Positions 1 through 64,000 of a DNA stretch of 64,000 nucleotides are shown in pieces. The position numbers and the translations under genes were made by a program. Positions within the stretch are counted from its first letter, which is position 1; each line of letters begins with the position of its first letter. The DNA lies in contig JAHBVS010000001.1 in NCBI GenBank assembly GCA_019637445.1, positions 1 to 64,000 on the forward strand, given 5' to 3'. Under the pieces are notes generated by a model. It did no database searches. It was not told the origin of the DNA and saw nothing but the letters and a program-made list of their open reading frames with translations. This stretch comes from Gemmatimonadaceae bacterium (GTDB lineage Bacteria > Gemmatimonadota > Gemmatimonadetes > Gemmatimonadales > Gemmatimonadaceae).

Positions 1-936
<936 letters not shown>

Positions 937-950
937 ACTTCAACACAGCC

Positions 951-968
951 ACTCTGTGCCTCTGTGGC
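951..968. repeat. Orphan arm of the CTCTGTGCCTCTGTGGC palindromic repeat
   Basis: This sequence, ending CTCTGTGCCTCTGTGGC, matches the right arm of the three full repeat copies at 30185, 30744 and 40094. The rest of the element is absent on the transposase side, where IS110 sequence begins within about 14 bases. I infer that IS110 inserted inside a repeat copy and that the other part lies off-window to the left. Like the other copies, it sits just 3' of a gene end, here about 43 bases beyond the pgk stop on the minus strand. Confidence 0.7.
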
Positions 969-1010
969 AAAGCCGTTGAGACTTGTCCTAGCGCCGAATG
1001 CCAAACGGCA

Positions 1011-2207
1011 CTACCGAGTGTCGAGCGCCGCCACGCCGGGTAGGACCTTGCCCTCAAGGAATTCCAGCGACGCCCCGCCGCCGGTGCTCACGTGCGACAT
1101 CGAAGAGGCCAGGCCGGCCGCTTCAACCGCGGCCGCCGAGTCTCCGCCACCGACAATCGTCGTCGCACCGTTCTTCGTGGCCTCGACCATCGCCTGCGCG
1201 ATCGCCGAGGTGCCTTTGTCGAAGGGCGGCGTCTCGAACACTCCCATCGGGCCGTTCCAAACAATCGTCTTCGCCGTGAGAATCGCCCGCGTGTAGCTCG
1301 CCGCTGAGTCGGGGCCGATGTCGAGCATCGCCTCGTCAGCGGGGATCTCGTCGCGCTTCACGGCGTGCGCCTTCTTGCCCTCGGCGATCGCCGGCGCGAC
1401 CATCGCGTCGTGCGGCAGCGTGAGGCGGAAGCCCGCGCGCTCCATCAGGTCCGCGGCCATGTCCAGTCGGTCCGGCTCCACCAGCGACTTGCCCGTCTCG
1501 AGCTCCATCGCCTTGTAGAAGGTGCAGGCCATCGCGCCGCCGATCAGGATGCCGTCCACCTTCGGCAGCAGCGCCTCGATCACATCGATCTTGCCCGAGA
1601 TCTTGCTGCCTCCGAGGATCGCGATGAACGGACGCTTCGGCTTGTCGAGCGCGCCGCCGAGGTAGTCGAGTTCCTTCTGCATCAGGAGGCCCGCAACGGC
1701 AGGCTTGAGATGCTTGGCCACGCCCTCCGTGCTGGCGTGCGCGCGGTGCGCGGCGCCGAAGGCGTCGTTCACGTAGAGATCGCCGAGCTTCGCGAAGGCT
1801 TTCGCCAGCACCTCGTCGTTCTTCTCCTCGCCGGCCTCGTAGCGCGTGTTCTCAAGCAGGCAGACCTCGCCATCCTTGAGCGCGTTCGTCGCCTTCTCCG
1901 CCTCCGCACCCACCACGTGCGGCACGAAGCTCACCGGCTGCTTCAGCAGTTCGGCGAGTTTCGGCGCCACCGGTGCGAGCGTGTACTTGGGGTCCGGCTT
2001 GCCCTTCGGGCGCCCCAGGTGCGAACAGAGCACCACGCGCGCGCCGGCCTTGGTCAGCGTGAGGATGGTCGGCACGGCCGCGCGGATGCGTGTGTCGTCC
2101 GCGACCTGCCCGTCATCCGTGAGCGGGACGTTGAAGTCCACGCGCACGAGCGCGCGCTTCCCCTTGAGCTCGGCGCCCTTGAGGTCCTTGATCGTCTTCG
2201 TCGTCAT
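1011..2207 (-). CDS. pgk: Phosphoglycerate kinase
   Basis: Cytoplasmic enzyme of glycolysis and gluconeogenesis that transfers phosphate from 1,3-bisphosphoglycerate to ADP. The 398 residues match the usual bacterial length. Visible signatures are [12 protein letters not shown] near residue 20, [12 protein letters not shown] near 60, [15 protein letters not shown] near 118, [14 protein letters not shown] near 197, and the C-terminal nucleotide-binding [14 protein letters not shown] and [14 protein letters not shown]. It starts with ATG ten bases after the gap stop codon, so gap and pgk form an operon. No U-rich terminator is visible; a repeat arm lies just downstream. Confidence 0.98.
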
Positions 2208-2217
2208 GGCCCGCGCC

Positions 2218-3231
<1,014 letters not shown>

Positions 3232-3288
3232 AACCCGTGATCCTCGGGGAGAGTTTGATTGTCTTGATCGGCGAGTGAAGCCCTGGCA

Positions 3289-4050
3289 CTACAGCCGGTC
3301 CGCGGACGCTCCGCTGCGGGCCCGGCCGAAGGTCAGGTAACTGAGGGTACGCGCGCCCGCCTCGAACAGGACGGTAGCGCAGGCGTTGAGGGTGGCACCG
3401 GTTGTGAGCACGTCGTCAACCAACACGAGATGCCGGCCGCGGATGCGCTCCTCGGCGCCTGCCCCGAGCGAGAACGCGCGGTGAACGTTCGCCAACCGCT
3501 CCCCGGGAGTCAATCGCGTTTGGCTGGGCGTGTCCCGCGTGCGGAGCAGGACGTCATCCCAGTGCGGCAGCGCCCAGCGCCGCGCCACGGCGGCGGCGAT
3601 GGCGTCCGCCTGGTTGTAGCCGCGGGCGCGCCGCTTCTCGCGGGCCAGCGGCACAGCGATCAACGCGGAGCGTTCGGCGACCACGTCGGGCGGGAACTCC
3701 AGCCGCGCCAGTCGCTCGCCCATCGCCTCCGCGACGGCGTACCAGCCGTAGTACTTGAGCGCCGAGAGGATGCGGCTGCTGGTGTCGTGCGGCACCCAAC
3801 ACCACGAGCGCGCACTGCGGATGAACGGCGGCAACAGGGCGCAGCCGGGACAGTCGCCGCGCGCCGCGCGCGGATGGCCGCAGCGATCACACTGCGGGTG
3901 GCGCAGGCGGGGCGCCCGGGCCCAACAGCGGCCACAGACGATGCCGAGGTCCGCGTCGTCGAGCGCCGCCTCGCAGGCAGCGCAGACGCGGGGATAGACC
4001 AGTTGTGCGAGCGCGCCGAGCGCTCGGCCTAACCGATTACGCTCTCCCAC
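3289..4050 (-). CDS. comF: ComF family phosphoribosyltransferase-like protein
   Basis: Member of the ComF/GntX family. ComF is linked to DNA uptake in competent bacteria; in other species the role is unclear. The N-terminal region has a zinc-ribbon cysteine series (CAAC, CGRC, CDRC, CPGC in residues 19-65). The phosphoribosyltransferase domain follows, with RGYNQAD near residue 140 and the PRPP-loop signature VLVDDVLTTGAT near 212. The start overlaps the aroE 3' end by 22 bases, making it the last gene of the long housekeeping run. No other competence genes are in the window. Confidence 0.9.
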   Translation of the reverse strand: MGERNRLGRALGALAQLVYPRVCAACEAALDDADLGIVCGRCWARAPRLRHPQCDRCGHPRAARGDCPGCALLPPFIRSARSWCWVPHDTSSRILSALKYYGWYAVAEAMGERLARLEFPPDVVAERSALIAVPLAREKRRARGYNQADAIAAAVARRWALPHWDDVLLRTRDTPSQTRLTPGERLANVHRAFSLGAGAEERIRGRHLVLVDDVLTTGATLNACATVLFEAGARTLSYLTFGRARSGASADRL

Positions 4051-4865
4051 ATCGCCTCGCGATCGGGCACGAGGCCGAACCAGCGCTCGAACGAGAGCGC
4101 GCCCTGCTCCAGCAGCATCCCCAACCCATCGTGCGCGCGCAGGCCGCGGGACCGGCAGGCTTGCACCCAGGGCGTCCGCTGCCGGCGATACACGAGGTCC
4201 AGCACCGCCGCGCCATTCTCCAGCGCCTCGGGGACGACAGGCAGGGCGTCATCGTGCAGGCCGACGGGCGTGGCATTCACCACCAACGTGGCGCCGCGCA
4301 CCGCATCCTCGACGCTCGGCACGACCTCGGCCGTCGCCGCGTAGCGTGCGGCGAGCTTTTTCGCGCGCGCTGCCGTGCGGGCGTGGATGCGCACTCGCGC
4401 GCCAGGCCAGGCGGACACGGCCTCGCACACCGCCGCCGCCGCGCCGCCGGCGCCGAGCAACGCAACCGTCTGACCCGTCGGCGAGGGGAGCAGGTCCAGG
4501 GCATGGGCCGGAAGGTGCGCCAGCACACGTCGCGCGGCGGCATCGAATCCTCCCACATCGGTGTTCTCTCCGTGCAGCTGGCCCGCGCTGTCGCACCAGA
4601 AGCAGTTCACCGCCCCGACGCGCTTGGCCACATCCCAGATGATGTCGCAGTGGGAATGGAACGCTTCCTTGTGCGGCACAGTGACGTTGCCCAGCAAGCG
4701 TTCGGCGCGTATGCGGGCGATCATCGCCGGGAGATCGGCAGGGGCCACGTCAACGGCTTCGTAGGTCGCGTCGATGCCCGCGGCCTGCAGCGCGGCGGCC
4801 TGGAATACCGGCGAGAGCGAGTGCGCGACCGGATGCCCGATGACGACGAGGCGCTCGGCCTCCAC
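4029..4865 (-). CDS. aroE: Shikimate dehydrogenase
   Basis: Reduces 3-dehydroshikimate to shikimate with NADPH in aromatic amino acid synthesis. I chose the GTG at 4865, giving 278 residues, because it lies one base after the stop of the preceding gene and has a GGGAG ribosome-binding site about six bases upstream. An in-frame ATG at 4901 would overlap that gene by 35 bases. Signatures: IGHPVAHSLSP (substrate-binding Ser-Leu-Ser), GNVTVPHKE with the catalytic Lys, GENTDVGGF, the nucleotide-binding LLGAGGAAAAV, and NATPVGLH. Confidence 0.94.
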   Translation of the reverse strand: MEAERLVVIGHPVAHSLSPVFQAAALQAAGIDATYEAVDVAPADLPAMIARIRAERLLGNVTVPHKEAFHSHCDIIWDVAKRVGAVNCFWCDSAGQLHGENTDVGGFDAAARRVLAHLPAHALDLLPSPTGQTVALLGAGGAAAAVCEAVSAWPGARVRIHARTAARAKKLAARYAATAEVVPSVEDAVRGATLVVNATPVGLHDDALPVVPEALENGAAVLDLVYRRQRTPWVQACRSRGLRAHDGLGMLLEQGALSFERWFGLVPDREAMWESVIG

Positions 4866-4866
4866 C

Positions 4867-5337
4867 CTAGCTCCCGGCCGGGCCGCGCTCGGCGGCCACA
4901 CGGTCCAGCACCCGCTCGATGATCGCCGTCAGTTCGGTGAAGGTCGCGCGGTACACGTCGAGGTCACCGCCGAAGGGGTCGGCCACCGGCCCTGCCTGCG
5001 CCCCGTGCGAGGCGAAGTCCGTGATGAGATGCGCCTTTCCCTCAGCGCCGAGTGCCGCGACGCGCTCGAGGTGGTGCGGGCCCATCGCAAGCACCAGGTC
5101 CGTCGCCGCGAGAATCTCGCGCGAGAGCACGCGGGCGCGGTGGCCGTTGAGGTCGAGGCCCTGCTCCATCGCCACCAGCAGCGAGGCGTCTGAGGCCGGC
5201 GCGCCTTCCCAGGCCGAGGTGCCGGCGCTGGAGACGCGCAGGTCATCGAGCCCGCGCGACTCCGCCAGCCGCTGAGCGATGACCTCGGCCATCGGCGAGC
5301 GGCAGGTGTTGCCCGTGCACACGAAGAGCAGGTGCAT
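4867..5337 (-). CDS. Low-molecular-weight phosphatase, probable protein-arginine phosphatase
   Basis: LMW-PTP fold protein of 156 residues. The P-loop is CTGNTCRS with nucleophile Cys7 and Arg13, and a late ADPFGGD segment supplies the general-acid Asp. Thr11 in the loop matches Bacillus YwlE, where Thr at this place favours phospho-arginine over phospho-tyrosine; that specificity is inferred from the family. The neighbour just upstream is a Sua5/YwlC-type gene, the same pairing as ywlC and ywlE in Bacillus, which supports the call. No McsB-type arginine kinase is in the window. Confidence 0.88.
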   Translation of the reverse strand: MHLLFVCTGNTCRSPMAEVIAQRLAESRGLDDLRVSSAGTSAWEGAPASDASLLVAMEQGLDLNGHRARVLSREILAATDLVLAMGPHHLERVAALGAEGKAHLITDFASHGAQAGPVADPFGGDLDVYRATFTELTAIIERVLDRVAAERGPAGS

Positions 5338-5345
5338 ACCGAAAG

Positions 5346-6014
5346 CTACCGATCCCCAACGAGATCGGGGACACTCTCGCGCAGCACGGCGGCCGGGATC
5401 GCGCCCGGCCGGATGACCCGCGGAAGGCGTCCGGTGCAGTCGACCACAGTACTGGGAGTATCGGTCGGTAGCTGTCCGCCGTCGAGCAGCAGCACCTCGC
5501 CGCTCGACACCTGCGGGCCGAAGGCCTGGATCACCTCGCGCGCGGAGGTCGCGGCCGGCTGGCCGGGCCTGTTTGCTGACGTGCTCGTGATGGGGTCGCC
5601 GAGCGAGGCGATGAGGCGCTGCATGCCCGGATGCGGTGTCCAGCGCACGGCCACGCCGCCCTCGGGGCCACGCAGCCGGTCAGGGATGCGTCGCTCGCCA
5701 CCTGGCAGCACCAGAGTCAGCGGACCAGGCCAGTGCCGCGCAGCGAGCATCGAGGCCGGCTGCGTGAGATGCAGGCCGATGCGCTTCAGCATCGGCGTGT
5801 CGGAGATCAGCAGCAGGAAGGGCTTCGCGGGCGGGCGGCGCTTGAGTTCGACGAGTCGCGCGACGGCCTCGTCGTTGATCATCGTGCCGAAGCCGTAGAG
5901 CGTCTCGGTGGGGTACGCGAGCACCTTGTTGGACTGCAGGTGCTCGAGCGTGCGCCGCAGCGCGGCCTCGACCTCCTCGGGCGACCAGAACGGGAGGCCG
6001 CGGGTCTCAGGCAT
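5346..6014 (-). CDS. tsaC: L-threonylcarbamoyladenylate synthase (Sua5/YrdC/YwlC family)
   Basis: Makes threonylcarbamoyl-AMP from Thr, bicarbonate and ATP, the first step of the tRNA t6A37 modification. The 222 residues form a stand-alone YrdC domain without the C-terminal Sua5 extension. Visible are VLAYPTETLYGFGT near residue 35, LKRRPPAKPFLLL near 58, the HWPGPLTLVLPG segment near 93, and SVRW-type VAVRWTPHPG with TSTSANRPGQPA. It is followed after 8 bases by the phosphatase gene. Confidence 0.93.
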   Translation of the reverse strand: MPETRGLPFWSPEEVEAALRRTLEHLQSNKVLAYPTETLYGFGTMINDEAVARLVELKRRPPAKPFLLLISDTPMLKRIGLHLTQPASMLAARHWPGPLTLVLPGGERRIPDRLRGPEGGVAVRWTPHPGMQRLIASLGDPITSTSANRPGQPAATSAREVIQAFGPQVSSGEVLLLDGGQLPTDTPSTVVDCTGRLPRVIRPGAIPAAVLRESVPDLVGDR

Positions 6015-6067
6015 GGGCGCAGGCTACCGTGGACGCCGACCAACCTGCACGCGGCCGCGCGAGCAGC

Positions 6068-6772
6068 TCAGGTCTCATCGCGCCACGCGGCTAGGGCCTC
6101 TGCCCGAGCGAAGTCGCCGGCCTCGGTGACCTTGAGCGCGCGTTCGGAGCCCTGCACCACGTGCACCGGAATCCCGAGCCGCTCGCAGAGCGCCGCATCG
6201 TCCGTGGCCTCGGCGTGCCAGCCGCCGGCCTTGGCCTCGCGATGCGCGCGCTCGATCAACTCACGCGGGAATCCCTGCGGCGTCTGCGCGCGCCAGAGTC
6301 CCGCGCGGCTCACGGTCTCGGCGATACTGCCATCGCCATTCACACGCTTGAGTGTGTCGACGACGGGCAACGCGGCGACGGCGCCGTGCCCTTTCCGTGC
6401 CTCGGCAATCACGCGGCCGATCATCGCCTCGTCCACTAGCGGACGCGCAGCATCGTGGATCAAGACGGTCTTGCACTCCGCGTGCAGGTCCTCGAGCCCG
6501 TTGGCCACGGACTCCGCGCGTGTGCGGCCGCCCACCGAGATGAGCATCCGGTCCACGTCGCATTGGAAGATCCATGGCGGCGGATCACCGGCGTACTGCT
6601 TGGGCAGCACGCAGACGACCATCGCGACGTCTGCCACGGCCTGGAAGGTCTGCAGCGAATGCAGCAGCATCGGCTTGCCGGCGACCCATCGCAGTTGCTT
6701 AAGCTCGCTGCCACCGACGCGACTGCCCGTCCCGCCCGCGACGATGACCACCCCGACGTCGCGCGCGCTCAT
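6068..6772 (-). CDS. ispD: 2-C-methyl-D-erythritol 4-phosphate cytidylyltransferase
   Basis: Third step of the MEP isoprenoid pathway; it joins CTP to methylerythritol 4-phosphate. At 234 residues it has family length. The nucleotide-binding N-terminus reads VVIVAGGTGSRVGGSELKQL, with the conserved GSR and the Lys of the LKQ segment. VLIHDAARPLVDE lies near residue 105 and RAQTPQGFPRELI near 158. The family Arg of AGxGxR appears here in the form GTGSR. The ATG overlaps the radA stop by four bases (ATGA), indicating translational coupling. Confidence 0.96.
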   Translation of the reverse strand: MSARDVGVVIVAGGTGSRVGGSELKQLRWVAGKPMLLHSLQTFQAVADVAMVVCVLPKQYAGDPPPWIFQCDVDRMLISVGGRTRAESVANGLEDLHAECKTVLIHDAARPLVDEAMIGRVIAEARKGHGAVAALPVVDTLKRVNGDGSIAETVSRAGLWRAQTPQGFPRELIERAHREAKAGGWHAEATDDAALCERLGIPVHVVQGSERALKVTEAGDFARAEALAAWRDET

Positions 6773-8178
6773 CGGAACAGCGCCCGGAACAGCGCGACGA
6801 GATCGGGCACGGCCTCGACCTTCATCTGCTTCGGCGCGCGCTTGGGCACCGAGCGCTCACTCACGAAGGCGCGGCGCATGCCCATCTTCTCGGCCTCGAG
6901 CAGGCGTCGCTCGGCCTGCGAGATGCCGCGAATCTCGCCGCCCAGCCCGACCTCGCCGAGGAAGATGGCGTCGCCGGGCAGCGGCTTGTCGTAGAAGCTG
7001 CTCGCTAGCGCCGCGGCGACCGCGAGATCGCCCGCCGGCTCCTGCACGCGCACACCGCCGACCACGTTGATGAACACGTCGAGTTGCGCGAAGGAGAGGC
7101 CCGCGCGCTTGTCGAGCACGGCGAGCAGCAGCGCGAGACGTCGCGCATCGTAGCCCGTGCTCACGCGCTGCGGCGTGCCGAAACCCGCCTTGGCGGCCAA
7201 GCCCTGGATCTCCAGCAGCATCGGCCGCGAGCCTTCCATCAAGCAGGTGACCGCCGAGCCTGACGCCGGCGACTCGGCGCGCTCGCCGAGAAAGAGCGCC
7301 GAAGGGTTCTCGACGGCTTCAAGTCCCTGAACCGTCATCCGGAAGACGCCGATCTCGTCCACACTGCCGAAGCGATTCTTCGTGGCGCGCAGCACGCGGT
7401 GGTCCGCCGAGCCCTCGCCTTCGAAGTACAGCACCGTGTCCACGATGTGTTCGAGCGTCTTCGGGCCGGCGATGCCGCCGCCCTTGGTCACGTGACCCAC
7501 GACGAACACCGCCGTGCCGGTCTCCTTGGCGAAGCGCATTAGCCGTGCCGCGCACTCGCGCACCTGGCCCACGTTGCCCGGCGCGCCTTCGAGATCGCCG
7601 GTGAAGACCGTTTGGATGGAGTCCACGATCATCACCGTGGGCCGCGCGCTCGCGGCCGTGGCGAGGATGGTCTCGAGGTTCGTCTCGCCCATCAGCGCGA
7701 CATCGCCGGCGCTCTTGTCCAAGCGGTCGGCGCGCAGCTTGACCTGCAGCGGTGATTCCTCGCCGCTCACGTAGAGCGCGCGATGCCCGGCGGCCTCGAG
7801 CCGCGCCGCGACCTGCAGCAGGATGGTGCTCTTGCCGATGCCCGGCTCGCCGCCGACCAGGACCATCGCGCCGGGCACCACGCCACCGCCGAGCACGAAA
7901 TCAAACTCGGCGATGCCGGTGGCCAGCCGATGCTCCTCGGTCCCCACGACCTCGCGGAGACGCGGCGTCTCGACGACCTGGCCGCCCTCACCGAAGGCCT
8001 TTGCGCCGCCGAGTCGGCGCTGCGCGCCCGCCCCCTTTGAGGCGGCGGACAGCTTCGGCGCGACGGGCTCCTCGGCGAGCGTGTTCCACTCGCCGCAGGT
8101 GTCGCAGCGGCCTTGCCACTTGAGGGACTCAGCGCCGCACTCGGTGCAGCGGTAGACGGACTTGGCCTTTACCGCCAC
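6769..8178 (-). CDS. radA: DNA repair protein RadA
   Basis: RecA-like ATPase that promotes branch migration in recombinational repair. Domains in order: zinc finger CTECGAESLKWQGRCDTC (residues 11-28), Walker A GGEPGIGKSTIL near 108, the RadA-specific KNRFG motif near 265, and a C-terminal Lon-protease-like domain from about 300. The start is GTG at 8178, four bases after the dnaB stop. The 469 residues match the family. It precedes ispD in the housekeeping run. Confidence 0.97.
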   Translation of the reverse strand: MAVKAKSVYRCTECGAESLKWQGRCDTCGEWNTLAEEPVAPKLSAASKGAGAQRRLGGAKAFGEGGQVVETPRLREVVGTEEHRLATGIAEFDFVLGGGVVPGAMVLVGGEPGIGKSTILLQVAARLEAAGHRALYVSGEESPLQVKLRADRLDKSAGDVALMGETNLETILATAASARPTVMIVDSIQTVFTGDLEGAPGNVGQVRECAARLMRFAKETGTAVFVVGHVTKGGGIAGPKTLEHIVDTVLYFEGEGSADHRVLRATKNRFGSVDEIGVFRMTVQGLEAVENPSALFLGERAESPASGSAVTCLMEGSRPMLLEIQGLAAKAGFGTPQRVSTGYDARRLALLLAVLDKRAGLSFAQLDVFINVVGGVRVQEPAGDLAVAAALASSFYDKPLPGDAIFLGEVGLGGEIRGISQAERRLLEAEKMGMRRAFVSERSVPKRAPKQMKVEAVPDLVALFRALFR

Positions 8179-8182
8179 GGCC

Positions 8183-9619
8183 CTATTGCTCCGGCTGCCG
8201 GCTGGTCCAGTTCTCGAAGCGCGTGTGCTGCTTGCGGTAGTGCAGCCGGATGTGCCCCGTGGGCCCGTTACGCTGCTTGCCGACGATCACCTCGGCGTAA
8301 CCGTCGAGCGGGATGTCCGTCGTGCCGGTCACCATGCGCGGATTGCCCTGGTCGTCATAGGGACGCTCGTTCATCTCGGGACGATAGATGAACAGCACGA
8401 CGTCGGCGTCCTGTTCGATGGCGCCGGAGTCGCGAAGGTCGGACAGCTGCGGCCGCTTGCCCTCAGCACCGCGTTGCTCAGAGGCACGCGAGAGCTGCGA
8501 GAGCGCCAGCACCGGGATCTCCAATTCCTTGGCCAACGCCTTTAACGACCGGGAGATGGCCGAGACTTCCTGCTGGCGGCTCTCGGAGTTCGGCGGACCG
8601 GACACGAGCTGCAGGTAGTCGACGATGAGCAGCTTGATGTCCGCCTGCGTCTTGAGCCGGCGTGCGCGCGAGCGCAGTTCCAGCACCGAGAGGCCCGGCG
8701 TGTCGTCAATCCAAATGGGCGCCTGGCCCAAGAGGGCCGCCGCCTTGGCGAGGTTCGAGGCGTCCTGCGCGGTCAGCGCACCAGACCGCAGGCGTTGAGC
8801 ATCCACATAGCCCTCCGAGGCCAGCATACGCAGCAGGAGGGATTGAGTACTCATTTCCAGCGAGAAGATCGCCGTCGGGACATTGCTCTCGATGGCGGCA
8901 AATTGCGCGACGTTGAGCACGAAGGCCGTCTTTCCCATCGACGGACGCGCCGCGACGATGACCAAGTCCGAGGGCTGGAAGCCCAGCGTCATCTTGTCGA
9001 GGTCCACGAAGCCCGACGGCACGCCCGTCAGGTTGCCGCCCGCCGTGCGCAGCACCTCGATGCGTTCCATCGCTGACCAGAGCAGCGACTTGATGCGGAT
9101 GAAGCCTTCGTTGCCGCGGCTGTCGTTGAGCTCGAGGATCTTGTGCTCGGCCAGGTCCAGCAGCTCGGCCACATCGGCGGGCGACTCGTGCCCTTCCCGC
9201 ACCAGCGAGGTGGCGGTCTCGATCAGCCGCCGCCGCAGCGCCTTGTCGCGCACGATGCGGCAGTGGTGCTCGATGTTGGCTGCGGTGGGGATCTCGTCGT
9301 AGAGCGGTCCGATGTACTCCTTGCCGCCGGCCGCGGCGAGGTCGCCGCGCTGCTCGAGTTCATTCGTGAGCGTGAGCGGATCCACCACCGCACCGGCGTT
9401 GTGGATCGCGGCCATCGCCCGGAACAGCCGGCGATGCCCCTCACGGTAGAACATGTCCTCGGTGACGAGCTCCATCGCGGTGACGATGGCGTCACCGGAG
9501 AGCATCATCGCCGCCAATACCGCGCGCTCGGCATCCTCCGACCACGGGGGCCGGCGGTCGGCGAACGCATCAGGCGGGCCCTTACGGGCGATCGAAAATT
9601 CGACGGGCGAGCTGGACAT
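8183..9619 (-). CDS. dnaB: Replicative DNA helicase DnaB
   Basis: Hexameric helicase that unwinds DNA at the replication fork. I chose the ATG at 9619 (478 residues): the sequence before it is unlike the family and lies inside the UDG gene. It overlaps that gene by 38 bases. The N-terminal domain begins PPWSEDAERAVLAAMML. The RecA-like domain has GVPSGFVDLDKMTLGF, Walker A ARPSMGKTAFVLNVA, Walker B LLIVDYLQL, and DLRDSGAIEQDADVV. A late FIYRPEMN segment is typical. No intein is present. Confidence 0.97.
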   Translation of the reverse strand: MSSSPVEFSIARKGPPDAFADRRPPWSEDAERAVLAAMMLSGDAIVTAMELVTEDMFYREGHRRLFRAMAAIHNAGAVVDPLTLTNELEQRGDLAAAGGKEYIGPLYDEIPTAANIEHHCRIVRDKALRRRLIETATSLVREGHESPADVAELLDLAEHKILELNDSRGNEGFIRIKSLLWSAMERIEVLRTAGGNLTGVPSGFVDLDKMTLGFQPSDLVIVAARPSMGKTAFVLNVAQFAAIESNVPTAIFSLEMSTQSLLLRMLASEGYVDAQRLRSGALTAQDASNLAKAAALLGQAPIWIDDTPGLSVLELRSRARRLKTQADIKLLIVDYLQLVSGPPNSESRQQEVSAISRSLKALAKELEIPVLALSQLSRASEQRGAEGKRPQLSDLRDSGAIEQDADVVLFIYRPEMNERPYDDQGNPRMVTGTTDIPLDGYAEVIVGKQRNGPTGHIRLHYRKQHTRFENWTSRQPEQ

Positions 9620-10604
9620 CTTCCCAGGCAGGGCGCTTCCAGTTGGGGTTCCGCAGCAGCGCGGCGGGGTGGTACGTCGCCACGAGCGGGATGCCGTGGT
9701 ACCGATGCTCCAGGCCGCGGAGCTTGCCGACGGGGGAATCTGTCTCCAAGAGCGTCTGCGCGGCAAATGTGCCCAATGCCAGAATCACCTTGGGTTGCAG
9801 CAACTCCAACTGCCGCAACAGGAAGGGCCGGCAGGCCACGATCTCCGCCGGTGACGGATTGCGATTTCCCGGCGGCCGATGCTTGAGGACATTGCAGATG
9901 AAGACGTCCTCGCGCTTGAAGCCGATGGCACCGAGGATCTTGGTGAGCAGGTCGCCGCTCTTGCCGACGAACGGGCGGCCGAGTTCGTCTTCGGTCTGGC
10001 CAGGCGCTTCGCCCACAACCACGAAACGCGCCTGCGGATTGCCCTCGCCGGGCACGTGGTTGGTGGCGGACTTGGCAAGCTCACAGGCACCGCAGGCCGC
10101 GATTGCAGCGGCGACCGCATCGAGATCGCCGAGGTGATCCAGGCCTGAGGGCTTGGCGTCGGCGCCCACGACCAGCGGCTTGCCGGTGGCTGAGGGCGCG
10201 CGTGTGCCGTCGCCCGCGGGGGGCTCGGCCTCGCCGGGCTTCGGCGGCGGCACCTTGAGGTCTGCGGGCGGCTCGGCGGACCGTTCGGGCGTAGCCGGCT
10301 TTTGCGATGGCGTGTCCGCGTCCACCGCGCGCAGGGCCTCCCGCCAATCCCCACTGGCCGCCGCGGCCTCGGCCGTCCGACGCATCTCGGAGTCGGGACG
10401 CACGGGGGCGGCACGCTCCGCACTGCGACTCGTGCTAGCGGCGCTGGAGTCGCGGCCGCCGGCGCCGCGGGCCGGTGCCGGCGCCCCGCGCGTCAGCACC
10501 TTGAGCGCCTCCTCGACACTCAGCGAGTCGAGCACAAACTCACTCTCGCCCAGTTCCCGCCGCTGCTCGAGATACTGCCGCAGCCGCTCGTGCGAATCGC
10601 TCAC
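9582..10604 (-). CDS. Type-4 uracil-DNA glycosylase (4Fe-4S)
   Basis: Removes uracil from DNA produced by cytosine deamination. The catalytic domain is the C-terminal half of a 340-residue protein. It carries CGAC as the first cluster cysteines, the active-site VVVGEAPGQTEDELG, GKSGDLLTKIL, and FICNVLKHRPPGNRNP followed by the fourth cysteine in EIVACRPFL. ATYHPAALLR lies near the end. The first ~150 residues are a Pro/Ala/Ser/Glu-rich, probably unfolded extension, which is common in this family. The ATG overlaps the coaBC stop by four bases. Confidence 0.93.
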   Translation of the reverse strand: MSDSHERLRQYLEQRRELGESEFVLDSLSVEEALKVLTRGAPAPARGAGGRDSSAASTSRSAERAAPVRPDSEMRRTAEAAAASGDWREALRAVDADTPSQKPATPERSAEPPADLKVPPPKPGEAEPPAGDGTRAPSATGKPLVVGADAKPSGLDHLGDLDAVAAAIAACGACELAKSATNHVPGEGNPQARFVVVGEAPGQTEDELGRPFVGKSGDLLTKILGAIGFKREDVFICNVLKHRPPGNRNPSPAEIVACRPFLLRQLELLQPKVILALGTFAAQTLLETDSPVGKLRGLEHRYHGIPLVATYHPAALLRNPNWKRPAWEDVQLARRIFDRP

Positions 10605-11800
10605 AGCCTCGCCTCGATGCGGTCGAGGATGGCATCCGCGACGTCGCGCTTGGACATCAGCGGCAAGGCATCGCTCGCGCCGTCATCGCCGACGATCGTC
10701 ACGCGGTTGGTGTCGTAGCCGAACCCCGCACCGGCCTCGCGCGCCGAGTTGGCGACAATCAGCTGCAGGCCCTTCGCGGCGAGCTTCTTCGCCGCGTTCT
10801 CCATCAGGTCGTCCGTCTCGAGCGCAAAGCCAACCGCGAGCATTCCCTTCTTACGCTGCTTGGCCGTGGACTTGAGGATGTCGGGCGTCTCCTGCATCTC
10901 CACGGTGGGCGCCTTGCCGGTCTTCTTGATCTTTGCGCTGGCGACCTGCGCGGGCCGGAAGTCGGCGGGGGCGGCGGCCATCACCAAGACATCCGCATCC
11001 GTGATTTCCTTGGCCACGGCGTCCGCCATCTCCTGCGTGCTCTCGACCGGCGTGGCGCAGAGGCCATCGGGCACTGGAACGCTGAGTGGGCCGTGCACGA
11101 GCACGACTTCCGCGCCGCGTCGCCAGGCCGCCTCTGCCAGGGCGACACCCATCTTGCCGGTGCTGTGGTTCGAGAGGTAGCGCACGGGATCGAGCGCCTC
11201 GCGCGTCGGACCGGCCGTGACGATGACGCGTTTCCCTCGCAGCTTGCCGGGCGCCTCCAGCAGCCGCGCGGCGTGCTGCACGATGGTCTCGGGTTCCTGC
11301 ATCCTGCCCTGCCCCGCGCCTTCGTCGGGCGAGGCGAGCGGCCCCACCCCGGGCTCAAGCAGCACGCGGCCCTGCGTGCGCAACGTCTGGCAGTTCTGCT
11401 GCACCGAGGCATTGGCCCACATCCGGTCGTTCATCGCCGGAGCGATGAGCACCGGGCAGTCGGCGGCCAGCAGCGTGGCGGAGAGCAGTTCATCGGCGTG
11501 CCCGTGCGCGGCGCGCGCCAGGAAGTCGGCGGTGGCCGGCGCGACGATGACGAGTTCGGCCTCGCGAGCCAGCCGGATGTGATCGAGGGCGTGCCCGTCA
11601 CCGATCAACACGGTGTGGACGGGACGCCCTGTGAGCGCCTCAAAGGTGACGCTACCGATGAACTCGCGGGCCGAGCGGGTGAGGATCACGTCCACCTGCG
11701 CCCCGGCCTGGGTCAGCTGTCGGGCGAGCCACGCCGACTTGTAACTGGCAATCCCCCCGGTGACGCCGAGGAGGATGCGGCGGCCGTCGAAGGGGCGCAT
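10601..11800 (-). CDS. coaBC: Bifunctional phosphopantothenoylcysteine decarboxylase / phosphopantothenate-cysteine ligase
   Basis: Two consecutive steps of coenzyme A synthesis. The N-terminal flavin-dependent decarboxylase (CoaC) shows GVTGGIASYKS (residues 13-23), LVIVAPATADFLARAAHG near 83 and the PAMNDRMW substrate-recognition motif near 119. The C-terminal CoaB ligase shows VIVTAGPTREALDPVRYLSN near 190, the SNHSTGKMG nucleotide segment and VMAAAPADFRP. The length of 399 is typical. It sits between rpoZ and UDG in the run. Confidence 0.97.
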   Translation of the reverse strand: MRPFDGRRILLGVTGGIASYKSAWLARQLTQAGAQVDVILTRSAREFIGSVTFEALTGRPVHTVLIGDGHALDHIRLAREAELVIVAPATADFLARAAHGHADELLSATLLAADCPVLIAPAMNDRMWANASVQQNCQTLRTQGRVLLEPGVGPLASPDEGAGQGRMQEPETIVQHAARLLEAPGKLRGKRVIVTAGPTREALDPVRYLSNHSTGKMGVALAEAAWRRGAEVVLVHGPLSVPVPDGLCATPVESTQEMADAVAKEITDADVLVMAAAPADFRPAQVASAKIKKTGKAPTVEMQETPDILKSTAKQRKKGMLAVGFALETDDLMENAAKKLAAKGLQLIVANSAREAGAGFGYDTNRVTIVGDDGASDALPLMSKRDVADAILDRIEARL

Positions 11801-11827
11801 GCCCGCGCTCCGGCGCGCGCTCGGCGC

Positions 11828-12043
11828 TTACGCGCCCTTGGCGCGACGGCGCGGCACCACGCGGTACTCGATATCTCCGCCAGAGAGATCCTCGAGCGCG
11901 CGGGTGGAGAGCTTCTTCTCACCGGACTTCGAGCGGTCGCGCGGGAACTCGTTCAGCACGCGCGCATACTTCGCCGCGACCAGCACCGCGAGGTACTTGT
12001 TCGTGGCGTGCTCGGTGATGTCCTTGGGCGTGAATACCTGCAT
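11828..12043 (-). CDS. rpoZ: DNA-directed RNA polymerase omega subunit
   Basis: Small subunit that helps beta-prime fold and assemble into RNA polymerase. The 71-residue protein has the omega core TEHATNKYLAVLVAAKYARVLN and a segment LSTRALEDLSGGDIEY, with a basic C-terminal tail. It lies between gmk and coaBC, the classic gene order gmk-rpoZ-coaBC, which strongly supports the call despite the short length. The 92 bases between gmk and rpoZ contain a small GGTAAACGG repeat. Confidence 0.93.
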   Translation of the reverse strand: MQVFTPKDITEHATNKYLAVLVAAKYARVLNEFPRDRSKSGEKKLSTRALEDLSGGDIEYRVVPRRRAKGA

Positions 12044-12064
12044 TGGGCTGCCTCTGGAGGATGG

Positions 12065-12091
12065 AACGGTAAACGGTGAAAGGTAAACGGG
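12065..12091. repeat. Short GGTAAACGG direct repeat upstream of rpoZ
   Basis: Two copies of GGTAAACGG, at 12068-12076 and 12082-12090, are separated by a related TGAAA segment. They lie in the 92-base space between the gmk stop and the rpoZ start. They are clearly AT-richer than their surroundings. A regulatory role is possible but nothing in the sequence proves it. Confidence 0.45.
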
Positions 12092-12135
12092 TTACGCGGC
12101 GAAAGGCAGGGGTCGGCTGGGCCGGCCCAGGCCGC

Positions 12136-12816
12136 TCAAGCCGCCCCGCTGCTCCCCGCCGCCCCGTTCGCTCCGGCGTGGTTTCGAAGCTCCCCCAACA
12201 AACGGCCCACCACGGCATCCACCTGCCGCCCGAGCGCCGGCAACCGCTCCCGCTTGGTCTCCTCCTCGTCGATGATGGCGCTGACCCGCGCCACGGCCTC
12301 GTCGAGGCTGTCGTTCACCACCACGTGCTGGTAGCGCTCGGCCTCGGCCAGCTCCATCTGGGCATTCCGGAGCCGCAGGGCCATTGCCTCGGCGCTCTCT
12401 GTCTTACGCCCTGTAAGACGCGACACGAGGGCCTCGGCCGAGGGTGGCAGCACGAAGATGGTCAGCGCATCCGGGAAGCGCTGCACGACCTGCCGCGCAC
12501 CCTGCACGTCGATGTCGAGCATCACGTGGCGACCGGTGGCCATCACCCGCTCGATCTCGCGGTTCAGCGTGCCGTAGCGCCGCCCGTGCACCTCGGCCCA
12601 CTCCGCGAACTCGCCGTTCGCGACGGCGGCCTCGAAGGCCTCGGCGCTCAGGAAGTGGTAGTCCACACCATCCGACTCGCCCGTGCGCGGCGCCCGGGTC
12701 GTGCAGGAGATGGAGTAGCCGACGTCCTCGCGACGCCCCAGCAGGATCCGCGCGATGGTCGTCTTGCCCGCCCCCGACGGCGCCGAGAGCACGATGGGAA
12801 ACGGCGTGCGGCTCAC
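12136..12816 (-). CDS. gmk: Guanylate kinase
   Basis: Phosphorylates GMP to GDP with ATP. Walker A APSGAGKTTIARIL lies at residues 12-25. The GMP-binding region is SCTTRAPRTGESDGVDYHF, with the family Arg/Ser contacts, and ANGEFAEWAEVHGRRYGT follows. VMLDIDVQGARQV and FVLPPS are also present. The ATG overlaps the yicC stop by four bases. The C-terminal ~20 residues are an Ala/Gly-rich tail not seen in most homologues. Confidence 0.97.
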   Translation of the reverse strand: MSRTPFPIVLSAPSGAGKTTIARILLGRREDVGYSISCTTRAPRTGESDGVDYHFLSAEAFEAAVANGEFAEWAEVHGRRYGTLNREIERVMATGRHVMLDIDVQGARQVVQRFPDALTIFVLPPSAEALVSRLTGRKTESAEAMALRLRNAQMELAEAERYQHVVVNDSLDEAVARVSAIIDEEETKRERLPALGRQVDAVVGRLLGELRNHAGANGAAGSSGAA

Positions 12817-13697
12817 TCGACGTTCTCGACCTGCTCGCGGATGCGCTCCAGCTCTTCCTTGATGGACACCACGTCCTGCAGCATCGCCGCGTCGTTGGCC
12901 TTGCTGCCGGTGGTGTTCGCCTCGCGCAGCAGTTCCTGAAGCAGGAAGCCGAGCCGCTTCCCCACCCCTTCAGGGCTGCGCGAGCGCAGCGCCTCCCGGA
13001 AGGCGGCGATGTGGCTGCCGAAACGGTCGAGCTCCTCGCCGACGTCGAGGCGATCGGCGAGGATGGCCACTTCCTGCGCCAGCCGCTGCGGATCCACGGC
13101 AACGCCGGCAGCGAGCTTCTCGACATTCTCACGCAGCCGTTGGTGCTGCTCGGTCAGGCGCGCGGGCGCCCGCGCCGCGATGCGCGCCACCGCCGACTCG
13201 ACGATGCCGATGCGTTCGCCGATCACGTCGGCCAGCCGAGCGCCCTCTGCCGAGCGCATCTCCTCGAGCGCCTGCGCCGCCTGCGCGACCACGGCGAGCA
13301 ACTCCTCAACCGTCGCTGTGTCCAGCGCGCCGTCTTCCTCGCGCTGCATCCGCAGGACATCCGGCATTCGCAGCACGGTGCCGACGTCCACGTCACCGCC
13401 GAGGCCGTGCTCCGTCTGCAGGGCCTTCAGCACGGCAGCGGCTTCGGCGAATCGCGTCGCATCGATGACCGCGCCCGGCTTGTCGTCGTAGGCGATGCGC
13501 GCCGACACGGTCACGTGGCCGCGCACCACCCGCTGGCGTAGCAGCTCTCGCACGTCGCCTTCCCAGCGCGAGAGCACCGAGGGCAGCTTGAGACTCGGAT
13601 TGAAGAAGCGGTGGTTGACGGAGCGCAGCTCGATGCTGACGCGCACGCCGCCCACCGGCCCCTCGGCCGAGCCGAACCCCGTCATGCTTCGGATCAT
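12813..13697 (-). CDS. yicC: YicC/YloC family endoribonuclease
   Basis: Member of the YicC family; E. coli YicC is an endoribonuclease implicated in sRNA turnover, and YloC has related activity. The start MIRSMTGFGSAEG is the family hallmark, and ELRSVNHRFFNPSLKLP follows near residue 28. The C-terminal DUF1732 part shows GKRLGFLLQELLREANTTGSK and the closing EELERIREQVENVE. Length 294 is typical. It is the first gene of the gmk-rpoZ-coaBC run, directly downstream of a weak promoter candidate. Confidence 0.95.
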   Translation of the reverse strand: MIRSMTGFGSAEGPVGGVRVSIELRSVNHRFFNPSLKLPSVLSRWEGDVRELLRQRVVRGHVTVSARIAYDDKPGAVIDATRFAEAAAVLKALQTEHGLGGDVDVGTVLRMPDVLRMQREEDGALDTATVEELLAVVAQAAQALEEMRSAEGARLADVIGERIGIVESAVARIAARAPARLTEQHQRLRENVEKLAAGVAVDPQRLAQEVAILADRLDVGEELDRFGSHIAAFREALRSRSPEGVGKRLGFLLQELLREANTTGSKANDAAMLQDVVSIKEELERIREQVENVE

Positions 13698-13705
13698 ATG
13701 CGCGA

Positions 13706-13735
13706 TAACTAGTGGCGACCGGGTCCGCTGGGCAA
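13706..13735 (-). promoter_or_regulatory. Candidate sigma-70 promoter for the yicC-gmk-rpoZ run
   Basis: On the minus strand TTGCCC (13730-13735) and TAGTTA (13706-13711) are separated by 18 bases, just before the yicC ATG at 13697. The -10 is so close to the ATG that any 5' UTR would be almost absent. The match is moderate and based on sequence only. Confidence 0.35.
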
Positions 13736-13747
13736 GCGGCGCGGCGC

Positions 13748-15601
13748 TCAGTTCCAGAACTGCCAGCGGATGCCGTACATCTGGACCAAGCGCGGCATCA
13801 GGTAGCCCGGCACGGTCTCGTAGACCTTGCCCGTGAAGTTGCGGTTGTACCAGAAGACGTGGGCGTCCTTGATGCGGATGTCGAGCAGCGTGCCGATGGC
13901 GCTGGCACCCTTGGCGCGCATCACGCCGCCGCTGCCGTCGGGCGCGAGATAGTCGTTCTGGTAGTCATGCGTCGCCGCGAACGTGAGATTGAAGTCAGCC
14001 CGCGGCAGCTGCTTGCGCAATGCGGTCTCGATGCGGAGCTCTGCGTGCGACTCCAGGCTCGAGCGATACAGCGCTTCCTCGCTGCCCCAGGAGATCGCGG
14101 ACCAACGCAGCGAGAGTGGTCCGATAAGCGGGCCGTGGAGACCAACCTCGATGCCTGATGCGGCGGCCAGCACGGTCGGAACGTAGGCCGTGTCGAACGC
14201 CGCGAGGCCGAGCACGCGCGCTTCCCCTCGCTGCACAGCTCCGACCGTGAGCCAGCGATCGGCGACGACGAACCCGAGCTGGGCGCGCGTCGTCAAGCGC
14301 GCCGGCCCCTCGGCGGCCTCGTCCTGCGGTGAGTACTGCGATGCCGAGGCACCGAGGTGCAGCCACCGCAGCAACTGGAGACGAGCGGAGGCGTCAAAAC
14401 GCGTGGTAGAGTCCGGTCCGCCCGACTCGGCGAACAACGCAGCCGCCGCGCGCGGAACGCTCCACGAGGCGCGCAGCGCCGGCGCAACGCGCGTCTCCCC
14501 CGCTTGTGCGCGCAGTCGCGCCGTGCCGGAGAGGCGCAATGCACCCTGCGTGTAGCCGAGCGTGGCAATCCATTGGGACTGCGACACCACCGAGTCCGCG
14601 TCGGCTGCAGTGGCCACGCGCGCGGCCGAGTCGTCTTCCACGTACTGCAGTGTGGCCGCGGTCAGCGTGCCCCAGACGCCCGTGGAATCGGCGTTGCGGT
14701 ACGCCGCACGTACGTAGGCCGCCACGTCGCGCCCGCGGAAACGCCCAATCGCGTCGTTCACTGGCGAGGCGGCGGTGATGAATCGTCGCGTGTCCGCGCG
14801 ATTGCGCGCGAGGCGCAGCGCGGTCGCGTCCACGCTCCAACTCGCCCGCGCGAAGCCGATGCGCGCGAAGGCACCCAGCGCATCGCCATTGCCGCCGGTG
14901 TTGAAGTTCGTCGTGGAGTACTGCTGCGCCGCAAGCTGCAGGCCGAGCCCGGCCTGGAGCCGCTTGCCGTAGAAGCCGCGATACAGATTGCTGTTCTCCG
15001 ACCCCGTGAGCACGTCCGTGCGGGTGTCCGCTGTCGTGCGCTCGACGCGCCAGGAGCGAAGGTGCACGCGCAGCTCACCCGCCACGCGCTCTGCGACCAC
15101 GTCCTCCATCGGCCAGATGGCGATGGTGGAGAGATCGATGCTGCCGCCTGCGCGCGGATCCAGCACGTCCCACTCGACGCCGTCGACGTAGACGCGGACT
15201 CGTCCTGGCTGGCCGTACCAGTGCGCCGCCGTCGGCACGTTGATGAAGCCCGCTGCGCCGACGCGAAGGCCCGGAACCGTGGCCAACAGTTCGGCGAGCG
15301 TCAGTGCACCGCTGGCGAACATCGCGCGGCGGTCCCAGTGCACGCGCGCCCCATCGAACTCCGGCTGCCGCGGCCGCTCGGCCACGGCGAACGGCGCCTT
15401 GGTCGTGTCCTTCGGCGTGGAGTCGGCCGCGGCCGGAAGCGGAACGGCGGGTCGGCGCAGCGTGTCAGGGGCCGGTGGCGCCGTATCCGTGCGAACGGGC
15501 GCGGGTGCCGGCGGCGGTTCGCGTCGCGGCGCGGGCTGCTGTGCAACGAGCAGGGCCGGCGTGCCCAACAGGGCGACGCCGGCCAGGAGCCAGTGCCTCA
15601 G
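13748..15601 (-). CDS. TonB-plug-domain outer-membrane beta-barrel protein (CTG start)
   Basis: Probable outer-membrane protein of 617 residues. From the CTG at 15601 it reads as a signal peptide (RHWLLAGVALLGTPALLVA, cleavage before QQ). A Pro-rich linker, a small plug-like domain (LAELLATVPGLRVG then RVRVYVDGVEWDVLD) and a barrel of alternating hydrophobic strands follow, ending in an aromatic-rich GIRWQFWN. The substrate is unknown. No TonB box is obvious. The CTG overlaps the pepA TGA stop as CTGA. The nearest in-frame conventional start is a GTG at 15721, deep inside pepA, with no signal peptide directly after it. GGGAG precedes the CTG. Confidence 0.72.
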   Translation of the reverse strand: MRHWLLAGVALLGTPALLVAQQPAPRREPPPAPAPVRTDTAPPAPDTLRRPAVPLPAAADSTPKDTTKAPFAVAERPRQPEFDGARVHWDRRAMFASGALTLAELLATVPGLRVGAAGFINVPTAAHWYGQPGRVRVYVDGVEWDVLDPRAGGSIDLSTIAIWPMEDVVAERVAGELRVHLRSWRVERTTADTRTDVLTGSENSNLYRGFYGKRLQAGLGLQLAAQQYSTTNFNTGGNGDALGAFARIGFARASWSVDATALRLARNRADTRRFITAASPVNDAIGRFRGRDVAAYVRAAYRNADSTGVWGTLTAATLQYVEDDSAARVATAADADSVVSQSQWIATLGYTQGALRLSGTARLRAQAGETRVAPALRASWSVPRAAAALFAESGGPDSTTRFDASARLQLLRWLHLGASASQYSPQDEAAEGPARLTTRAQLGFVVADRWLTVGAVQRGEARVLGLAAFDTAYVPTVLAAASGIEVGLHGPLIGPLSLRWSAISWGSEEALYRSSLESHAELRIETALRKQLPRADFNLTFAATHDYQNDYLAPDGSGGVMRAKGASAIGTLLDIRIKDAHVFWYNRNFTGKVYETVPGYLMPRLVQMYGIRWQFWN

Positions 15602-17069
15602 CGCGCTCTCCCGCGCACGAACTCGACGAACGTGCGCACCGGTGTGCCGGTGGGGCCCTTGGGCATCACCGTGAGGTCCGTCTCCGAATACGCCGTGCCC
15701 GCCACGTCCAAATGCACCCACGGCATGCCCTCGGCGAAATGCGCGAGGAAGCAGCCCGCCGTGATGGTGCCGGCGGCGCGCCCCCCGATGTTGCGCAGGT
15801 CGGCGACGTCCGACTTGAGCAGCTCCTTGTACTCGTCGAAGAGCGGGAGTTGCCACGAGGCCTCGTTGCCGCGCTTGCCGGCGGCGAGGACCTCGTCCAC
15901 CACGGACTGGTCGTTGCCCATCACGCCGACGGTGGTGTTGCCCAGCGCAATGACCACCGCGCCGGTGAGGGTCGCGGCGTCGATAACCGCCTGTGGCTTG
16001 AAGCGCTTGGCGTAGTGCAGCACGTCGGCGAGCACGAGCCGCCCTTCGGCGTCCGTGTTCTGGATCTCGATGCTGGTACCGTCGCCCGCGCGCACGACGT
16101 CGCCGGGACGGATGGCATCGCCGTCGACGACGTTGGTCGTGGAGCCGACGAGTGCCACGACGTTCGCCTTCGGCTTGAGCCGCGCAATGGCTTCCATCGC
16201 GCCGATCACGCCGGCGGCACCGGACATATCGAACTTCATCAGTTCCATACCGGGCGCGGGCTTGATGCTCACGCCACCCGTGTCGAAGCAGAGGCCCTTG
16301 CCGACCAAGGCCACAGGCGCGTCCCCGCGACGACCGCCCTTGTACTCGAGCACGATGAGCTTTGGATCCTGCGTGGTGCCCTGCGCCACGGCCAGGAACG
16401 AACCCATCTTGAGCCGCTTCATCTCGGCGCGGCCGAGCACCTTCACGCCCAGCTTGTGGCGCTTGGCCATGTCGCGGGCCGTGCGGGCGAGAAAGTCGGG
16501 CGTGCAGATGTTGCCCGGCAGCATCGCCAGGCGACGCGCGAGCCGCTGGCCCTCAGCGATGGCAACGCCTGCCGCCAACGGCGCCTTCGTGGCCGCCAAG
16601 TTCTCCACGTGGATCGTCGCCGCCGAGAGCGGCTTCTTCTTGCGCGGAGCCGGCGTCTTCGAGTGCAGCTCGCGGAACTCCCAACTGCCCTGCGAGATGC
16701 CGATGACGACGCCCTCGAGGCGCTCGCCCTGCAGGTCCTCGGCCCACAGCGACATCTTGCCGACGTTCAGGCCGTTCGCCTTGCGGCCGGCCAGCGTGGC
16801 GGCGCGCGCGAGCCCCCGCGTGTCGCCAACAGCGGCGCCCACGAGCAGCACGCGCTGCGGACCGTTGCCATCGTTCAGCAGAAGCAGCGATTCATCCTTG
16901 GCGCCGGAGAAGTCACCGCGTCGCAGCGCAAGGGAGAGCGCGCCATCGAGTGACTTGTCGAGCGGCCGCAGCGCCGCTGGCAACGGCGCGTCCTGTGCGA
17001 GCAGGATGGCCAGCAACGGCGTTGCCCCGCGCGAGGGATCACCGCGCTTCGCGGAAAACGCGACGGACA

Positions 17070-17070
<1 letters not shown>
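15598..17070 (-). CDS. pepA: Cytosolic (leucyl) aminopeptidase, M17 family
   Basis: Dimanganese/dizinc hexameric exopeptidase that releases N-terminal residues. The C-terminal catalytic domain shows VALVGKGLCFDTGGVSIKP with metal-binding Lys and Asp, KFDMSGAAGVIGAM, and the M17 signature NTDAEGRLVLAD followed by DAATLTGA. Length 490 is usual. The ATG shares its A with the icd TGA stop, so translation is coupled to icd. E. coli PepA also binds DNA in Xer recombination; nothing here shows whether this protein does. Confidence 0.97.
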
Positions 17071-18314
<1,244 letters not shown>

Positions 18315-18343
18315 GTGTTGGGAGGCGAAGTATGAGTTGCCAA

Positions 18344-18373
18344 AAGCTAGGAGAGGGGACGCTGGACGAGCAA
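18344..18373 (-). promoter_or_regulatory. Candidate sigma-70 promoter for icd-pepA
   Basis: On the minus strand TTGCTC (18368-18373) and TAGCTT (18344-18349) are separated by 18 bases and lie about 30 bases before the icd ATG. The 72-base spacer between the dehydrogenase gene end and icd is the only intergenic space available for an icd promoter. Confidence 0.42.
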
Positions 18374-18386
18374 GCGAACTTGACCG

Positions 18387-19352
18387 CTACGCGACGCGGT
18401 CGCTCGGCGCGGCTCCATCAAAGAACGCGCTGAGATTGGCCAGCGCGCGTAGGCCCATCGCGTCGCGGGTCTCGCGCGTGGCGCTGCCAAGGTGCGGCAG
18501 CAGAACGACGTCCTCGCGTCCGAGCAGTCCGGGATGCACGTGGGGTTCGCGCTCGTATACGTCGAGCCCGGCGCCGGCGATGGTGCCGGCATTCAAGGCA
18601 GCCACCAGCGCCGCCTCGTCCACGACGTCGCCGCGCGCCGGGTTGATCAGCACCGCGTGGTGCGGCATCAGGGCCAAGGCCGCAGCGTCGATCAAGTGCC
18701 GCGTGTCAGGGGTTGCCGGACAGTGCAGCGAGAGGACGTCGACCTGCGGAAGGAGCTCCGCGAGCGAGGGGACAAGAGTCACGCTGTCGGAGGTGGCCGG
18801 CGCAGTCGCCCCGCGCCGCGTCGTGGCCAGGACGCGCATCCCAAACCCGTCCCGCGCGCGTTGTGCCACGGCGCGCCCGATACGGCCCAGTCCGACAATC
18901 CCGAGTGTCTTCCCACTGAGTCGCGCGCCGAGCAGATGCGTCGGTCGCCAACCGCTCCATCGTCCCGCGCGCAGTTCGCGCTCGCCTTCCCCGGCCCGTC
19001 GTAGGACAGCCAGCATCAAGAGCAGCGCCAGGTCGGCGGTGTCGTCGGTGAGCACGTCCGGCGTGTTGGTCACCAGCACGCCGGCTTCGCGCGCAGCCGC
19101 GAGGTCGATGTGATTCACGCCCACGCCGAAGTTCGCCACGACGCGCGCACGGCGGCCTGCCTGCGCGAAACACTCGGCGCCCACGCGGTCCGTCACCGTG
19201 CAGAGCACCGCGTCCGCCTCGCGGAAGGCACGCGCCAGTTCCTCCGCGGTGAGCGGGCGATCGTCGGCCAACTGTCGTCGCTCGAAGCGCGCATCGATGG
19301 CCGCTTCGACCGCCGCAGGAAGTCGACGCGTCACCCACACCACGGGCCGCAC
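18387..19352 (-). CDS. D-2-hydroxyacid dehydrogenase (glyoxylate/hydroxypyruvate reductase-like)
   Basis: NAD(P)-dependent dehydrogenase of the D-isomer-specific family, 321 residues from the GTG at 19352. That GTG begins one base after the stop of the aminotransferase gene; sequence further upstream lies inside that gene. Motifs: VVANFGVGVNHIDLAAA with the conserved Asn-Phe-Gly, NTPDVLTDDTADLAL, Rossmann GIVGLGRIGRAVAQRA, NPARGDVVDEAAL with catalytic Arg, and HLGSATRETR with catalytic His. Coupling to a serine-glyoxylate aminotransferase suggests hydroxypyruvate or glyoxylate as substrate. Confidence 0.9.
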   Translation of the reverse strand: MRPVVWVTRRLPAAVEAAIDARFERRQLADDRPLTAEELARAFREADAVLCTVTDRVGAECFAQAGRRARVVANFGVGVNHIDLAAAREAGVLVTNTPDVLTDDTADLALLLMLAVLRRAGEGERELRAGRWSGWRPTHLLGARLSGKTLGIVGLGRIGRAVAQRARDGFGMRVLATTRRGATAPATSDSVTLVPSLAELLPQVDVLSLHCPATPDTRHLIDAAALALMPHHAVLINPARGDVVDEAALVAALNAGTIAGAGLDVYEREPHVHPGLLGREDVVLLPHLGSATRETRDAMGLRALANLSAFFDGAAPSDRVA

Positions 19353-19353
19353 C

Positions 19354-20520
19354 TCAGGCCGACTCGCGATACCAGCGCTGCGCCGCGGCGACGCCCGCGC
19401 CGAGCGGCACCGCGATGCCGGCGTCGTGCATCGCCAACTCGGCCAGCGCAAGCGCACCCAGCAACATCCCTTCGTTGCAGTCGCCCAGATGGCCGATGCG
19501 GAACACCTTCCCGTTCAGGCGGCCGAGGCCGGAGCCCAGCGCCATGTCCCAGCGCGAGTAGGCGCGGTCGATCACCTGCCGCGCATCCTTGCCCTCGGGC
19601 ACGACAATCGCCGTCACCGTGTTCGAGCGGCGCTCTGGATCGCGCGCGCAGATGCGCAGCTCCCAGGCTGCCACGGCGCGCCGCACGCCCTCCCCGAGTC
19701 GCGCGTGCCGCGCGTGGATCGCCGGCAGGCCCTCTTCGGCCATCATGTCCAGCGCCTCGCGTAGCCCAAAGAGGTGCGCCAGCGGCGGCGTGTACGGGAA
19801 ATAGCCCTGGTCGTTGTGCAACACCTGCGGCCGCAGGTCGAAGTAGTGCCGCGCGAAGCCTGCCGACTCGATGCGCTCCATGGCCCGCGGCGACAGCGAG
19901 ACCATACCCAGCCCTGCGGGCATCATGAACCCCTTCTGGGAGCCCGTGATTGCCACATCCACGCCCCAGGCATCCTGCTGGAACTCGAGCGAACCGATGG
20001 AGCTCACGCCATCCACCAGCAGCAGGGCCGGATGCTTGGCCGCATCCATCGCCTCGCGCAGGCCGGCGATGTCGTTGGTCACGCCCGTCGCGGTCTCGTT
20101 GTGCACGACGAGCACGGCCTTGTACGTGTGCGCCGCGTCGGCCTCCAAGCGCTCGCCGATCGCCGACGGGTCGAAGGCCTCACCCCACTCGAGGTCCATC
20201 ACGTCCACCTTGAGCCCGAGCTTCTCCGCCGTGTCGATGAACAGGTGCGAGAACTGTCCCAACCGCACGGCCAGCACGCGGTCACCGGGAGACAGCGTGT
20301 TCGTGATGGCCGCTTCCCACATCCCCGTGCCCGTGGCGGCGAAGAGGAAGGGCCGTCCTTCGACGGTGCCGAACACCGGCTTGATGTCGTGCAGCAGTCC
20401 GGCGGTCAGGTCTGGGAACGCGCTCGACCGGTGGTCTTCCTGCGCGCGGTGCATCGCCCGCAACACGCGGTCGGGGACGTTCGAAGGTCCGGGGACGAAG
20501 AGGTGGTGACGACCAGGCAT
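19354..20520 (-). CDS. Serine/alanine-glyoxylate aminotransferase family protein
   Basis: PLP enzyme of class V, 388 residues. It opens with HLFVPGPSNVPDRVLRAM. VDGVSSIGSLEFQQDAWGVD is followed by the Schiff-base lysine in GSQKGFMMPAGLG, and RIGHLGDCNEGMLLGAL closes the domain. Family members transfer the amino group from serine or alanine to glyoxylate, giving hydroxypyruvate or pyruvate plus glycine. The next gene is a hydroxypyruvate-reductase-like dehydrogenase, so the pair could convert serine to glycerate while consuming glyoxylate. Exact amino donor is not visible from the sequence. Confidence 0.92.
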   Translation of the reverse strand: MPGRHHLFVPGPSNVPDRVLRAMHRAQEDHRSSAFPDLTAGLLHDIKPVFGTVEGRPFLFAATGTGMWEAAITNTLSPGDRVLAVRLGQFSHLFIDTAEKLGLKVDVMDLEWGEAFDPSAIGERLEADAAHTYKAVLVVHNETATGVTNDIAGLREAMDAAKHPALLLVDGVSSIGSLEFQQDAWGVDVAITGSQKGFMMPAGLGMVSLSPRAMERIESAGFARHYFDLRPQVLHNDQGYFPYTPPLAHLFGLREALDMMAEEGLPAIHARHARLGEGVRRAVAAWELRICARDPERRSNTVTAIVVPEGKDARQVIDRAYSRWDMALGSGLGRLNGKVFRIGHLGDCNEGMLLGALALAELAMHDAGIAVPLGAGVAAAQRWYRESA

Positions 20521-20562
20521 CTGAGGGTAGGGGTACGGGTCGGAGCAATGTAGCTTCCACGT

Positions 20563-20952
20563 ATGGCCCTGCCCACCACACCGCCGTCACCCGGTCGCCG
20601 CATCGCGCGGGCGCTGGCCCTGCACTGCCCCGAGTGCGGGTCCGGAGGATTGTTTCGCCGCTGGCTGTTCCTGCAGCCGCGCTGCCCGTCCTGCGCCCTG
20701 CGCCTCGACCGGGCCAATCCGGACCATTTCGTGGGCGCTTACCTCGTAAACTTGATTGCCGCGGAGTTGCTGTTCGCCATCGGCTTCGGGCTCTGGCTGC
20801 TCGCGGTGTGGCCCGAAGTTCCCTGGGACCGCATCGAGGTCGTCGCCGTCGTCGCGATGCTGCTCGCGCCGCTGGTCGTCTATCCGTTCACGCGCACGGT
20901 GTGGCTCGCGGCGGACTTGATCTTCGACCCGCCGAAGGCCAGCGATCGCTAG
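20563..20952 (+). CDS. DUF983 family membrane protein
   Basis: Small protein (129 residues) of the DUF983 family, function unknown. An N-terminal zinc-ribbon-like region (CPECGSGGLFRRW and CPSCALRLDRANPDHF, residues 24-54) precedes two transmembrane segments, about 58-80 and 90-110. A TAGCTT box lies six bases before the ATG with no ribosome-binding site between, so the transcript may be leaderless. It is convergent with tRNA-Leu and divergent from the aminotransferase gene. Confidence 0.85.
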   Translation: MALPTTPPSPGRRIARALALHCPECGSGGLFRRWLFLQPRCPSCALRLDRANPDHFVGAYLVNLIAAELLFAIGFGLWLLAVWPEVPWDRIEVVAVVAMLLAPLVVYPFTRTVWLAADLIFDPPKASDR

Positions 20953-20994
20953 GGCATTTCCCCTACAAACGTCGGCTGGTTGTACTGCCTGCAG

Positions 20995-21078
20995 TGCCCG
21001 GAGTGGGGATCGAACCCACATGAGGTTGCCCTCGCGGGATTTTGAGTCCCGTGCGTCTGCCAGTTCCGCCATCCGGGC
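20995..21078 (-). tRNA. tRNA-Leu (anticodon CAA)
   Basis: The minus strand folds as a complete type II tRNA. The acceptor stem is GCCCGGA/TCCGGGC and the anticodon arm is CGGGA-CTCAAAA-TCCCG with anticodon CAA. A long variable arm GAGGGCAACCTC is typical of leucine, and the T arm is GTGGG-TTCGATC-CCCAC. The discriminator base is A. The CCA end is not encoded. It reads UUG codons. Confidence 0.97.
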
Positions 21079-21158
21079 GACGACGCCGAAACCTAATGGG
21101 GGCAGGTCAACCGTTCACCTCCCTAGGCCGATATATCTTCAGGAGACCCCGCCCACGT

Positions 21159-22340
21159 ATGTCCGCGCGCATTCCCCACCCTCAGTCGACCCTCGCCCGC
21201 GGCATGGGCGGGACGCTCGCGGCGTTGGCCCTGCTGTGGGCAGCCGGCTGCGGTGAGACGCGCCCGCCGGAGCTCCGCATCGGCCTCGTGGGGATCTACG
21301 AAGGCACGATGGCGGGCTCCAGTGGCATCCCGGCGAAGATGGGCGCCGACCTTGCGGTCGCGGAGATCAACGCTGCCGGCGGCGTCACGATCAACGGGCG
21401 CCCGCACACCATCGTGTTGATCGAGCGCGAGACGCCACCCCGCCCCGACGCCGCGGCCTCCGTGGTGCAGTCGTTGATCAACCTCGACTCCGTCGACGCC
21501 ATCATCGGGCCGCAGACGAGCGCGCTGGCCATTCCCGCGGGCGCCGTCGCCGAGGCGGCGGGTGTGCCGATGATCGCACCGATGGCCTCCAACGCGATGG
21601 TGACGGCAGGGAGGCGATTCGTCACGCGGCTGGCCTTCGTCGACGCCTTCCAGGGCGCTGTCCTGGCCGGCTTCGCGTACGACTCGCTTGGCATCCGCCG
21701 CGCGGCGGTGCTGCACGATGCCGCGAGTCCCTACGGGCGCGAGATCAGCGAACTCTTCGCGTCGACGTTCACCCGGCGTGGCGGCCAGATCGTCGCCATG
21801 GAGACCTTCGACGCCGACGCACCGCGCGACCATTCGCCGCAGCTGAGACGCATCCTTGCCGGAGGGCCCGAAGCCATCCTGCTACCCAGCTTCGTGGTCT
21901 ATGACTCCGCGCAGATCCGCATTGCCCGGAGCCTCGGCTTCCGCGGGCGATTCCTCGGCACGGACTCCTGGGACCTGCTGCCGATGATGCGGCGCGACGA
22001 CGCCCTCGGCAGTGTCGTGGTCGCCAATTGGGACCGGCGCACGCAGCGAGACGCGGCACGCGAGTTCACGAATCTCTGGTTGGACACCTACGGCGAACTG
22101 CCGCGCGCGACCGGTGCTGCCACGTACGACGCGGTGCATTTGCTGGCGCTGGCCGTGCACCGCGCCGGTCGGCGCAGCGGTGGTGCGGTGATGGATTCCC
22201 TGCGCCGCCACGGGCGATACGAGGGCGCGCTGACCTCGTACGAGTTCAACGGCACCGGTGATCCCAGACGCGGCGCCGTGCTACTCGAGGTGTTGCGCGA
22301 CTCCACGCGCGTGCGCTCCCAGGCGGATCCGCGACGATGA
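21159..22340 (+). CDS. Periplasmic-binding-protein lipoprotein (Peripla_BP_6/LivJ-like), sensor partner
   Basis: Extracytoplasmic ligand-binding protein of the branched-chain amino acid receptor family, 393 residues. The ATG at 21159 is preceded by GGAG and gives a lipoprotein signal whose lipobox is WAAGC, so the mature protein would be lipid-anchored. RIGLVGIYEGTMAGSSG starts the domain, with IIGPQTSALAIPAGAVAE and MIAPMASNAMVT typical of the fold. No ABC permease or ATPase is adjacent. The stop overlaps the start of a Cache-domain hybrid kinase (ATGA). I infer that it presents a ligand to that kinase. The ligand is unknown. Confidence 0.88.
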   Translation: MSARIPHPQSTLARGMGGTLAALALLWAAGCGETRPPELRIGLVGIYEGTMAGSSGIPAKMGADLAVAEINAAGGVTINGRPHTIVLIERETPPRPDAAASVVQSLINLDSVDAIIGPQTSALAIPAGAVAEAAGVPMIAPMASNAMVTAGRRFVTRLAFVDAFQGAVLAGFAYDSLGIRRAAVLHDAASPYGREISELFASTFTRRGGQIVAMETFDADAPRDHSPQLRRILAGGPEAILLPSFVVYDSAQIRIARSLGFRGRFLGTDSWDLLPMMRRDDALGSVVVANWDRRTQRDAAREFTNLWLDTYGELPRATGAATYDAVHLLALAVHRAGRRSGGAVMDSLRRHGRYEGALTSYEFNGTGDPRRGAVLLEVLRDSTRVRSQADPRR

Positions 22341-24964
22341 TCCGGCGCCTGCTGCGGCAGAGCTTGGCGGCGCGTCTCTCGGCGGCCGTGCTGGCGCTCA
22401 GCCTCGCGGCCATCGGCCTCGTGGCCACGCTGTCGTACCAGCGCGCGGCAGCGGCGCTCGAGGACCGCCTGTTGGAACGCCTCGATGCCTTTGCCGACCA
22501 GGACGCCACGTCACTGGACGCCTGGGTCGACCGCCAACGTGACGCGATCGAGGTGCTCGCCCGCAGCTATGCCCCGCAGACCATCGCCGATGGCGAGCAC
22601 CCGCGGAACCGCGCCATCGCGCCGTTCCCGCCGTCGCTGTTCGCCGCCTCGGAGATCTTCGTGCTGAGCTATCCGGGCGGGCGCGTCCTGCGCTCCTCGC
22701 GCGCGGAAGCGCTGGACAGCTACGCCGTGGACCAGGAGTACTACCAACGCGGACAGCAGCAGACCCACCTGCAGCCCGCGTATCCGTCGGGGCAGGACGG
22801 CAAGCCGACGATGACGATTGCCTCGCCCATTCGCGATCCGGAAGGGCGGCTGGTGGCGGTGCTTGCGGCCCATCTCGACATCGCCGAACTGGAACGCGCC
22901 ATCTTCACGCGCCAGAGCGAGGTGCCGATCGAGGCATATCTCGTCAACCGCAACAAGGCCTTCGTGTCGGCCGCGCGCTTCGGCGACGATGCGTACCGGC
23001 GCGGCGTCGACTCCGAGGGCATCACGCGGGCGCTGGCCGGTGTGAACAACACGGGCCTGTATGCGGACTACCGTGGCGTCCCCGTGGCCGGTGCGTTCCG
23101 CTGGATTCCGGAGCTCGAGCTGGCACTGTTGATCGAGTCGCCGCAGGCCGCCGCCTTTGCCCCTGCGCGCCAACTGTTGCTGAGTTCACTCTTGGTCGGC
23201 GTGCTGGCCGCCAGCCTGCTGTCGTTCGGCATCGTGCTCATCACGCGGCGCTTCACGCGGCCTGTGATGGACGTGGCGCAGGCCGCGACGGCGGTGGCCG
23301 CCGGCGACTTCACGGTCGAGACCGCGCCCCGCGGCAGCGACGAGGTCGCCGAGCTCGCCGTCGCGTTCAACTCGATGACCTCGCGCCTGCGCGCCCTCTA
23401 CGGTGAGTTGGCGTCGCAGGTGCGCGCCACGCGCGCGGCGCTCGACGACGCGCAGACGAATCGCGCCGTGCTGCAGGACGTCGTGAACAGCGGCAGTACA
23501 CTGGTCATCGTGACGGACCTCGACGGCAGTGTCCGGCTGGTGAACAAGCGCTTTGCCGACCTCACCGGCGGCACGGCGAGCGAGGCGACAGGCCGCGACC
23601 TGGGTTCCCTGCTCACCAACCCACGCGAGCGCGCCCTCGCCGCGATGATGTCGGCCGCGCGAGACGCCGACGCGCCAGTGGAACGCGAGCTTGAGCTCGG
23701 CCCCAGCGGCAATCGCCACGTGTGGCAGGCGCTGGCCTTCCCGCTGCGCCACGACGACCAGTCGCTCTACGGCATCGGCCTCATCGCCACCGACCTGACC
23801 GAGCGCGCGCGCGCCGAGTCGGACCGCCGCGAACGGGACGCCAGCGTGCAGCAAGCGCAGAAGCTCGAAAGCCTCGGGATCATGGCCGGCGGCATCGCGC
23901 ACGACTTCAACAACCTGCTCAGCGCCATCCTCGGGAACGTGGACCTCGCGTTGGGTTCGCTCGACGATCCGCACGAGATCCAGGAGGCCCTCGAGCAGAT
24001 CGCGCGGGCGTCGCGCCGTGCCTCCGAGCTGACGCGGCAGATGCTCGCCTACGCGGGCCGTGCCAGCCTGCGTCGCGAAGTCGTCGACGCACGATCGGTC
24101 TTCAGCGATCTCCTGCCCTTGGTACGCGCCGCGCACTCGAAGAAGGTGCGCTTCGAGCTCGGCCCGCTGCCGGACCCACTCTACGTCGAGCTGGACCCCT
24201 CGCAGCTCTCGCAGGTGGTGCTCAACCTGCTCACCAACGCCGCCGAGGCCATCAGGGACAACGAGGGGTCCGTGCGGCTCACGGCCGGCCGCGAGGCGCC
24301 GCCACCGGGCGCTGCCGAGGCGACCCCGATTGCTGGATGGGTGCGCTTCTCGGTGGACGACACCGGCGCCGGCATTCCGGACAAGGTGCGTGCGCGGATG
24401 TTCGATCCGTTCTTCTCGACGAAGTCGTCGGGCCGTGGCCTCGGGCTCAGCGCGGTCCGCGGCATCGTACGCTCCTTGGGTGGCGTTCTGCACGTGGAGT
24501 CGACCACCGGCGTGGGCACGCGGTTCGACATCTACCTGCCGGCCTCAAGCGCGGAGCTGCGGCGTAGCGGCGAGCACGCCGTCGTCGCCGGCCCGCAGAT
24601 GCGCGGCCTGGCGCTGGTCATCGACGACGAGGAGGCCCTGCGCCGCGTGTCACGCCGCACGCTCGAAGGCATGGGCTTCGAAGTCGTCGAGGCCGCAGAC
24701 GGCGTCGAAGGCCTCGACCGCGCCAAGGAACTCGGCGACGACCTCACGTTCGTGATGCTCGACCTCACGATGCCACGCAAGAGCGGGCTGGAAGTCCTGG
24801 AGGAGCTGCGGCAGAGCTTCCCGGAGTTGCCCGTGTTGATTGCGAGCGGCTACGACCGCGCCACCAACGCAAACTTCACGGACGACGACCCGAATCGCCG
24901 CTTCCTGCAGAAGCCCTTCGGCGTCAGTGCGCTGCGGGAGGCCGTCTCCCAGCTCCTGGCCTAA
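22337..24964 (+). CDS. Membrane hybrid histidine kinase (Cache-HAMP-PAS-HisKA-HATPase-REC)
   Basis: Sensor kinase of 875 residues. Order: TM1 (about 14-33), periplasmic double-Cache region (about 40-275, with FVLSYPGGRVLRSSR and TIASPIRDPEGRLVAVL), TM2 (about 280-305), HAMP (about 305-358), PAS (about 383-495), HisKA with His522 in GGIAHDFNNLL, HATPase with NLLTNAAEAI, DDTGAGIP and GRGLGLSAV, and a receiver with Asp809 in MLDLTMP. The attached receiver implies internal phosphorelay or feedback; no separate DNA-binding regulator is next to it. Its 3' end overlaps the convergent Spy-like gene by 41 bases. Confidence 0.94.
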   Translation: MIRRLLRQSLAARLSAAVLALSLAAIGLVATLSYQRAAAALEDRLLERLDAFADQDATSLDAWVDRQRDAIEVLARSYAPQTIADGEHPRNRAIAPFPPSLFAASEIFVLSYPGGRVLRSSRAEALDSYAVDQEYYQRGQQQTHLQPAYPSGQDGKPTMTIASPIRDPEGRLVAVLAAHLDIAELERAIFTRQSEVPIEAYLVNRNKAFVSAARFGDDAYRRGVDSEGITRALAGVNNTGLYADYRGVPVAGAFRWIPELELALLIESPQAAAFAPARQLLLSSLLVGVLAASLLSFGIVLITRRFTRPVMDVAQAATAVAAGDFTVETAPRGSDEVAELAVAFNSMTSRLRALYGELASQVRATRAALDDAQTNRAVLQDVVNSGSTLVIVTDLDGSVRLVNKRFADLTGGTASEATGRDLGSLLTNPRERALAAMMSAARDADAPVERELELGPSGNRHVWQALAFPLRHDDQSLYGIGLIATDLTERARAESDRRERDASVQQAQKLESLGIMAGGIAHDFNNLLSAILGNVDLALGSLDDPHEIQEALEQIARASRRASELTRQMLAYAGRASLRREVVDARSVFSDLLPLVRAAHSKKVRFELGPLPDPLYVELDPSQLSQVVLNLLTNAAEAIRDNEGSVRLTAGREAPPPGAAEATPIAGWVRFSVDDTGAGIPDKVRARMFDPFFSTKSSGRGLGLSAVRGIVRSLGGVLHVESTTGVGTRFDIYLPASSAELRRSGEHAVVAGPQMRGLALVIDDEEALRRVSRRTLEGMGFEVVEAADGVEGLDRAKELGDDLTFVMLDLTMPRKSGLEVLEELRQSFPELPVLIASGYDRATNANFTDDDPNRRFLQKPFGVSALREAVSQLLA

Positions 24965-25484
24965 CGCCGGGCCGGCGGCCCGCGGCCGGTGGCGGCGGAC
25001 CCTGCTCGCGCAGTTCCTCGGCGCGGCGGCGCATCTGCTCCTCGAGCCCGAACAACCGCGCGCGCTGCACCGGCGTGAGGAACGTCGCCAGTTCCTTCTG
25101 CTCGGCCTCGATCAATTCCAAACGCTGCCGCTGCAGCACCAGGGTGCGGTCGAGCAAGGCGCCAACCTGCTCCTGCGAGCCGCTATCCGGTTCCGCGAGC
25201 GCACGTCGGAGCTGCCCGCGCGTCTCGCGCTCCTGCTCAAACAGCTGGCGGCGCTGTCCCTCGAAGCGACGGTTGGTCTGCTGCAGGCGGCGCAGCTGCT
25301 CGTTGTTCAGGCCAAGCTGGCGGCGCAGCACCTCGCCCATCCGCTGGCGCACGCGCGCCTCCAATGAGTCGCGCTGCGGCGACTGCTCCTGGCGTGGCTG
25401 GCGCTGCTGGGCGCCCACGGCCGCAGCCGGCAAGACCGCGAGCCCAAGCAGCAGGAGGGCGCGGTACACGGAAGCGGGCCGCAT
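24924..25484 (-). CDS. Periplasmic Spy/CpxP-like (LTxxQ-type) helical protein
   Basis: Secreted protein of 186 residues. The signal peptide (ALLLLGLAVLPAAAVGAQ) is followed by a long helical, Arg/Gln/Glu-rich region carrying LGLNNEQLRRLQQ and FLTPVQRARLFGLEEQ, similar in style to the LTxxQ repeats of Spy and CpxP. The tail is Pro/Arg/Gly-rich. Those relatives are envelope-stress chaperones or metal sensors. It is the third gene of an ECF sigma/anti-sigma operon and shares one base with the anti-sigma stop (TGATG), which fits an envelope-stress role. Family assignment is by motif only. Confidence 0.7.
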   Translation of the reverse strand: MRPASVYRALLLLGLAVLPAAAVGAQQRQPRQEQSPQRDSLEARVRQRMGEVLRRQLGLNNEQLRRLQQTNRRFEGQRRQLFEQERETRGQLRRALAEPDSGSQEQVGALLDRTLVLQRQRLELIEAEQKELATFLTPVQRARLFGLEEQMRRRAEELREQGPPPPAAGRRPGVRPGAGRRPPAAH

Positions 25485-26086
25485 CAGTTTCCTCCCGGGA
25501 GGTTCGCCACTGGCTCCCGCCAGGTGACGGGATCGGCGGCAATGGTTGCCTCCATCTCCTCGAGCTCGGCCAACAGCGCCGTGAGTTCATCCACGCCGAG
25601 TTCCGACAGGTCGGTGCCGCCGGCCAGCACGCTCGGCGCCGTCGCCACGGAGGCGGCCAGCGTCGCCACGGCCACCGGTGCATCCACCGCCCCGCTGTCG
25701 AGACCTGCGGTCGGCGAGACGCCCGGTGCCGTGTCGAAGATCGGACGCAAGACGGTCAGCGAGAGCGTCGCCACCAGCGTGAGCGACGCGGCCGCGGCAA
25801 GGAAGGAGCGCGAGGGCCGCCAGCGCGGTCGCGCGGCGGCGGGGCGCAGCACGCGCAGCTCACCACGAGGAGGCGCCGGCAGGGCCCGCAGGATGGCGGC
25901 GGAATCCACCGTCGGCGTCGCCGCGGCATAGACCGCGCGGGCCGCGCCAATCACGGAGAACTCCGCGGCACAGGCGGGGCAGTCGGCGATGTGCGCGCGA
26001 ACCGCCGCCGCGTCCGCCGCCCCAAGCGCATCCTGCGCCAGGGCGGGCAGTCGGTCCCGCAGGGTTTCGTTCGTGCACTCAGTCAT
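25484..26086 (-). CDS. Zinc-finger anti-sigma factor (membrane-anchored)
   Basis: A protein of 200 residues. It begins with a zf-HC2-type anti-sigma domain: the cytoplasmic motif H..xxC..C appears as HIADCPACAAEF at about residues 31-42. One transmembrane helix follows (about 115-135, AAAASLTLVATLSLTVL), then a periplasmic tail rich in Ala/Val. It overlaps the ECF sigma gene by eight bases, the usual arrangement for a sigma factor and its inhibitor. The signal that releases the sigma factor is not visible. Confidence 0.85.
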   Translation of the reverse strand: MTECTNETLRDRLPALAQDALGAADAAAVRAHIADCPACAAEFSVIGAARAVYAAATPTVDSAAILRALPAPPRGELRVLRPAAARPRWRPSRSFLAAAASLTLVATLSLTVLRPIFDTAPGVSPTAGLDSGAVDAPVAVATLAASVATAPSVLAGGTDLSELGVDELTALLAELEEMEATIAADPVTWREPVANLPGGN

Positions 26087-26633
26087 TGCCTAGATGCTCC
26101 TTGATGGCCCGGATCGCATTGTGGTAATGCACCCGACAGGACCCTTCCGTACTGCCCACCACCTCCGCGATCTCCGCGTAGGCCAAGCCTTCATTCACCC
26201 GCAAACCAAACACCTCACGTTGCAGCGGCGTCAGTGCATTCACCGCGTCCTGCACCCGCCGCGCCATCTCGTCTCCCACCAGCGCATCCAGCGCGTCGTA
26301 CTCCGTTGCCGCATCCCGCTCGTCCACCTCGACCACGTCGCGTCGTCGTCGCTCGGCCCGACGCCGGTCCAGCATCAGGCGCTTGCAGATCGTGAAGAGC
26401 CAGGTCCGCAATGAACTGTCGGCCCGAAAACTGTCCAGCGACTGGAAGGCCCGCACGAACGTGTCCTGCACCAACTCATCGACTTCGTCCCGGACGCCGA
26501 GGCTGGCCGCAAAACGGGCCAGCGGCGTCGCGTGACGCTCTACGAGCACAGCCGCGGCCCGCTGGTCCCCCGACTGCCATCGGGCGATCAACTCCGCGTC
26601 GGTCGCTTCGTGGCTGGGGTCGGGCAAGGGCAT
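26079..26633 (-). CDS. ECF RNA polymerase sigma factor
   Basis: Sigma-70 family, extracytoplasmic function type, 184 residues. I chose the ATG at 26633 (MPLPDPSHEATDAELIARW); longer in-frame versions add non-family sequence. Region 2 shows DEVDELVQDTFVRAFQSLDSF and RTWLFTICKRLMLDRRR. Region 4 shows LTPLQREVFGLRVNEGLAYAEIAEVVGSTEG. The downstream anti-sigma gene overlaps it. A TATCTT box about 37 bases upstream overlaps the -10 candidate of the divergent GDPD gene. Confidence 0.93.
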   Translation of the reverse strand: MPLPDPSHEATDAELIARWQSGDQRAAAVLVERHATPLARFAASLGVRDEVDELVQDTFVRAFQSLDSFRADSSLRTWLFTICKRLMLDRRRAERRRRDVVEVDERDAATEYDALDALVGDEMARRVQDAVNALTPLQREVFGLRVNEGLAYAEIAEVVGSTEGSCRVHYHNAIRAIKEHLGND

Positions 26634-26652
26634 CCTCGTGTCCGTGGGACGG

Positions 26653-27336
26653 ATGGAAGGGACGGACGTTAAGATATGGCCCGTGCCACGTCCCGAAATC
26701 ATTGCCCACCGCGGCGCCTCCCGCGAGGCCCCGGAGAACTCCCTCGCGGCATTCCAGCGTGCCGCCGACCTGGGGGCCGACGGCGTCGAATTGGATGTCT
26801 ACCTGCATCCGGACGGCGTGCTGCGCGTGCACCACGACCCCATCGCCGAGGACGTCCTCTCGGAGCACGCCTCCCCTGACGGCCTCCGAGCCCCTGCTCC
26901 ACCGACGCTCGACGAGGCCTTGACCCTGCTGCGCGACGCCGGCCTCACGGCCTACTGTGAGCTCAAGGGGCCGCACACGGCGATTCCGACGCTTGAGCTC
27001 ATCCGCCGCGCTGGCGGCCCCGCGGCCGTCCACGCGTTCGACCACCGGAAGATTGCCGAGGCGCGCGGCCACGCCCCCGAGGTGCCGCGTGGGGTGCTCG
27101 AGGTGAGCTACCCGATCCATCCGCTGCAGGCGCTGAGCGCCGTCGAAGGCCGTGACCTCTGGCGCCAGTGGCCCTTTGTCGACGCAGCGTTGGTTCAGGC
27201 GGCGCACGCCGCGGGCTGCCGGGTGGTCGCCTGGACGGTCAACGACCCCGCAGTGATGCGCGGCTTCGCCGACATCGGCGTGGACGCGATCTGCACGGAC
27301 GATCCCGCGCTCGCCATCCAGGTGCTGGGGCCGTAA
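26653..27336 (+). CDS. Glycerophosphodiester phosphodiesterase
   Basis: GDPD-family enzyme that hydrolyses glycerophosphodiesters to glycerol 3-phosphate and an alcohol. Motifs: EIIAHRGASREAPENSLAAF with catalytic His and Arg, GADGVELDVYLHPDGVLRVHHDP with metal Glu/Asp and His, then CELKG and the late AWTVNDP. It has no signal peptide, so it is cytoplasmic. The start is uncertain: ATG 26653 gives 227 residues. A GTG at 26683 starts right at the conserved core, seven bases after a TAAGAT box, and would suit a leaderless transcript. Confidence 0.9.
   Translation: MEGTDVKIWPVPRPEIIAHRGASREAPENSLAAFQRAADLGADGVELDVYLHPDGVLRVHHDPIAEDVLSEHASPDGLRAPAPPTLDEALTLLRDAGLTAYCELKGPHTAIPTLELIRRAGGPAAVHAFDHRKIAEARGHAPEVPRGVLEVSYPIHPLQALSAVEGRDLWRQWPFVDAALVQAAHAAGCRVVAWTVNDPAVMRGFADIGVDAICTDDPALAIQVLGP
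26668..26677. promoter_or_regulatory. Shared bidirectional -10 region between ECF sigma gene and GDPD gene
   Basis: The AT-rich island GTTAAGATAT reads TAAGAT on the plus strand and TATCTT on the minus strand. Both fit the TAnnnT -10 pattern and they face the two divergent genes. Expression of one gene could therefore interfere with the other. No good -35 is seen on either side. Confidence 0.4.
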
Positions 27337-27427
27337 ACTCTCCTTCCCCACTTCGACAGTCATCGCTCGCGGGCGCGCCCGTCGCGCCCCGCCTCTCCAC
27401 CCGTTCCATCAGAGGATGGTGCTTCCG

Positions 27428-28858
27428 ATGCGATTCGTTCGATCAGCGCTGGCACTCGTGGTCGCAGGATGTGCCACGGCGCCCGCCGCCCAACGCCCAA
27501 CACCGAGCGGCGCCGCGCCTTCTGCCACCGCCGCGACTACGACCCCGCCGGGCGCCTACTCGCGCCCGAACGCGGACCCCTTCCCCAGCACGTACCGGCC
27601 GTTCGCCTCGCGGACGACGCTGATCCGCAACGTGCACATCTTCACCGGCGTCGGCCCGCTGATGCGCAACGCGTCCATCCTGCTGCAGGATGGCAAGGTC
27701 GCGGCCATCGGCAGCAACGTGACCGCCCCGACGGACGCCGTGGTGATCGACGGACAGGGCAAGTACGTCACCCCAGGGCTGATCGACACGCACTCGCATC
27801 TGGGTGTGTATCCGGCGCCCGGGGGGCCGGCCCACGACGATGGCAACGAACTCACGAATCCGGTGACGGGCTACGTCTGGGCCGAACACTCGGTCTGGCC
27901 GCAGGACCCGCAGTTCCCGCGTGTGCTCGCGGGCGGCACCACCACGATCCAGGTGCTGCCGGGCTCCGGCAATCTCATCGGCGGCCGCAGCGTCACGCTC
28001 AAGGTGGTGCCGGGCCGCTCGGTGCAGGACCAGAAGTTCCCGGGCGCGCCGTACGGGCTCAAGATGGCCTGCGGCGAGAATCCCAAGCGCGTCTACGCCA
28101 GCCGCGGGCCGGCCACGCGGATGGGCAACGTCGCCGGTTACCGCAACGCCTGGATCGCCGCCGACCGCTACCGCCGGACCTGGGACAAGTGGTTGGAGAA
28201 GCAGGAAGGCGATCCACCGCCGCGTGACCTCAACCTCGAGACGCTCGCCGAGGTGCTGCGCGGCAACATCCTGGTCAACAATCACTGCTACCAGGCCGAC
28301 GAGATGCTGGTGATGATCGGCATCGCCAAGGAGTTCGGCTATCAGATCCGCTCCTTCCATCACGGGGTGGAGGCGTACAAGATCGCCGACGTGCTGGCGC
28401 GCGAGGGAATCTCGGCCAGCATCTGGTCCGACTGGGGCGGATTCAAGATGGAGGCCCTCGACGGCATCAAGGAGAACGTCGCGTTGACGCACCTCGCCGG
28501 CGTGCGCGCCGTGGTGCACTCGGACGACCCCTCGTACTCGCAGCGCCTGAATCAGGAGGCCGCGAAGTCGCTGGCCGCCGGCCGGCGCGTCGGGCTGCAG
28601 ATCAGCGACGAGGACGCCATCCGCTGGATCACGCTGAATCCGGCCTGGGCGCTGGGCATCGACGACAAGGTCGGCTCGCTGGAAGTCGGCAAGAATGCGG
28701 ATGTCGTGCTTTGGAGCGGCCACCCGTTGAGCGTGTATTCGCGCGCCGAGCGCGTGTGGATCGATGGCGCGCAGATGTACGACCGCAACGATCCGCGCCA
28801 GCAGTGGCGCACGGACTTCGAACTCGGCTACGTGCCGACCGCCGGGGGGAACCGCTGA
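27428..28858 (+). CDS. Secreted amidohydrolase, metal-dependent (imidazolonepropionase-like)
   Basis: Amidohydrolase superfamily protein of 476 residues with a lipoprotein-type signal (ALALVVAGC). The TIM-barrel metal site looks complete: LIDTHSHLG (HxH), NNHCYQADEM, RSFHHGVEAY and VVHSDDPS with the Asp. The composite beta-sandwich closes with GSLEVGKNADVVLWSGHP. Related secreted enzymes act on dipeptides or other amides; the substrate here is unknown. An in-frame ATG at 27416 is possible. Its stop shares a base with the start of the next, related gene. Confidence 0.9.
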   Translation: MRFVRSALALVVAGCATAPAAQRPTPSGAAPSATAATTTPPGAYSRPNADPFPSTYRPFASRTTLIRNVHIFTGVGPLMRNASILLQDGKVAAIGSNVTAPTDAVVIDGQGKYVTPGLIDTHSHLGVYPAPGGPAHDDGNELTNPVTGYVWAEHSVWPQDPQFPRVLAGGTTTIQVLPGSGNLIGGRSVTLKVVPGRSVQDQKFPGAPYGLKMACGENPKRVYASRGPATRMGNVAGYRNAWIAADRYRRTWDKWLEKQEGDPPPRDLNLETLAEVLRGNILVNNHCYQADEMLVMIGIAKEFGYQIRSFHHGVEAYKIADVLAREGISASIWSDWGGFKMEALDGIKENVALTHLAGVRAVVHSDDPSYSQRLNQEAAKSLAAGRRVGLQISDEDAIRWITLNPAWALGIDDKVGSLEVGKNADVVLWSGHPLSVYSRAERVWIDGAQMYDRNDPRQQWRTDFELGYVPTAGGNR

Positions 28859-30159
28859 TGCGCGCCCACTCGAAGTGGCGCCGTGCGGCGCTCACGTTCC
28901 TCGCCGCCACCGCCCCCGTGGCGATGGGGGCCCAGACAGTCGCCATCACCGGCGGCACCGTGTATCCGGTCAGCGGCCCGAAGATCGACAACGGCACCGT
29001 ACTCATCCGCGACGGACGCGTGGTGGCTGTCGGGGCCAATGTGCAGATCCCCTCCGACGCGCAACGCGTGGACGCGCGGGGCAAGTGGGTGACGCCCGGA
29101 TTTATCAACAGCGCCACCACGCTCGGCCTCTCCGAGGCGGGCAGTCCGCAGTTCTCGGGCGGCTACAACGATGTGGGGGCGCGCGGAGAGCACGGCATCG
29201 CCGCGTCGTTCGAGGCCTGGCGCGGCATCAATCCCGCCAACACGTACATCGGACCGTCTCGCGCCGAGGGCGTGACCAGCGTCGTCGTGTTTGGCAATGG
29301 CGGGATGCTGAGTGGCAAGTCGGCGCTGCTGGACCTGGTCGAGGCTCGCCAGGTCGGCGAGATGGTCCGCAAGGCACCGAACGCGATGCTGGGCACGTTC
29401 GCAAATCCCGGCAGCGGCAACACGAACTCGCGCGGTGAGTTCTGGGCCCGCTGGCGCAGCCTGATGAACGACGTGCGTGCATACCAGTCGCGGCGGGCCG
29501 CGTACGAGAATGGCGGCACGCGCGAGTTCATGGCCCGCCAGCAGGACATGGAGGCGCTGATTCCGGTGCTCGCCGGTGAGCTTCCCCTGGTGCTCGAGGT
29601 GGATCGTTCCTCGGACATCCTCGAGGCGCTGGCCTTTGCCCGCGAGTTCGGCATCCGACTCTGGCTTGGCGGCGCCGCCGAGGGCTGGATGGTCGCGCCG
29701 GAGATCGCCGCGGCGCGCGTGCCGGTCTTCGTCGGGGCGATGAACAACATCCCCGGCGACTTCTCCTCGCTCGGCAGCCGCCAGGAGAACGCGGCCCTGC
29801 TCCGCCAGGCCGGCGCGACCGTGATCCTGATTGGGAACGGCCCCGGTGACCCGAACTCGTTCAACGTCCGCAACATCCGCCAGGAGGCGGGCAACGCGGT
29901 GGCCTACGGCATGAGCTGGGAGGATGCCCTGCGTGCGATCACCTTGGTCCCCGCCGAGGTGATGGGCGTCGCCGACCGCATTGGCTCGATCGCCGCTGGC
30001 CGGGATGCGAATCTGGTGATCTGGTCGGGTGATCCGTTCGAGTTCAGCTCGGTGGCGGAGCGCGTGTGGGTCCAGGGCAAGGAAGCCACGCAGCCATCGC
30101 GGCAGCAGCAACTCTTTGAGCGGTATCGGACGCTGCCGGGAGGGCCGTATCGGCCGTAG
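28858..30159 (+). CDS. Secreted amidohydrolase-like pseudoenzyme (metal ligands missing)
   Basis: Paralogue-type partner of the preceding gene, 433 residues, with a signal peptide ending near AMGAQ. The beta-sandwich and fold signatures are kept (ITGGTVYPVSGPKIDNGTV, GKWVTPGFINSATTLGL, IGSIAAGRDANLVIWSGDP). The HxH motif is replaced by NSATT, the His-bearing strand segments read LVLEVDRSSDI and LWLGGAAEGW, and no His or Asp sits in the VILIGNGPGD segment as in the sister. It is therefore probably non-catalytic, acting as a binding or partner subunit, or uses other chemistry. It is coupled to the active sister by TGATG. Confidence 0.86.
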   Translation: MRAHSKWRRAALTFLAATAPVAMGAQTVAITGGTVYPVSGPKIDNGTVLIRDGRVVAVGANVQIPSDAQRVDARGKWVTPGFINSATTLGLSEAGSPQFSGGYNDVGARGEHGIAASFEAWRGINPANTYIGPSRAEGVTSVVVFGNGGMLSGKSALLDLVEARQVGEMVRKAPNAMLGTFANPGSGNTNSRGEFWARWRSLMNDVRAYQSRRAAYENGGTREFMARQQDMEALIPVLAGELPLVLEVDRSSDILEALAFAREFGIRLWLGGAAEGWMVAPEIAAARVPVFVGAMNNIPGDFSSLGSRQENAALLRQAGATVILIGNGPGDPNSFNVRNIRQEAGNAVAYGMSWEDALRAITLVPAEVMGVADRIGSIAAGRDANLVIWSGDPFEFSSVAERVWVQGKEATQPSRQQQLFERYRTLPGGPYRP

Positions 30160-30184
30160 TTCGGTGTTCTAGCTGGGAACGACA

Positions 30185-30318
30185 TTGCCTCAGAGGCACA
30201 GAGACACAGAGAACTCCAACGACAACTGCCTTTGAAGGGGACTCGCGGGCGGATTCCTGCGAGGCGGCCCTCCTAGGGAGCGGTTGCAGTCCTCTGTGTC
30301 TCTGTGCCTCGTTGGCAA
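30185..30318 (+). repeat. Palindromic repeat copy A (134 bp)
   Basis: The copy starts with GCCTCAGAGGCACAGAG and ends with the inverted CTCTGTGTCTCTGTGCC; its outermost bases TTGCC/GGCAA also pair. The centre contains the family core from TGCCTTTGAAGGGGAC to CTGCGAGGCGG, in the same orientation as copy B. It begins 26 bases after the second amidohydrolase stop and ends about 63 bases before the next gene. It contains no credible coding sequence. Confidence 0.85.
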
Positions 30319-30381
30319 CGCAGTTCAGAAACCATCGCCGTCCGGAAGCCGTAAGGGTGCACAGACCAAGGAGGTCCGCCC

Positions 30382-30744
30382 ATGGGACTCTGGGACAAGG
30401 TGCAAAAGGAAATCGACCGCGCCGGCAACGCTGCCAAGGACGCGCTCGATGAAGGCAAGCTGCGGATCGAACTGTTTCGCGTGCGGCAGAACGCCGACAA
30501 GGCGGCGCAGGCCCTGGGCTACGCCGTCCACCGCGCCAAGCGCGACGGCAAGGACCTGGACGAGGCCACCTTCGAACGCCTGCACGGCAACCTGAAGGAA
30601 CGCGAGGCCGAGGCGAAGTCGTTGGAGGAGCAGCTGGCCAAGGTGCTCCACAAGGACGCGCCAGCTCCGGCTGCCGAGCCTGAGCCAGCTTCCGCGGGCG
30701 ACTCGTCGACGGGCTCCGGCGGCCCGGACAGTTCTGCTAGTTAG
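30382..30744 (+). CDS. Small charged coiled-coil protein, unknown function
   Basis: Cytoplasmic hypothetical protein of 120 residues with a strong AAGGAGG ribosome-binding site six bases before the ATG. It begins MGLWDKVQKEIDRAGNAAKD and is largely helical, with Lys/Glu-rich heptad-like segments up to about residue 90, then a Pro/Ala/Ser/Gly tail. It has no signal peptide or membrane segment and no motif I recognise. It is flanked by two same-direction repeat copies; the stop codon TAG shares its G with the first base of copy B. Recombination between the copies could delete the gene. Confidence 0.8.
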   Translation: MGLWDKVQKEIDRAGNAAKDALDEGKLRIELFRVRQNADKAAQALGYAVHRAKRDGKDLDEATFERLHGNLKEREAEAKSLEEQLAKVLHKDAPAPAAEPEPASAGDSSTGSGGPDSSAS

Positions 30745-30874
30745 CCACAGAGGCACAGAGACACGGAGAACTGCAACGACAACTGCCTTTCAAGGGGACT
30801 TACGGGCAGACCCCTGCGAGGCGGACCCCCCAGAGAGCAGTTGCAGTTCCTCTGTGCCTCTGTGCCTCTGTGGC
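30744..30874 (+). repeat. Palindromic repeat copy B (131 bp)
   Basis: This is the cleanest copy. The left arm GCCACAGAGGCACAGAG continues to AACTGCAAC, and the right arm is its inverse from GTTGCAGTT to CTCTGTGCCTCTGTGGC. Terminal inverted repeats are about 35 bases with few mismatches. Between them lies the core with TGCCTTTCAAGGGGAC and CCCTGCGAGGCGGACCCCC. On RNA it would form a long hairpin directly after the stop codon of the small gene. Confidence 0.87.
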
Positions 30875-30889
30875 ATCAGAATTCGGCGC

Positions 30890-30935
30890 ACAAAACTAGA
30901 AGAGCCCGTCCGCGAACGAATCGCGGACGGGCTCT
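30890..30935 (-). terminator. Rho-independent terminator of rplU-rpmA
   Basis: The inverted repeat AGAGCCCGTCCGCG / CGCGGACGGGCTCT (30901-30914 and 30922-30935) forms a 14-bp stem with a 7-base loop. On the minus strand it is followed by TCTAGTTTTG, giving the U-rich end. It lies about 24 bases after the rpmA stop. Confidence 0.88.
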
Positions 30936-30958
30936 CGAATCTTCAGGATCGAAACGGC

Positions 30959-31216
30959 TTACGACGCCGCGTAGACCGAGACCTTGTAGCGGCTCTTGGA
31001 CTTGTGCTCGAACTTCACCACGCCGTCGATCAGCGAGTAGATCGTGTAGTCCGTGCCCATCCCGACGTTGTTGCCGGGGTGGTACTTGGTGCCGCACTGA
31101 CGGATGATGATGTTGCCGGCGATGACCTGCTCGCCGCCGAACTTCTTCACGCCGCGGTACTGCGGGTTCGAGTCGCGCCCGTTGCGCGAGGAGCCTACGC
31201 CCTTCTTGTGTGCCAT
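30959..31216 (-). CDS. rpmA: 50S ribosomal protein L27
   Basis: Large-subunit protein near the peptidyl-transferase centre. The 85 residues begin [17 protein letters not shown], without the cleaved N-terminal extension found in Firmicutes. [22 protein letters not shown] and [16 protein letters not shown] are the family core. It follows rplU after 18 bases and ends in a strong terminator. Confidence 0.98.
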
Positions 31217-31234
31217 GGTAGTGGAGCTCCCCGA

Positions 31235-31552
31235 TTAGCCGAGGTGGATGTCGCGGATGCGGACTTCGGTGAAGCCCTGCCGATGACCCTGCTTGCGCGC
31301 GTAGTTCTTGCGGCGCTTGAACTTGAAGACGATGATCTTGTCGCCGAGCCCGTGCTTGACGATCTCGGCGGTGACCGAGGCGCCCTTGAGCGTCGGCACG
31401 CCGACCTTCACGGCGTTGCCGTCGGAGCCCAGGAGGACATCGTTGAACTCGACCGTGGCGCCGGCATCACCCGGAAGGGTGGGAAGGCGCAGCGTGCTGC
31501 CCTTCTCGGCGCGGAACTGCTTACCGCCGGAGCGGAAGATGGCGTACGACAT
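31235..31552 (-). CDS. rplU: 50S ribosomal protein L21
   Basis: Large-subunit protein that binds 23S rRNA. The 105 residues begin [19 protein letters not shown], with [21 protein letters not shown] near the C-terminus as in other L21 proteins. It is the first gene of rplU-rpmA, downstream of a textbook promoter. The GTPase gene obgE, often third in this operon, is absent. Confidence 0.98.
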
Positions 31553-31596
31553 GGAAACGACTCGAATGGAAAATGCGGGGTTTATGCGAGCCTGAA

Positions 31597-31625
31597 ATAA
31601 TAGCCAGACTCCAAAACGCGGTCAA
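31597..31625 (-). promoter_or_regulatory. Sigma-70 promoter of rplU-rpmA
   Basis: On the minus strand TTGACC (31620-31625) and TATTAT (31597-31602) are separated by exactly 17 bases. The -10 lies about 45 bases before the rplU ATG, leaving a short leader. It is the closest match to the sigma-70 consensus in this GC-rich window. Confidence 0.85.
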
Positions 31626-31653
31626 GTGGCTGGGGTTACGGGACTTGGAGCCC

Positions 31654-33021
31654 CTAGCGGGTCCAGATGACCAGGGACCCGCAGCCGTCAGGATCGAAGA
31701 ACTCTGCCGGGGCCTCCGCCGCGGTATAGACCTCAATCCGCTTGGCCGTCCGGAGCAGCTCCTTCATGTAGTCCGGCGTGATGGTGCCTTGGATCCCGCT
31801 GGGGTCCCGCGGCGGACGCTGGGTGGATGAACTGAGACCGTTGATGTACACGCGCGGATAGCAGCCGTTGATGCCCTGCAAGGCGTTGTTGTACCGGAGC
31901 ATGATGGTCTCACCGGAGATGCCGGTGGACGTCCTCACGGGTCCGACCCGAATCAACGTGTTCTTGCTCGCCAGCGCCCCCGCCGTCACGCGTGGCAACC
32001 CCGCCAGGAACGTGGAGTCAAAGAACACACCAACCGCACCCTTGCTGCGCTCCAGGAAGGAGAGCCGTTCGCGCGTCAGCTGGCGCTCCTGGATCGTCAT
32101 CGGCTGCAGCGCCACCGCCGCGTTCTCCATCTGGATCTCGCCGATGTCGAAGCTCGGCCCAGTGGGCTCGATCGTCACGACCCGCGGCATTTGGCCGACC
32201 GCCCGCAGGTAGAGCTGCCCCGTGCGCCTCGGGACTCCGGACAGCCGGAAGCTGCCATCCGCGCCGACCTGCGTGCTGCGCATGCTGTCGCCCCAGACTT
32301 CCACGCGGATCGACGAGCCGCCGCGCCGCGCGAACACGAAGCCCGTCACCACGGTCGTCAGCGAACGCTCCGCCACGCGGAGGTCGTGACGCGAGACGGC
32401 CCCGGCAGACGCCAAGACAAGGTCGCCGGAGCCGAGGTCTGCGTTGCCCGCCCGGAGCACGAACTGCCCGGTCGGGGGCACGCCGCAGAGGGTGTACTCC
32501 CCCTCCGCGTTCGTCGTATCGACGGTGGCGCGCGTCTCCATCAACAACTGTCCGACCCGCAACACGGCTTCGTCCCAGATCGCTGCAACCGGTGTCCCCG
32601 GCCTGGTGCTTCCGGCCGCGTCGGTCACCGACCCGCGCAGGATCCCTGACGTCCCGAGATCGGCGGCGCAGTAGCGCTGTTGGAACCAGCCCGCTGATGG
32701 AACGGCGAGCGATACCTCGACGCGACTCCGGCCATCCACCACCGTGCTGTCCAGCAGGGCGCGAATTCCAAGACTGTCCAGCCGCGGCGAGGCGTAGCGG
32801 ACCACGTGCGTGCCGGCCGGGACATTCGAGAACTCGAATCGCCCGCGGCGATCCGTGCGCTCGAGTCGGTCGGTGCCGACCAACTCAATCATCGCGTCGG
32901 CGATGGGATCGGCCCCACGCAGGGAGTCGACCAGGGTGCCGCGGATGCGGCCCTGCGCGTCAATCGGGCTCGCGAGGGCGATGAGGGTGGCGGCGGCCAG
33001 CCAGATGGGGGGAGTGCGCAT
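31654..33021 (-). CDS. Secreted protein with carboxypeptidase-regulatory-like repeats and TonB-plug-like C-terminus
   Basis: A protein of 455 residues; I use the ATG at 33021 because it starts the signal peptide (IWLAAATLIALASPIDAQ). Several beta-sandwich units follow: GRIRGTLVDSLRGADPIADAMIELVG with DRRGRFEFSNVPAG, a second with NAEGEYTLCGVPP, and a third with GADGSFRLSGVPRR. The last 130 residues resemble a TonB plug region (YPRVYINGL, TPDYMKELLRTAKRIEVYTAAEAPAEF) but no beta-barrel is attached. It ends 38 bases after the RNase G/E stop region. It probably acts at the outer membrane; the partner is unknown. Confidence 0.75.
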   Translation of the reverse strand: MRTPPIWLAAATLIALASPIDAQGRIRGTLVDSLRGADPIADAMIELVGTDRLERTDRRGRFEFSNVPAGTHVVRYASPRLDSLGIRALLDSTVVDGRSRVEVSLAVPSAGWFQQRYCAADLGTSGILRGSVTDAAGSTRPGTPVAAIWDEAVLRVGQLLMETRATVDTTNAEGEYTLCGVPPTGQFVLRAGNADLGSGDLVLASAGAVSRHDLRVAERSLTTVVTGFVFARRGGSSIRVEVWGDSMRSTQVGADGSFRLSGVPRRTGQLYLRAVGQMPRVVTIEPTGPSFDIGEIQMENAAVALQPMTIQERQLTRERLSFLERSKGAVGVFFDSTFLAGLPRVTAGALASKNTLIRVGPVRTSTGISGETIMLRYNNALQGINGCYPRVYINGLSSSTQRPPRDPSGIQGTITPDYMKELLRTAKRIEVYTAAEAPAEFFDPDGCGSLVIWTR

Positions 33022-33059
33022 GGGGATGCTACGGCCCGACCCGCCGCGGCGTTCCATGG

Positions 33060-34733
33060 CTAGGCCACCGCGTACTGGCTGGTGATGTCCCGGCCGGCGC
33101 CCTTCACGACCAGCTTGAACTCATCAGGCTTGAGCAGCGGGTCGTCGCGCATCTCGACCGTAAAGCCCACCGACTTCTCGAGGCGCTTGATGAGCTCCTT
33201 CTCCTCCTCGAGCACGTACATCGCCGTGTCGGGATAGAACTTCACGACGATGCCCTCGCGCCGGCCCTCGCTGGCGAGTCGCTTCACCGCCCGCTCCATC
33301 CGCCGCACGATCGTCTCCGCCGTGAACACGCGGCCCGTGCCGTTGCAGATCGGGCAGGCCTCGGTCATGGCGTGGAAATGACTCTGCCGCACGCGCTGGC
33401 GCGTCATCTCAATCAAGCCGAGGTCACTGACCGCGTAGGCCTTGGTACGCGCGCGGTCGCGGCCCAGATGCGTACGCAGCTCCTGCAGCACGCGGTCGCG
33501 ATTGGCCTTGGACTCCATATCGATGAAGTCACAGACGATGATGCCGCCCACGTCGCGCAGGCGCAGCTGGCGGGCGATCTCGCGGGCGGCCTCGATGTTG
33601 GTCTTGGTGACCGTCTTCTCGGGATCCTTCTTGCCCGTGAAGCGGCCCGAGTTCACATCGATCGAGACCAAGGCCTCCGTCGGCTCGATGATGAGATAGC
33701 CACCGCTCGGCAGGTCGCAGCGGCGCTTGAAGAGGTCTCGGATCTCCGTCTCGATGCCTTCCTTGTCGAACAGGCCCTGCTTCTCCTCGTGGAGGTGCAC
33801 CCGCTCCACCAGCTCCGGCGCGATGCCGCTGAGGTACTCGACGATCTCATTGTAGACCTGCTTGGAGTCCACCGTGAGGCGGTCGACCTTGGCGGAGAAC
33901 AGGTCACGGATGATGCCGCGCGTGAGCGAGGTCTCGCGGTGCAGGAGCTTGGGCGGGTTGCCCACGAACTTCTGCTTCTTGTTGATGCGGTTCCACTGCC
34001 CGATCAAGGTGTCGAGCTCGCGCTTGAAGGTCTCCTGCGTGACGCCCTCGGACACGGTGCGCACGATGACGCCGCCCGCATCCTTGGGCAGCACCGACTC
34101 CACCTGCTCGCGCAGCTTCTGGCGCTGGGCCCGCTCGCCGATCTTGCGGCTGACGCCGACGCGACGCGAGGCGAAGGGCATGTAGACGAGGAAGCGTCCG
34201 GCCAGCGACACCTGCGCCGTGACGCGCGGGCCCTTGGTGGAGATGGGCTCCTTGCTCACCTGCACCACGACGCTCTGGCCGCGCTTGAGGACGTCCTGGA
34301 TCTGCGGCGGCTCCTTGCGTCGGCGGCGGCCACCACGCCCACGGCCCCTCCCGCCCTTGGGCTTGCCGGCGCCGTCCTTCCCCTCCTTCTCATCCTTGTC
34401 GTCGGCCTCGACGCCCTCGCCGCTGGCCACGGCCTCCGCGACCTCGGCCTCGGCGGTGGCCGCCTCGTCGACGGCGTCGTCGTCCTCGTCGTCGTCCCCG
34501 TCCTCATCGTAGGCGAGGTCGGAGTTGTGGAGGAACGCGCTCTTCTCGGTGCCGATGGCCACGAAGGCGGCTTGCAGCCCGGGCTGCACCGCTTCGACCT
34601 TGCCGAGATAGATATCGCCGACCATCCGCTTGTTCTCCGGACGGTCGACCTGCAGTTCAACGAGCTGTTCGTCCTCGAGGATTGCGACGCGCACTTCGCG
34701 TTGCGTCGCCGAAATCAGGATCTCGCGCTTCAT
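33060..34733 (-). CDS. rng: Ribonuclease G/E family endoribonuclease
   Basis: Cytoplasmic endoribonuclease for mRNA decay and rRNA processing, 557 residues. The S1 domain begins near residue 37 (GDIYLGKVEAVQPGLQAAFV). It is interrupted at about 75-145 by a charged insertion, first acidic (EDGDDDEDDD), then basic (RGRGRGGRRRRK). The catalytic part shows VSIDVNSGRFTG and GGIIVCDFIDM with the metal-binding aspartates, and the Zn-link CPICNGTGRV. It lacks the long E. coli RNase E C-terminal scaffold. A leader of about 230 bases precedes it, which could serve autoregulation as in E. coli rne. Confidence 0.95.
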   Translation of the reverse strand: MKREILISATQREVRVAILEDEQLVELQVDRPENKRMVGDIYLGKVEAVQPGLQAAFVAIGTEKSAFLHNSDLAYDEDGDDDEDDDAVDEAATAEAEVAEAVASGEGVEADDKDEKEGKDGAGKPKGGRGRGRGGRRRRKEPPQIQDVLKRGQSVVVQVSKEPISTKGPRVTAQVSLAGRFLVYMPFASRRVGVSRKIGERAQRQKLREQVESVLPKDAGGVIVRTVSEGVTQETFKRELDTLIGQWNRINKKQKFVGNPPKLLHRETSLTRGIIRDLFSAKVDRLTVDSKQVYNEIVEYLSGIAPELVERVHLHEEKQGLFDKEGIETEIRDLFKRRCDLPSGGYLIIEPTEALVSIDVNSGRFTGKKDPEKTVTKTNIEAAREIARQLRLRDVGGIIVCDFIDMESKANRDRVLQELRTHLGRDRARTKAYAVSDLGLIEMTRQRVRQSHFHAMTEACPICNGTGRVFTAETIVRRMERAVKRLASEGRREGIVVKFYPDTAMYVLEEEKELIKRLEKSVGFTVEMRDDPLLKPDEFKLVVKGAGRDITSQYAVA

Positions 34734-34964
34734 GGGAGGGTCGGAGGGGATTGCACCCGACCACGCACAGGATCGGCCACGAGGTCACCGCCCGACGCGC
34801 GATTCCGGCCTGCCCACGGGGGGCAGACGGCGCGGTCGGGATGGGTCGGGACATCGTACGATCCAGCATCAGGGGATGTGCGAGGCTCGGGAGGCCCGGG
34901 CGGCAACGAACCCGCCCGGTACAGAACGCGCCCCGCCGAGGCGGGGCGCTACACACGCTTGGTG
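34734..34964 (-). promoter_or_regulatory. Long structured 5' leader of the RNase G/E gene
   Basis: About 230 bases lie between the promoter candidate and the ATG with no gene. On the minus strand a perfect 9-bp hairpin GCGCCCCGC-CTCG-GCGGGGCGC sits about 15 bases from the expected RNA 5' end. Smaller stems follow, such as CTGCCCCCCGTGGGCAG. There is no U-tract, so the hairpin is not an intrinsic terminator. A role in transcript stability or autoregulation is inferred. Confidence 0.45.
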
Positions 34965-34970
34965 CCTCTA

Positions 34971-34999
34971 TTGTTACCGGTTTGCGCCGCCTGCCGCAA
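34971..34999 (-). promoter_or_regulatory. Candidate promoter for the RNase G/E gene
   Basis: On the minus strand TTGCGG (34994-34999) and TAACAA (34971-34976) are separated by 17 bases. The pair lies just beyond the acyl-CoA dehydrogenase stop codon and points toward the RNase gene, predicting a leader of about 230 bases. Confidence 0.42.
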
Positions 35000-35007
35000 G
35001 CGGACGC

Positions 35008-36228
35008 CTAGTGCCGGCCTAGGTCAGCGATCAGCTGCCGCGCGATCACCATCCGCTGCACCTCGGACGTCCCCTCCCCGATCTCGCCGATCTTGGCGTC
35101 GCGCATCATCCGCTCGACGGGATAGTCCTTGGTGTAGCCGTAGCCACCGTGCAGCTGGATGGCCTTGATCGTGTTCCGCATGGCGAGCTCGGAGGCGAAG
35201 AGTTTGGCCATCGCCGCTTCCTTGCTGAACGGATGTCCGTTCTGGCTGAGCCAGGCGGCGTGGTACACGAGGTGTCGCGCCGCCTCGAGCTCGGTCGCCA
35301 TGTCGGAGAGCTGGAAGTGCACCCCCTGAAACTCGGCGATGCGCTTCCCAAACTGCTTGCGCTCGGTCGTGTACTTGAGCGCCTCCTCGAACGCGCCCTG
35401 CGCCACGCCCAGCGAGAGTGCCGCGATGCCGACGCGACCGGCATCGAGCGTCTTCATGAAGTTGATGAAGCCCCTACCCTCCTCGCCAAGCAGGTTCTCG
35501 GCGGGCACCTCGACGTCTTCGAAGATCAACTCGCGGGTATCGCTGGCCCGCCAGCCGAGCTTGTCCTCCTTCTTGCCGGCGCGGAATCCGGGCATCGCGC
35601 CGAGGGAGGTCTCGTGTCCCATGCCGACCCGCGCCGCCGACTCAAGATCGCAGGTGTCCTTGGTGAGGATGAAGCTGGAGATGCCTTTGGTGCCCTGCGC
35701 CGGGTCTGTCACCGCGGTCACGACAAAGACCTCGCCGACCCCGGCGTGCGTGATGAAGCGCTTGCTGCCGTTGAGCACGTACTTGGCACCCTTCTTCACG
35801 GCGGTTGTCTGCGTACCGCCCGCGTCGGAGCCCGCATTGGGCTCTGTGAGCCCGAAGCCGCCGAGCACGCGACCGGCGGCGAGGTGCGGCACATAGCGCG
35901 CCACTTGCTCCTTTGAACCGAAGTTCACGATGGGCGAGGTGCCGAGCGTCGTGTGCGCGGATATGGTGATCGAGTGCGAGGCGCAGACGCGGGCGAGCTC
36001 CTCGATGGCGATCATGAAGCTCAGCGTGTCGAGGCCGGCGCCGCCGAGCTCCTCGGACCACGGAATGCCGAGCAGGCCGAGCTCGGCCATCTTCTTCACG
36101 TTCTCCCAGGGGAACTCCTGGGTGTCGTCGAAGTGCCGCGCCACGGGCGCGACCTCGGTCTGGGCAAACTCACGCACCATCTCGCGCGTGGCGAGGTGGT
36201 GCTCCTGGAAATAGAGCGCGTCGTGCAT
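35008..36228 (-). CDS. Acyl-CoA dehydrogenase
   Basis: FAD enzyme that introduces the alpha-beta double bond into an acyl-CoA, 406 residues. I chose the ATG at 36228, where family similarity begins (MHDALYFQEHHLATREMVRE). Signatures: GGFGLTEPNAGSDAGG, NGSKRFITHAGVG, ERKQFGKRIAEFQGVHFQL, and the C-terminal QLHGGYGYTKDYPVERMMRD with IGEGTSEVQRMVIAR. The catalytic base Glu and chain-length specificity cannot be fixed by eye. Short- or branched-chain types look similar. It could supply acyl-CoA flux to the carboxylase cluster at 49-52 kb. Confidence 0.93.
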   Translation of the reverse strand: MHDALYFQEHHLATREMVREFAQTEVAPVARHFDDTQEFPWENVKKMAELGLLGIPWSEELGGAGLDTLSFMIAIEELARVCASHSITISAHTTLGTSPIVNFGSKEQVARYVPHLAAGRVLGGFGLTEPNAGSDAGGTQTTAVKKGAKYVLNGSKRFITHAGVGEVFVVTAVTDPAQGTKGISSFILTKDTCDLESAARVGMGHETSLGAMPGFRAGKKEDKLGWRASDTRELIFEDVEVPAENLLGEEGRGFINFMKTLDAGRVGIAALSLGVAQGAFEEALKYTTERKQFGKRIAEFQGVHFQLSDMATELEAARHLVYHAAWLSQNGHPFSKEAAMAKLFASELAMRNTIKAIQLHGGYGYTKDYPVERMMRDAKIGEIGEGTSEVQRMVIARQLIADLGRH

Positions 36229-36295
36229 CGCGGGCGACTGGTCCGGACGTGGGCGCGCCGGCCCGAACGAGGGCCGGCGCAGAGATGTCCGGAAA

Positions 36296-37903
36296 CTAGC
36301 GGGGTGGCGCGCGCAATGCCCGTTGCAGGACGACGCCGTCCAACTCTTCCGTCGGCGTGACGCCGAGCATCGCCGCCAGTGTGGGCGCGATATCCACCAC
36401 ACGCGCCTTGCCGTCGTCGCGGAGCTGGCGGAAGGGGCGGCCCCAGAAGATGATGGGCACGGTGGCGTCGTAGTCGTGCGGCGTACCGTGCGAGGCGATG
36501 GCAGTCCCGTAGTAGCTGTACGGGTCCAGCGTGACGACGGCGATGGTGCTCCCACCGGGCCGGAACATATGCAACCACCGCCGCGCGATATCGTCCTTCA
36601 CCGTGTCCGCGCGGACGAGGTCATCGATGACGTCGACGCGGAGGACGCCGCGCACGCGCTCCGCTTCACGCTTGAACGCGCGCGCCACGGCGAGCACCGC
36701 GTCGTTCTTCCCCACGGTGCGCGAGCGGTCCACGGTAAACTCGGGCGCGTCGAAGCCGAACGCATCGTAGGGCAGGTCGCCGCGCCGGAGGATCGGCACG
36801 AGGCGATCAAACGCCGGCGTCAGCGCGTCACGGGCAAGGCGAATCGCCTTGCTGTTGTCCCCGAAGGTGGACTTCACACCGAGCGCGGGGGCGACAGCGT
36901 GGTCTGCGGTCAGCGCGAGGGCGACCCCGCCCTCCCCGTAGCGCGCCACGAGCGAGTCGAGGAACGGTGCCAGCATCTGATCGAGACGCAGCACGAAGTC
37001 GTGTACCTCACGTGAGTCCGGACCGAAGCGATGCCCGACGGCATCCATCGTAGAGAGCGAGACCGCGAGCAGGTCGGTCTGCGGGCCGCTGCCGAGCTGC
37101 ATTGCGTTCACGCCGCGCCAGGCCAGGTCCAGGGTCAGCTCGTCCATCCACGGCATCCCAATCACCATCTGGTTGGCGATCTCCTCCGAGGTGGCCATCA
37201 GGTGTGGGAAGAGGAAGCCCTGTCCCCCGCTCTCGGCGGGCACGGAGTCCGGCTCGGGATACATCGAATCCGGCAGCAGCAGCGTCCAGGTCTTGCCGGC
37301 GTAGCGCGAGAAGACGGGCCGTTCATCGTTGAATGCACGCACCCAGGCAGGCAGCGTGTCGCCGTACCAGGTGGAGGTCGTAAAACGCCCGGAGCGCTGC
37401 GCGTACCACAACACCGTGTGCTGGCCGCGTCCCACCGGCAGGATGGCACCGCGATCCTTGCGCGACACCGAGAGCACCTTGGTGCGTGGGTCGGCGGTGG
37501 TCATCCAGTCGGCCAGCGTCGTGCCCTGAAAGCGAGCGGGTGAGGCTCCCACCCCCTCGGCCTCCACCAGCGAGACGTCGTTCGTGTTGACGCCGGCTGA
37601 GTTGCTGGAGATGCCGGTGCTGTAGGGGAAGCGGCCGGAGAGCGTTGACGCGTGTCCCGGCGCCGTCTCGGTGATGCCGTGGTCCTGCAGTCCGCGCTCG
37701 AAGAACGCGCCCTCATCCACGAGCCGACGCAAGCCGCCGGAGAGCTGGTCGCGCCAGCGCGTGAGATAATCCGGCCGCAGCTGGTCCACGGTCAGGAACA
37801 CGACCAAGCGGGGCCGCTGGGCGTTCTCGGCAGCCTGTCCCTGCACGGCCAAGGCAGGGGCCACGCAGAGCAGCATCAGGACGGGGAATCGCAGGAATGG
37901 CAT
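36296..37903 (-). CDS. Alkaline-phosphatase-superfamily phosphodiesterase (secreted)
   Basis: Type I phosphodiesterase/nucleotide pyrophosphatase fold, 535 residues. The ATG at 37903 starts a signal peptide (FPVLMLLCVAPALAVQG). The first metal site is VVFLTVDQLRPDYL, the nucleophile is the Thr in GITETAPGHASTLSGRFPYS, and the later site is LALTADHAVAP. VVDIAPTLAAMLGV closes the domain. It therefore acts in the periplasm on phosphate mono- or diesters; the natural substrate is unknown. It is divergent from the DUF4956 gene. Confidence 0.9.
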   Translation of the reverse strand: MPFLRFPVLMLLCVAPALAVQGQAAENAQRPRLVVFLTVDQLRPDYLTRWRDQLSGGLRRLVDEGAFFERGLQDHGITETAPGHASTLSGRFPYSTGISSNSAGVNTNDVSLVEAEGVGASPARFQGTTLADWMTTADPRTKVLSVSRKDRGAILPVGRGQHTVLWYAQRSGRFTTSTWYGDTLPAWVRAFNDERPVFSRYAGKTWTLLLPDSMYPEPDSVPAESGGQGFLFPHLMATSEEIANQMVIGMPWMDELTLDLAWRGVNAMQLGSGPQTDLLAVSLSTMDAVGHRFGPDSREVHDFVLRLDQMLAPFLDSLVARYGEGGVALALTADHAVAPALGVKSTFGDNSKAIRLARDALTPAFDRLVPILRRGDLPYDAFGFDAPEFTVDRSRTVGKNDAVLAVARAFKREAERVRGVLRVDVIDDLVRADTVKDDIARRWLHMFRPGGSTIAVVTLDPYSYYGTAIASHGTPHDYDATVPIIFWGRPFRQLRDDGKARVVDIAPTLAAMLGVTPTEELDGVVLQRALRAPPR

Positions 37904-37985
37904 CGCTTCGCTGGTGAGAGGTCGACGCAAGATACCCCAGGAACGCACCGCCGTGACGCGCCGTTGCCATTGCCGCCGCGATTCA

Positions 37986-39047
37986 ATGGCCGCAGTTTCC
38001 CTGCGCCCACTCCCACGTCAGGATATGCCCGCACTGTCTCGATCGGTTGTCTGGACGAATGTCGTCCTGCGCACGCTGCTGTACTACCTGCTCATTGGTG
38101 CGCTGGCCTGGAGCGTGCGGGAGTACGCGCCCCCGAGCTGGGGCGCGTTGGGGAACGAGTCGCTGCGCGACATCGTCGGCGGCGCGCCACCGCTGGTGGA
38201 AGGGGCGCCGGCAAGCACCCCGACCGCGCTCGCCGCCGCCATCGCGATGCTGACGGCCTTCGCCAGCGCCCTGCCGGTGACCTGGATCTACACGCTGACG
38301 CGGCGCAAGAAGGGCTTCAACCAGTCGGTGGTGCAGACGTACCTCATCCTGCCCGTGGTCGCGGCCGGAATCGTGGTGCTCGTGAAGCACTCTCTGGCGC
38401 TGGCGTTCTCACTGGGCGGCATCGTCGCGGCGGTGCGCTTCCGCACCTCGCTCGACGACTCCAAGGATGCGGCGGGCATCTTCGTCGTGATCGGCCTTGG
38501 CATGGCGGCGGCCGTCGCGCCGTCGGTGTCCTGGGTGATTTCCCTCGGCTTCAACCTCTTGATGGTGTTCCTCTGGTACACCGACTTCGGCCGCCCCGTC
38601 GCGCTCGAGGGCCGCACCGCGGAGCGCCGCCTAGAGAAGGCGCTGGCCACGGCCAATCGCACGGGGATGTTTCTCTCCCGCATCGATGACCAGGTCCTCA
38701 AAGCGATGTCGCCGGAGCAACTGGAAGCGTTGGCCGACCGTGCCTGGCGTCGCCGCAAGCGCAACGACCCCGACCTCGCGGATGAGGAGGAGTCGGATGC
38801 CCCGCGGCCGCGCTTCGAGCGGATGCTGCGCATAAAGACGGCGGACGTGGATCAGGCGCGCGCGCTCTGCGAACCGCGCTTCGAGGGCCTGTTCTCCTCG
38901 TGGAAGTTCCTCGGCACCGTCAAGGAGAACGAGATCCGCGTGCTGGAGTACGGCGTGAACTTCGCCAAGACCGTGACGGCCGGCGTCGTCAGCGACGACC
39001 TCGGCGCCATTCCGGAGTCGCCGCTGCGCGGCGTGGAGTTGCGATGA
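37986..39047 (+). CDS. DUF4956 family membrane protein
   Basis: Protein of 353 residues with four likely membrane helices (about 25-45, 78-98, 115-140 and 155-195 counted from the ATG at 37986; an ATG at 38025 is also possible). The conserved core is TRRKKGFNQSVVQTYLILP and GGIVAAVRFRTSLDDSKDAAGIFVVIGLGMA. A soluble C-terminal domain follows. DUF4956 proteins often accompany polyphosphate polymerases of the VTC type and CotH-like proteins. Here the next gene, overlapping by ATGA, is CotH-like, but no VTC gene is in the window. Confidence 0.85.
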   Translation: MAAVSLRPLPRQDMPALSRSVVWTNVVLRTLLYYLLIGALAWSVREYAPPSWGALGNESLRDIVGGAPPLVEGAPASTPTALAAAIAMLTAFASALPVTWIYTLTRRKKGFNQSVVQTYLILPVVAAGIVVLVKHSLALAFSLGGIVAAVRFRTSLDDSKDAAGIFVVIGLGMAAAVAPSVSWVISLGFNLLMVFLWYTDFGRPVALEGRTAERRLEKALATANRTGMFLSRIDDQVLKAMSPEQLEALADRAWRRRKRNDPDLADEEESDAPRPRFERMLRIKTADVDQARALCEPRFEGLFSSWKFLGTVKENEIRVLEYGVNFAKTVTAGVVSDDLGAIPESPLRGVELR

Positions 39048-40087
39048 TGCGTCTCAACATTCTGCGGGTCCTCTGCAGCGTCGCCGCACTGGCCACGGTG
39101 GCCTCGAACGCGCCGGCACAGGCCCTGTTCCGCAATGATGCCCCGATCGAAGTCACGCTGACGACGAACCTCCGCGAACTGATCGCGGAGCGCGACTCGA
39201 CGTTGCTGGAGTGGTACGGCGCCGAGATGAAGTGGAAGGACGCCGACGGCAGCGAAGGCACGATGGCGGTGGAACTCCGGGCCCGTGGGCATTTCCGCCG
39301 CCAAAGCCGGAACTGCAGCTTCCCCCCATTGTTCGTGCGCGCCGAGCGCGAGGCGCGCGATGGCAGCATCCTGCAGGGCAATCCGCGGGTGAAGCTGGTG
39401 ACGCCCTGTCGCACGAACTCGCGCGAGTACCAGAACTACATCTTTACCGAGTACCTGGCGTACCGGACCTACGCGCTGATCGACTCGGTGAACCATCGCA
39501 CGCGCCTGGCCAAGGTGACCTACGTCGATTCCACCGGCCGCATGAAGCCGGTGGAGGTCACGGCTTTCTTCCTCGAGACGGCAGAGGAAGTGGCGGACGA
39601 GCACAAGCTTGAGTTCACGGAGCAGACGGGCGTGACCTGGGAGTACATCCCGGCGCCGGTGATCGACCGCATCTCCCTGTTCCAGTACTGGGTCGCGAAC
39701 ACCGACTGGTCGGTGGCTGGCCTGCACAACATGGTGATGTTTCGGTCAGAGCCGATGGTCTACCGTCCGGTGGCGTACGACTTCGACTGGACTGGGCTTG
39801 TCGGCACGCGGTACGCCCGGCCCAACACGCAGTTGGGGCTGACCTCGACCCGCCAGCGCCTGCACCGGGGGCCCTGCCGCACGGCGGAGCAATGGGCGCC
39901 GACGGTGGCGTTCTTCAAGTCGCAGCGCGCGGCGATCGACGCGCTGTGGACGACGCCGATCCCCGACTATGACGAGCGGGAGATGTCGCGGGCCAAGCGG
40001 TATCTCGACGAGCTGTGGCCGATGCTGGATGATCCGCGGGCGTTCAAGCGGGAGATCATCGATAAGTGTCAGCGTGAAGGCAACTGA
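39044..40087 (+). CDS. Secreted CotH-like protein
   Basis: A protein of 347 residues with signal peptide (LRVLCSVAALATVASNAPAQA). It has ELRARGHFRRQSRNCSFPP, a fold segment typical of CotH-kinase-like proteins, then FTEYLAYRTYALID, FFLETAEEVADEH and the Asp-rich YRPVAYDFDWTGLVG, which could hold the metal. CotH members are atypical protein kinases in spore coats; activity here is not shown. It is translationally coupled to DUF4956. Its stop is seven bases before repeat copy C. Confidence 0.7.
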   Translation: MMRLNILRVLCSVAALATVASNAPAQALFRNDAPIEVTLTTNLRELIAERDSTLLEWYGAEMKWKDADGSEGTMAVELRARGHFRRQSRNCSFPPLFVRAEREARDGSILQGNPRVKLVTPCRTNSREYQNYIFTEYLAYRTYALIDSVNHRTRLAKVTYVDSTGRMKPVEVTAFFLETAEEVADEHKLEFTEQTGVTWEYIPAPVIDRISLFQYWVANTDWSVAGLHNMVMFRSEPMVYRPVAYDFDWTGLVGTRYARPNTQLGLTSTRQRLHRGPCRTAEQWAPTVAFFKSQRAAIDALWTTPIPDYDEREMSRAKRYLDELWPMLDDPRAFKREIIDKCQREGN

Positions 40088-40093
40088 CTATAT

Positions 40094-40342
40094 GCCACAG
40101 AGGCACAGAGACGCAGAGACCTGCGGATCCGGGAGCCATCGCGGGTGCGGGACAACTGCGAAAGACGATGCGGAGCCTGCAACCGCGTTCTTTGGGGGTC
40201 CGCGCCGCAGCGATCTGCGCGAGAGACCACCTTTAAGGCATTTCTCGTTGAGGCTGCCGTTCCCGCACCGCCGTTCGGGGTTGCCCGCATTCGCCAGTAT
40301 TCCCCGCATCCGCACTTCTCTGCGTCTCTGTGCCTCTGTGGC
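40094..40342 (-). repeat. Palindromic repeat copy C, expanded form (249 bp)
   Basis: The outer arms GCCACAGAGGCACAGAGACGCAGAG and their inverse are the family arms (outer 17 bases GCCACAGAGGCACAGAG). The family core is present on the minus strand (TGCCTTAAAGGTGGTC to GCGGACCCCC, around 40190-40240). Extra segments of 50-60 bases separate the core from both arms and include GATGCGG-like words. It fills the space between the convergent CotH-like and recQ genes. Short ORFs ending in SASLCLCG on both strands are translations of the arms and are not genes. Confidence 0.82.
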
Positions 40343-40372
40343 AATCCCCCCGCATCCCGCACCCCGAACCCG

Positions 40373-42502
40373 TCAGCCCTGGGACAGCGCCTCGAGCACC
40401 GCGCGACCGTAGCGCTCAAGGCGCGCCGGGCCGACGCCGTGTACGTCGGCAAGCTGGGCAAGTGAGGTAGGCTGCGCGCGGGCGATCTCCCGCAGTGCGC
40501 GGTCGGGGAAGATCACATACGCCGGCACCGACTCGTCCTTCGCGAGCCGCGAGCGTAGGGCCTTGAGCGCGTCGAGGCGCGCGATTTCATCACGTGAGAG
40601 CGGCGTGCTGGCTGCGCCGGCCTGGCTCGCTCCGCCACGGACTCCGCTGCTGCCACGGCTGCCGCCAGCGCCGCGTCCGCCCGCATCCCGATCCCCCTGA
40701 GCGGCCGCACGCGTCCGCTTCCCTCGCACCGATGGCGTGGACGCGACCCGTTGCTCGTGGCGGATGCCCAGGCAGACATCGCAGTTGTCGCAGCGCGGGC
40801 GCGCCGCCGGGTCGCCGAAGTAGCGCAGGACGAACTCGCGGCGGCAGGTCTTGGCGTAGGCGTAGCGCTGCACCATCTCAAGCTTGCGTAGTTCGCCGAC
40901 GCGCCGGCGCTCAAGGCCAGTCCAGTCGACTGGCCACTGCGCGAGCGGACGCGCCAGGTCCGTCATCGTGATGCCTTCGCCGAGTCGTGACCACAGGACC
41001 ATCTGGCGATCCTGGAGCGCGTCGAGCAGCCCCATCGCCGCCTGTGCGCCACCAATGCCTGGGGGCAGCGCATCCAGATCAGCAACGATCCCAGACTCGA
41101 AGGCTCCACGCGCGCGTTTCCACAGCGAACGCAGCAACGCCAGCTCAAGCCCGTGCTCGCCCTCCGACAGCTCCGCCTTGATGCGCTCGGGCGTCGCCAG
41201 CAGTCGCACCTGCGCCTGCGTGCGTGACGCGTCCGCGCGCGCCAGCACCCCCGCGCGCGCGAGGATACGCATTGCCGATTCGGCCTCGCGGTCGCTGACC
41301 TTCCCACGCGCGGTAGCCGCAATCTCGGGCGCCTCGGCCGAGACGAGCCCACGGGCATCCGCCAGCTTCACCAGCGCGTCGAACACCGCCGTCACGGTCT
41401 CGCGCTCCGGCAACGCGCCCTTGATGAAGAACTCGTGGGTGAAGCGATCAGGAAACGCGTGCAGCAGGATGGCCGTCGCCGGCTGTCGGTCGCGCCCGCC
41501 CCGCCCCGCCTCTTGGTAGTAGGCCTCCAAGGTGCCGGGCATCGCATGGTGGACGACCAAGCGCACGTTGGGCTTGTCGATGCCCATCCCGAAGGCGTTG
41601 GTGGCGACGATGATGCGCACGCGCTCCTTCATGAACGCGTCCTGCACGTCCGCGCGGTGCGCATCGTCGAGCCCGGCGTGATACGCCAGGGCCGGGAGCT
41701 TGGCCTTGGTCAGTACGCCCGCAATGCGCTCCACCGTCTTGCGCGTGCTGGCATACACGATGGCCACGCCCTCGGGCTGCGAGCGCAGGTGGTCGCCGAG
41801 CAGGTCCACGAGGGCTTCGTCCTTGGCCGCGTCGTTCTTGGCAGGGATGACGTGGTAGGAGAGGTTCGTGCGGTCGAATCCGGTGATGACGACCTCGGGA
41901 TCCCGCAGCGCCAACTGCCGCGCAATGTCCTCGCGCACCTCCGGCGTGGCCGTGGCCGTGAGGGCCACGGTCGGCGGGTCGCCGAGCCGTGCGCGCACGT
42001 CGCGCACCCGCAGGTAACTGGGGCGGAAGTCGTGGCCCCATTCACTGATGCAGTGCGCCTCATCCACCGCCAGCAGCGTCACCCCGACCTCGCGCAGCCG
42101 TTCGGCGCTGCGCCCGAGGTCAAAACGCTCCGGCGCCACGTAGAGCATGCGGATCTCGCCGCGCTGCACGGCCGCCATCCGCGCGCTGACCTCCGAGGCC
42201 GACAGCGTGCTGTTTACGTAGGTGGCCGGGATCCCGCGCGCCACCAAGGCGTCGACCTGGTCCTTCATCAACGAGATGAGTGGCGAGATCACGACCGTCA
42301 GGCCGTCCAACACGAGCGCCGGCACCTGGTAGCACAGCGACTTGCCGCCGCCGGTGGGCAGAATCACCAGGGTATCGCGACCCGCGAGCACGGAGTCGAC
42401 GGCCTGCGTCTGCCCCGGCCGGAAGTCCGGATAGCCAAAGCGCTCGGCCAGCACGCGCCGCGCGGCCTCGAGCCGCGTGTCGGGAGGGAGCGAGGTCGGC
42501 AC
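40373..42502 (-). CDS. recQ: ATP-dependent DNA helicase RecQ
   Basis: 3'-5' helicase for recombination and fork repair, 709 residues from the GTG at 42502. Motifs: FRPGQTQAVDSVLAGRD, Walker A LPTGGGKSLCYQVP, VDEAHCISEWGHDFRPSY, TATATPEVR, the GMGIDKPNVR and YYQEAGRGGRD segments. The zinc-binding RQC cysteines are in CRREFVLRYFGD and CDNCDVCL. An HRDC domain closes the protein, after an Arg/Gly/Ala linker. No ribosome-binding site precedes the GTG, but TATCCT lies seven bases upstream, so translation may be leaderless. Confidence 0.95.
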   Translation of the reverse strand: MPTSLPPDTRLEAARRVLAERFGYPDFRPGQTQAVDSVLAGRDTLVILPTGGGKSLCYQVPALVLDGLTVVISPLISLMKDQVDALVARGIPATYVNSTLSASEVSARMAAVQRGEIRMLYVAPERFDLGRSAERLREVGVTLLAVDEAHCISEWGHDFRPSYLRVRDVRARLGDPPTVALTATATPEVREDIARQLALRDPEVVITGFDRTNLSYHVIPAKNDAAKDEALVDLLGDHLRSQPEGVAIVYASTRKTVERIAGVLTKAKLPALAYHAGLDDAHRADVQDAFMKERVRIIVATNAFGMGIDKPNVRLVVHHAMPGTLEAYYQEAGRGGRDRQPATAILLHAFPDRFTHEFFIKGALPERETVTAVFDALVKLADARGLVSAEAPEIAATARGKVSDREAESAMRILARAGVLARADASRTQAQVRLLATPERIKAELSEGEHGLELALLRSLWKRARGAFESGIVADLDALPPGIGGAQAAMGLLDALQDRQMVLWSRLGEGITMTDLARPLAQWPVDWTGLERRRVGELRKLEMVQRYAYAKTCRREFVLRYFGDPAARPRCDNCDVCLGIRHEQRVASTPSVRGKRTRAAAQGDRDAGGRGAGGSRGSSGVRGGASQAGAASTPLSRDEIARLDALKALRSRLAKDESVPAYVIFPDRALREIARAQPTSLAQLADVHGVGPARLERYGRAVLEALSQG

Positions 42503-42569
42503 GGGAGGAAGGATAGTCGCTGTCGCACGTCGCTCGGCAGCGGATTCGCGCCAGCGGTACCTTTTCGCG

Positions 42570-45263
42570 ATGCGGATCCCGTTGTTCGTGTCGGCCTCCG
42601 GCATCCTTGTCGTCGTGGCGCTCGGCTTTGCCGTGGGCCTGCGTGTGTTGGCCGGCACCTTCGAGCGCCGTTATGTACGCGCGTGGTACCGGGCATGGCT
42701 CGGGCTCGCAGTCTACGCCGCAACGGCAGGCCTCGCCTTGCTGGCGGTGAACGTTCCGGCGCTGACGCCGTTGCGCGAGCTGTTCTCCGCCACCTCGCTC
42801 ATCGCCGCCGCGGTGCATCTACACGCATTGGCGGAGGGCACCTGGGACCTGGCGGTTCCCGGAGAGAAGCTCCCGCGCTGGCAGTCGCTGCTCCTCGGCG
42901 TCGCGTTCGGCATTGCCCTGCTGCTCGTGCTGCTTCCGGACGGCGCCCTCGGCCTTTCGTCGATGCAGATGTACCTCGCGCGCATCGTGCTGGTTGCGAT
43001 CGCCTGGGCGGTGGCGTATGCGGCGGCGGGGGTGCTCATTCTGCGACGGCTGGCGCCGCAGGCCGGGATCAGCCGCGCCACCTTGGCCATCTCGCTCCTC
43101 TCCTACGGCGCACTGCGGCTCATCGAGCCGGCGATGCATTTCGTCGGGCCGTCCCCGATCCTGGCGCAGGTGCTCAGCTTCGGCGGGCTGCCGCTGCTCG
43201 TCGGCCTTGGTGCCGGCACGCTGATGGTGCTCTTGGAGGTCGAACACGAGCGGGCCATCCACGCCATCGAGGCATCGGCCACGGCGGAGCGCAGTGCGTC
43301 CGAGGCGGAGGCCCTGTTGGCCACCGCCCTGGCTGGCAGCGCCGACCCCGTGTTCGTGGTCGCACCGGACGGCAAGCTCCTGACGTTCAACGCGCGTTTC
43401 CGTGAGATCGTGGTTGCCGTGCTCGGCGTGGAGCCGCAGGCGGGGACACCCCTAGACACGCTGTTTGGCGGCAACGCGCCGGGCTTTTGGCACGAGGCCT
43501 TTTCGCGCGCGCTCTGCGGCGAGGCGCAGCACCGAATCGAACCGTTGGTGCTGCGGCCGTCGGATGCGCCCCGGATGTTCGCCATCCGCGTGACGCCGGT
43601 GCTGCGTGACGGCGCCGCGGTCGCCGCCTTGGTCGTCGCCCACGATGCGACGGAGGAGGAGCGGCTGCGGTCCGTGCTCGCGCGGCGCGACCGGTGGTTC
43701 CGCTCGCTGATCGAGAACGCCAGCGACATTCTGCTCGAGATCTCGCCCGACCTCTCGATCGACTACGCCTCGCCGGCGGTCGAGCGGATTCTGGCGCGGA
43801 GCGCCGAGCTGTTGCCGGGCACCAGCCTGCTGTCCATCGTCCACACCGAGGACGCCGAGCGCGTGCGCGTTGCCTTGGCACGCTTCTTTGCGGAGGATCC
43901 GGACGCGCCGGCCACGGTCCCGTTCCGGACGCAGCACGCGGACGGCAGTTACGTACAGCTCGAGGCCTCGGCGCGACCTTTCCAGGAGCCAGACGGCACG
44001 CCGCACCTGATCCTCACGGCGCGCGACGTGAGCGAGCGGCATCGCCTCGAGGCCGCCCTGATGGCCGCGCGACGGCTGGAGAGTATCGGCCGGCTGGCGG
44101 GCGGCGTGGCCCACGACTTCAACAACTTGCTCACGGCGATGCTGGGGAACGTCGCCGTGCTCAAGGCAGGCGAGGATGGACCGGAGGCGCAGGCGGGCCA
44201 CGTCGAGGAGTTGGCGCGCGCCGTGTCGCGCGGGTCCGAGCTCACCAAGCGCCTGCTGGCCTTTGCGCGGCAGCGCAACGTCGAGCCGCGACCGACCTCG
44301 CTCGACGCCTTCTTCCGCGACCTCGCGCCGCTGCTGCGTCGGCTGCTCGGCAACGAGCGAACGTTCGTGCTCGAGAGCGATCCGGCGACGTGGCCCGTGC
44401 TCGTGGACGCCGGAGCGTTCGAACAGGCCATCGTGAACCTCGTCACGAACGCGCGCGATGCAACGGCCGACGGGGACCGCGTGCGCATCACGGTGGAGAA
44501 CCTCGCGCTCACGGCTGGGCCGGCGGCGGCGCTCCGTATGGATGTTGGCGATTGGGTGCGCATCGACGTCGCGGACAGTGGCGCCGGCATGGACGAAACC
44601 GTGCTCGATCATGTCTTCGAGCCCTTCTTCACCACCAAGGAGCGGAGCGGCGGCACGGGCCTCGGGCTCGCCACGACGTATGGCAGTGTCGCGCAGGCCG
44701 GCGGCCACATCCGCGTGCGCTCGACAGTCGGGGCTGGGAGCAGCTTCTCGATCTACCTGCCGCGCTCGCGCGAGCTGCCGGTGCGGGCCCGCACGCCGGA
44801 GGCGACGCAGTTGGATCGGGGCGCGGAGGGTGAGGTGGTGCTGCTGATCGACGATGATCGCGCGGTGCGCGATGTCACGGCCAAGCTGCTCCGGCGCATC
44901 GGCTACACGGTACTCGTGGCGGAGGACGGGCGCGAGGGACTGGCCCAGGCATCCGTGCGCGACCAGCGGATCGACGTGGTCGTGAGTGATGTGGTGATGC
45001 CTGGCCTCGGCGGGCTGGAAGCCGTCGCGCTGATTCGTGAGCAACGGCCGGGACTGCCTGCCGTATTCATCTCCGGCTACAACGCCGAGGCCGCGCGGTG
45101 GCAGGAGCGCGAGTCCGCGCCGGGGCCGCTCGTAGCAAAGCCGTTCGCCATCGGCGAACTTGCCACGCGGATCCGAGAGGAGTTAGACCGCCCTCGCGAA
45201 GTGACCGCGCGTGATCTCGTTGCCAACAACGTCGCGGGGCCGGCGGGACAGGCGGCCTCCTGA
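42570..45263 (+). CDS. Seven-transmembrane hybrid histidine kinase (7TM-PAS-PAS-HisKA-HATPase-REC)
   Basis: A protein of 897 residues. The N-terminal ~220 residues contain seven hydrophobic helices with no large periplasmic loop, so the signal is probably sensed in the membrane. Two PAS domains follow (about 245-360 and 375-495). HisKA has His515 in GGVAHDFNNLL; HATPase has NLVTNARDA, DSGAGMDE and GTGLGLATTYG; the receiver has Asp807 in VVVSDVVMPG. No transcription regulator is adjacent. The last 81 bases overlap the convergent U32 gene, an unusually long antisense overlap. Confidence 0.93.
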   Translation: MRIPLFVSASGILVVVALGFAVGLRVLAGTFERRYVRAWYRAWLGLAVYAATAGLALLAVNVPALTPLRELFSATSLIAAAVHLHALAEGTWDLAVPGEKLPRWQSLLLGVAFGIALLLVLLPDGALGLSSMQMYLARIVLVAIAWAVAYAAAGVLILRRLAPQAGISRATLAISLLSYGALRLIEPAMHFVGPSPILAQVLSFGGLPLLVGLGAGTLMVLLEVEHERAIHAIEASATAERSASEAEALLATALAGSADPVFVVAPDGKLLTFNARFREIVVAVLGVEPQAGTPLDTLFGGNAPGFWHEAFSRALCGEAQHRIEPLVLRPSDAPRMFAIRVTPVLRDGAAVAALVVAHDATEEERLRSVLARRDRWFRSLIENASDILLEISPDLSIDYASPAVERILARSAELLPGTSLLSIVHTEDAERVRVALARFFAEDPDAPATVPFRTQHADGSYVQLEASARPFQEPDGTPHLILTARDVSERHRLEAALMAARRLESIGRLAGGVAHDFNNLLTAMLGNVAVLKAGEDGPEAQAGHVEELARAVSRGSELTKRLLAFARQRNVEPRPTSLDAFFRDLAPLLRRLLGNERTFVLESDPATWPVLVDAGAFEQAIVNLVTNARDATADGDRVRITVENLALTAGPAAALRMDVGDWVRIDVADSGAGMDETVLDHVFEPFFTTKERSGGTGLGLATTYGSVAQAGGHIRVRSTVGAGSSFSIYLPRSRELPVRARTPEATQLDRGAEGEVVLLIDDDRAVRDVTAKLLRRIGYTVLVAEDGREGLAQASVRDQRIDVVVSDVVMPGLGGLEAVALIREQRPGLPAVFISGYNAEAARWQERESAPGPLVAKPFAIGELATRIREELDRPREVTARDLVANNVAGPAGQAAS

Positions 45264-47750
45264 CGCGGCGGCGTCCAGCGCGACGCGGTACGCGGCGACC
45301 GTTGCCGCGACATCGTCACCCGGCAGGTTGAAGACCAGGCGGAATCGCCGGACGCCTGCCGCCAGGAGCCGCGGCAGGAATTCGCTGCCCTCCACCGGGC
45401 GCGAGTGCAGCAGACGATTGCGGCAGGCATAGTCGGTGGCGACCGGGAACACGTAGCCGGCCGGGTCCGTGAGCCGTGTGTCCGTGTGCTGCTTCGTGCA
45501 GAGATCGCGGCAGTGGGTCGGCGTGCGGTCGAAGGCCGCGCTGAGCACGCAGTGCTCCAGGGTCATACCTTCGGGGCGACCGAACAGGAACACCTCGAAG
45601 CCCGCGCCCTGCCACGGCGCCACGACCTGCGCGATTTCCTCGGTGGTGAGTTCGACGGAGAGCGTGAGCCCGCTCGCCCCAAGTCCGAACTGCGCGGCCG
45701 CCGTCTGCGCGTTGAACACGTTGGTCGCGTAGTCACCGCGCACGTCGCGCCCCGTGGTGGCGAGTTCCGCAAGCAAGCCAAGGTGGCCAGAGAGCACCGG
45801 CGTCCCGAGCGCCAGCCACTTGTCGAGTCGCTTGCGTTCCTCGGGCCGCACGACGCTGGGCAGCCGCAGGCGGAACCGCTTGCCTGCCGCCGCGGTGCGA
45901 GCAACGAGAGCCTGCACCTGCGAGACCGGTGGGAATGGGTGGCGGAGGAAGGGGTCGAACACGATCTCATCGGCGCCGGCGGCCAAGGCGGCGTCGGCGT
46001 CGGCGATACGCCAGACCTCGGCGATCAGCAGGGGGGCAGTCTCGCGATGCGGTGCGACCTCGGGGGACGCCGCGGCCTCGGGGAACGGCGCAGCCTCGGG
46101 GGACGGCGCAGCCACGGGCAGCCGTGCGGACGGTATGGCGTCGCGCAGCAGCGTGACCGCCGCCTCGGCAATGCGCTCTCGGCGCGCGGCGAGATCCGCC
46201 TCGCGCGCCCAGCCACGCCGCTGCTCCAACTCCTCCACGGCCGCCTGGCGCATCCGATTCAACTCGGACACGGGCAGGAACAGCCCGGCGGCGAGGCCAG
46301 ACACGTCGCAGTCGCCGAGCACGAACGACGACTCCCCGAGTCGCCCGAACTGCTCGCGCAGCTGCGCGGCGTCGAGCGCGCGCTTGCTGGCCGGCGCGAG
46401 TGCCATCTCGCTGCGCAGTTCGACCGCATCGCCACCTGCGGTGAAGATGGCCTTGAGCGGACCGCCCGCGGCGCCAAAGCAACGCACGCTGAGCCCGCTA
46501 CGCCGACGGCGCGCACCCTGCCCCACCTGCGCGAAACTCTCGCGTGCCTCTTCCAGCAACGCCACCTGCGCGTTGCGCACGACCGTCCAACCCACGGGCA
46601 CCGGCCGGCGCGCCTTGATGGCCTGGCGCCACAAGCCGTCGCGCTGCGCGAGGGTCCGTACGGGTCCCGCCTGGAAGCCCGTGCTCTCGAGGTGCCCGCC
46701 CGCTGGCGGCTCAAAGCCAAGCCCGTCGCGCTCGGCAATCGGCGCGCGCACCTCAACAATCACCTCGCCCTTCTCGAAGCCAACCACGACGCCCAGCTCC
46801 AGGCCGCGGTTGTCCGGCTGCGTGCGCGTGATGTAGTCGCGTCCCGCGCGGCCACCGTACATCCCGCCCGTGAAGCCGCGCGAGAAGATCTGGACGAGCG
46901 GCTGGACTTCCTCGAAGCTCGGCGCGGCGAAGGTCCCGCGCTCCACGCGCGAGAGGAACTCGCGATAGCCCTTCGTCACCGTGGCGACGAACTCGGGCTT
47001 CTTCTTGCGGCCCTCGATCTTCAGGCAGCCGACGCCCGCCGCAGCAATCTCCGGCAGGTGTTCCCAGGCGCCGAGGTCCTTGGCGGAGATGAGATACCCG
47101 CGGTCCAGTTCCTCACCGCTATCGGCATCGCGGAGCACGTAGTCCTTGCGACAGGACTGCGCACAGGAGCCGCGGTTGGCGCTGCGCTCGGAGATCATCC
47201 CCGACATGAAGCACTGGCCACTGTAGGAGATGCAGAGCGCCCCGTGCACGAAGGTCTCGAGACCCAAGGTCGGCACGGCCGCCCGGATGGCGCGCACGTC
47301 CTCGATCGTGTTCTCGCGGGCGAGCACCACGCGGTCCACGCCGAGGCGCTCCATCACGCGGGCGCCGGAGGCATCGTGCACGGTGAGTTGCGTGGACCCG
47401 TGGATCTCGAAGCCGGGATACACGCGCTGGATCATCCGGATCAGTCCGAGGTCCTGCACGATGGCGGCGTCGATGCCACGATCGATGCAATCGCCGAGAT
47501 ACTCCATCGCTTCTGCCATCTCGGCCGGCTTGACCAGGATGTTGAAGGTCAGGTAGACGCGCGCGCCGCGTTCGTGCGCTATCAGGCAAGCCTGCTCCAG
47601 TTCATCGAGCGTGAGCTGGGCGCCTTCATCGCGCGCATTGAACTTGGAGGCCCCGAGGTAGACGGCATTCGCGCCGTTGGCCACGGCGGCGCGCACGGCA
47701 TCGAGCGAGCCGGCGGGCGCCAGCAGTTCGGGAATCGGGACGCGGGTCAC
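45183..47750 (-). CDS. U32 family RNA-hydroxylase-like protein (RlhA/TrhP group)
   Basis: A protein of 855 residues. The N-terminal half is the U32 domain: IPELLAPAGSLDAVRAAVANG, NAVYLGASKFNARD, GLETFVHGALCISYSGQC, and a cysteine set in CFMSGMISERSANRGSCAQSC that fits an Fe-S cluster site. A DUF3656-like middle (about 390-520) resembles RlhA, which hydroxylates C2501 of 23S rRNA; TrhP hydroxylates tRNA U34. A second U32-like segment follows a Pro/Ala/Glu linker at about 545-575 that is encoded by an in-frame minisatellite. It was formerly annotated as collagenase. The exact RNA target is uncertain. Confidence 0.88.
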   Translation of the reverse strand: MTRVPIPELLAPAGSLDAVRAAVANGANAVYLGASKFNARDEGAQLTLDELEQACLIAHERGARVYLTFNILVKPAEMAEAMEYLGDCIDRGIDAAIVQDLGLIRMIQRVYPGFEIHGSTQLTVHDASGARVMERLGVDRVVLARENTIEDVRAIRAAVPTLGLETFVHGALCISYSGQCFMSGMISERSANRGSCAQSCRKDYVLRDADSGEELDRGYLISAKDLGAWEHLPEIAAAGVGCLKIEGRKKKPEFVATVTKGYREFLSRVERGTFAAPSFEEVQPLVQIFSRGFTGGMYGGRAGRDYITRTQPDNRGLELGVVVGFEKGEVIVEVRAPIAERDGLGFEPPAGGHLESTGFQAGPVRTLAQRDGLWRQAIKARRPVPVGWTVVRNAQVALLEEARESFAQVGQGARRRRSGLSVRCFGAAGGPLKAIFTAGGDAVELRSEMALAPASKRALDAAQLREQFGRLGESSFVLGDCDVSGLAAGLFLPVSELNRMRQAAVEELEQRRGWAREADLAARRERIAEAAVTLLRDAIPSARLPVAAPSPEAAPFPEAAASPEVAPHRETAPLLIAEVWRIADADAALAAGADEIVFDPFLRHPFPPVSQVQALVARTAAAGKRFRLRLPSVVRPEERKRLDKWLALGTPVLSGHLGLLAELATTGRDVRGDYATNVFNAQTAAAQFGLGASGLTLSVELTTEEIAQVVAPWQGAGFEVFLFGRPEGMTLEHCVLSAAFDRTPTHCRDLCTKQHTDTRLTDPAGYVFPVATDYACRNRLLHSRPVEGSEFLPRLLAAGVRRFRLVFNLPGDDVAATVAAYRVALDAAASGGRLSRRPRDVVGNEITRGHFARAV
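46058..46111. repeat. In-frame 18-bp minisatellite (3 units) in the U32 gene
   Basis: Three contiguous 18-base units (46058-46075, 46076-46093, 46094-46111) of the type CCTCGGGGGACGGCGCAG differ at only a few bases. On the coding strand each unit encodes six residues of the AAPSPE/AAPFPE type. Gain or loss of units would keep the frame and change linker length. Confidence 0.85.
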
Positions 47751-47775
47751 GGGGGCAATCTAACGCCCCCGGGCG

Positions 47776-48321
47776 TCAGGCCGTGGCGGCCACCACTTCG
47801 TGCAGTTGCATCAGATGTCGCTGCTCGTGCCGCGCGATCATCAGGACCCATTGCCAGCCATCGAACGGGCCGAAGACCGGATGGTCGTGGCGCACCAGCG
47901 AGAGGCGAGGACCGGCGTCATAGGCCGCATCCAGCAACTGCACGCGCCCGTCGGCCCAGCGCCCGCGCTCGGCGACGAGGTCCACGTCCCCGGGCGGCCG
48001 GAGGCCCTCGATGGCGCGAATTTTCTGGCTGCGATCGTGGAAGGGATAGCGATCGAGCATCGAGAGCACCATCCGCGAGGACGGTCCGGGCGGCACCGTA
48101 GCCATCGGGCCCAGTTCGGCGACCTTGCGCTCGATCAGCCGGGCCACGCCGCGCTCGACCTTGGCCACGTGCCAGATGATCTGCGCGGGTGTCCACTGGT
48201 CGTCGGCCGGCGTCCGGTGCAGCTGGGCCTCCGGCACGGCCGCCAAGGCGGCCTCAAACTCGGCCCGAACCCGGGCGAGTTCCTCCTCCAAGACCTGGAC
48301 TCGCTTGTCACCTTCACGCAT
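47776..48321 (-). CDS. DinB family (DinB_2) putative metalloenzyme
   Basis: Four-helix-bundle protein of 181 residues. I chose the ATG at 48321, which has AGGAG about nine bases upstream. The metal ligands of the DinB/YfiT fold are visible as His in QIIWHVAKVE and two His in HEQRHLMQLHE. Relatives include thiol-dependent S-transferases that use bacillithiol or mycothiol; the present substrate is unknown. Its 5' end faces the divergent small membrane gene at 48422. Confidence 0.86.
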   Translation of the reverse strand: MREGDKRVQVLEEELARVRAEFEAALAAVPEAQLHRTPADDQWTPAQIIWHVAKVERGVARLIERKVAELGPMATVPPGPSSRMVLSMLDRYPFHDRSQKIRAIEGLRPPGDVDLVAERGRWADGRVQLLDAAYDAGPRLSLVRHDHPVFGPFDGWQWVLMIARHEQRHLMQLHEVVAATA

Positions 48322-48421
48322 GGCGAGAATCTCCTGCCGGAGGGCCCTGACGACAAGGGGGACCGTGAGGCGGCGAAACCTCGGCGGGCGGATGGGCGTA
48401 GGGCCTTGCAAGGAGGAGTCT

Positions 48422-48709
48422 ATGCTTGGACTGCTATCGTTGGCCATCACACTGGGTGCGGCCTGGTTCGGATACGGCACGGCACGCCGCTTCGTGCGCG
48501 ATCGGCTGCGCTACGTCGACGGTGCAACGTCGCTCGGCGCAGCCCTGGCGGCCGGACTTGGTGCCGCCATCGTCGCCTGGCCGGTGGCTTGGCTACTGCC
48601 GCTGATTGGCGGTGGGACCGCGCTGACGTTTGGCGTCGCCGTGGCGCTCGGCGCGCGCGCCGGCGGCGCCGACATCAAGCACGGCCACTATCTGGCGAGC
48701 GGTCAGTAG
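48422..48709 (+). CDS. Small membrane protein, unknown function
   Basis: A protein of 95 residues with a near-perfect AAGGAGGAG ribosome-binding site before the ATG. It has two or three hydrophobic Gly/Ala-rich segments (about 2-20, 38-58 and 60-80), separated by a charged RRFVRDRLRYVDG turn. I recognise no family. It overlaps the opposite-strand small gene by 35 bases at the 3' end. Confidence 0.72.
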   Translation: MLGLLSLAITLGAAWFGYGTARRFVRDRLRYVDGATSLGAALAAGLGAAIVAWPVAWLLPLIGGGTALTFGVAVALGARAGGADIKHGHYLASGQ

Positions 48710-48869
48710 GCTCCTGACGCTGTCGGCGTTGGAGGAACCGCAGTAGATACGCGGAGACCACAAGGCCGATCCCGATCCATCGGAGGAGCTCCGAGCCGAC
48801 GCGGACCCCGCTGAAGAACGCGAGGATGCCGCCGAGCGCGAGCAGCAGCTTGAGCGTGACGAGATTCAT
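48675..48869 (-). CDS. Small two-helix membrane protein, unknown function
   Basis: A protein of 64 residues with two hydrophobic helices (about 3-22 and 28-46) and a basic, then acidic tail. The ATG overlaps the preceding gene's TGA as ATGA and GGAGG lies about ten bases upstream, so it is the last gene of the carboxyltransferase operon. No family recognised. Confidence 0.65.
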   Translation of the reverse strand: MNLVTLKLLLALGGILAFFSGVRVGSELLRWIGIGLVVSAYLLRFLQRRQRQEPTDRSPDSGRA

Positions 48870-49924
48870 TCCGCGAGGTCCTCCCGGGTGACGTCCGCGA
48901 ACTCGAGGATGAAGTCCGCCCCGAAGGCGGTCGAGGGGGTGTGGAAGCCGGGCGGCACGGCACCGGCGAGCACGCGACTGGCCGCCGCCACGGCGGTGCG
49001 CGCCGTCAGTGTGTAACCGTCGGGTGCGACAAGCCGCGAGCGCACCGTACTGCCAGCGGCATCACGGGCCTCGCCAACCATCCGACTCACCGCCCCGGCC
49101 CGACGTGCCTCGCTGGGTCCGAGCCCTCGCGCGTCGATGCGATCCTTGAGGAGCCGCTGCAGCGGCGCCGTCGCGAGCAATGGGAGCAGCGGACGAGCCA
49201 GCCGTACGACGCGCAGCAGCCGGCGGGACATCGCCGTGTAGACCGTGATGTTCGGGATGCCTGTTGAGTGAAACGCGGTGGACACGTCGCCCCAGGGAAT
49301 GCTGACGCAGCGGCGACGGCGGTCCCCGAAATCCACGTCGCGCGTCTTCCACGCCGTCGGGACGCGGCGGATCCGTCCGTCGCGCCGCACGGCGCCGCCC
49401 GACCCGATGTTCTCGATCATCGTCGTCGCCGTGCCCCGCGAGAGGCCGGTCCCGCCAGTGAAGGCCAGGTTCAGCGTGTCTGCATTAGGCAGTCGCCGCT
49501 TGAGATGCGCGGCGAGACAATCGCTGGGCACGACGTCGAAGCCCACACCGGGAAGCAGCACGAGTCCGGCGGCACGCGCCTTGGGCCCGGCCGTGGCACA
49601 GTGCTCGAAGAGCTCAATCTCGCCGGAGATGTCGAGGTAGTGGACCCCGCGCCTGAAGCAGGCCGCGATCATTGGTGGTCCGAGGCGGGCGAAGGGGCCG
49701 GCGCAATGCAGCACGACGCGCACGCCGTCCAGTGCGGCGTCCAGCGCCGTCGCGTGCTGGAGTCCGACCGACCGCGCCTCGAGCCCGTGGGCGTTCGCCA
49801 GCGCCGTCACTTCGTCTGCATTGCGGCCCGAAAGAATCGGGCGCAGGCCCTGTGTCAGGGCCTCGGCGAGAATCAATCGTCCGGTGTAGCCCGTCGCTCC
49901 GTAGAGCAGCAGTGGATCGCTCAA
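48866..49924 (-). CDS. Saccharopine-dehydrogenase-like / enoyl-reductase-type oxidoreductase (TTG start)
   Basis: NAD(P)-binding protein of 352 residues, start TTG at 49924 overlapping the upstream stop as TTGA. The Rossmann start is LLLYGATGYTGRLI, followed by SGRNADEVTALA and VVLHCAGPFARLGPPMIAACFRRGVHYLDISGE. This pattern is shared by saccharopine-dehydrogenase-like proteins and the mycobacterial trans-acting enoyl reductase. The enzyme activity is unknown. Its position in an operon with acyl-CoA carboxyltransferase suggests an acyl or lipid substrate rather than lysine metabolism. Confidence 0.83.
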   Translation of the reverse strand: MSDPLLLYGATGYTGRLILAEALTQGLRPILSGRNADEVTALANAHGLEARSVGLQHATALDAALDGVRVVLHCAGPFARLGPPMIAACFRRGVHYLDISGEIELFEHCATAGPKARAAGLVLLPGVGFDVVPSDCLAAHLKRRLPNADTLNLAFTGGTGLSRGTATTMIENIGSGGAVRRDGRIRRVPTAWKTRDVDFGDRRRRCVSIPWGDVSTAFHSTGIPNITVYTAMSRRLLRVVRLARPLLPLLATAPLQRLLKDRIDARGLGPSEARRAGAVSRMVGEARDAAGSTVRSRLVAPDGYTLTARTAVAAASRVLAGAVPPGFHTPSTAFGADFILEFADVTREDLAE

Positions 49925-51573
49925 CGCGTGGGGCCGACGGTGGGCGGGATGACGTAGGGGCCGAGGTGCGGTCCGGGATTCTGCCACGCGGCGCGCAGGG
50001 CCAGTGCGAGATGCGCGCGAGTCTCCTCGGGATACACGATGGCGTCGACGTATCCGCGCGCGGCGGCAAAGCGGGCGTCGAGCTGGTGCTCGTAGTCCTC
50101 GCGCATCTCGTCGACGGCCGACTGTAGCGCCGCACTCGGCTCGCCGCCGGCCTGCTTGGCCTTCGCAAGCGCCGGACCGTGGACGGCCGCCACGGCGGAC
50201 TCGCCTTCCATCACGGCCATGCGCCCCGTCGGCCACGAGAGGATGAAGTCCGGGTCGAAGCCCTGCCCCGCCATCGCATAGTAGCCGGCGCCACTGGCGT
50301 GATTCACCGTGAGGACCAGCTTCGGGACGGTGGCGGTGGCCATCGCCTCGACCCAGCGGGCCCCGGCGCGGATGATGCCCTCCTGCTCGGCTTCCTTGCC
50401 GACCATGAAGCCGGAGACGTCCTGTACGAAGAGCAGCGGGATGCCCTGGCGGTCGCAGCGCTCGATGAAGAACGCGACCTTTTCCGCGCTCTCCGCGTAG
50501 ATGATTCCGCCAAAGCGCGGTACTTCGCCCGGACGACCCTTGATCAGCCCGCGGTTGTTGGCGATGACACCGACAGGGATTCCCTCGATGCGCGCATCGG
50601 CGCAGAGCATCTCGCGCGCGAGGTTCGGCTGGAACTCGTCGAGCGAGCCAGCGTCGAGCACCGCGCCCAGCAACGCGTGCATGTCATAGGACATCCGATG
50701 GTCCTGCGGCAGCAAGTCGTACAACGCATCCGCGGGAGCGGCGGCCGATTGCGCGGGATCGTGCGGCGCGCGGCGCGGGGGCGGCGCCAGCCGCGCCACC
50801 TGCGCGCGCAGCATTCGCAGACAGTCCTCGTCGTTCTCGGCGGCGTAGTGCGCCACGCCACTGACCTCGGTGTGCATCGTGGCACCACCGAGCGTCTCGC
50901 CGTCCACCGTCTGGCCGGTGGCGCCCTTCACGAGGTTCGGCCCGCCGAGGCCCATGAAGGACGTGCCCTTCACCATCAGGATCACATCGCTGAGCGCCGG
51001 CAGGTAGGCGCCACCCGCCACGCATTGCCCCATCACGGCCGCCAACTGCGGAATCCGCAGGAAGCGCCGCATCAGCGAGTTGTAATAGAAGATGCGTGCG
51101 GCCCCGTACTGTCCCGGGAAGACGCCACCCTGGTACGGGAGGTTCACGCCGGCCGAGTCGACGAGATAGAGGATCGGAATGCGGCAGCGCATCGCGCATT
51201 CCTGCGCCCGCAGGATCTTCGGGATCGTCTCCGGCCACCAGGAGCCAGCCTTGACCGTGGCGTCATTCGCGACGACGACGCACTCGCGCCCCTCGACGAC
51301 GATGATCCCCGTGAGCACACCGGCCGCCGGCGCCTCGCCCTCGTACTGGTCGTAGGCCACGAGCAGGCCAAACTCGAGGAACGGAGTTCCCGGATCACGC
51401 AGGGCCTCGATGCGCTCGCGTGCCGTGAGCTTCCCTTGATCGTGCTGCTTGGCGATGCGCTTGGCCCCGCCGCCCTGGCGCAGCTTGGCTTCGAGTGCGC
51501 GGCAGGCGTCGGCGAGTTCGCGAAGGCGTCCCACCGCGGTCGCGCCGGAATCGCTGGAGCCGGCGGCGCTCAC
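49921..51573 (-). CDS. Acyl-CoA carboxylase carboxyltransferase subunit
   Basis: Biotin-dependent carboxyltransferase of the PccB/MccB type, 550 residues, crotonase fold in two halves. N half: [40 protein letters not shown] and [22 protein letters not shown] half: [29 protein letters not shown] and [19 protein letters not shown]. The substrate could be propionyl-, methylcrotonyl- or another acyl-CoA; SGVNLPYQ resembles methylcrotonyl/geranyl types. Start GTG overlaps the B12-subunit stop (GTGA). The biotin carboxylase subunit is not in the window. Confidence 0.92.
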
Positions 51574-51983
51574 GCCTGCGGGGCTTCGCGGGCGGCGAAC
51601 CAGCCCTTGATGTACTCGACCAAGTCACCGGTGGAGGTCCCGGGGCCGAAGAGCTTGCCGATGCCCTGCGCCTCGAGCGCGAGCACGTCTTCCTTGGGGA
51701 TGACGCCGCCGCCGGTGATGAGGACATCCGCACGGCCCTGCTCCCGCAACAGCTCGAGCACGCGCGGGAACAGCGTCATGTGCGCACCGGACAGGATGCT
51801 CAATCCCACGACGTCGACGTCTTCCTGCACGGCCGCAGCGGCAATCATCTCGGGCGTCTGGTGCAGCCCCGTGTAGATGACTTCCATCCCGGCGTCACGC
51901 AGCGCGGCGGCGACCACCTTGGCCCCGCGGTCGTGGCCGTCGAGGCCGGGCTTGGCAACAAGCACGCGGATAGGTCTGGGCAT
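51570..51983 (-). CDS. B12-binding subunit of methylmalonyl-CoA mutase (small C-terminal type)
   Basis: Stand-alone cobalamin-binding domain of 137 residues: [20 protein letters not shown] with the cobalt-ligating His of DxHxx[12 protein letters not shown], and [12 protein letters not shown]. It would pair with a separate catalytic subunit to isomerise methylmalonyl-CoA to succinyl-CoA. That subunit is not in the window, but the chaperone GTPase MeaB is encoded at 62-63 kb. It is first in an operon with the carboxyltransferase. Confidence 0.94.
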
Positions 51984-52039
51984 CGCTGGAAGCTACCGCC
52001 GCGTGGCAACGCGGCCAAGCGCCGGCGCCGGCGCCGCGC

Positions 52040-54574
52040 CTACGGATTGAACCAGTAGCTCAGCTTCACAAGGATCGTGTTGTCCGGGTGCGTGGCGAAC
52101 AGATTCCCGAAGTCCCGTCGCGGCTCGAAGCTGCCGGGGTCACGGCCGTCGCTGCGCCCCTGCTGCCAGACGACGAAGAACACCGAGCCCGGCCGGTACT
52201 CCCAGCGCAGCACGAGGTTCGAGTTGAACAGCTTCTCGTTGAAGCCACCCGGCGTGGCGCCGCCACCGTAGGGCTGGAAGCGTGCCGCGTAGTCCGCCGC
52301 ACGCGCGTCGTCGAGCTCCCGCCAATCCGCAAACGAACCCGTCGCGAGGAACGGCTGGGCGTAGAGCTGCAGGCTCAGCGTCGGCGTGAGCGTGACGTTC
52401 GCACGGCCCGTGATGCCGACCACGTCCTGCGTGAGTCGCGCGAAGGTGAAGTGCGTCGTGTCGGACAACGTGGCGCCGAAGTTCTGCACCCACTGGGCGT
52501 CACGCACGCGGCGTTCATAGCTGCCGTACAGCGAGAACGAGGTGCGTGTGCCGGCGCGCGCATCAAGGCCTGCCTCCAGCTGCCGAGACCAGCTTCGGCC
52601 CTCGTCCGCACGGCTGACCGCGCCTTCCAGCGCGAGAATCAGCGGCTTGCGTGGATCCGTGTTGCCCCGCAGTCGGAAACTGTGCTCCGGCGAGAGGCGC
52701 AACGCCGGCCCGCCGCGGGCGCAGGAGACGCAATGGGCGTTTCCCGCCTGCGACACGGCATAGTTGAACGAGCTGTTCCAGAAATTCGTGAACTCCGCAA
52801 ACCCGCTGACCTGCGCCACGTTGCCCGAGGGCAATCCGCCGGTGGTCCAGTGCTGCTCGGACGAGAGCGTGGCATTCACGCGCCGGTGCCAGCCACCGGG
52901 CCGCAGCGCCGCGAGCGTCAGGCTGTTGCGCAGCATCACGTCGTTGATCAGCGTGACGAAACCGAGGTCGTTGAGCTCCGTGTTGGGCTCGGCGTAGCGC
53001 GTGACGGTTTCCCAGCGCACGCGACCGGCGTAGCGCCGCAGGATCAACGAGGAGACGCCGCCGACCATCGAGGTCCGCGTCGGATCAAAGGCGATCTCGT
53101 GGTCTGGACGCTGATGAAAGTGCACGCTGGAGAGCTGCGTGCGGGCCATCGCTTCCGCGGAGCCCCGCGCGATCGATCGCCCCGAGTAGCCCGACAGCTC
53201 CCAGCGCTCGGCGAACCGGTGGTGGCCCTGGAGCAACAGCGTGTACGAGTCGCGGCGCAGCAACGGTGTCGTCGTCGCATCGAGGTCGCGGATGAGACCA
53301 GTGACCATCGTGCCAAGCTGTGAGCGACCCTGCCGAAAGTCCTGTACGAATCGCCCCACCACGGTCGTCGTCTGCGGTTCGATGGTCTGGCCCGTGCTGC
53401 CACCCTCGCGCGCCGACGACACGGCCACCAAGCCGAACTGCGCGCCACCCTCGAGCCGGCCCGTGATCTTGGCAGCGGCCTGGATGCGGCTGAATCGCGG
53501 ATCCGTCGAGGCGCTGCGCAGCTGTGGCGAGCGCCCGACCCGGCGCGTGTAGAAGATGCCCTCGCAGGGGCCGGCGCAGCGGAAGAGGTTCACGCCTTCC
53601 TGGAAGAACGGACGCCGCTCGTCAAAGCGGATCTCGAAGGCACTGAGGTTCAGGACGGCCGGATCCGCCTCGACCTGGCCGAAGTCCGGGTTGATGGTGG
53701 CGTCGACGGTGATGTTGCTGCCGAGTCCAGCCTTCAGGTCGAGGCCGAGAGCCTGTTCCTGCGGGTGCGCCCAACCGTCAGGCCGACGCTCGGTGACATT
53801 CTTGCTCACCACGTATGGCATCACTTCGAGGCGGCGGTTGCGCCCGATGCCCTCGATACCGACCAGGTCGCCCAGCTGCGAGGCGAAGGTACGATGCGAG
53901 GGACGGTACGCCGGCCAGGCATCGCGTTCCCCGTGCCGCTGCACGTCGCGCCAGACGCCGAAGCCGAACACGTGCGAGTCCTTGGGCGTGAAGCGGAGCT
54001 GGCTGAGCGGAATGGCGAACTCGGCGGTCCAGCCCTCGGCGTCGATCTGCGCCGCGGCGTCCCAGACGCCATCCCAGGCAGAGTCCTCGTTCACGTCGCC
54101 ATAGACGGTGGCGTCGCGCTTCACGCCGACCGGATTCACCATGAACTGCAGCGCACTGCGGCGGTCGTGGAATCCGTCCACCACAACTTTGATCCACTCC
54201 GACTCCGTGCGGACGTCGCGGCGGCTGAGCAGCGCCATGATCGAGTCCGGCTGCGGGTCGTAGGCGCGCACGAACACGTAGAGCGTGCGGTCGTCGTAGG
54301 CCACGCGGAATGCCGTGCGGTAGCGCGCCGGTCCGGCCTCCGCGGGCACGAACTGGTAGAACTCGTCGGTGATCGGTGCGTCCCGCCACACGGGCTCGCG
54401 GTCCAGGCCATCGAGCGTCATGGGGCCGTCGGTCCGGACGGCGCGTGCGGTGGGGACGGTCGCCGATGCGCTGGCACTCGAGGCGGGGCCTGCCTGCTGG
54501 GCAAGCGCGGACAAATCGGGCGACGCGGCCAACGTCAAGAGCGCGGCCGTCGCGAGCAGAATCGGAGATTTCAC
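52040..54574 (-). CDS. DUF5916 outer-membrane protein with CBM9-like N-terminus
   Basis: Large protein of 844 residues starting with GTG at 54574. A signal peptide (ILLATAALLTLAASPDLSALA) precedes a CBM9-like beta-sandwich (MTLDGLDREPVWRDAP, then AFRVAYDDRTLYVFVRAYDP). The DUF5916 part is marked by ITVDATINPDFGQVEADP and FEIRFDERRPFFQEG, followed by alternating amphipathic strands to the C-terminus, WFNP. Such proteins are common in Gemmatimonadota and Bacteroidota and are thought to form barrels; transported or bound substrate is unknown. Confidence 0.88.
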   Translation of the reverse strand: MKSPILLATAALLTLAASPDLSALAQQAGPASSASASATVPTARAVRTDGPMTLDGLDREPVWRDAPITDEFYQFVPAEAGPARYRTAFRVAYDDRTLYVFVRAYDPQPDSIMALLSRRDVRTESEWIKVVVDGFHDRRSALQFMVNPVGVKRDATVYGDVNEDSAWDGVWDAAAQIDAEGWTAEFAIPLSQLRFTPKDSHVFGFGVWRDVQRHGERDAWPAYRPSHRTFASQLGDLVGIEGIGRNRRLEVMPYVVSKNVTERRPDGWAHPQEQALGLDLKAGLGSNITVDATINPDFGQVEADPAVLNLSAFEIRFDERRPFFQEGVNLFRCAGPCEGIFYTRRVGRSPQLRSASTDPRFSRIQAAAKITGRLEGGAQFGLVAVSSAREGGSTGQTIEPQTTTVVGRFVQDFRQGRSQLGTMVTGLIRDLDATTTPLLRRDSYTLLLQGHHRFAERWELSGYSGRSIARGSAEAMARTQLSSVHFHQRPDHEIAFDPTRTSMVGGVSSLILRRYAGRVRWETVTRYAEPNTELNDLGFVTLINDVMLRNSLTLAALRPGGWHRRVNATLSSEQHWTTGGLPSGNVAQVSGFAEFTNFWNSSFNYAVSQAGNAHCVSCARGGPALRLSPEHSFRLRGNTDPRKPLILALEGAVSRADEGRSWSRQLEAGLDARAGTRTSFSLYGSYERRVRDAQWVQNFGATLSDTTHFTFARLTQDVVGITGRANVTLTPTLSLQLYAQPFLATGSFADWRELDDARAADYAARFQPYGGGATPGGFNEKLFNSNLVLRWEYRPGSVFFVVWQQGRSDGRDPGSFEPRRDFGNLFATHPDNTILVKLSYWFNP

Positions 54575-54670
54575 GTCACCAATACGATTGACGGCGACGT
54601 TTCGTTTTGCAGTTGCGTGGCTGGACCGCAGCGCGCGGGCGAAGTGGACCCGCGCGGCGCGGTCAAGCGC

Positions 54671-54952
54671 TCAACGCTTGCCCGAGAACCAGTAGCGCTG
54701 CAGGGCCTCGAGCGTACGCGCATCGAGCATGATCGGCGCAGCGGACGGCAGCACGGACCGATCACCACACTTCGGACAGCGCGCCGTATCGCGGGTCTGC
54801 TCGTGCTCCACGGCCGTGTACTCGGCGATGTCCGTCGGGGCGAAGGATGCGCCACAATGCACACAGCGCGCTGCCGACGATTCGTCGAGCAGCGCGCGAT
54901 TATGCACACAGTAGCGTTGGATGGACTTCAACGAGGCCTCGTTCAGCAGCAT
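54671..54952 (-). CDS. Small double zinc-ribbon protein, unknown function
   Basis: Cytoplasmic protein of 93 residues with AGGAGG six bases before the ATG at 54952. Two CxxC pairs, ARCVHCGASF and ARCPKCGDRS, could bind one zinc ion. It is framed by two similar helices, LNEASLKSIQRYCVH and LDARTLEALQRYWFS, so the two halves look like a duplicated LxxxSLxxxQRYxx unit. No family with known function is recognised. Confidence 0.72.
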   Translation of the reverse strand: MLLNEASLKSIQRYCVHNRALLDESSAARCVHCGASFAPTDIAEYTAVEHEQTRDTARCPKCGDRSVLPSAAPIMLDARTLEALQRYWFSGKR

Positions 54953-55047
54953 TCGCTTCCTCCTGTCGCAAGTCGTAATGCCGGGTCGGCGCAAGGCCGG
55001 CGGGGCGACGAACGGGAAAGCGGGCGCGACTACCTGCGTCCGGAGTC

Positions 55048-55476
55048 CTAATCTGCGGTTTTTTGCGGCGATCCGCCAGCCCGCGCGGCATCGATGCTCC
55101 ACGGTCCCGAGCCCGCCGCCGAGAGCATCAGGAAGATGAAGCAGAACAGCATCACGACCTCGCCGCGATTCTCCCACCACCAGATGCTGCCGACGCGGGC
55201 GCTATGCATCCAGAAGTAGGTCACGGCCATCTCGCCCGAGGCGAGAAACGCGGCCCAGCGCGTGCCGAATCCGAGCAGGATGCAGGCCCCCGCCAGCGTC
55301 TCGATGGTCCCCGCGGCGCCGAAGCGCGACATCAACTCCGCCGTTCCGCCGTCGGGCCCGAACCCACCGAACCAGCCGAGCAGCTTCTGGGCACCGTGCG
55401 AGAAGAACGCAGCGCCGGCGAAGATCCGTAGGGCAGCGTGCGTGTACGGGGCGAATCGTTCCGGAATGGGGGACAT
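55048..55476 (-). CDS. DoxX family membrane protein
   Basis: Protein of 142 residues with four membrane helices and the DoxX signature ALRIFAGAAFFSHGAQKLLG. GTIETLAGACILLGFGTRWAAFLASGEMAVTYFW follows the usual second/third helices (conserved ETxxG and GEMA). Some DoxX proteins are quinone oxidoreductase or thiosulfate-oxidation subunits, but most are uncharacterised. It is divergent from the cupin gene across about 150 bases. Confidence 0.88.
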   Translation of the reverse strand: MSPIPERFAPYTHAALRIFAGAAFFSHGAQKLLGWFGGFGPDGGTAELMSRFGAAGTIETLAGACILLGFGTRWAAFLASGEMAVTYFWMHSARVGSIWWWENRGEVVMLFCFIFLMLSAAGSGPWSIDAARAGGSPQKTAD

Positions 55477-55627
55477 CGCGTGGCCTCGCTCGTGGTGGGT
55501 GTCACTTACCTACGTCGCAGCGACATCGAGCGCTGAAATCGCGGGCACGGGCGGGTCGCCGTAGATTCCGCCACAGATTCTCCCGTGCGCACCCCGCGCG
55601 TCGTCCCACCACGTGCCCTGCCCTGCG

Positions 55628-56017
55628 ATGTCAGCCATCAACACAAGCAAGACCACGGTCACCTTCCATCGCTGGTCCGACATGCCGAAGGAACCCGTCA
55701 CGGACCAGATCTCGCGCCGCCTTGTCACCGGACAGGGCATGATGCTCGCCCACGTCTATCTCGCGAAGGGTGCGGTGGTGCCGAAGCACCAGCACCATAA
55801 CGAGCAGCTGACGTACATCCTCGAAGGCGCGCTGCGCTTCTGGATCGGGGAGCACGGCGAGGAGACGATGGACGTGCACGCCGGCGAGGTGCTGCATATC
55901 CCGTCGAACGTGTGGCACAAGGCCGAGGCGCTGGAGGACACGCTGGACGTGGACGTGTTCAATCCGCCGCGCGAGGACTGGCTGAACCACACGGACAGCT
56001 ACTTCCACCAGAAATAG
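55628..56017 (+). CDS. Cupin-domain protein
   Basis: Single-domain cupin of 129 residues. Motif 1 is KHQHHNEQLTYILEGALRFWIG, with His/Glu metal ligands, and motif 2 is HIPSNVWHKAEA with the last His. The metal-binding set looks complete. The reaction is unknown; cupins of this size include dioxygenases and sugar isomerases. The following SDR gene starts two bases after its stop, so both may act on the same substrate. Confidence 0.85.
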   Translation: MSAINTSKTTVTFHRWSDMPKEPVTDQISRRLVTGQGMMLAHVYLAKGAVVPKHQHHNEQLTYILEGALRFWIGEHGEETMDVHAGEVLHIPSNVWHKAEALEDTLDVDVFNPPREDWLNHTDSYFHQK

Positions 56018-56019
56018 CC

Positions 56020-56808
56020 GTGGACCTCGGGATTCGGGGCCGCACGGCCTTCGTCGCCGCGGCGAGCCGCGGGCTGGGCTTCGCCATCGCGGACGCGTTG
56101 GCCGCCGAGGGCGTGAACATCGCCTGCTGCGCGCGTTCGGAATCGGTCTACGGCCGTGCGGGAGAACTCAGCCAGCAGCACGGCGTGGACGCGCTCGGCA
56201 TCGTCGCGGACGTCGCCGTGCCGGACGATGTGACGCGCGCCGTGGGCGCGGCCGTCGAGCGATTCGGGGCCGTGGACATCCTCGTCACCAACGCGGGTGG
56301 GCCGCCCCCCGGCCCCTTCGAGTCGCACGACGCCGCGGCCTGGCAGAAGGCGATCGCGCTCAACCTCGAAAGCGTGGTGAACCTCACGCGCGCGGTGCTG
56401 CCGGGCATGCGGGAGCGACGCTGGGGACGCATCCTCAACGTCACGTCCATCGCCGTCAAGCAGCCCGTGGATGGCTTGATCCTCTCGAACAGCGTGCGGG
56501 CCGCCGTCACGGGGTTTGCGCGGACGCTGGCGAATGAAGTCGCAGGCAGCGGCATCACGGTGAACAACCTGATGCCCGGCTACACGCGCACGGAGCGACT
56601 CGAGCAGCTCGCCGATGCCAACGCCGGCGCCCGCCGCAGCACGCGCGAGGAGGAGTTCGCGCGCTGGGAACAGCAGATTCCGATGGGTCGCGTGGGCGAG
56701 CCGTCCGAGTTCGCCGCACTCGCGGCCTTCCTGGCCAGCGAGCGCGCCAGCTACATCACGGCGCAGAGCATTGCCGTCGATGGCGGCTGGATCCGGTCCT
56801 TGCTCTAG
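56020..56808 (+). CDS. Short-chain dehydrogenase/reductase-like protein lacking the Tyr-Lys pair
   Basis: Rossmann-fold protein of 262 residues, start GTG at 56020. The nucleotide motif is AFVAAASRGLGFAIADAL, followed by ILVTNAGGPPPG (NAG) and RILNVTSIAVKQP (Ser). Where the YxxxK active-site motif is expected the sequence reads LILSNSVRAAVTG, so both Tyr and Lys are replaced. This is known in a FabG-like SDR subgroup; the catalytic mechanism there is unclear. It is coupled to the cupin gene. Confidence 0.88.
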   Translation: MDLGIRGRTAFVAAASRGLGFAIADALAAEGVNIACCARSESVYGRAGELSQQHGVDALGIVADVAVPDDVTRAVGAAVERFGAVDILVTNAGGPPPGPFESHDAAAWQKAIALNLESVVNLTRAVLPGMRERRWGRILNVTSIAVKQPVDGLILSNSVRAAVTGFARTLANEVAGSGITVNNLMPGYTRTERLEQLADANAGARRSTREEEFARWEQQIPMGRVGEPSEFAALAAFLASERASYITAQSIAVDGGWIRSLL

Positions 56809-56876
56809 CACCGTCTCCCGCGACGACACGTATCCCACGTCGCCCTTGTCCTTCCACCTTTGACTTCATCCCTAGC

Positions 56877-57800
56877 GTGGCAAAGCTCAGCGAGACCCAG
56901 TTCATTTGGCGCGACGGCGAGTTCATCAAGTGGCAGGACGCACAGGTGCACCTGCTGGCGCACTCCGTGCAGTTCGGCTCCGCGGTGTTCGAGGGCGTGC
57001 GCTGTTACGCCACGCCGAAAGGCCCAGCCATCTTTCGGCTGCGCGAGCACCTCCAGCGTATGGTGACGAGCTGCAAGATCTACCGAATGCCGCTCAAGTA
57101 CACCGTGGATGAGCTGGTCGAGGCGAGTCGCGCGGTGATCCGCAAGAACCAGATGACCGAGTGCTACCTGCGCCCGATGGTGCTGCGAGGCTACGGCGCG
57201 GCGGGCATGGTGCCCTTCGACAGCCCGGTCGAGGTCTATCTGCCCTGCTGGCCCTGGGGTGCGTATCTCGGGCCGAAGGCCCTCGAGCAGGGCGTCGACG
57301 CCTGCGTGTCCACGTGGAATCGCGTGGCGCCGAACACGATCCCCGCCGCCGCCAAGATCGCCGGCAACTACCTCGGTGGCCAGCTCATCAAGATGGAAGC
57401 CTTGGCCAATGGCTTCGACGAAGCCATCGCGCTGGGCCCGGACGGCATGATCAGCGAAGGCTCGGGACAGAACGTGTTCGCGGTGGAAGGTGGTGTGCTC
57501 TACACGCCACCGATCGACGGCACGCTGTTGCCGGGCATCACACGCAGCGCGGTGATCGCGCTGGCCGAGGAGTTGGGGATTCGCGTCGTGGTGCAACCGC
57601 TGGCGCGCGAGGTGCTCTATACCTGCGACGAGCTGTTCGTCTGTGGGACGGCCAGCGAAGTGACGCCGATCAAGAGCGTGGACAAGTTGCCGGTCGGCAA
57701 CGGCAAACCCGGACCGGTCACGCGGAAGCTGCAGCAGCTCTATCTCGACGTGGTGAATGGCCGCGTAGAGGATACGCGCGGATGGCTCACGTACGTGTGA
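56877..57800 (+). CDS. ilvE: Branched-chain amino acid aminotransferase
   Basis: PLP fold-type IV enzyme of 307 residues, start GTG at 56877. HSVQFGSAVFEGVRCYAT, LRPMVLRGYG, the Schiff-base Lys in AAKIAGNYLGGQLIK, EGSGQNVFAVEGG and the closing LFVCGTASEVTPIKSVD match BCAT group I. It forms Ile, Leu and Val from their 2-oxo acids with glutamate. Its stop is followed by an 11-base duplication that carries the next gene's GTG. Confidence 0.96.
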   Translation: MAKLSETQFIWRDGEFIKWQDAQVHLLAHSVQFGSAVFEGVRCYATPKGPAIFRLREHLQRMVTSCKIYRMPLKYTVDELVEASRAVIRKNQMTECYLRPMVLRGYGAAGMVPFDSPVEVYLPCWPWGAYLGPKALEQGVDACVSTWNRVAPNTIPAAAKIAGNYLGGQLIKMEALANGFDEAIALGPDGMISEGSGQNVFAVEGGVLYTPPIDGTLLPGITRSAVIALAEELGIRVVVQPLAREVLYTCDELFVCGTASEVTPIKSVDKLPVGNGKPGPVTRKLQQLYLDVVNGRVEDTRGWLTYV

Positions 57801-57818
57801 GACCGCGGTGAGACCGCG
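57797..57818. repeat. Perfect 11-bp tandem duplication at the ilvE/MetA-like junction
   Basis: GTGAGACCGCG occurs twice with no spacer (57797-57807 and 57808-57818). The first copy contains the ilvE TGA stop, and the second supplies the GTG start of the next gene. A single copy would give the usual GTGA stop/start overlap, so the duplication appears to have separated the two genes. Confidence 0.8.
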
Positions 57819-58614
57819 GCGTCTCGTGCGCCCGCCGACGTTGCATTCGCCGCTCGCGGTGTTTGCTCCGTTCCTGCTGGCTGCCTGCGCCGCGACGGCC
57901 GGAGACCGCGCGCCCTTCCCGATTTCGACGGACCGCCCCAGCGTGTCCGCCACACAGGCACTGGTGCCAGCGGGGCGCACGCTGGTCGAAAGCGGTGCCG
58001 TCGTCGGCGAAGATGGCGACGAACGCTTCCGGCAAGCCGGCGAAGTTGTCATTCGCCACGGGCTGTCGGACCAGTTCGAACTCAACGTCGGCCTGCCAAG
58101 CTATCGCGCAGTGGAACAGCGGACGGTTACGGGCAGCGCATTCTCGCAGGAGACCCGCGGTCTCACCGACGGCCTGTTCGCCCTGCGCGCAGCGCTCTAC
58201 GCGCCTGATGCCCAGTCGGGCCTGACGCCGACGCTCGCGCTCCTCGCCGGCACGACCATTCCAACGGGCAGCGAGTTCGGCGCCACGCGCGCCCTCCCCA
58301 GCGCGACGCTGATTGCCAACTGGTCGCTGCCGCGCGGGTTCGGTTTCGCGACGAACGTCGGCCTCGTCGCCGTCGAGAACGGCGACCCCCAACCCACGGC
58401 GACCGGCGTGTTGTCGGCGACCGTGGGCGCGCGCCTAGGCCTCTTCGCCGAAGCGGCGCTGGCGCGCTCCGATGCCAGCTGGGGCAAGACACTCTCGGTG
58501 TTCGGCGCCACCTACCTGCTCACGCCGCGCCTGCAGCTCGATCTCGCGCATCGTCGTCGTGGACCGGCGTCGGCATACCGCGACGTGGGCATCGGCCTCT
58601 CCGTCGCGCGCTGA
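57808..58614 (+). CDS. MetA-type (Phenol_MetA_deg-like) outer-membrane channel protein
   Basis: Protein of 268 residues, start GTG. An N-terminal signal contains LLAAC, so lipid attachment is possible. FPISTDRPSVSATQALVPAG is the typical first strand region, and RHGLSDQFELNVGLPSY and LALLAGTTIPTGSEFG are family-like. It would form a small barrel. The substrate is not visible. Its stop overlaps the next gene's CTG as CTGA. Confidence 0.78.
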   Translation: MRPRRLVRPPTLHSPLAVFAPFLLAACAATAGDRAPFPISTDRPSVSATQALVPAGRTLVESGAVVGEDGDERFRQAGEVVIRHGLSDQFELNVGLPSYRAVEQRTVTGSAFSQETRGLTDGLFALRAALYAPDAQSGLTPTLALLAGTTIPTGSEFGATRALPSATLIANWSLPRGFGFATNVGLVAVENGDPQPTATGVLSATVGARLGLFAEAALARSDASWGKTLSVFGATYLLTPRLQLDLAHRRRGPASAYRDVGIGLSVAR

Positions 58615-59921
58615 CTACCGCCACCGCCTTCCGCTCGCGCTCGCCCGTCCTGCACTGGTGGGATGCCGGCGTTGGCGAGGGCGTCGCATTCGCCGAGGTA
58701 CGTGGCGCGTGGGTCGCGGCGGGCGAACCGATCGCCGTTTCCTCGACAGTGCCCGCGCTTGCAGCCGCGTTCGTCGAGGCCGCCGGCCACGCCGGGAACC
58801 GGGCCGTGTTCTTCGGGACGGAGGGCGGACTGGCCGGGGCACCTGCGTTCGCCCGCCTGCGCATCGGCGAGCAACCCACCTGGGAACCGGTCCGTTGGAG
58901 CGCGCGGCTCGCCAAGCACCGCTCGCTGCGCGAGCAACTGCGCCGCGCACGTGCAAAGGGCGTTGGCGTCCGGGAATCGCACGACCCGGCGGAGCGCGCC
59001 GAGGCCGCTGCGGGTCACGGGCCGCTCGCGCGCTTGCTCGAGGCCTGGCGCGCCGCACGGCCGATGGCGACGATGGGGTTCCTCGTGCATCCCGAGCCCT
59101 TCCTGCACGCGCCGGAGCGCCGCCTGCTCGTGGCCGAACGCGAGGGGCGCCCCGTCGGACTGCTCAGCCTGGTCCCGATGGGTCCCGACGCGTGGCTGGC
59201 CGAGCACCTGCTGCGCGCGCCGGACGCGCCGAATGGGACCGCGGAATTGTTGATCCACGACGCGATGCAACGGCTCGCGGCCGAAGGCGCGACGGCGGTG
59301 TCGCTTGGGCTCGCGCCGTTGGCGGGTCACATCACCTGGTGGCTGCGTGTGGCGCGGACCCTGTCCCGTCCGCTATTTAACTTCGCGGGCCTGGCGGCGT
59401 TCAAGCGCAAGCTCCAGCCTGATAGTTGGACGCCGATCTACCTCGCGTATCCGCGTAGCATCGGCCCCGTGCGTGCGCTGCTCGACTCGTTGCGCGCCTT
59501 CGCCGAGGGTTCGCTGCTGCGATTCGCCGCGGCAAGCATCGTGCGCGGCCCGACCTGGGCCCTGCGACTGCTGGAGTGGCTGCTGGTCCCGTGGACGGCC
59601 CTGTTGGCCATGGTGCCGACGGATCGGTGGTTCCCGTCCGTGTCGGTGCATCTGGCCTGGGTCCTGTTCGACATCGCGCTGTGGAGTGCACTGCGCCTGC
59701 GCCGCAAGCGACGGCGCGCGTGGCTCAGTCCCTGGCTCGCGATGGCAACGACGATGGATGCCATGCTGACGGGGTGGCAGATCGCGGCCTGGAATGCGGC
59801 GCGGATGCAGGGTCCAAGCGATGCCGTGGTCCTCGCGATCGGGCTGCTCGGACCGGCGGCCGCCTCGGTGCTGCTCTGGGGCGCGTACCGCCGCGAGCGC
59901 GCGCCGCAGCGAATCGAGTAG
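58611..59921 (+). CDS. DUF2156 (LPG-synthase-C-like) acyl/aminoacyltransferase with C-terminal membrane domain, CTG start
   Basis: GNAT-like DUF2156 domain as in the C-terminal half of MprF/LysS-type lipid aminoacylases. The fold starts LHWWDAGVGEGVAFAEVRG then AWVAAGEPIAVSST, upstream of the first conventional start (GTG 58749). Only CTG codons (58611 in the CTGA overlap, or 58650) are available, so I use 58611, giving 436 residues. PVGLLSLVPMG and AFKRKLQPDSWTPIYLAYP are the later domain parts. Four hydrophobic helices follow the domain (about 310-425), the reverse of MprF order. Substrate unknown. Confidence 0.75.
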   Translation: MTTATAFRSRSPVLHWWDAGVGEGVAFAEVRGAWVAAGEPIAVSSTVPALAAAFVEAAGHAGNRAVFFGTEGGLAGAPAFARLRIGEQPTWEPVRWSARLAKHRSLREQLRRARAKGVGVRESHDPAERAEAAAGHGPLARLLEAWRAARPMATMGFLVHPEPFLHAPERRLLVAEREGRPVGLLSLVPMGPDAWLAEHLLRAPDAPNGTAELLIHDAMQRLAAEGATAVSLGLAPLAGHITWWLRVARTLSRPLFNFAGLAAFKRKLQPDSWTPIYLAYPRSIGPVRALLDSLRAFAEGSLLRFAAASIVRGPTWALRLLEWLLVPWTALLAMVPTDRWFPSVSVHLAWVLFDIALWSALRLRRKRRRAWLSPWLAMATTMDAMLTGWQIAAWNAARMQGPSDAVVLAIGLLGPAAASVLLWGAYRRERAPQRIE

Positions 59922-59966
59922 GCGGCGCGACAAGATGCCCACGTGCGCGCGACGGCGACCCGCGCG

Positions 59967-59983
59967 CCGGCGCCTCGCGCCGG
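59967..59983. terminator. Stem-loop between convergent DUF2156 and methyltransferase genes
   Basis: CCGGCGC-CTC-GCGCCGG forms a perfect 7-bp stem with a 3-base loop in the 85-base space between two convergent genes. No T-run follows on either strand, so it is at best a weak or Rho-assisted bidirectional terminator. Confidence 0.35.
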
Positions 59984-60006
59984 TGCCTCGGACCGATGCG
60001 GCGCTC

Positions 60007-60777
60007 CTATGCCTCGCGCCGCGCCACGAGCAGCATCTCGCTGGACCTTCGCGTCAGCGGTCCATCAGTGAAGGAATCCCAGGCCTGCTCCACCACGAGT
60101 CCCGCCGCTCGCATCAGTTCGGCCAGATGCGTCGCGGTGTAGAGGCGGATCCTGTGCTCGCGATGCTCCGTCTTCCGGCGCGACTGCCAGGTGGAGCGAA
60201 TCGTCAGGAATCCGGAGAGCGGATCGAAGCTGCGATCCTGCACGACAATCGTGCCATCGGTCGCCTCCCAGCCATCGCGCGAGAGGAACTTGGCCATCAC
60301 GCCATCGCGACTGCCGCCCTGCCAGAGCATCACGCCGCCCGGCTTGAGCACGCGCGCACACTGCACCATCACCTTGGCATCGTCCGCGGGATCGTCAAAG
60401 AAGCCGAAGCTGGTGAAGAGGTTCAGCACGGCGTCGAAGCGTCGCCGCCAGCGCAGCGGCAAACGCCGCATGTCGCCGCGGGTGTAATGCGGATTCCTTC
60501 CGCCGCGGCGACGCTTGGCTTCGGCGAGGAGTTCCTTGCTCAAATCGTAGCCGTCCACCTGATGGCCGGCCTCGGCGAGCAACTGGGCGTGGCGGCCCTG
60601 GCCGCAGGCGAGGTCGAGGATTCGCGAGCCGGCTGGCAGCTCGAGCAAGTCGAGGATGCGGGAGACTTGGGCGCGATCTTCCTGCTCATTGAAGAGCGGG
60701 GAGTACTCGTTCAGGTAGCCTTGGTCGAAGTAGGACTTCCACCACTCGATACTGCGATGCGGGGTGCGGGAGGGCAC
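60007..60777 (-). CDS. SAM-dependent methyltransferase (class I)
   Basis: Rossmann-fold methyltransferase of 256 residues from the GTG at 60777; longer in-frame versions run into the GATGCGG repeat and are Pro/His-rich noise. IEWWKSYFDQGYLNEYSP opens it. The SAM motif I is ILDLACGQGRHAQLLAEAG, then VDGYDLS, LNLFTSFGFF and VLKPGGVML. The substrate is unknown. It is divergent from the ParB-domain gene across the repeat array. Confidence 0.88.
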   Translation of the reverse strand: MPSRTPHRSIEWWKSYFDQGYLNEYSPLFNEQEDRAQVSRILDLLELPAGSRILDLACGQGRHAQLLAEAGHQVDGYDLSKELLAEAKRRRGGRNPHYTRGDMRRLPLRWRRRFDAVLNLFTSFGFFDDPADDAKVMVQCARVLKPGGVMLWQGGSRDGVMAKFLSRDGWEATDGTIVVQDRSFDPLSGFLTIRSTWQSRRKTEHREHRIRLYTATHLAELMRAAGLVVEQAWDSFTDGPLTRRSSEMLLVARREA

Positions 60778-60799
60778 GGGCGAAGAGGGAAACGGGGGT

Positions 60800-60937
<138 letters not shown>

Positions 60938-60955
60938 CCTCTGCATACTATCAGA

Positions 60956-61927
60956 ATGGCGACGGCAAAGAAGAAGCGGGCCGCGAAGAAGTCCAAGAAG
61001 GCTGCGGCTGCGAAGACGCGCGGGCTGGAGGCGCGGAAGTTGGCGGGGGCGGAGCCGCCGGCGGCGGTGCGGGCGCTGGCCGCGCGGATTGCCAACGATG
61101 GCGGCGATGTGCTCGGGACCTATCGTGATCCGCTGGGGAGTCGCTGGCAACTGCTCGCGGCGCTGCCGATTGATGCCGTCGCGCCGACGCCCTATCAGCG
61201 CGACCTCTCCGAGACGCACGTCGCGCGGCTTGCCGATGCCATCGACAAGCTCGACCGCTTCCTCGATCCGATTGTCGCCGTGCCGGCGGATGACGGCATG
61301 TATTGGACGCCCAATGGGCACCATCGCCTCGGCGCGATGCGGCAGCTTGGGGCCAAGGCCATCACGGCCTTGGTCGTGCCCGAGCCGGAAGTCGCGCACC
61401 GCATCCTCGCGCTGAACACCGAGAAGGCGCACAACCTCCGCGAGCGCTCGCTCGAAGTGGCGCGCTTGGCCGAGGCGCTCGCTGAACTCGACGCCGGACC
61501 CGAGAAGTCCTACGCCGAGGTCTTTGAGGAAGCACCCCTCATCACGCTGGGGCTCTGTTACATGGAGGACGGCCGCTTCTCGGGCAGCGTCTACCATCCC
61601 ATCCTCAAGCGGGTCGATCAGTTCCTCACGATGCGCCTGCCGGTTGCGCTCGACGAACGGCGCGCGCGGGCGGCCAAGTTGCTGGAGCTCAACCAGCACG
61701 TGAACAGCGCGGTGAAGGCACTCAAGGAGCGCGGGCTCGAGAGTCCGTACCTCAAGGCCTTCGTCGTGGCGCGCATCAACCACCTGCGCTTCGTGAAGGA
61801 CAAGCATCCGGACTTCGACAGCACGCTCGACAAGATCCTCGGCGCGGCCAAGCGCTTCAACGCGGGGAACGTGAAGCCGGATCAGGTGGCGCGCAGTGGT
61901 GGCGCGCCGGCGTCGGACGAAGGCTAG
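60956..61927 (+). CDS. ParB N-terminal-domain protein with basic tail
   Basis: A protein of 323 residues, ATG at 60956. The first ~25 residues are a Lys/Ala-rich tail (KKKRAAKKSKKAAAAKTR) like histone H1-type tails. The ParB/Srx-type domain follows: LPIDAVAPTPYQRDLSETH, then DPIVAVPADDGMYWTPNGHHRLGAMRQLGA, where NGHHR is the counterpart of the GERR nucleotide box. ALNTEKAHNLRERSLE resembles ParB helices. No parA is adjacent and no C-terminal dimer domain is evident. It is an orphan, so chromosome partition is not the obvious role. Function unknown; nucleotide binding is inferred. Confidence 0.85.
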   Translation: MATAKKKRAAKKSKKAAAAKTRGLEARKLAGAEPPAAVRALAARIANDGGDVLGTYRDPLGSRWQLLAALPIDAVAPTPYQRDLSETHVARLADAIDKLDRFLDPIVAVPADDGMYWTPNGHHRLGAMRQLGAKAITALVVPEPEVAHRILALNTEKAHNLRERSLEVARLAEALAELDAGPEKSYAEVFEEAPLITLGLCYMEDGRFSGSVYHPILKRVDQFLTMRLPVALDERRARAAKLLELNQHVNSAVKALKERGLESPYLKAFVVARINHLRFVKDKHPDFDSTLDKILGAAKRFNAGNVKPDQVARSGGAPASDEG

Positions 61928-61928
61928 C

Positions 61929-62002
61929 GCGAGCAGCGGCGGAAGCGGGCTGACGTGCCGGCGCGCGCGGAAGCAGGTCACCGCCGCACGCGGAGTGCTC
62001 GC
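61929..62002. terminator. Long imperfect stem between convergent ParB-domain and meaB genes
   Basis: GCGAGCAGCGGCGG (61929-61942) pairs with CCGCCGC (61981-61987) and TGCTCGC (61996-62002), with a bulge of eight bases. It lies at the ends of two convergent genes. No T-run, so termination is only inferred. Confidence 0.35.
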
Positions 62003-63033
62003 TAGAACAATCCGCGTGACGCGGCCTGCGCCAGCAACGCCTTGGCCTCGGCCAAGGGCGTCGTGGTCCCGCGCTCGAGCGCGCCGAGCCGCCCGTCGAG
62101 CCAGGCAGCGAGATCCGCGTCGCGCCAGAGGCGGGCGCGCACTTCCTCGTGCACGGCGTCCACCACGCGCTCCCGCAGTCGGGCGCGCCGCCGCGCCTGC
62201 AGCGCACCGGAGGCTTCGAGGTAGGCGAAGTGCCGTTCGAAGGCCTCGGCCAGTGCCGGCACACCGTCGCCAGTCGCGCCGATGGTCTGGAGCACGGGCG
62301 GCGTCCACGCTGTGGCATCATCAGCACCAGTGGCCGTGGCGCCAGAGTGGGACGCATCGCCGCCGTGCGCCGGCACGTCGCGCATCGTCCGACCGCTGCG
62401 GAGGCCAAGCATCAACTCGAGTTCGCGCCCCAGCCGCTCCGCACCGGGCCGGTCCGCCTTGTTCACCACGAACAGGTCCGCGATCTCCATTACGCCGGCC
62501 TTGAGCGTCTGGATCGAGTCGCCGCTCTCGGGCACGAGCACGACGGCACTGGAGTCAGCGAGCCGGGCGATCTCCAACTCGCTTTGCCCCACACCCACGG
62601 TCTCCACGAGGATGCGCTGCATCCCGGCCGCGTCGAGCACGTCGCAGACCTCGCGCGTCGCAGCGGCGAGCCCGCCCAGCGATCCGCGCGTCGCCATCGA
62701 GCGAATGAACACACCCTCGCGCAGTGCGACCTTCTCCATCCGGATACGGTCGCCGAGCAACGCGCCGCCGGTGAAGGGCGAGGTGGGATCCACCGCCACG
62801 ACACCGACGCGCAGGCCCTGTTCGAGATACAACTCGGCCAGCAACGTGGTGAGCGTGGACTTCCCCGCCCCGGGCGGTCCCGTGATACCAATCCGCCGCG
62901 CGCCGCCGATGCGGGGATGACAGGCCGCCAGCAATCGCTCCCAGCCGTCGCGCCGGTCCTCGACGATGCTCACGGCCCGGGCGATGGCCGCCTTGCGGCC
63001 CTCGAACAGCGCGGGCAGCAGGGTCTCGATCAT
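62002..63033 (-). CDS. meaB: Methylmalonyl-CoA mutase-associated GTPase MeaB
   Basis: G3E-family GTPase that protects and reloads B12-dependent methylmalonyl-CoA mutase. 343 residues; ATG at 63033, overlapping the CBS protein stop as ATGA. Walker A GITGPPGAGKSTLTTLLAE, VAVDPTSPFTGGALLGDRIRM, ETVGVGQSE and VVNKADRPGA are diagnostic. It supports an active methylmalonyl-CoA pathway together with the B12-binding subunit 10 kb away. Confidence 0.96.
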   Translation of the reverse strand: MIETLLPALFEGRKAAIARAVSIVEDRRDGWERLLAACHPRIGGARRIGITGPPGAGKSTLTTLLAELYLEQGLRVGVVAVDPTSPFTGGALLGDRIRMEKVALREGVFIRSMATRGSLGGLAAATREVCDVLDAAGMQRILVETVGVGQSELEIARLADSSAVVLVPESGDSIQTLKAGVMEIADLFVVNKADRPGAERLGRELELMLGLRSGRTMRDVPAHGGDASHSGATATGADDATAWTPPVLQTIGATGDGVPALAEAFERHFAYLEASGALQARRRARLRERVVDAVHEEVRARLWRDADLAAWLDGRLGALERGTTTPLAEAKALLAQAASRGLF

Positions 63034-63989
63034 CGATCGCTCGTGGGATCGTCGTGCTCGTCCTGGATCTCGCCGACGAACTCCTCGACCAAATCCTCCA
63101 ACGTGACCAGGCCGAGGGTCTCGCCGGAGCGGCCGCGCACGATGGCCAGGTGGCGGCGATCGCGCAACATCCGCCGCATCAGCGCGTGGCAGGGCTCGTC
63201 GGGATCGGCCAGCGCGACCGGACGCGGTGCGCGGAGCGGCGCCTCGGGGCGCGCGATCACGTCCCAACTGGTGACCATGCCGACGACGTGGTCGAGTGTG
63301 CCGTCATAGATCGGCACGCGCGTGTACTTGGACTGCGCCACGAGATGCGCCACCTGGTCCGCCGGCGCTGCGCGGTCCACGGCGACGATCTCCGATCGCG
63401 GTGTCATCGCCTCGCGCACGCGCGTGTCACCGAACTCGACGACACCCGAGATGATTGCGCGTTCCTCGGCGCCGCCCATCCCCTCCATCTCGCCCTCGCG
63501 CAGCAACTCGTCGAGTGCCGCGTTCGGGCCCGACGCCTCCACCGGCAGCGGGCCACGCAGCCGGCGCACCAGGCGCATCGCGACCAGCGCGAGCGGCGCC
63601 GTCAATCGCTCCATCACGCGCAGGATCGGCAGCACCAGCGGCAGCACCTCCGCCGGCCAGCGCCGGGCAAGCGCACGCGGCAGCAGCTGCCCAATCACCA
63701 ACAGCAGGGCCGCCGCGATGAGCAGGTCCTGCGCCAGGAGCGCGGCGTTGTCCCCGCGCTGCAGGCCGAGCACGGCCCCAAGGCCGAACACCACCCCGGC
63801 GATACCCGTGCCCGCAGCGATGAGCAGGCGCTGCGGGCGCTCGAGGTACAGCGTCGCCGTGCCCGCACCCGCCAGGCGTCGCTCGGCCCAGTGACGCAGC
63901 CAGATGCGGCTCACGGTACGCAGCGCGGTGGCGGCCGAGGTCAGCACGCCTACCACGCTGACGAGGATGAGGATCGTCCAGAACGCCAT
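63030..63989 (-). CDS. CNNM/HlyC-CorC-type membrane protein with CBS pair
   Basis: A protein of 319 residues. The N-terminal DUF21-like part has about four hydrophobic segments (5-25, 52-72, 85-108, 118-140). The linker is GGAEERAIISGVVEFGDTRVREAMTPRSEIVAVD, the standard lead-in to the CBS pair. The CBS domains are at about 190-310 and end LVTLEDLVEEFVGEIQDEHD. The usual CorC_HlyC C-terminal domain is absent. Such proteins have been linked to Mg/Co export. The ATG lies 11 bases from the window edge, so the upstream region cannot be seen. Confidence 0.88.
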   Translation of the reverse strand: MAFWTILILVSVVGVLTSAATALRTVSRIWLRHWAERRLAGAGTATLYLERPQRLLIAAGTGIAGVVFGLGAVLGLQRGDNAALLAQDLLIAAALLLVIGQLLPRALARRWPAEVLPLVLPILRVMERLTAPLALVAMRLVRRLRGPLPVEASGPNAALDELLREGEMEGMGGAEERAIISGVVEFGDTRVREAMTPRSEIVAVDRAAPADQVAHLVAQSKYTRVPIYDGTLDHVVGMVTSWDVIARPEAPLRAPRPVALADPDEPCHALMRRMLRDRRHLAIVRGRSGETLGLVTLEDLVEEFVGEIQDEHDDPTSDR

Positions 63990-64000
63990 CAGCGCTGGTC

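Follow-up and report, generated by a model that had tools for sequence, protein, structure and literature searches.

A degenerate amidohydrolase retained beside its active-type sister in Gemmatimonadota: probable non-catalytic subunit of an exported enzyme

RESULTS

Two overlapping amidohydrolase genes

The stretch of DNA analysed here (the window, 64,000 nucleotides from a Gemmatimonadaceae bacterium) carries two adjacent genes of the amidohydrolase superfamily on its forward strand. Gene A (27428–28858, with a second in-frame ATG at 27416) encodes an active-type amidohydrolase and putative lipoprotein, and gene B (28858–30159) is an uninterrupted ORF of 433 codons whose product is an apparently exported pseudo-amidohydrolase. 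The TGA of gene A (28856–28858) shares its last base with the ATG of gene B in the sequence TGATG (28856–28860), and stop–start overlaps of one or four bases were found in 62 of 91 deduplicated A–B loci. A GDPD-like ORF, assigned by its own sequence and position, lies upstream on the same strand (26638–27336). A wrong frame or sequencing artefact was ruled out for gene B, as its open frame is kept in the relatives.

Both products score above the curated thresholds of PF01979 and PF07969 (56.8 and 58.7 bits for A, 47.8 and 49.7 bits for B, respectively), and both have the Thermotoga maritima amidohydrolase 3ooq as their best solved relative over nearly the full length. The match of A to 3ooq has E=8.7e-72, while that of B covers residues 30–410 with E=8.4e-45, the next-best solved structure reaching only 6.8e-10. 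Judged by eye, A has the lipobox LVVAGC and B has a Sec-type leader ending in AMGAQ, which fits the original prediction that the two proteins are secreted. An automated count found the lipobox pattern in 22 of the 51 tested A rows, with visible misses that make the pattern unreliable, and 42 rows were without the anchor motif.

Metal-ligand positions kept in A are replaced in B

Loci for comparison came from a search for relatives (the 30 best matches, the window among them) and from a genome scan of the best 80 of 116 relatives. Merging of identical proteins reduced the 107 A and 109 B sequences to 93 each, or 94 each with the window. The ligand positions of A were presumed from the motifs of the superfamily and from invariance, rather than from the 3ooq coordinates, and K211 is presumably the bridging lysine. 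In A, numbered as in P0002 with the codon at 27431 as residue 1, the candidate positions are HSH at residues 121–123 (27791–27799, within T-H-S-H), K211 (28061–28063), H285 (28283–28285, N-N-H285-C-Y), H311 (28361–28363, F-H-H311-G) and D365 (28523–28525, H-S-D365-D). According to the alignment, B has A-T-T at residues 86–88 (29113–29121, within S-A-T-T) instead of HxH, L178 (29389–29391) instead of K211, E247 (29596–29598) instead of H285, G272 (29671–29673) instead of H311 and N327 (29836–29838) instead of D365; all of these lie on the forward strand.

H121, H123, K211, H285, H311 and D365 are kept in 89, 89, 90, 93, 94 and 94 of the 94 A rows, respectively, and all misses are gaps (four at K211 and one at H285). 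The corresponding numbers for the A residue in the 94 B rows are 0, 1, 0, 0, 0 and 5, with 23 gaps at D365, and HxH was found in the corresponding segment of none of them. Thus A has the HxH and the His, His and Asp of a catalytic metal-dependent amidohydrolase and B does not, as had been predicted for B and for its sister at 27428, and orthologues of B with intact ligands, which would have spoken against that prediction, were not found among the 94 rows. An alternative metal site was also sought in B through conserved His or Cys, but no column of either residue reaches 80% among the 94 rows, and a His/Cys site was rejected for this reason. The protein itself is well conserved, with 25 invariant columns in 84 sequences that are 45–75% identical to the window protein. 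Loss of the catalytic residues from a conserved protein is one mark of a pseudoenzyme, and B shows it.

A and B travel together

A lies upstream in 107 of the 109 scored B loci, and the other two (L050 and L057) end at contig ends. In 249 genomes sampled evenly from the phylum and searched with cut-offs of E<=1e-130 for A and E<=1e-60 for B, A was present in 99 and B in 105. B was found in all of the 99 A-bearing genomes and was located directly downstream of A on the same strand in 97, of which 96 were counted by script and the other is G162, where the genes overlap by 4 bases. Together with the TGATG overlap, this adjacency upholds the tight coupling of the two genes that had been predicted. 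The non-adjacent exceptions are G054, in which A and B are on separate contigs, and G031, in which a partial extra A separates them. This additional segment of G031 (L203, 4900–5613) is a partial copy of the C-terminal part of A; it matches at 80% identity across 504 nt and sits downstream of the complete A gene, ahead of B. Six of the 105 B-matching genomes were below the cut-off for A; two of these do have A (whole in L204, cut by the contig end in L205), and the B matches of the remaining four, only 33–37% identical, look by sequence like paralogues of the B2 type described below. Neither the comparison of the 99 genomes nor its follow-up turned up a B without A.

The pair occurs only sporadically in other phyla. 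B was detected at 1e-60 in 4 of 119 genomes sampled around a locus from an acidobacterium (in one case at 39% identity only) and in 1 of 78 genomes around an eremiobacterial locus, and plasmids of the sphingomonads Novosphingobium and Qipengyuania carry A–B with the same live and dead residues. The recurrence of a live-plus-dead pair across the phylum suggests that the dead member is not junk but a functional subunit.

A paralogous cluster contains fused live and dead domains

The same genome has a second cluster (G000:C2:1733-5915), in which a 998-residue protein combines a degenerate domain (D1) with one of the active type (A2), and the next gene (B2) encodes a degenerate protein of its own; genomes with this cluster have two dead copies per live one. 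Among 50 such loci (the 30 best search matches and 20 chosen stretches), the order D1–A2–B2 was found in 49, the exception being L202 with a split match to D1. D1 and A2 form one chain in 44 of the 50 loci as counted by script, leaving L202 uncounted although the two are in the same frame there as well. A2 and B2 are joined in two loci, where a linker replaces the leader of B2. The fusions are a property of this paralogous triad and not of A–B itself, and their occurrence in both pairings is a classical sign that a dead domain functions next to a live one.

Among the 49 D1 rows, H121 is kept in 31 and D365 in 37 but H311 in none, which makes a stepwise decay possible; by this pattern, the ligands may have been lost one after the other. 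The D1 of L153 (1552–4437, reverse strand) retains H-A-D and an Asp like D365, and its degeneration is therefore partial, in contrast to that of B and B2. On a Hymenobacter plasmid (L121, 5878–10296), a cluster resembling D1–A2–B2 is split into several frames.

The degenerate proteins form one clade

For the phylogenetic trees, the A and B rows were first reduced by an identity filter and the B of L120 was added by hand, and domains shorter than 300 residues (D1 of L202 and the broken pieces of L121) were excluded. Four stand-alone relatives (Bacillota and Actinomycetota plasmid records) served as root; the FastTree analysis included all rows and was rooted on one of these proteins, and the IQ-TREE analysis included 74 rows. 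B, B2 and D1 were recovered as one clade and A and A2 as another, with FastTree supports of 0.995 and 0.999, respectively, and UFBoot 100 for both in IQ-TREE. All four stand-alone relatives keep every ligand position, and no second homologue was seen beside them in the stretches examined. These trees place B in an old pseudo-amidohydrolase clade that appears as sister to the active one. The mean root-to-tip distance is greater for the pseudo branches (1.69–2.49 vs 1.40–1.45 for the active ones), so long-branch attraction is possible, and faster evolution may in part draw the pseudo clade together.

Structure models

The A–B chain of L035, modelled by reading through the stop of A, gave a pTM of 0.50 with a confident B half and a poor A half, the latter because only 6 alignment rows cover A, and it therefore counts neither for nor against an A–B complex. 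The B half has the amidohydrolase barrel fold: 372 of its residues align with 3ooq (Z 46.9, 28% identity, rmsd 3.1), far ahead of the next entries with Z of about 25. With the Pfam matches and the sequence match to 3ooq, the model bears out the view that B has retained the fold. The natural D1–A2 fusion from the window's own genome was modelled with 44 D1–A2 rows at a mean pLDDT of 87.3 and a pTM of 0.83. We read this 962-residue chain as two barrels and a linker domain, in which the position of the dead barrel with respect to the live one is predicted to be well determined, pTM being a global measure.

Neighbouring genes and a repeat element

Neighbours were counted in the 78 loci that contain both genes (L010–L089 minus L050 and L057). 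The commonest on the same strand belongs to the GDPD family, named from one representative (L042) and found upstream in 34 loci, and the window seems to have it as well; it is probably incidental and outside the function of A–B, and it is uninformative about peptides. An M16 peptidase homologue immediately precedes A in 20 of the 78 loci. The HxxEH position of these adjacent M16 genes holds other residues in 18 of 19 aligned sequences and is a gap in L072, whereas the M16 gene located further upstream, seen in 10 loci, has HLFEH. In loci from the L065–L088 range (e.g., L065, 3–1400 and 1124–3532), an active M16 is followed by a motif-less M16 fused to DUF3108, and A–B come next. To judge from the motifs, an active/inactive M16 pair precedes the active/inactive amidohydrolase pair in those loci. 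In Qipengyuania, a gene annotated as a peptide MFS transporter lies directly upstream of the A–B pair. Given the M16 pair and this transporter, our best guess is that A–B process peptides after export, and a peptide-like substrate can be put forward tentatively.

A dispersed inverted-repeat element lies just after gene B (30177–30326 of the window) and recurs at 30750–30868 and 40100–40336. Its 44-nt arms are 82% complementary, with an RNA fold of -88.5 kcal/mol (z -6.7). The core has 93 copies in the genome vs 13 for a reversed control, often in inverted pairs about 150 nt apart, and the same element is found directly downstream of B2 (L009, G000:C2, 1480–1646).

DISCUSSION

The role of B

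Our results suggest that A and B probably form an exported enzyme in which B is an obligate subunit without catalysis of its own, with a structural or substrate-positioning task. A duplication in the ancestor of the exported 3ooq-like branch would have given rise to a lineage that kept the barrel and lost the metal site. B would be co-translated with A, exported, and assembled with it in the cell envelope, most likely as an A–B heterodimer or A2B2. A would then hydrolyse the substrate, and B would be the half on which A depends for structure or for positioning of the substrate, comparable to the inactive chain of M16B enzymes. We infer both the physical complex and the dependence of A on B. 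The original prediction had envisaged a complex of one active and one regulatory or binding chain. The complex is favoured indirectly by co-occurrence (99 of 99 genomes), adjacency (97 of 99), the fusions among the paralogues and the D1–A2 model, and B may regulate A, bind the substrate or act as a scaffold only.

Gene overlap and co-occurrence also fit proteins that serve one pathway without touching each other. B might be an envelope protein whose former active-site pocket captures a signal, or else what A uses or produces, without stable contact with A. The barrel columns of B do stay conserved, E275 and W277 being invariant and N297, R308 and N311 present in at least 95%, and these five residues would line the pocket according to their place in the sequence rather than to coordinates. 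However, the sister cluster joins dead to live domains in single chains, and the model of such a fusion has good overall confidence; we regard such a binding protein as unlikely. If A and B were separate homo-oligomers held together by operon selection only, the operon layout, which alone is no sign of contact, would look the same, and the L035 model, with its pTM of 0.50 and six rows over A, lends no support to contact either. The overlap, the strict one-to-one retention and the homologous fusions nevertheless speak against this arrangement, which seems very improbable.

A change of chemistry is also to be considered, in which B would be an enzyme with a metal-free or carboxylate-only site. 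B has conserved acids (D205, D253, E275, E395 and E401), and AibH1H2 exemplifies new chemistry on the amidohydrolase fold (PMC7782822). Nevertheless, His and Cys are conserved nowhere in B, and B did not occur without A in the genome comparison and follow-up, which leaves this explanation a little behind the binding protein in likelihood. Ligand loss, taken alone, would suit a decaying duplicate without function, but the frame is open, 25 columns are invariant over 84 sequences and B is retained in every A-bearing genome. Conservation and retention rule out pseudogene decay, since no A-bearing genome is without B (0 of 99, with the two genes adjacent in 97), and a functionless duplicate is hardly credible. 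The reading of B as a non-catalytic subunit of the A–B enzyme is therefore preferred.

A broader and considerably more speculative proposal is that B, B2 and D1 make up an ancient family of pseudo-amidohydrolase subunits of exported heteromers (A–B and D1–A2–B2), and that in part of the phylum A–B is the second stage of a peptide operon, after the active/inactive M16 pair. If this is true, two consecutive live/dead enzyme pairs act in one peptide-processing operon. With its pairs and triads, and with fusions in either order, the family offers a large natural set for asking why enzyme families keep dead copies as partners. Annotation would also gain, as Pfam calls B simply an amidohydrolase and the dead copy in Qipengyuania is not marked as such by the names given in RefSeq.

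Comparison with known systems

In the alignment of A with 3ooq, the latter keeps the HxH and H/H/D motifs like A, and B is without them. We found no description of this A–B pair in the open-licence PMC literature, where absence is weak evidence, and by term counts amidohydrolases go unmentioned in a review of pseudo-metallopeptidases. In the amidohydrolase superfamily, such dead partners have been described, as far as we found, only in other branches (AibH1 and pseudo-DHO).

The pseudo-dihydroorotase (pseudo-DHO) of Pseudomonas ATCase is described as an inactive chain of amidohydrolase fold that is needed for the activity of its partner (PMC7053772). The partner there is ATCase, whereas the gene paired with B encodes an amidohydrolase of the active type at 107 of the 109 loci. 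We take the pseudo-DHO of Pseudomonas to be cytosolic.

M16B enzymes (SPH2681/SPH2682, TTHA1264/TTHA1265 and MPP) are presented as heterodimeric peptidases whose active form consists of two homologous chains, one of which has the zinc motif (PMC12731061). They are an analogy only for A–B, although such a pair precedes A–B in some relatives. The M16B fold is unrelated to the amidohydrolase fold.

AibH1H2 of Rhodococcus wratislaviensis consists of adjacent amidohydrolase-superfamily proteins in a heterotetramer with one non-catalytic yet essential chain; the stable alpha2alpha'2 complex is reported to work as a diiron monooxygenase that has ferredoxins as partners, and AibH1 to bind Zn (PMC7782822). 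A and B are likewise encoded by adjacent superfamily genes, one of which (B) is without the catalytic ligands. Unlike AibH1 with its mononuclear metal site, B has no ligand position left, and, again unlike AibH1H2, A and B look exported and B falls into the 3ooq-like branch. Thus heteromers of live and dead chains are already known from M16B, AibH1H2 and pseudo-DHO, and, as far as we found, what is new here is a member, B, that has lost the whole metal site and belongs to the 3ooq-like branch.
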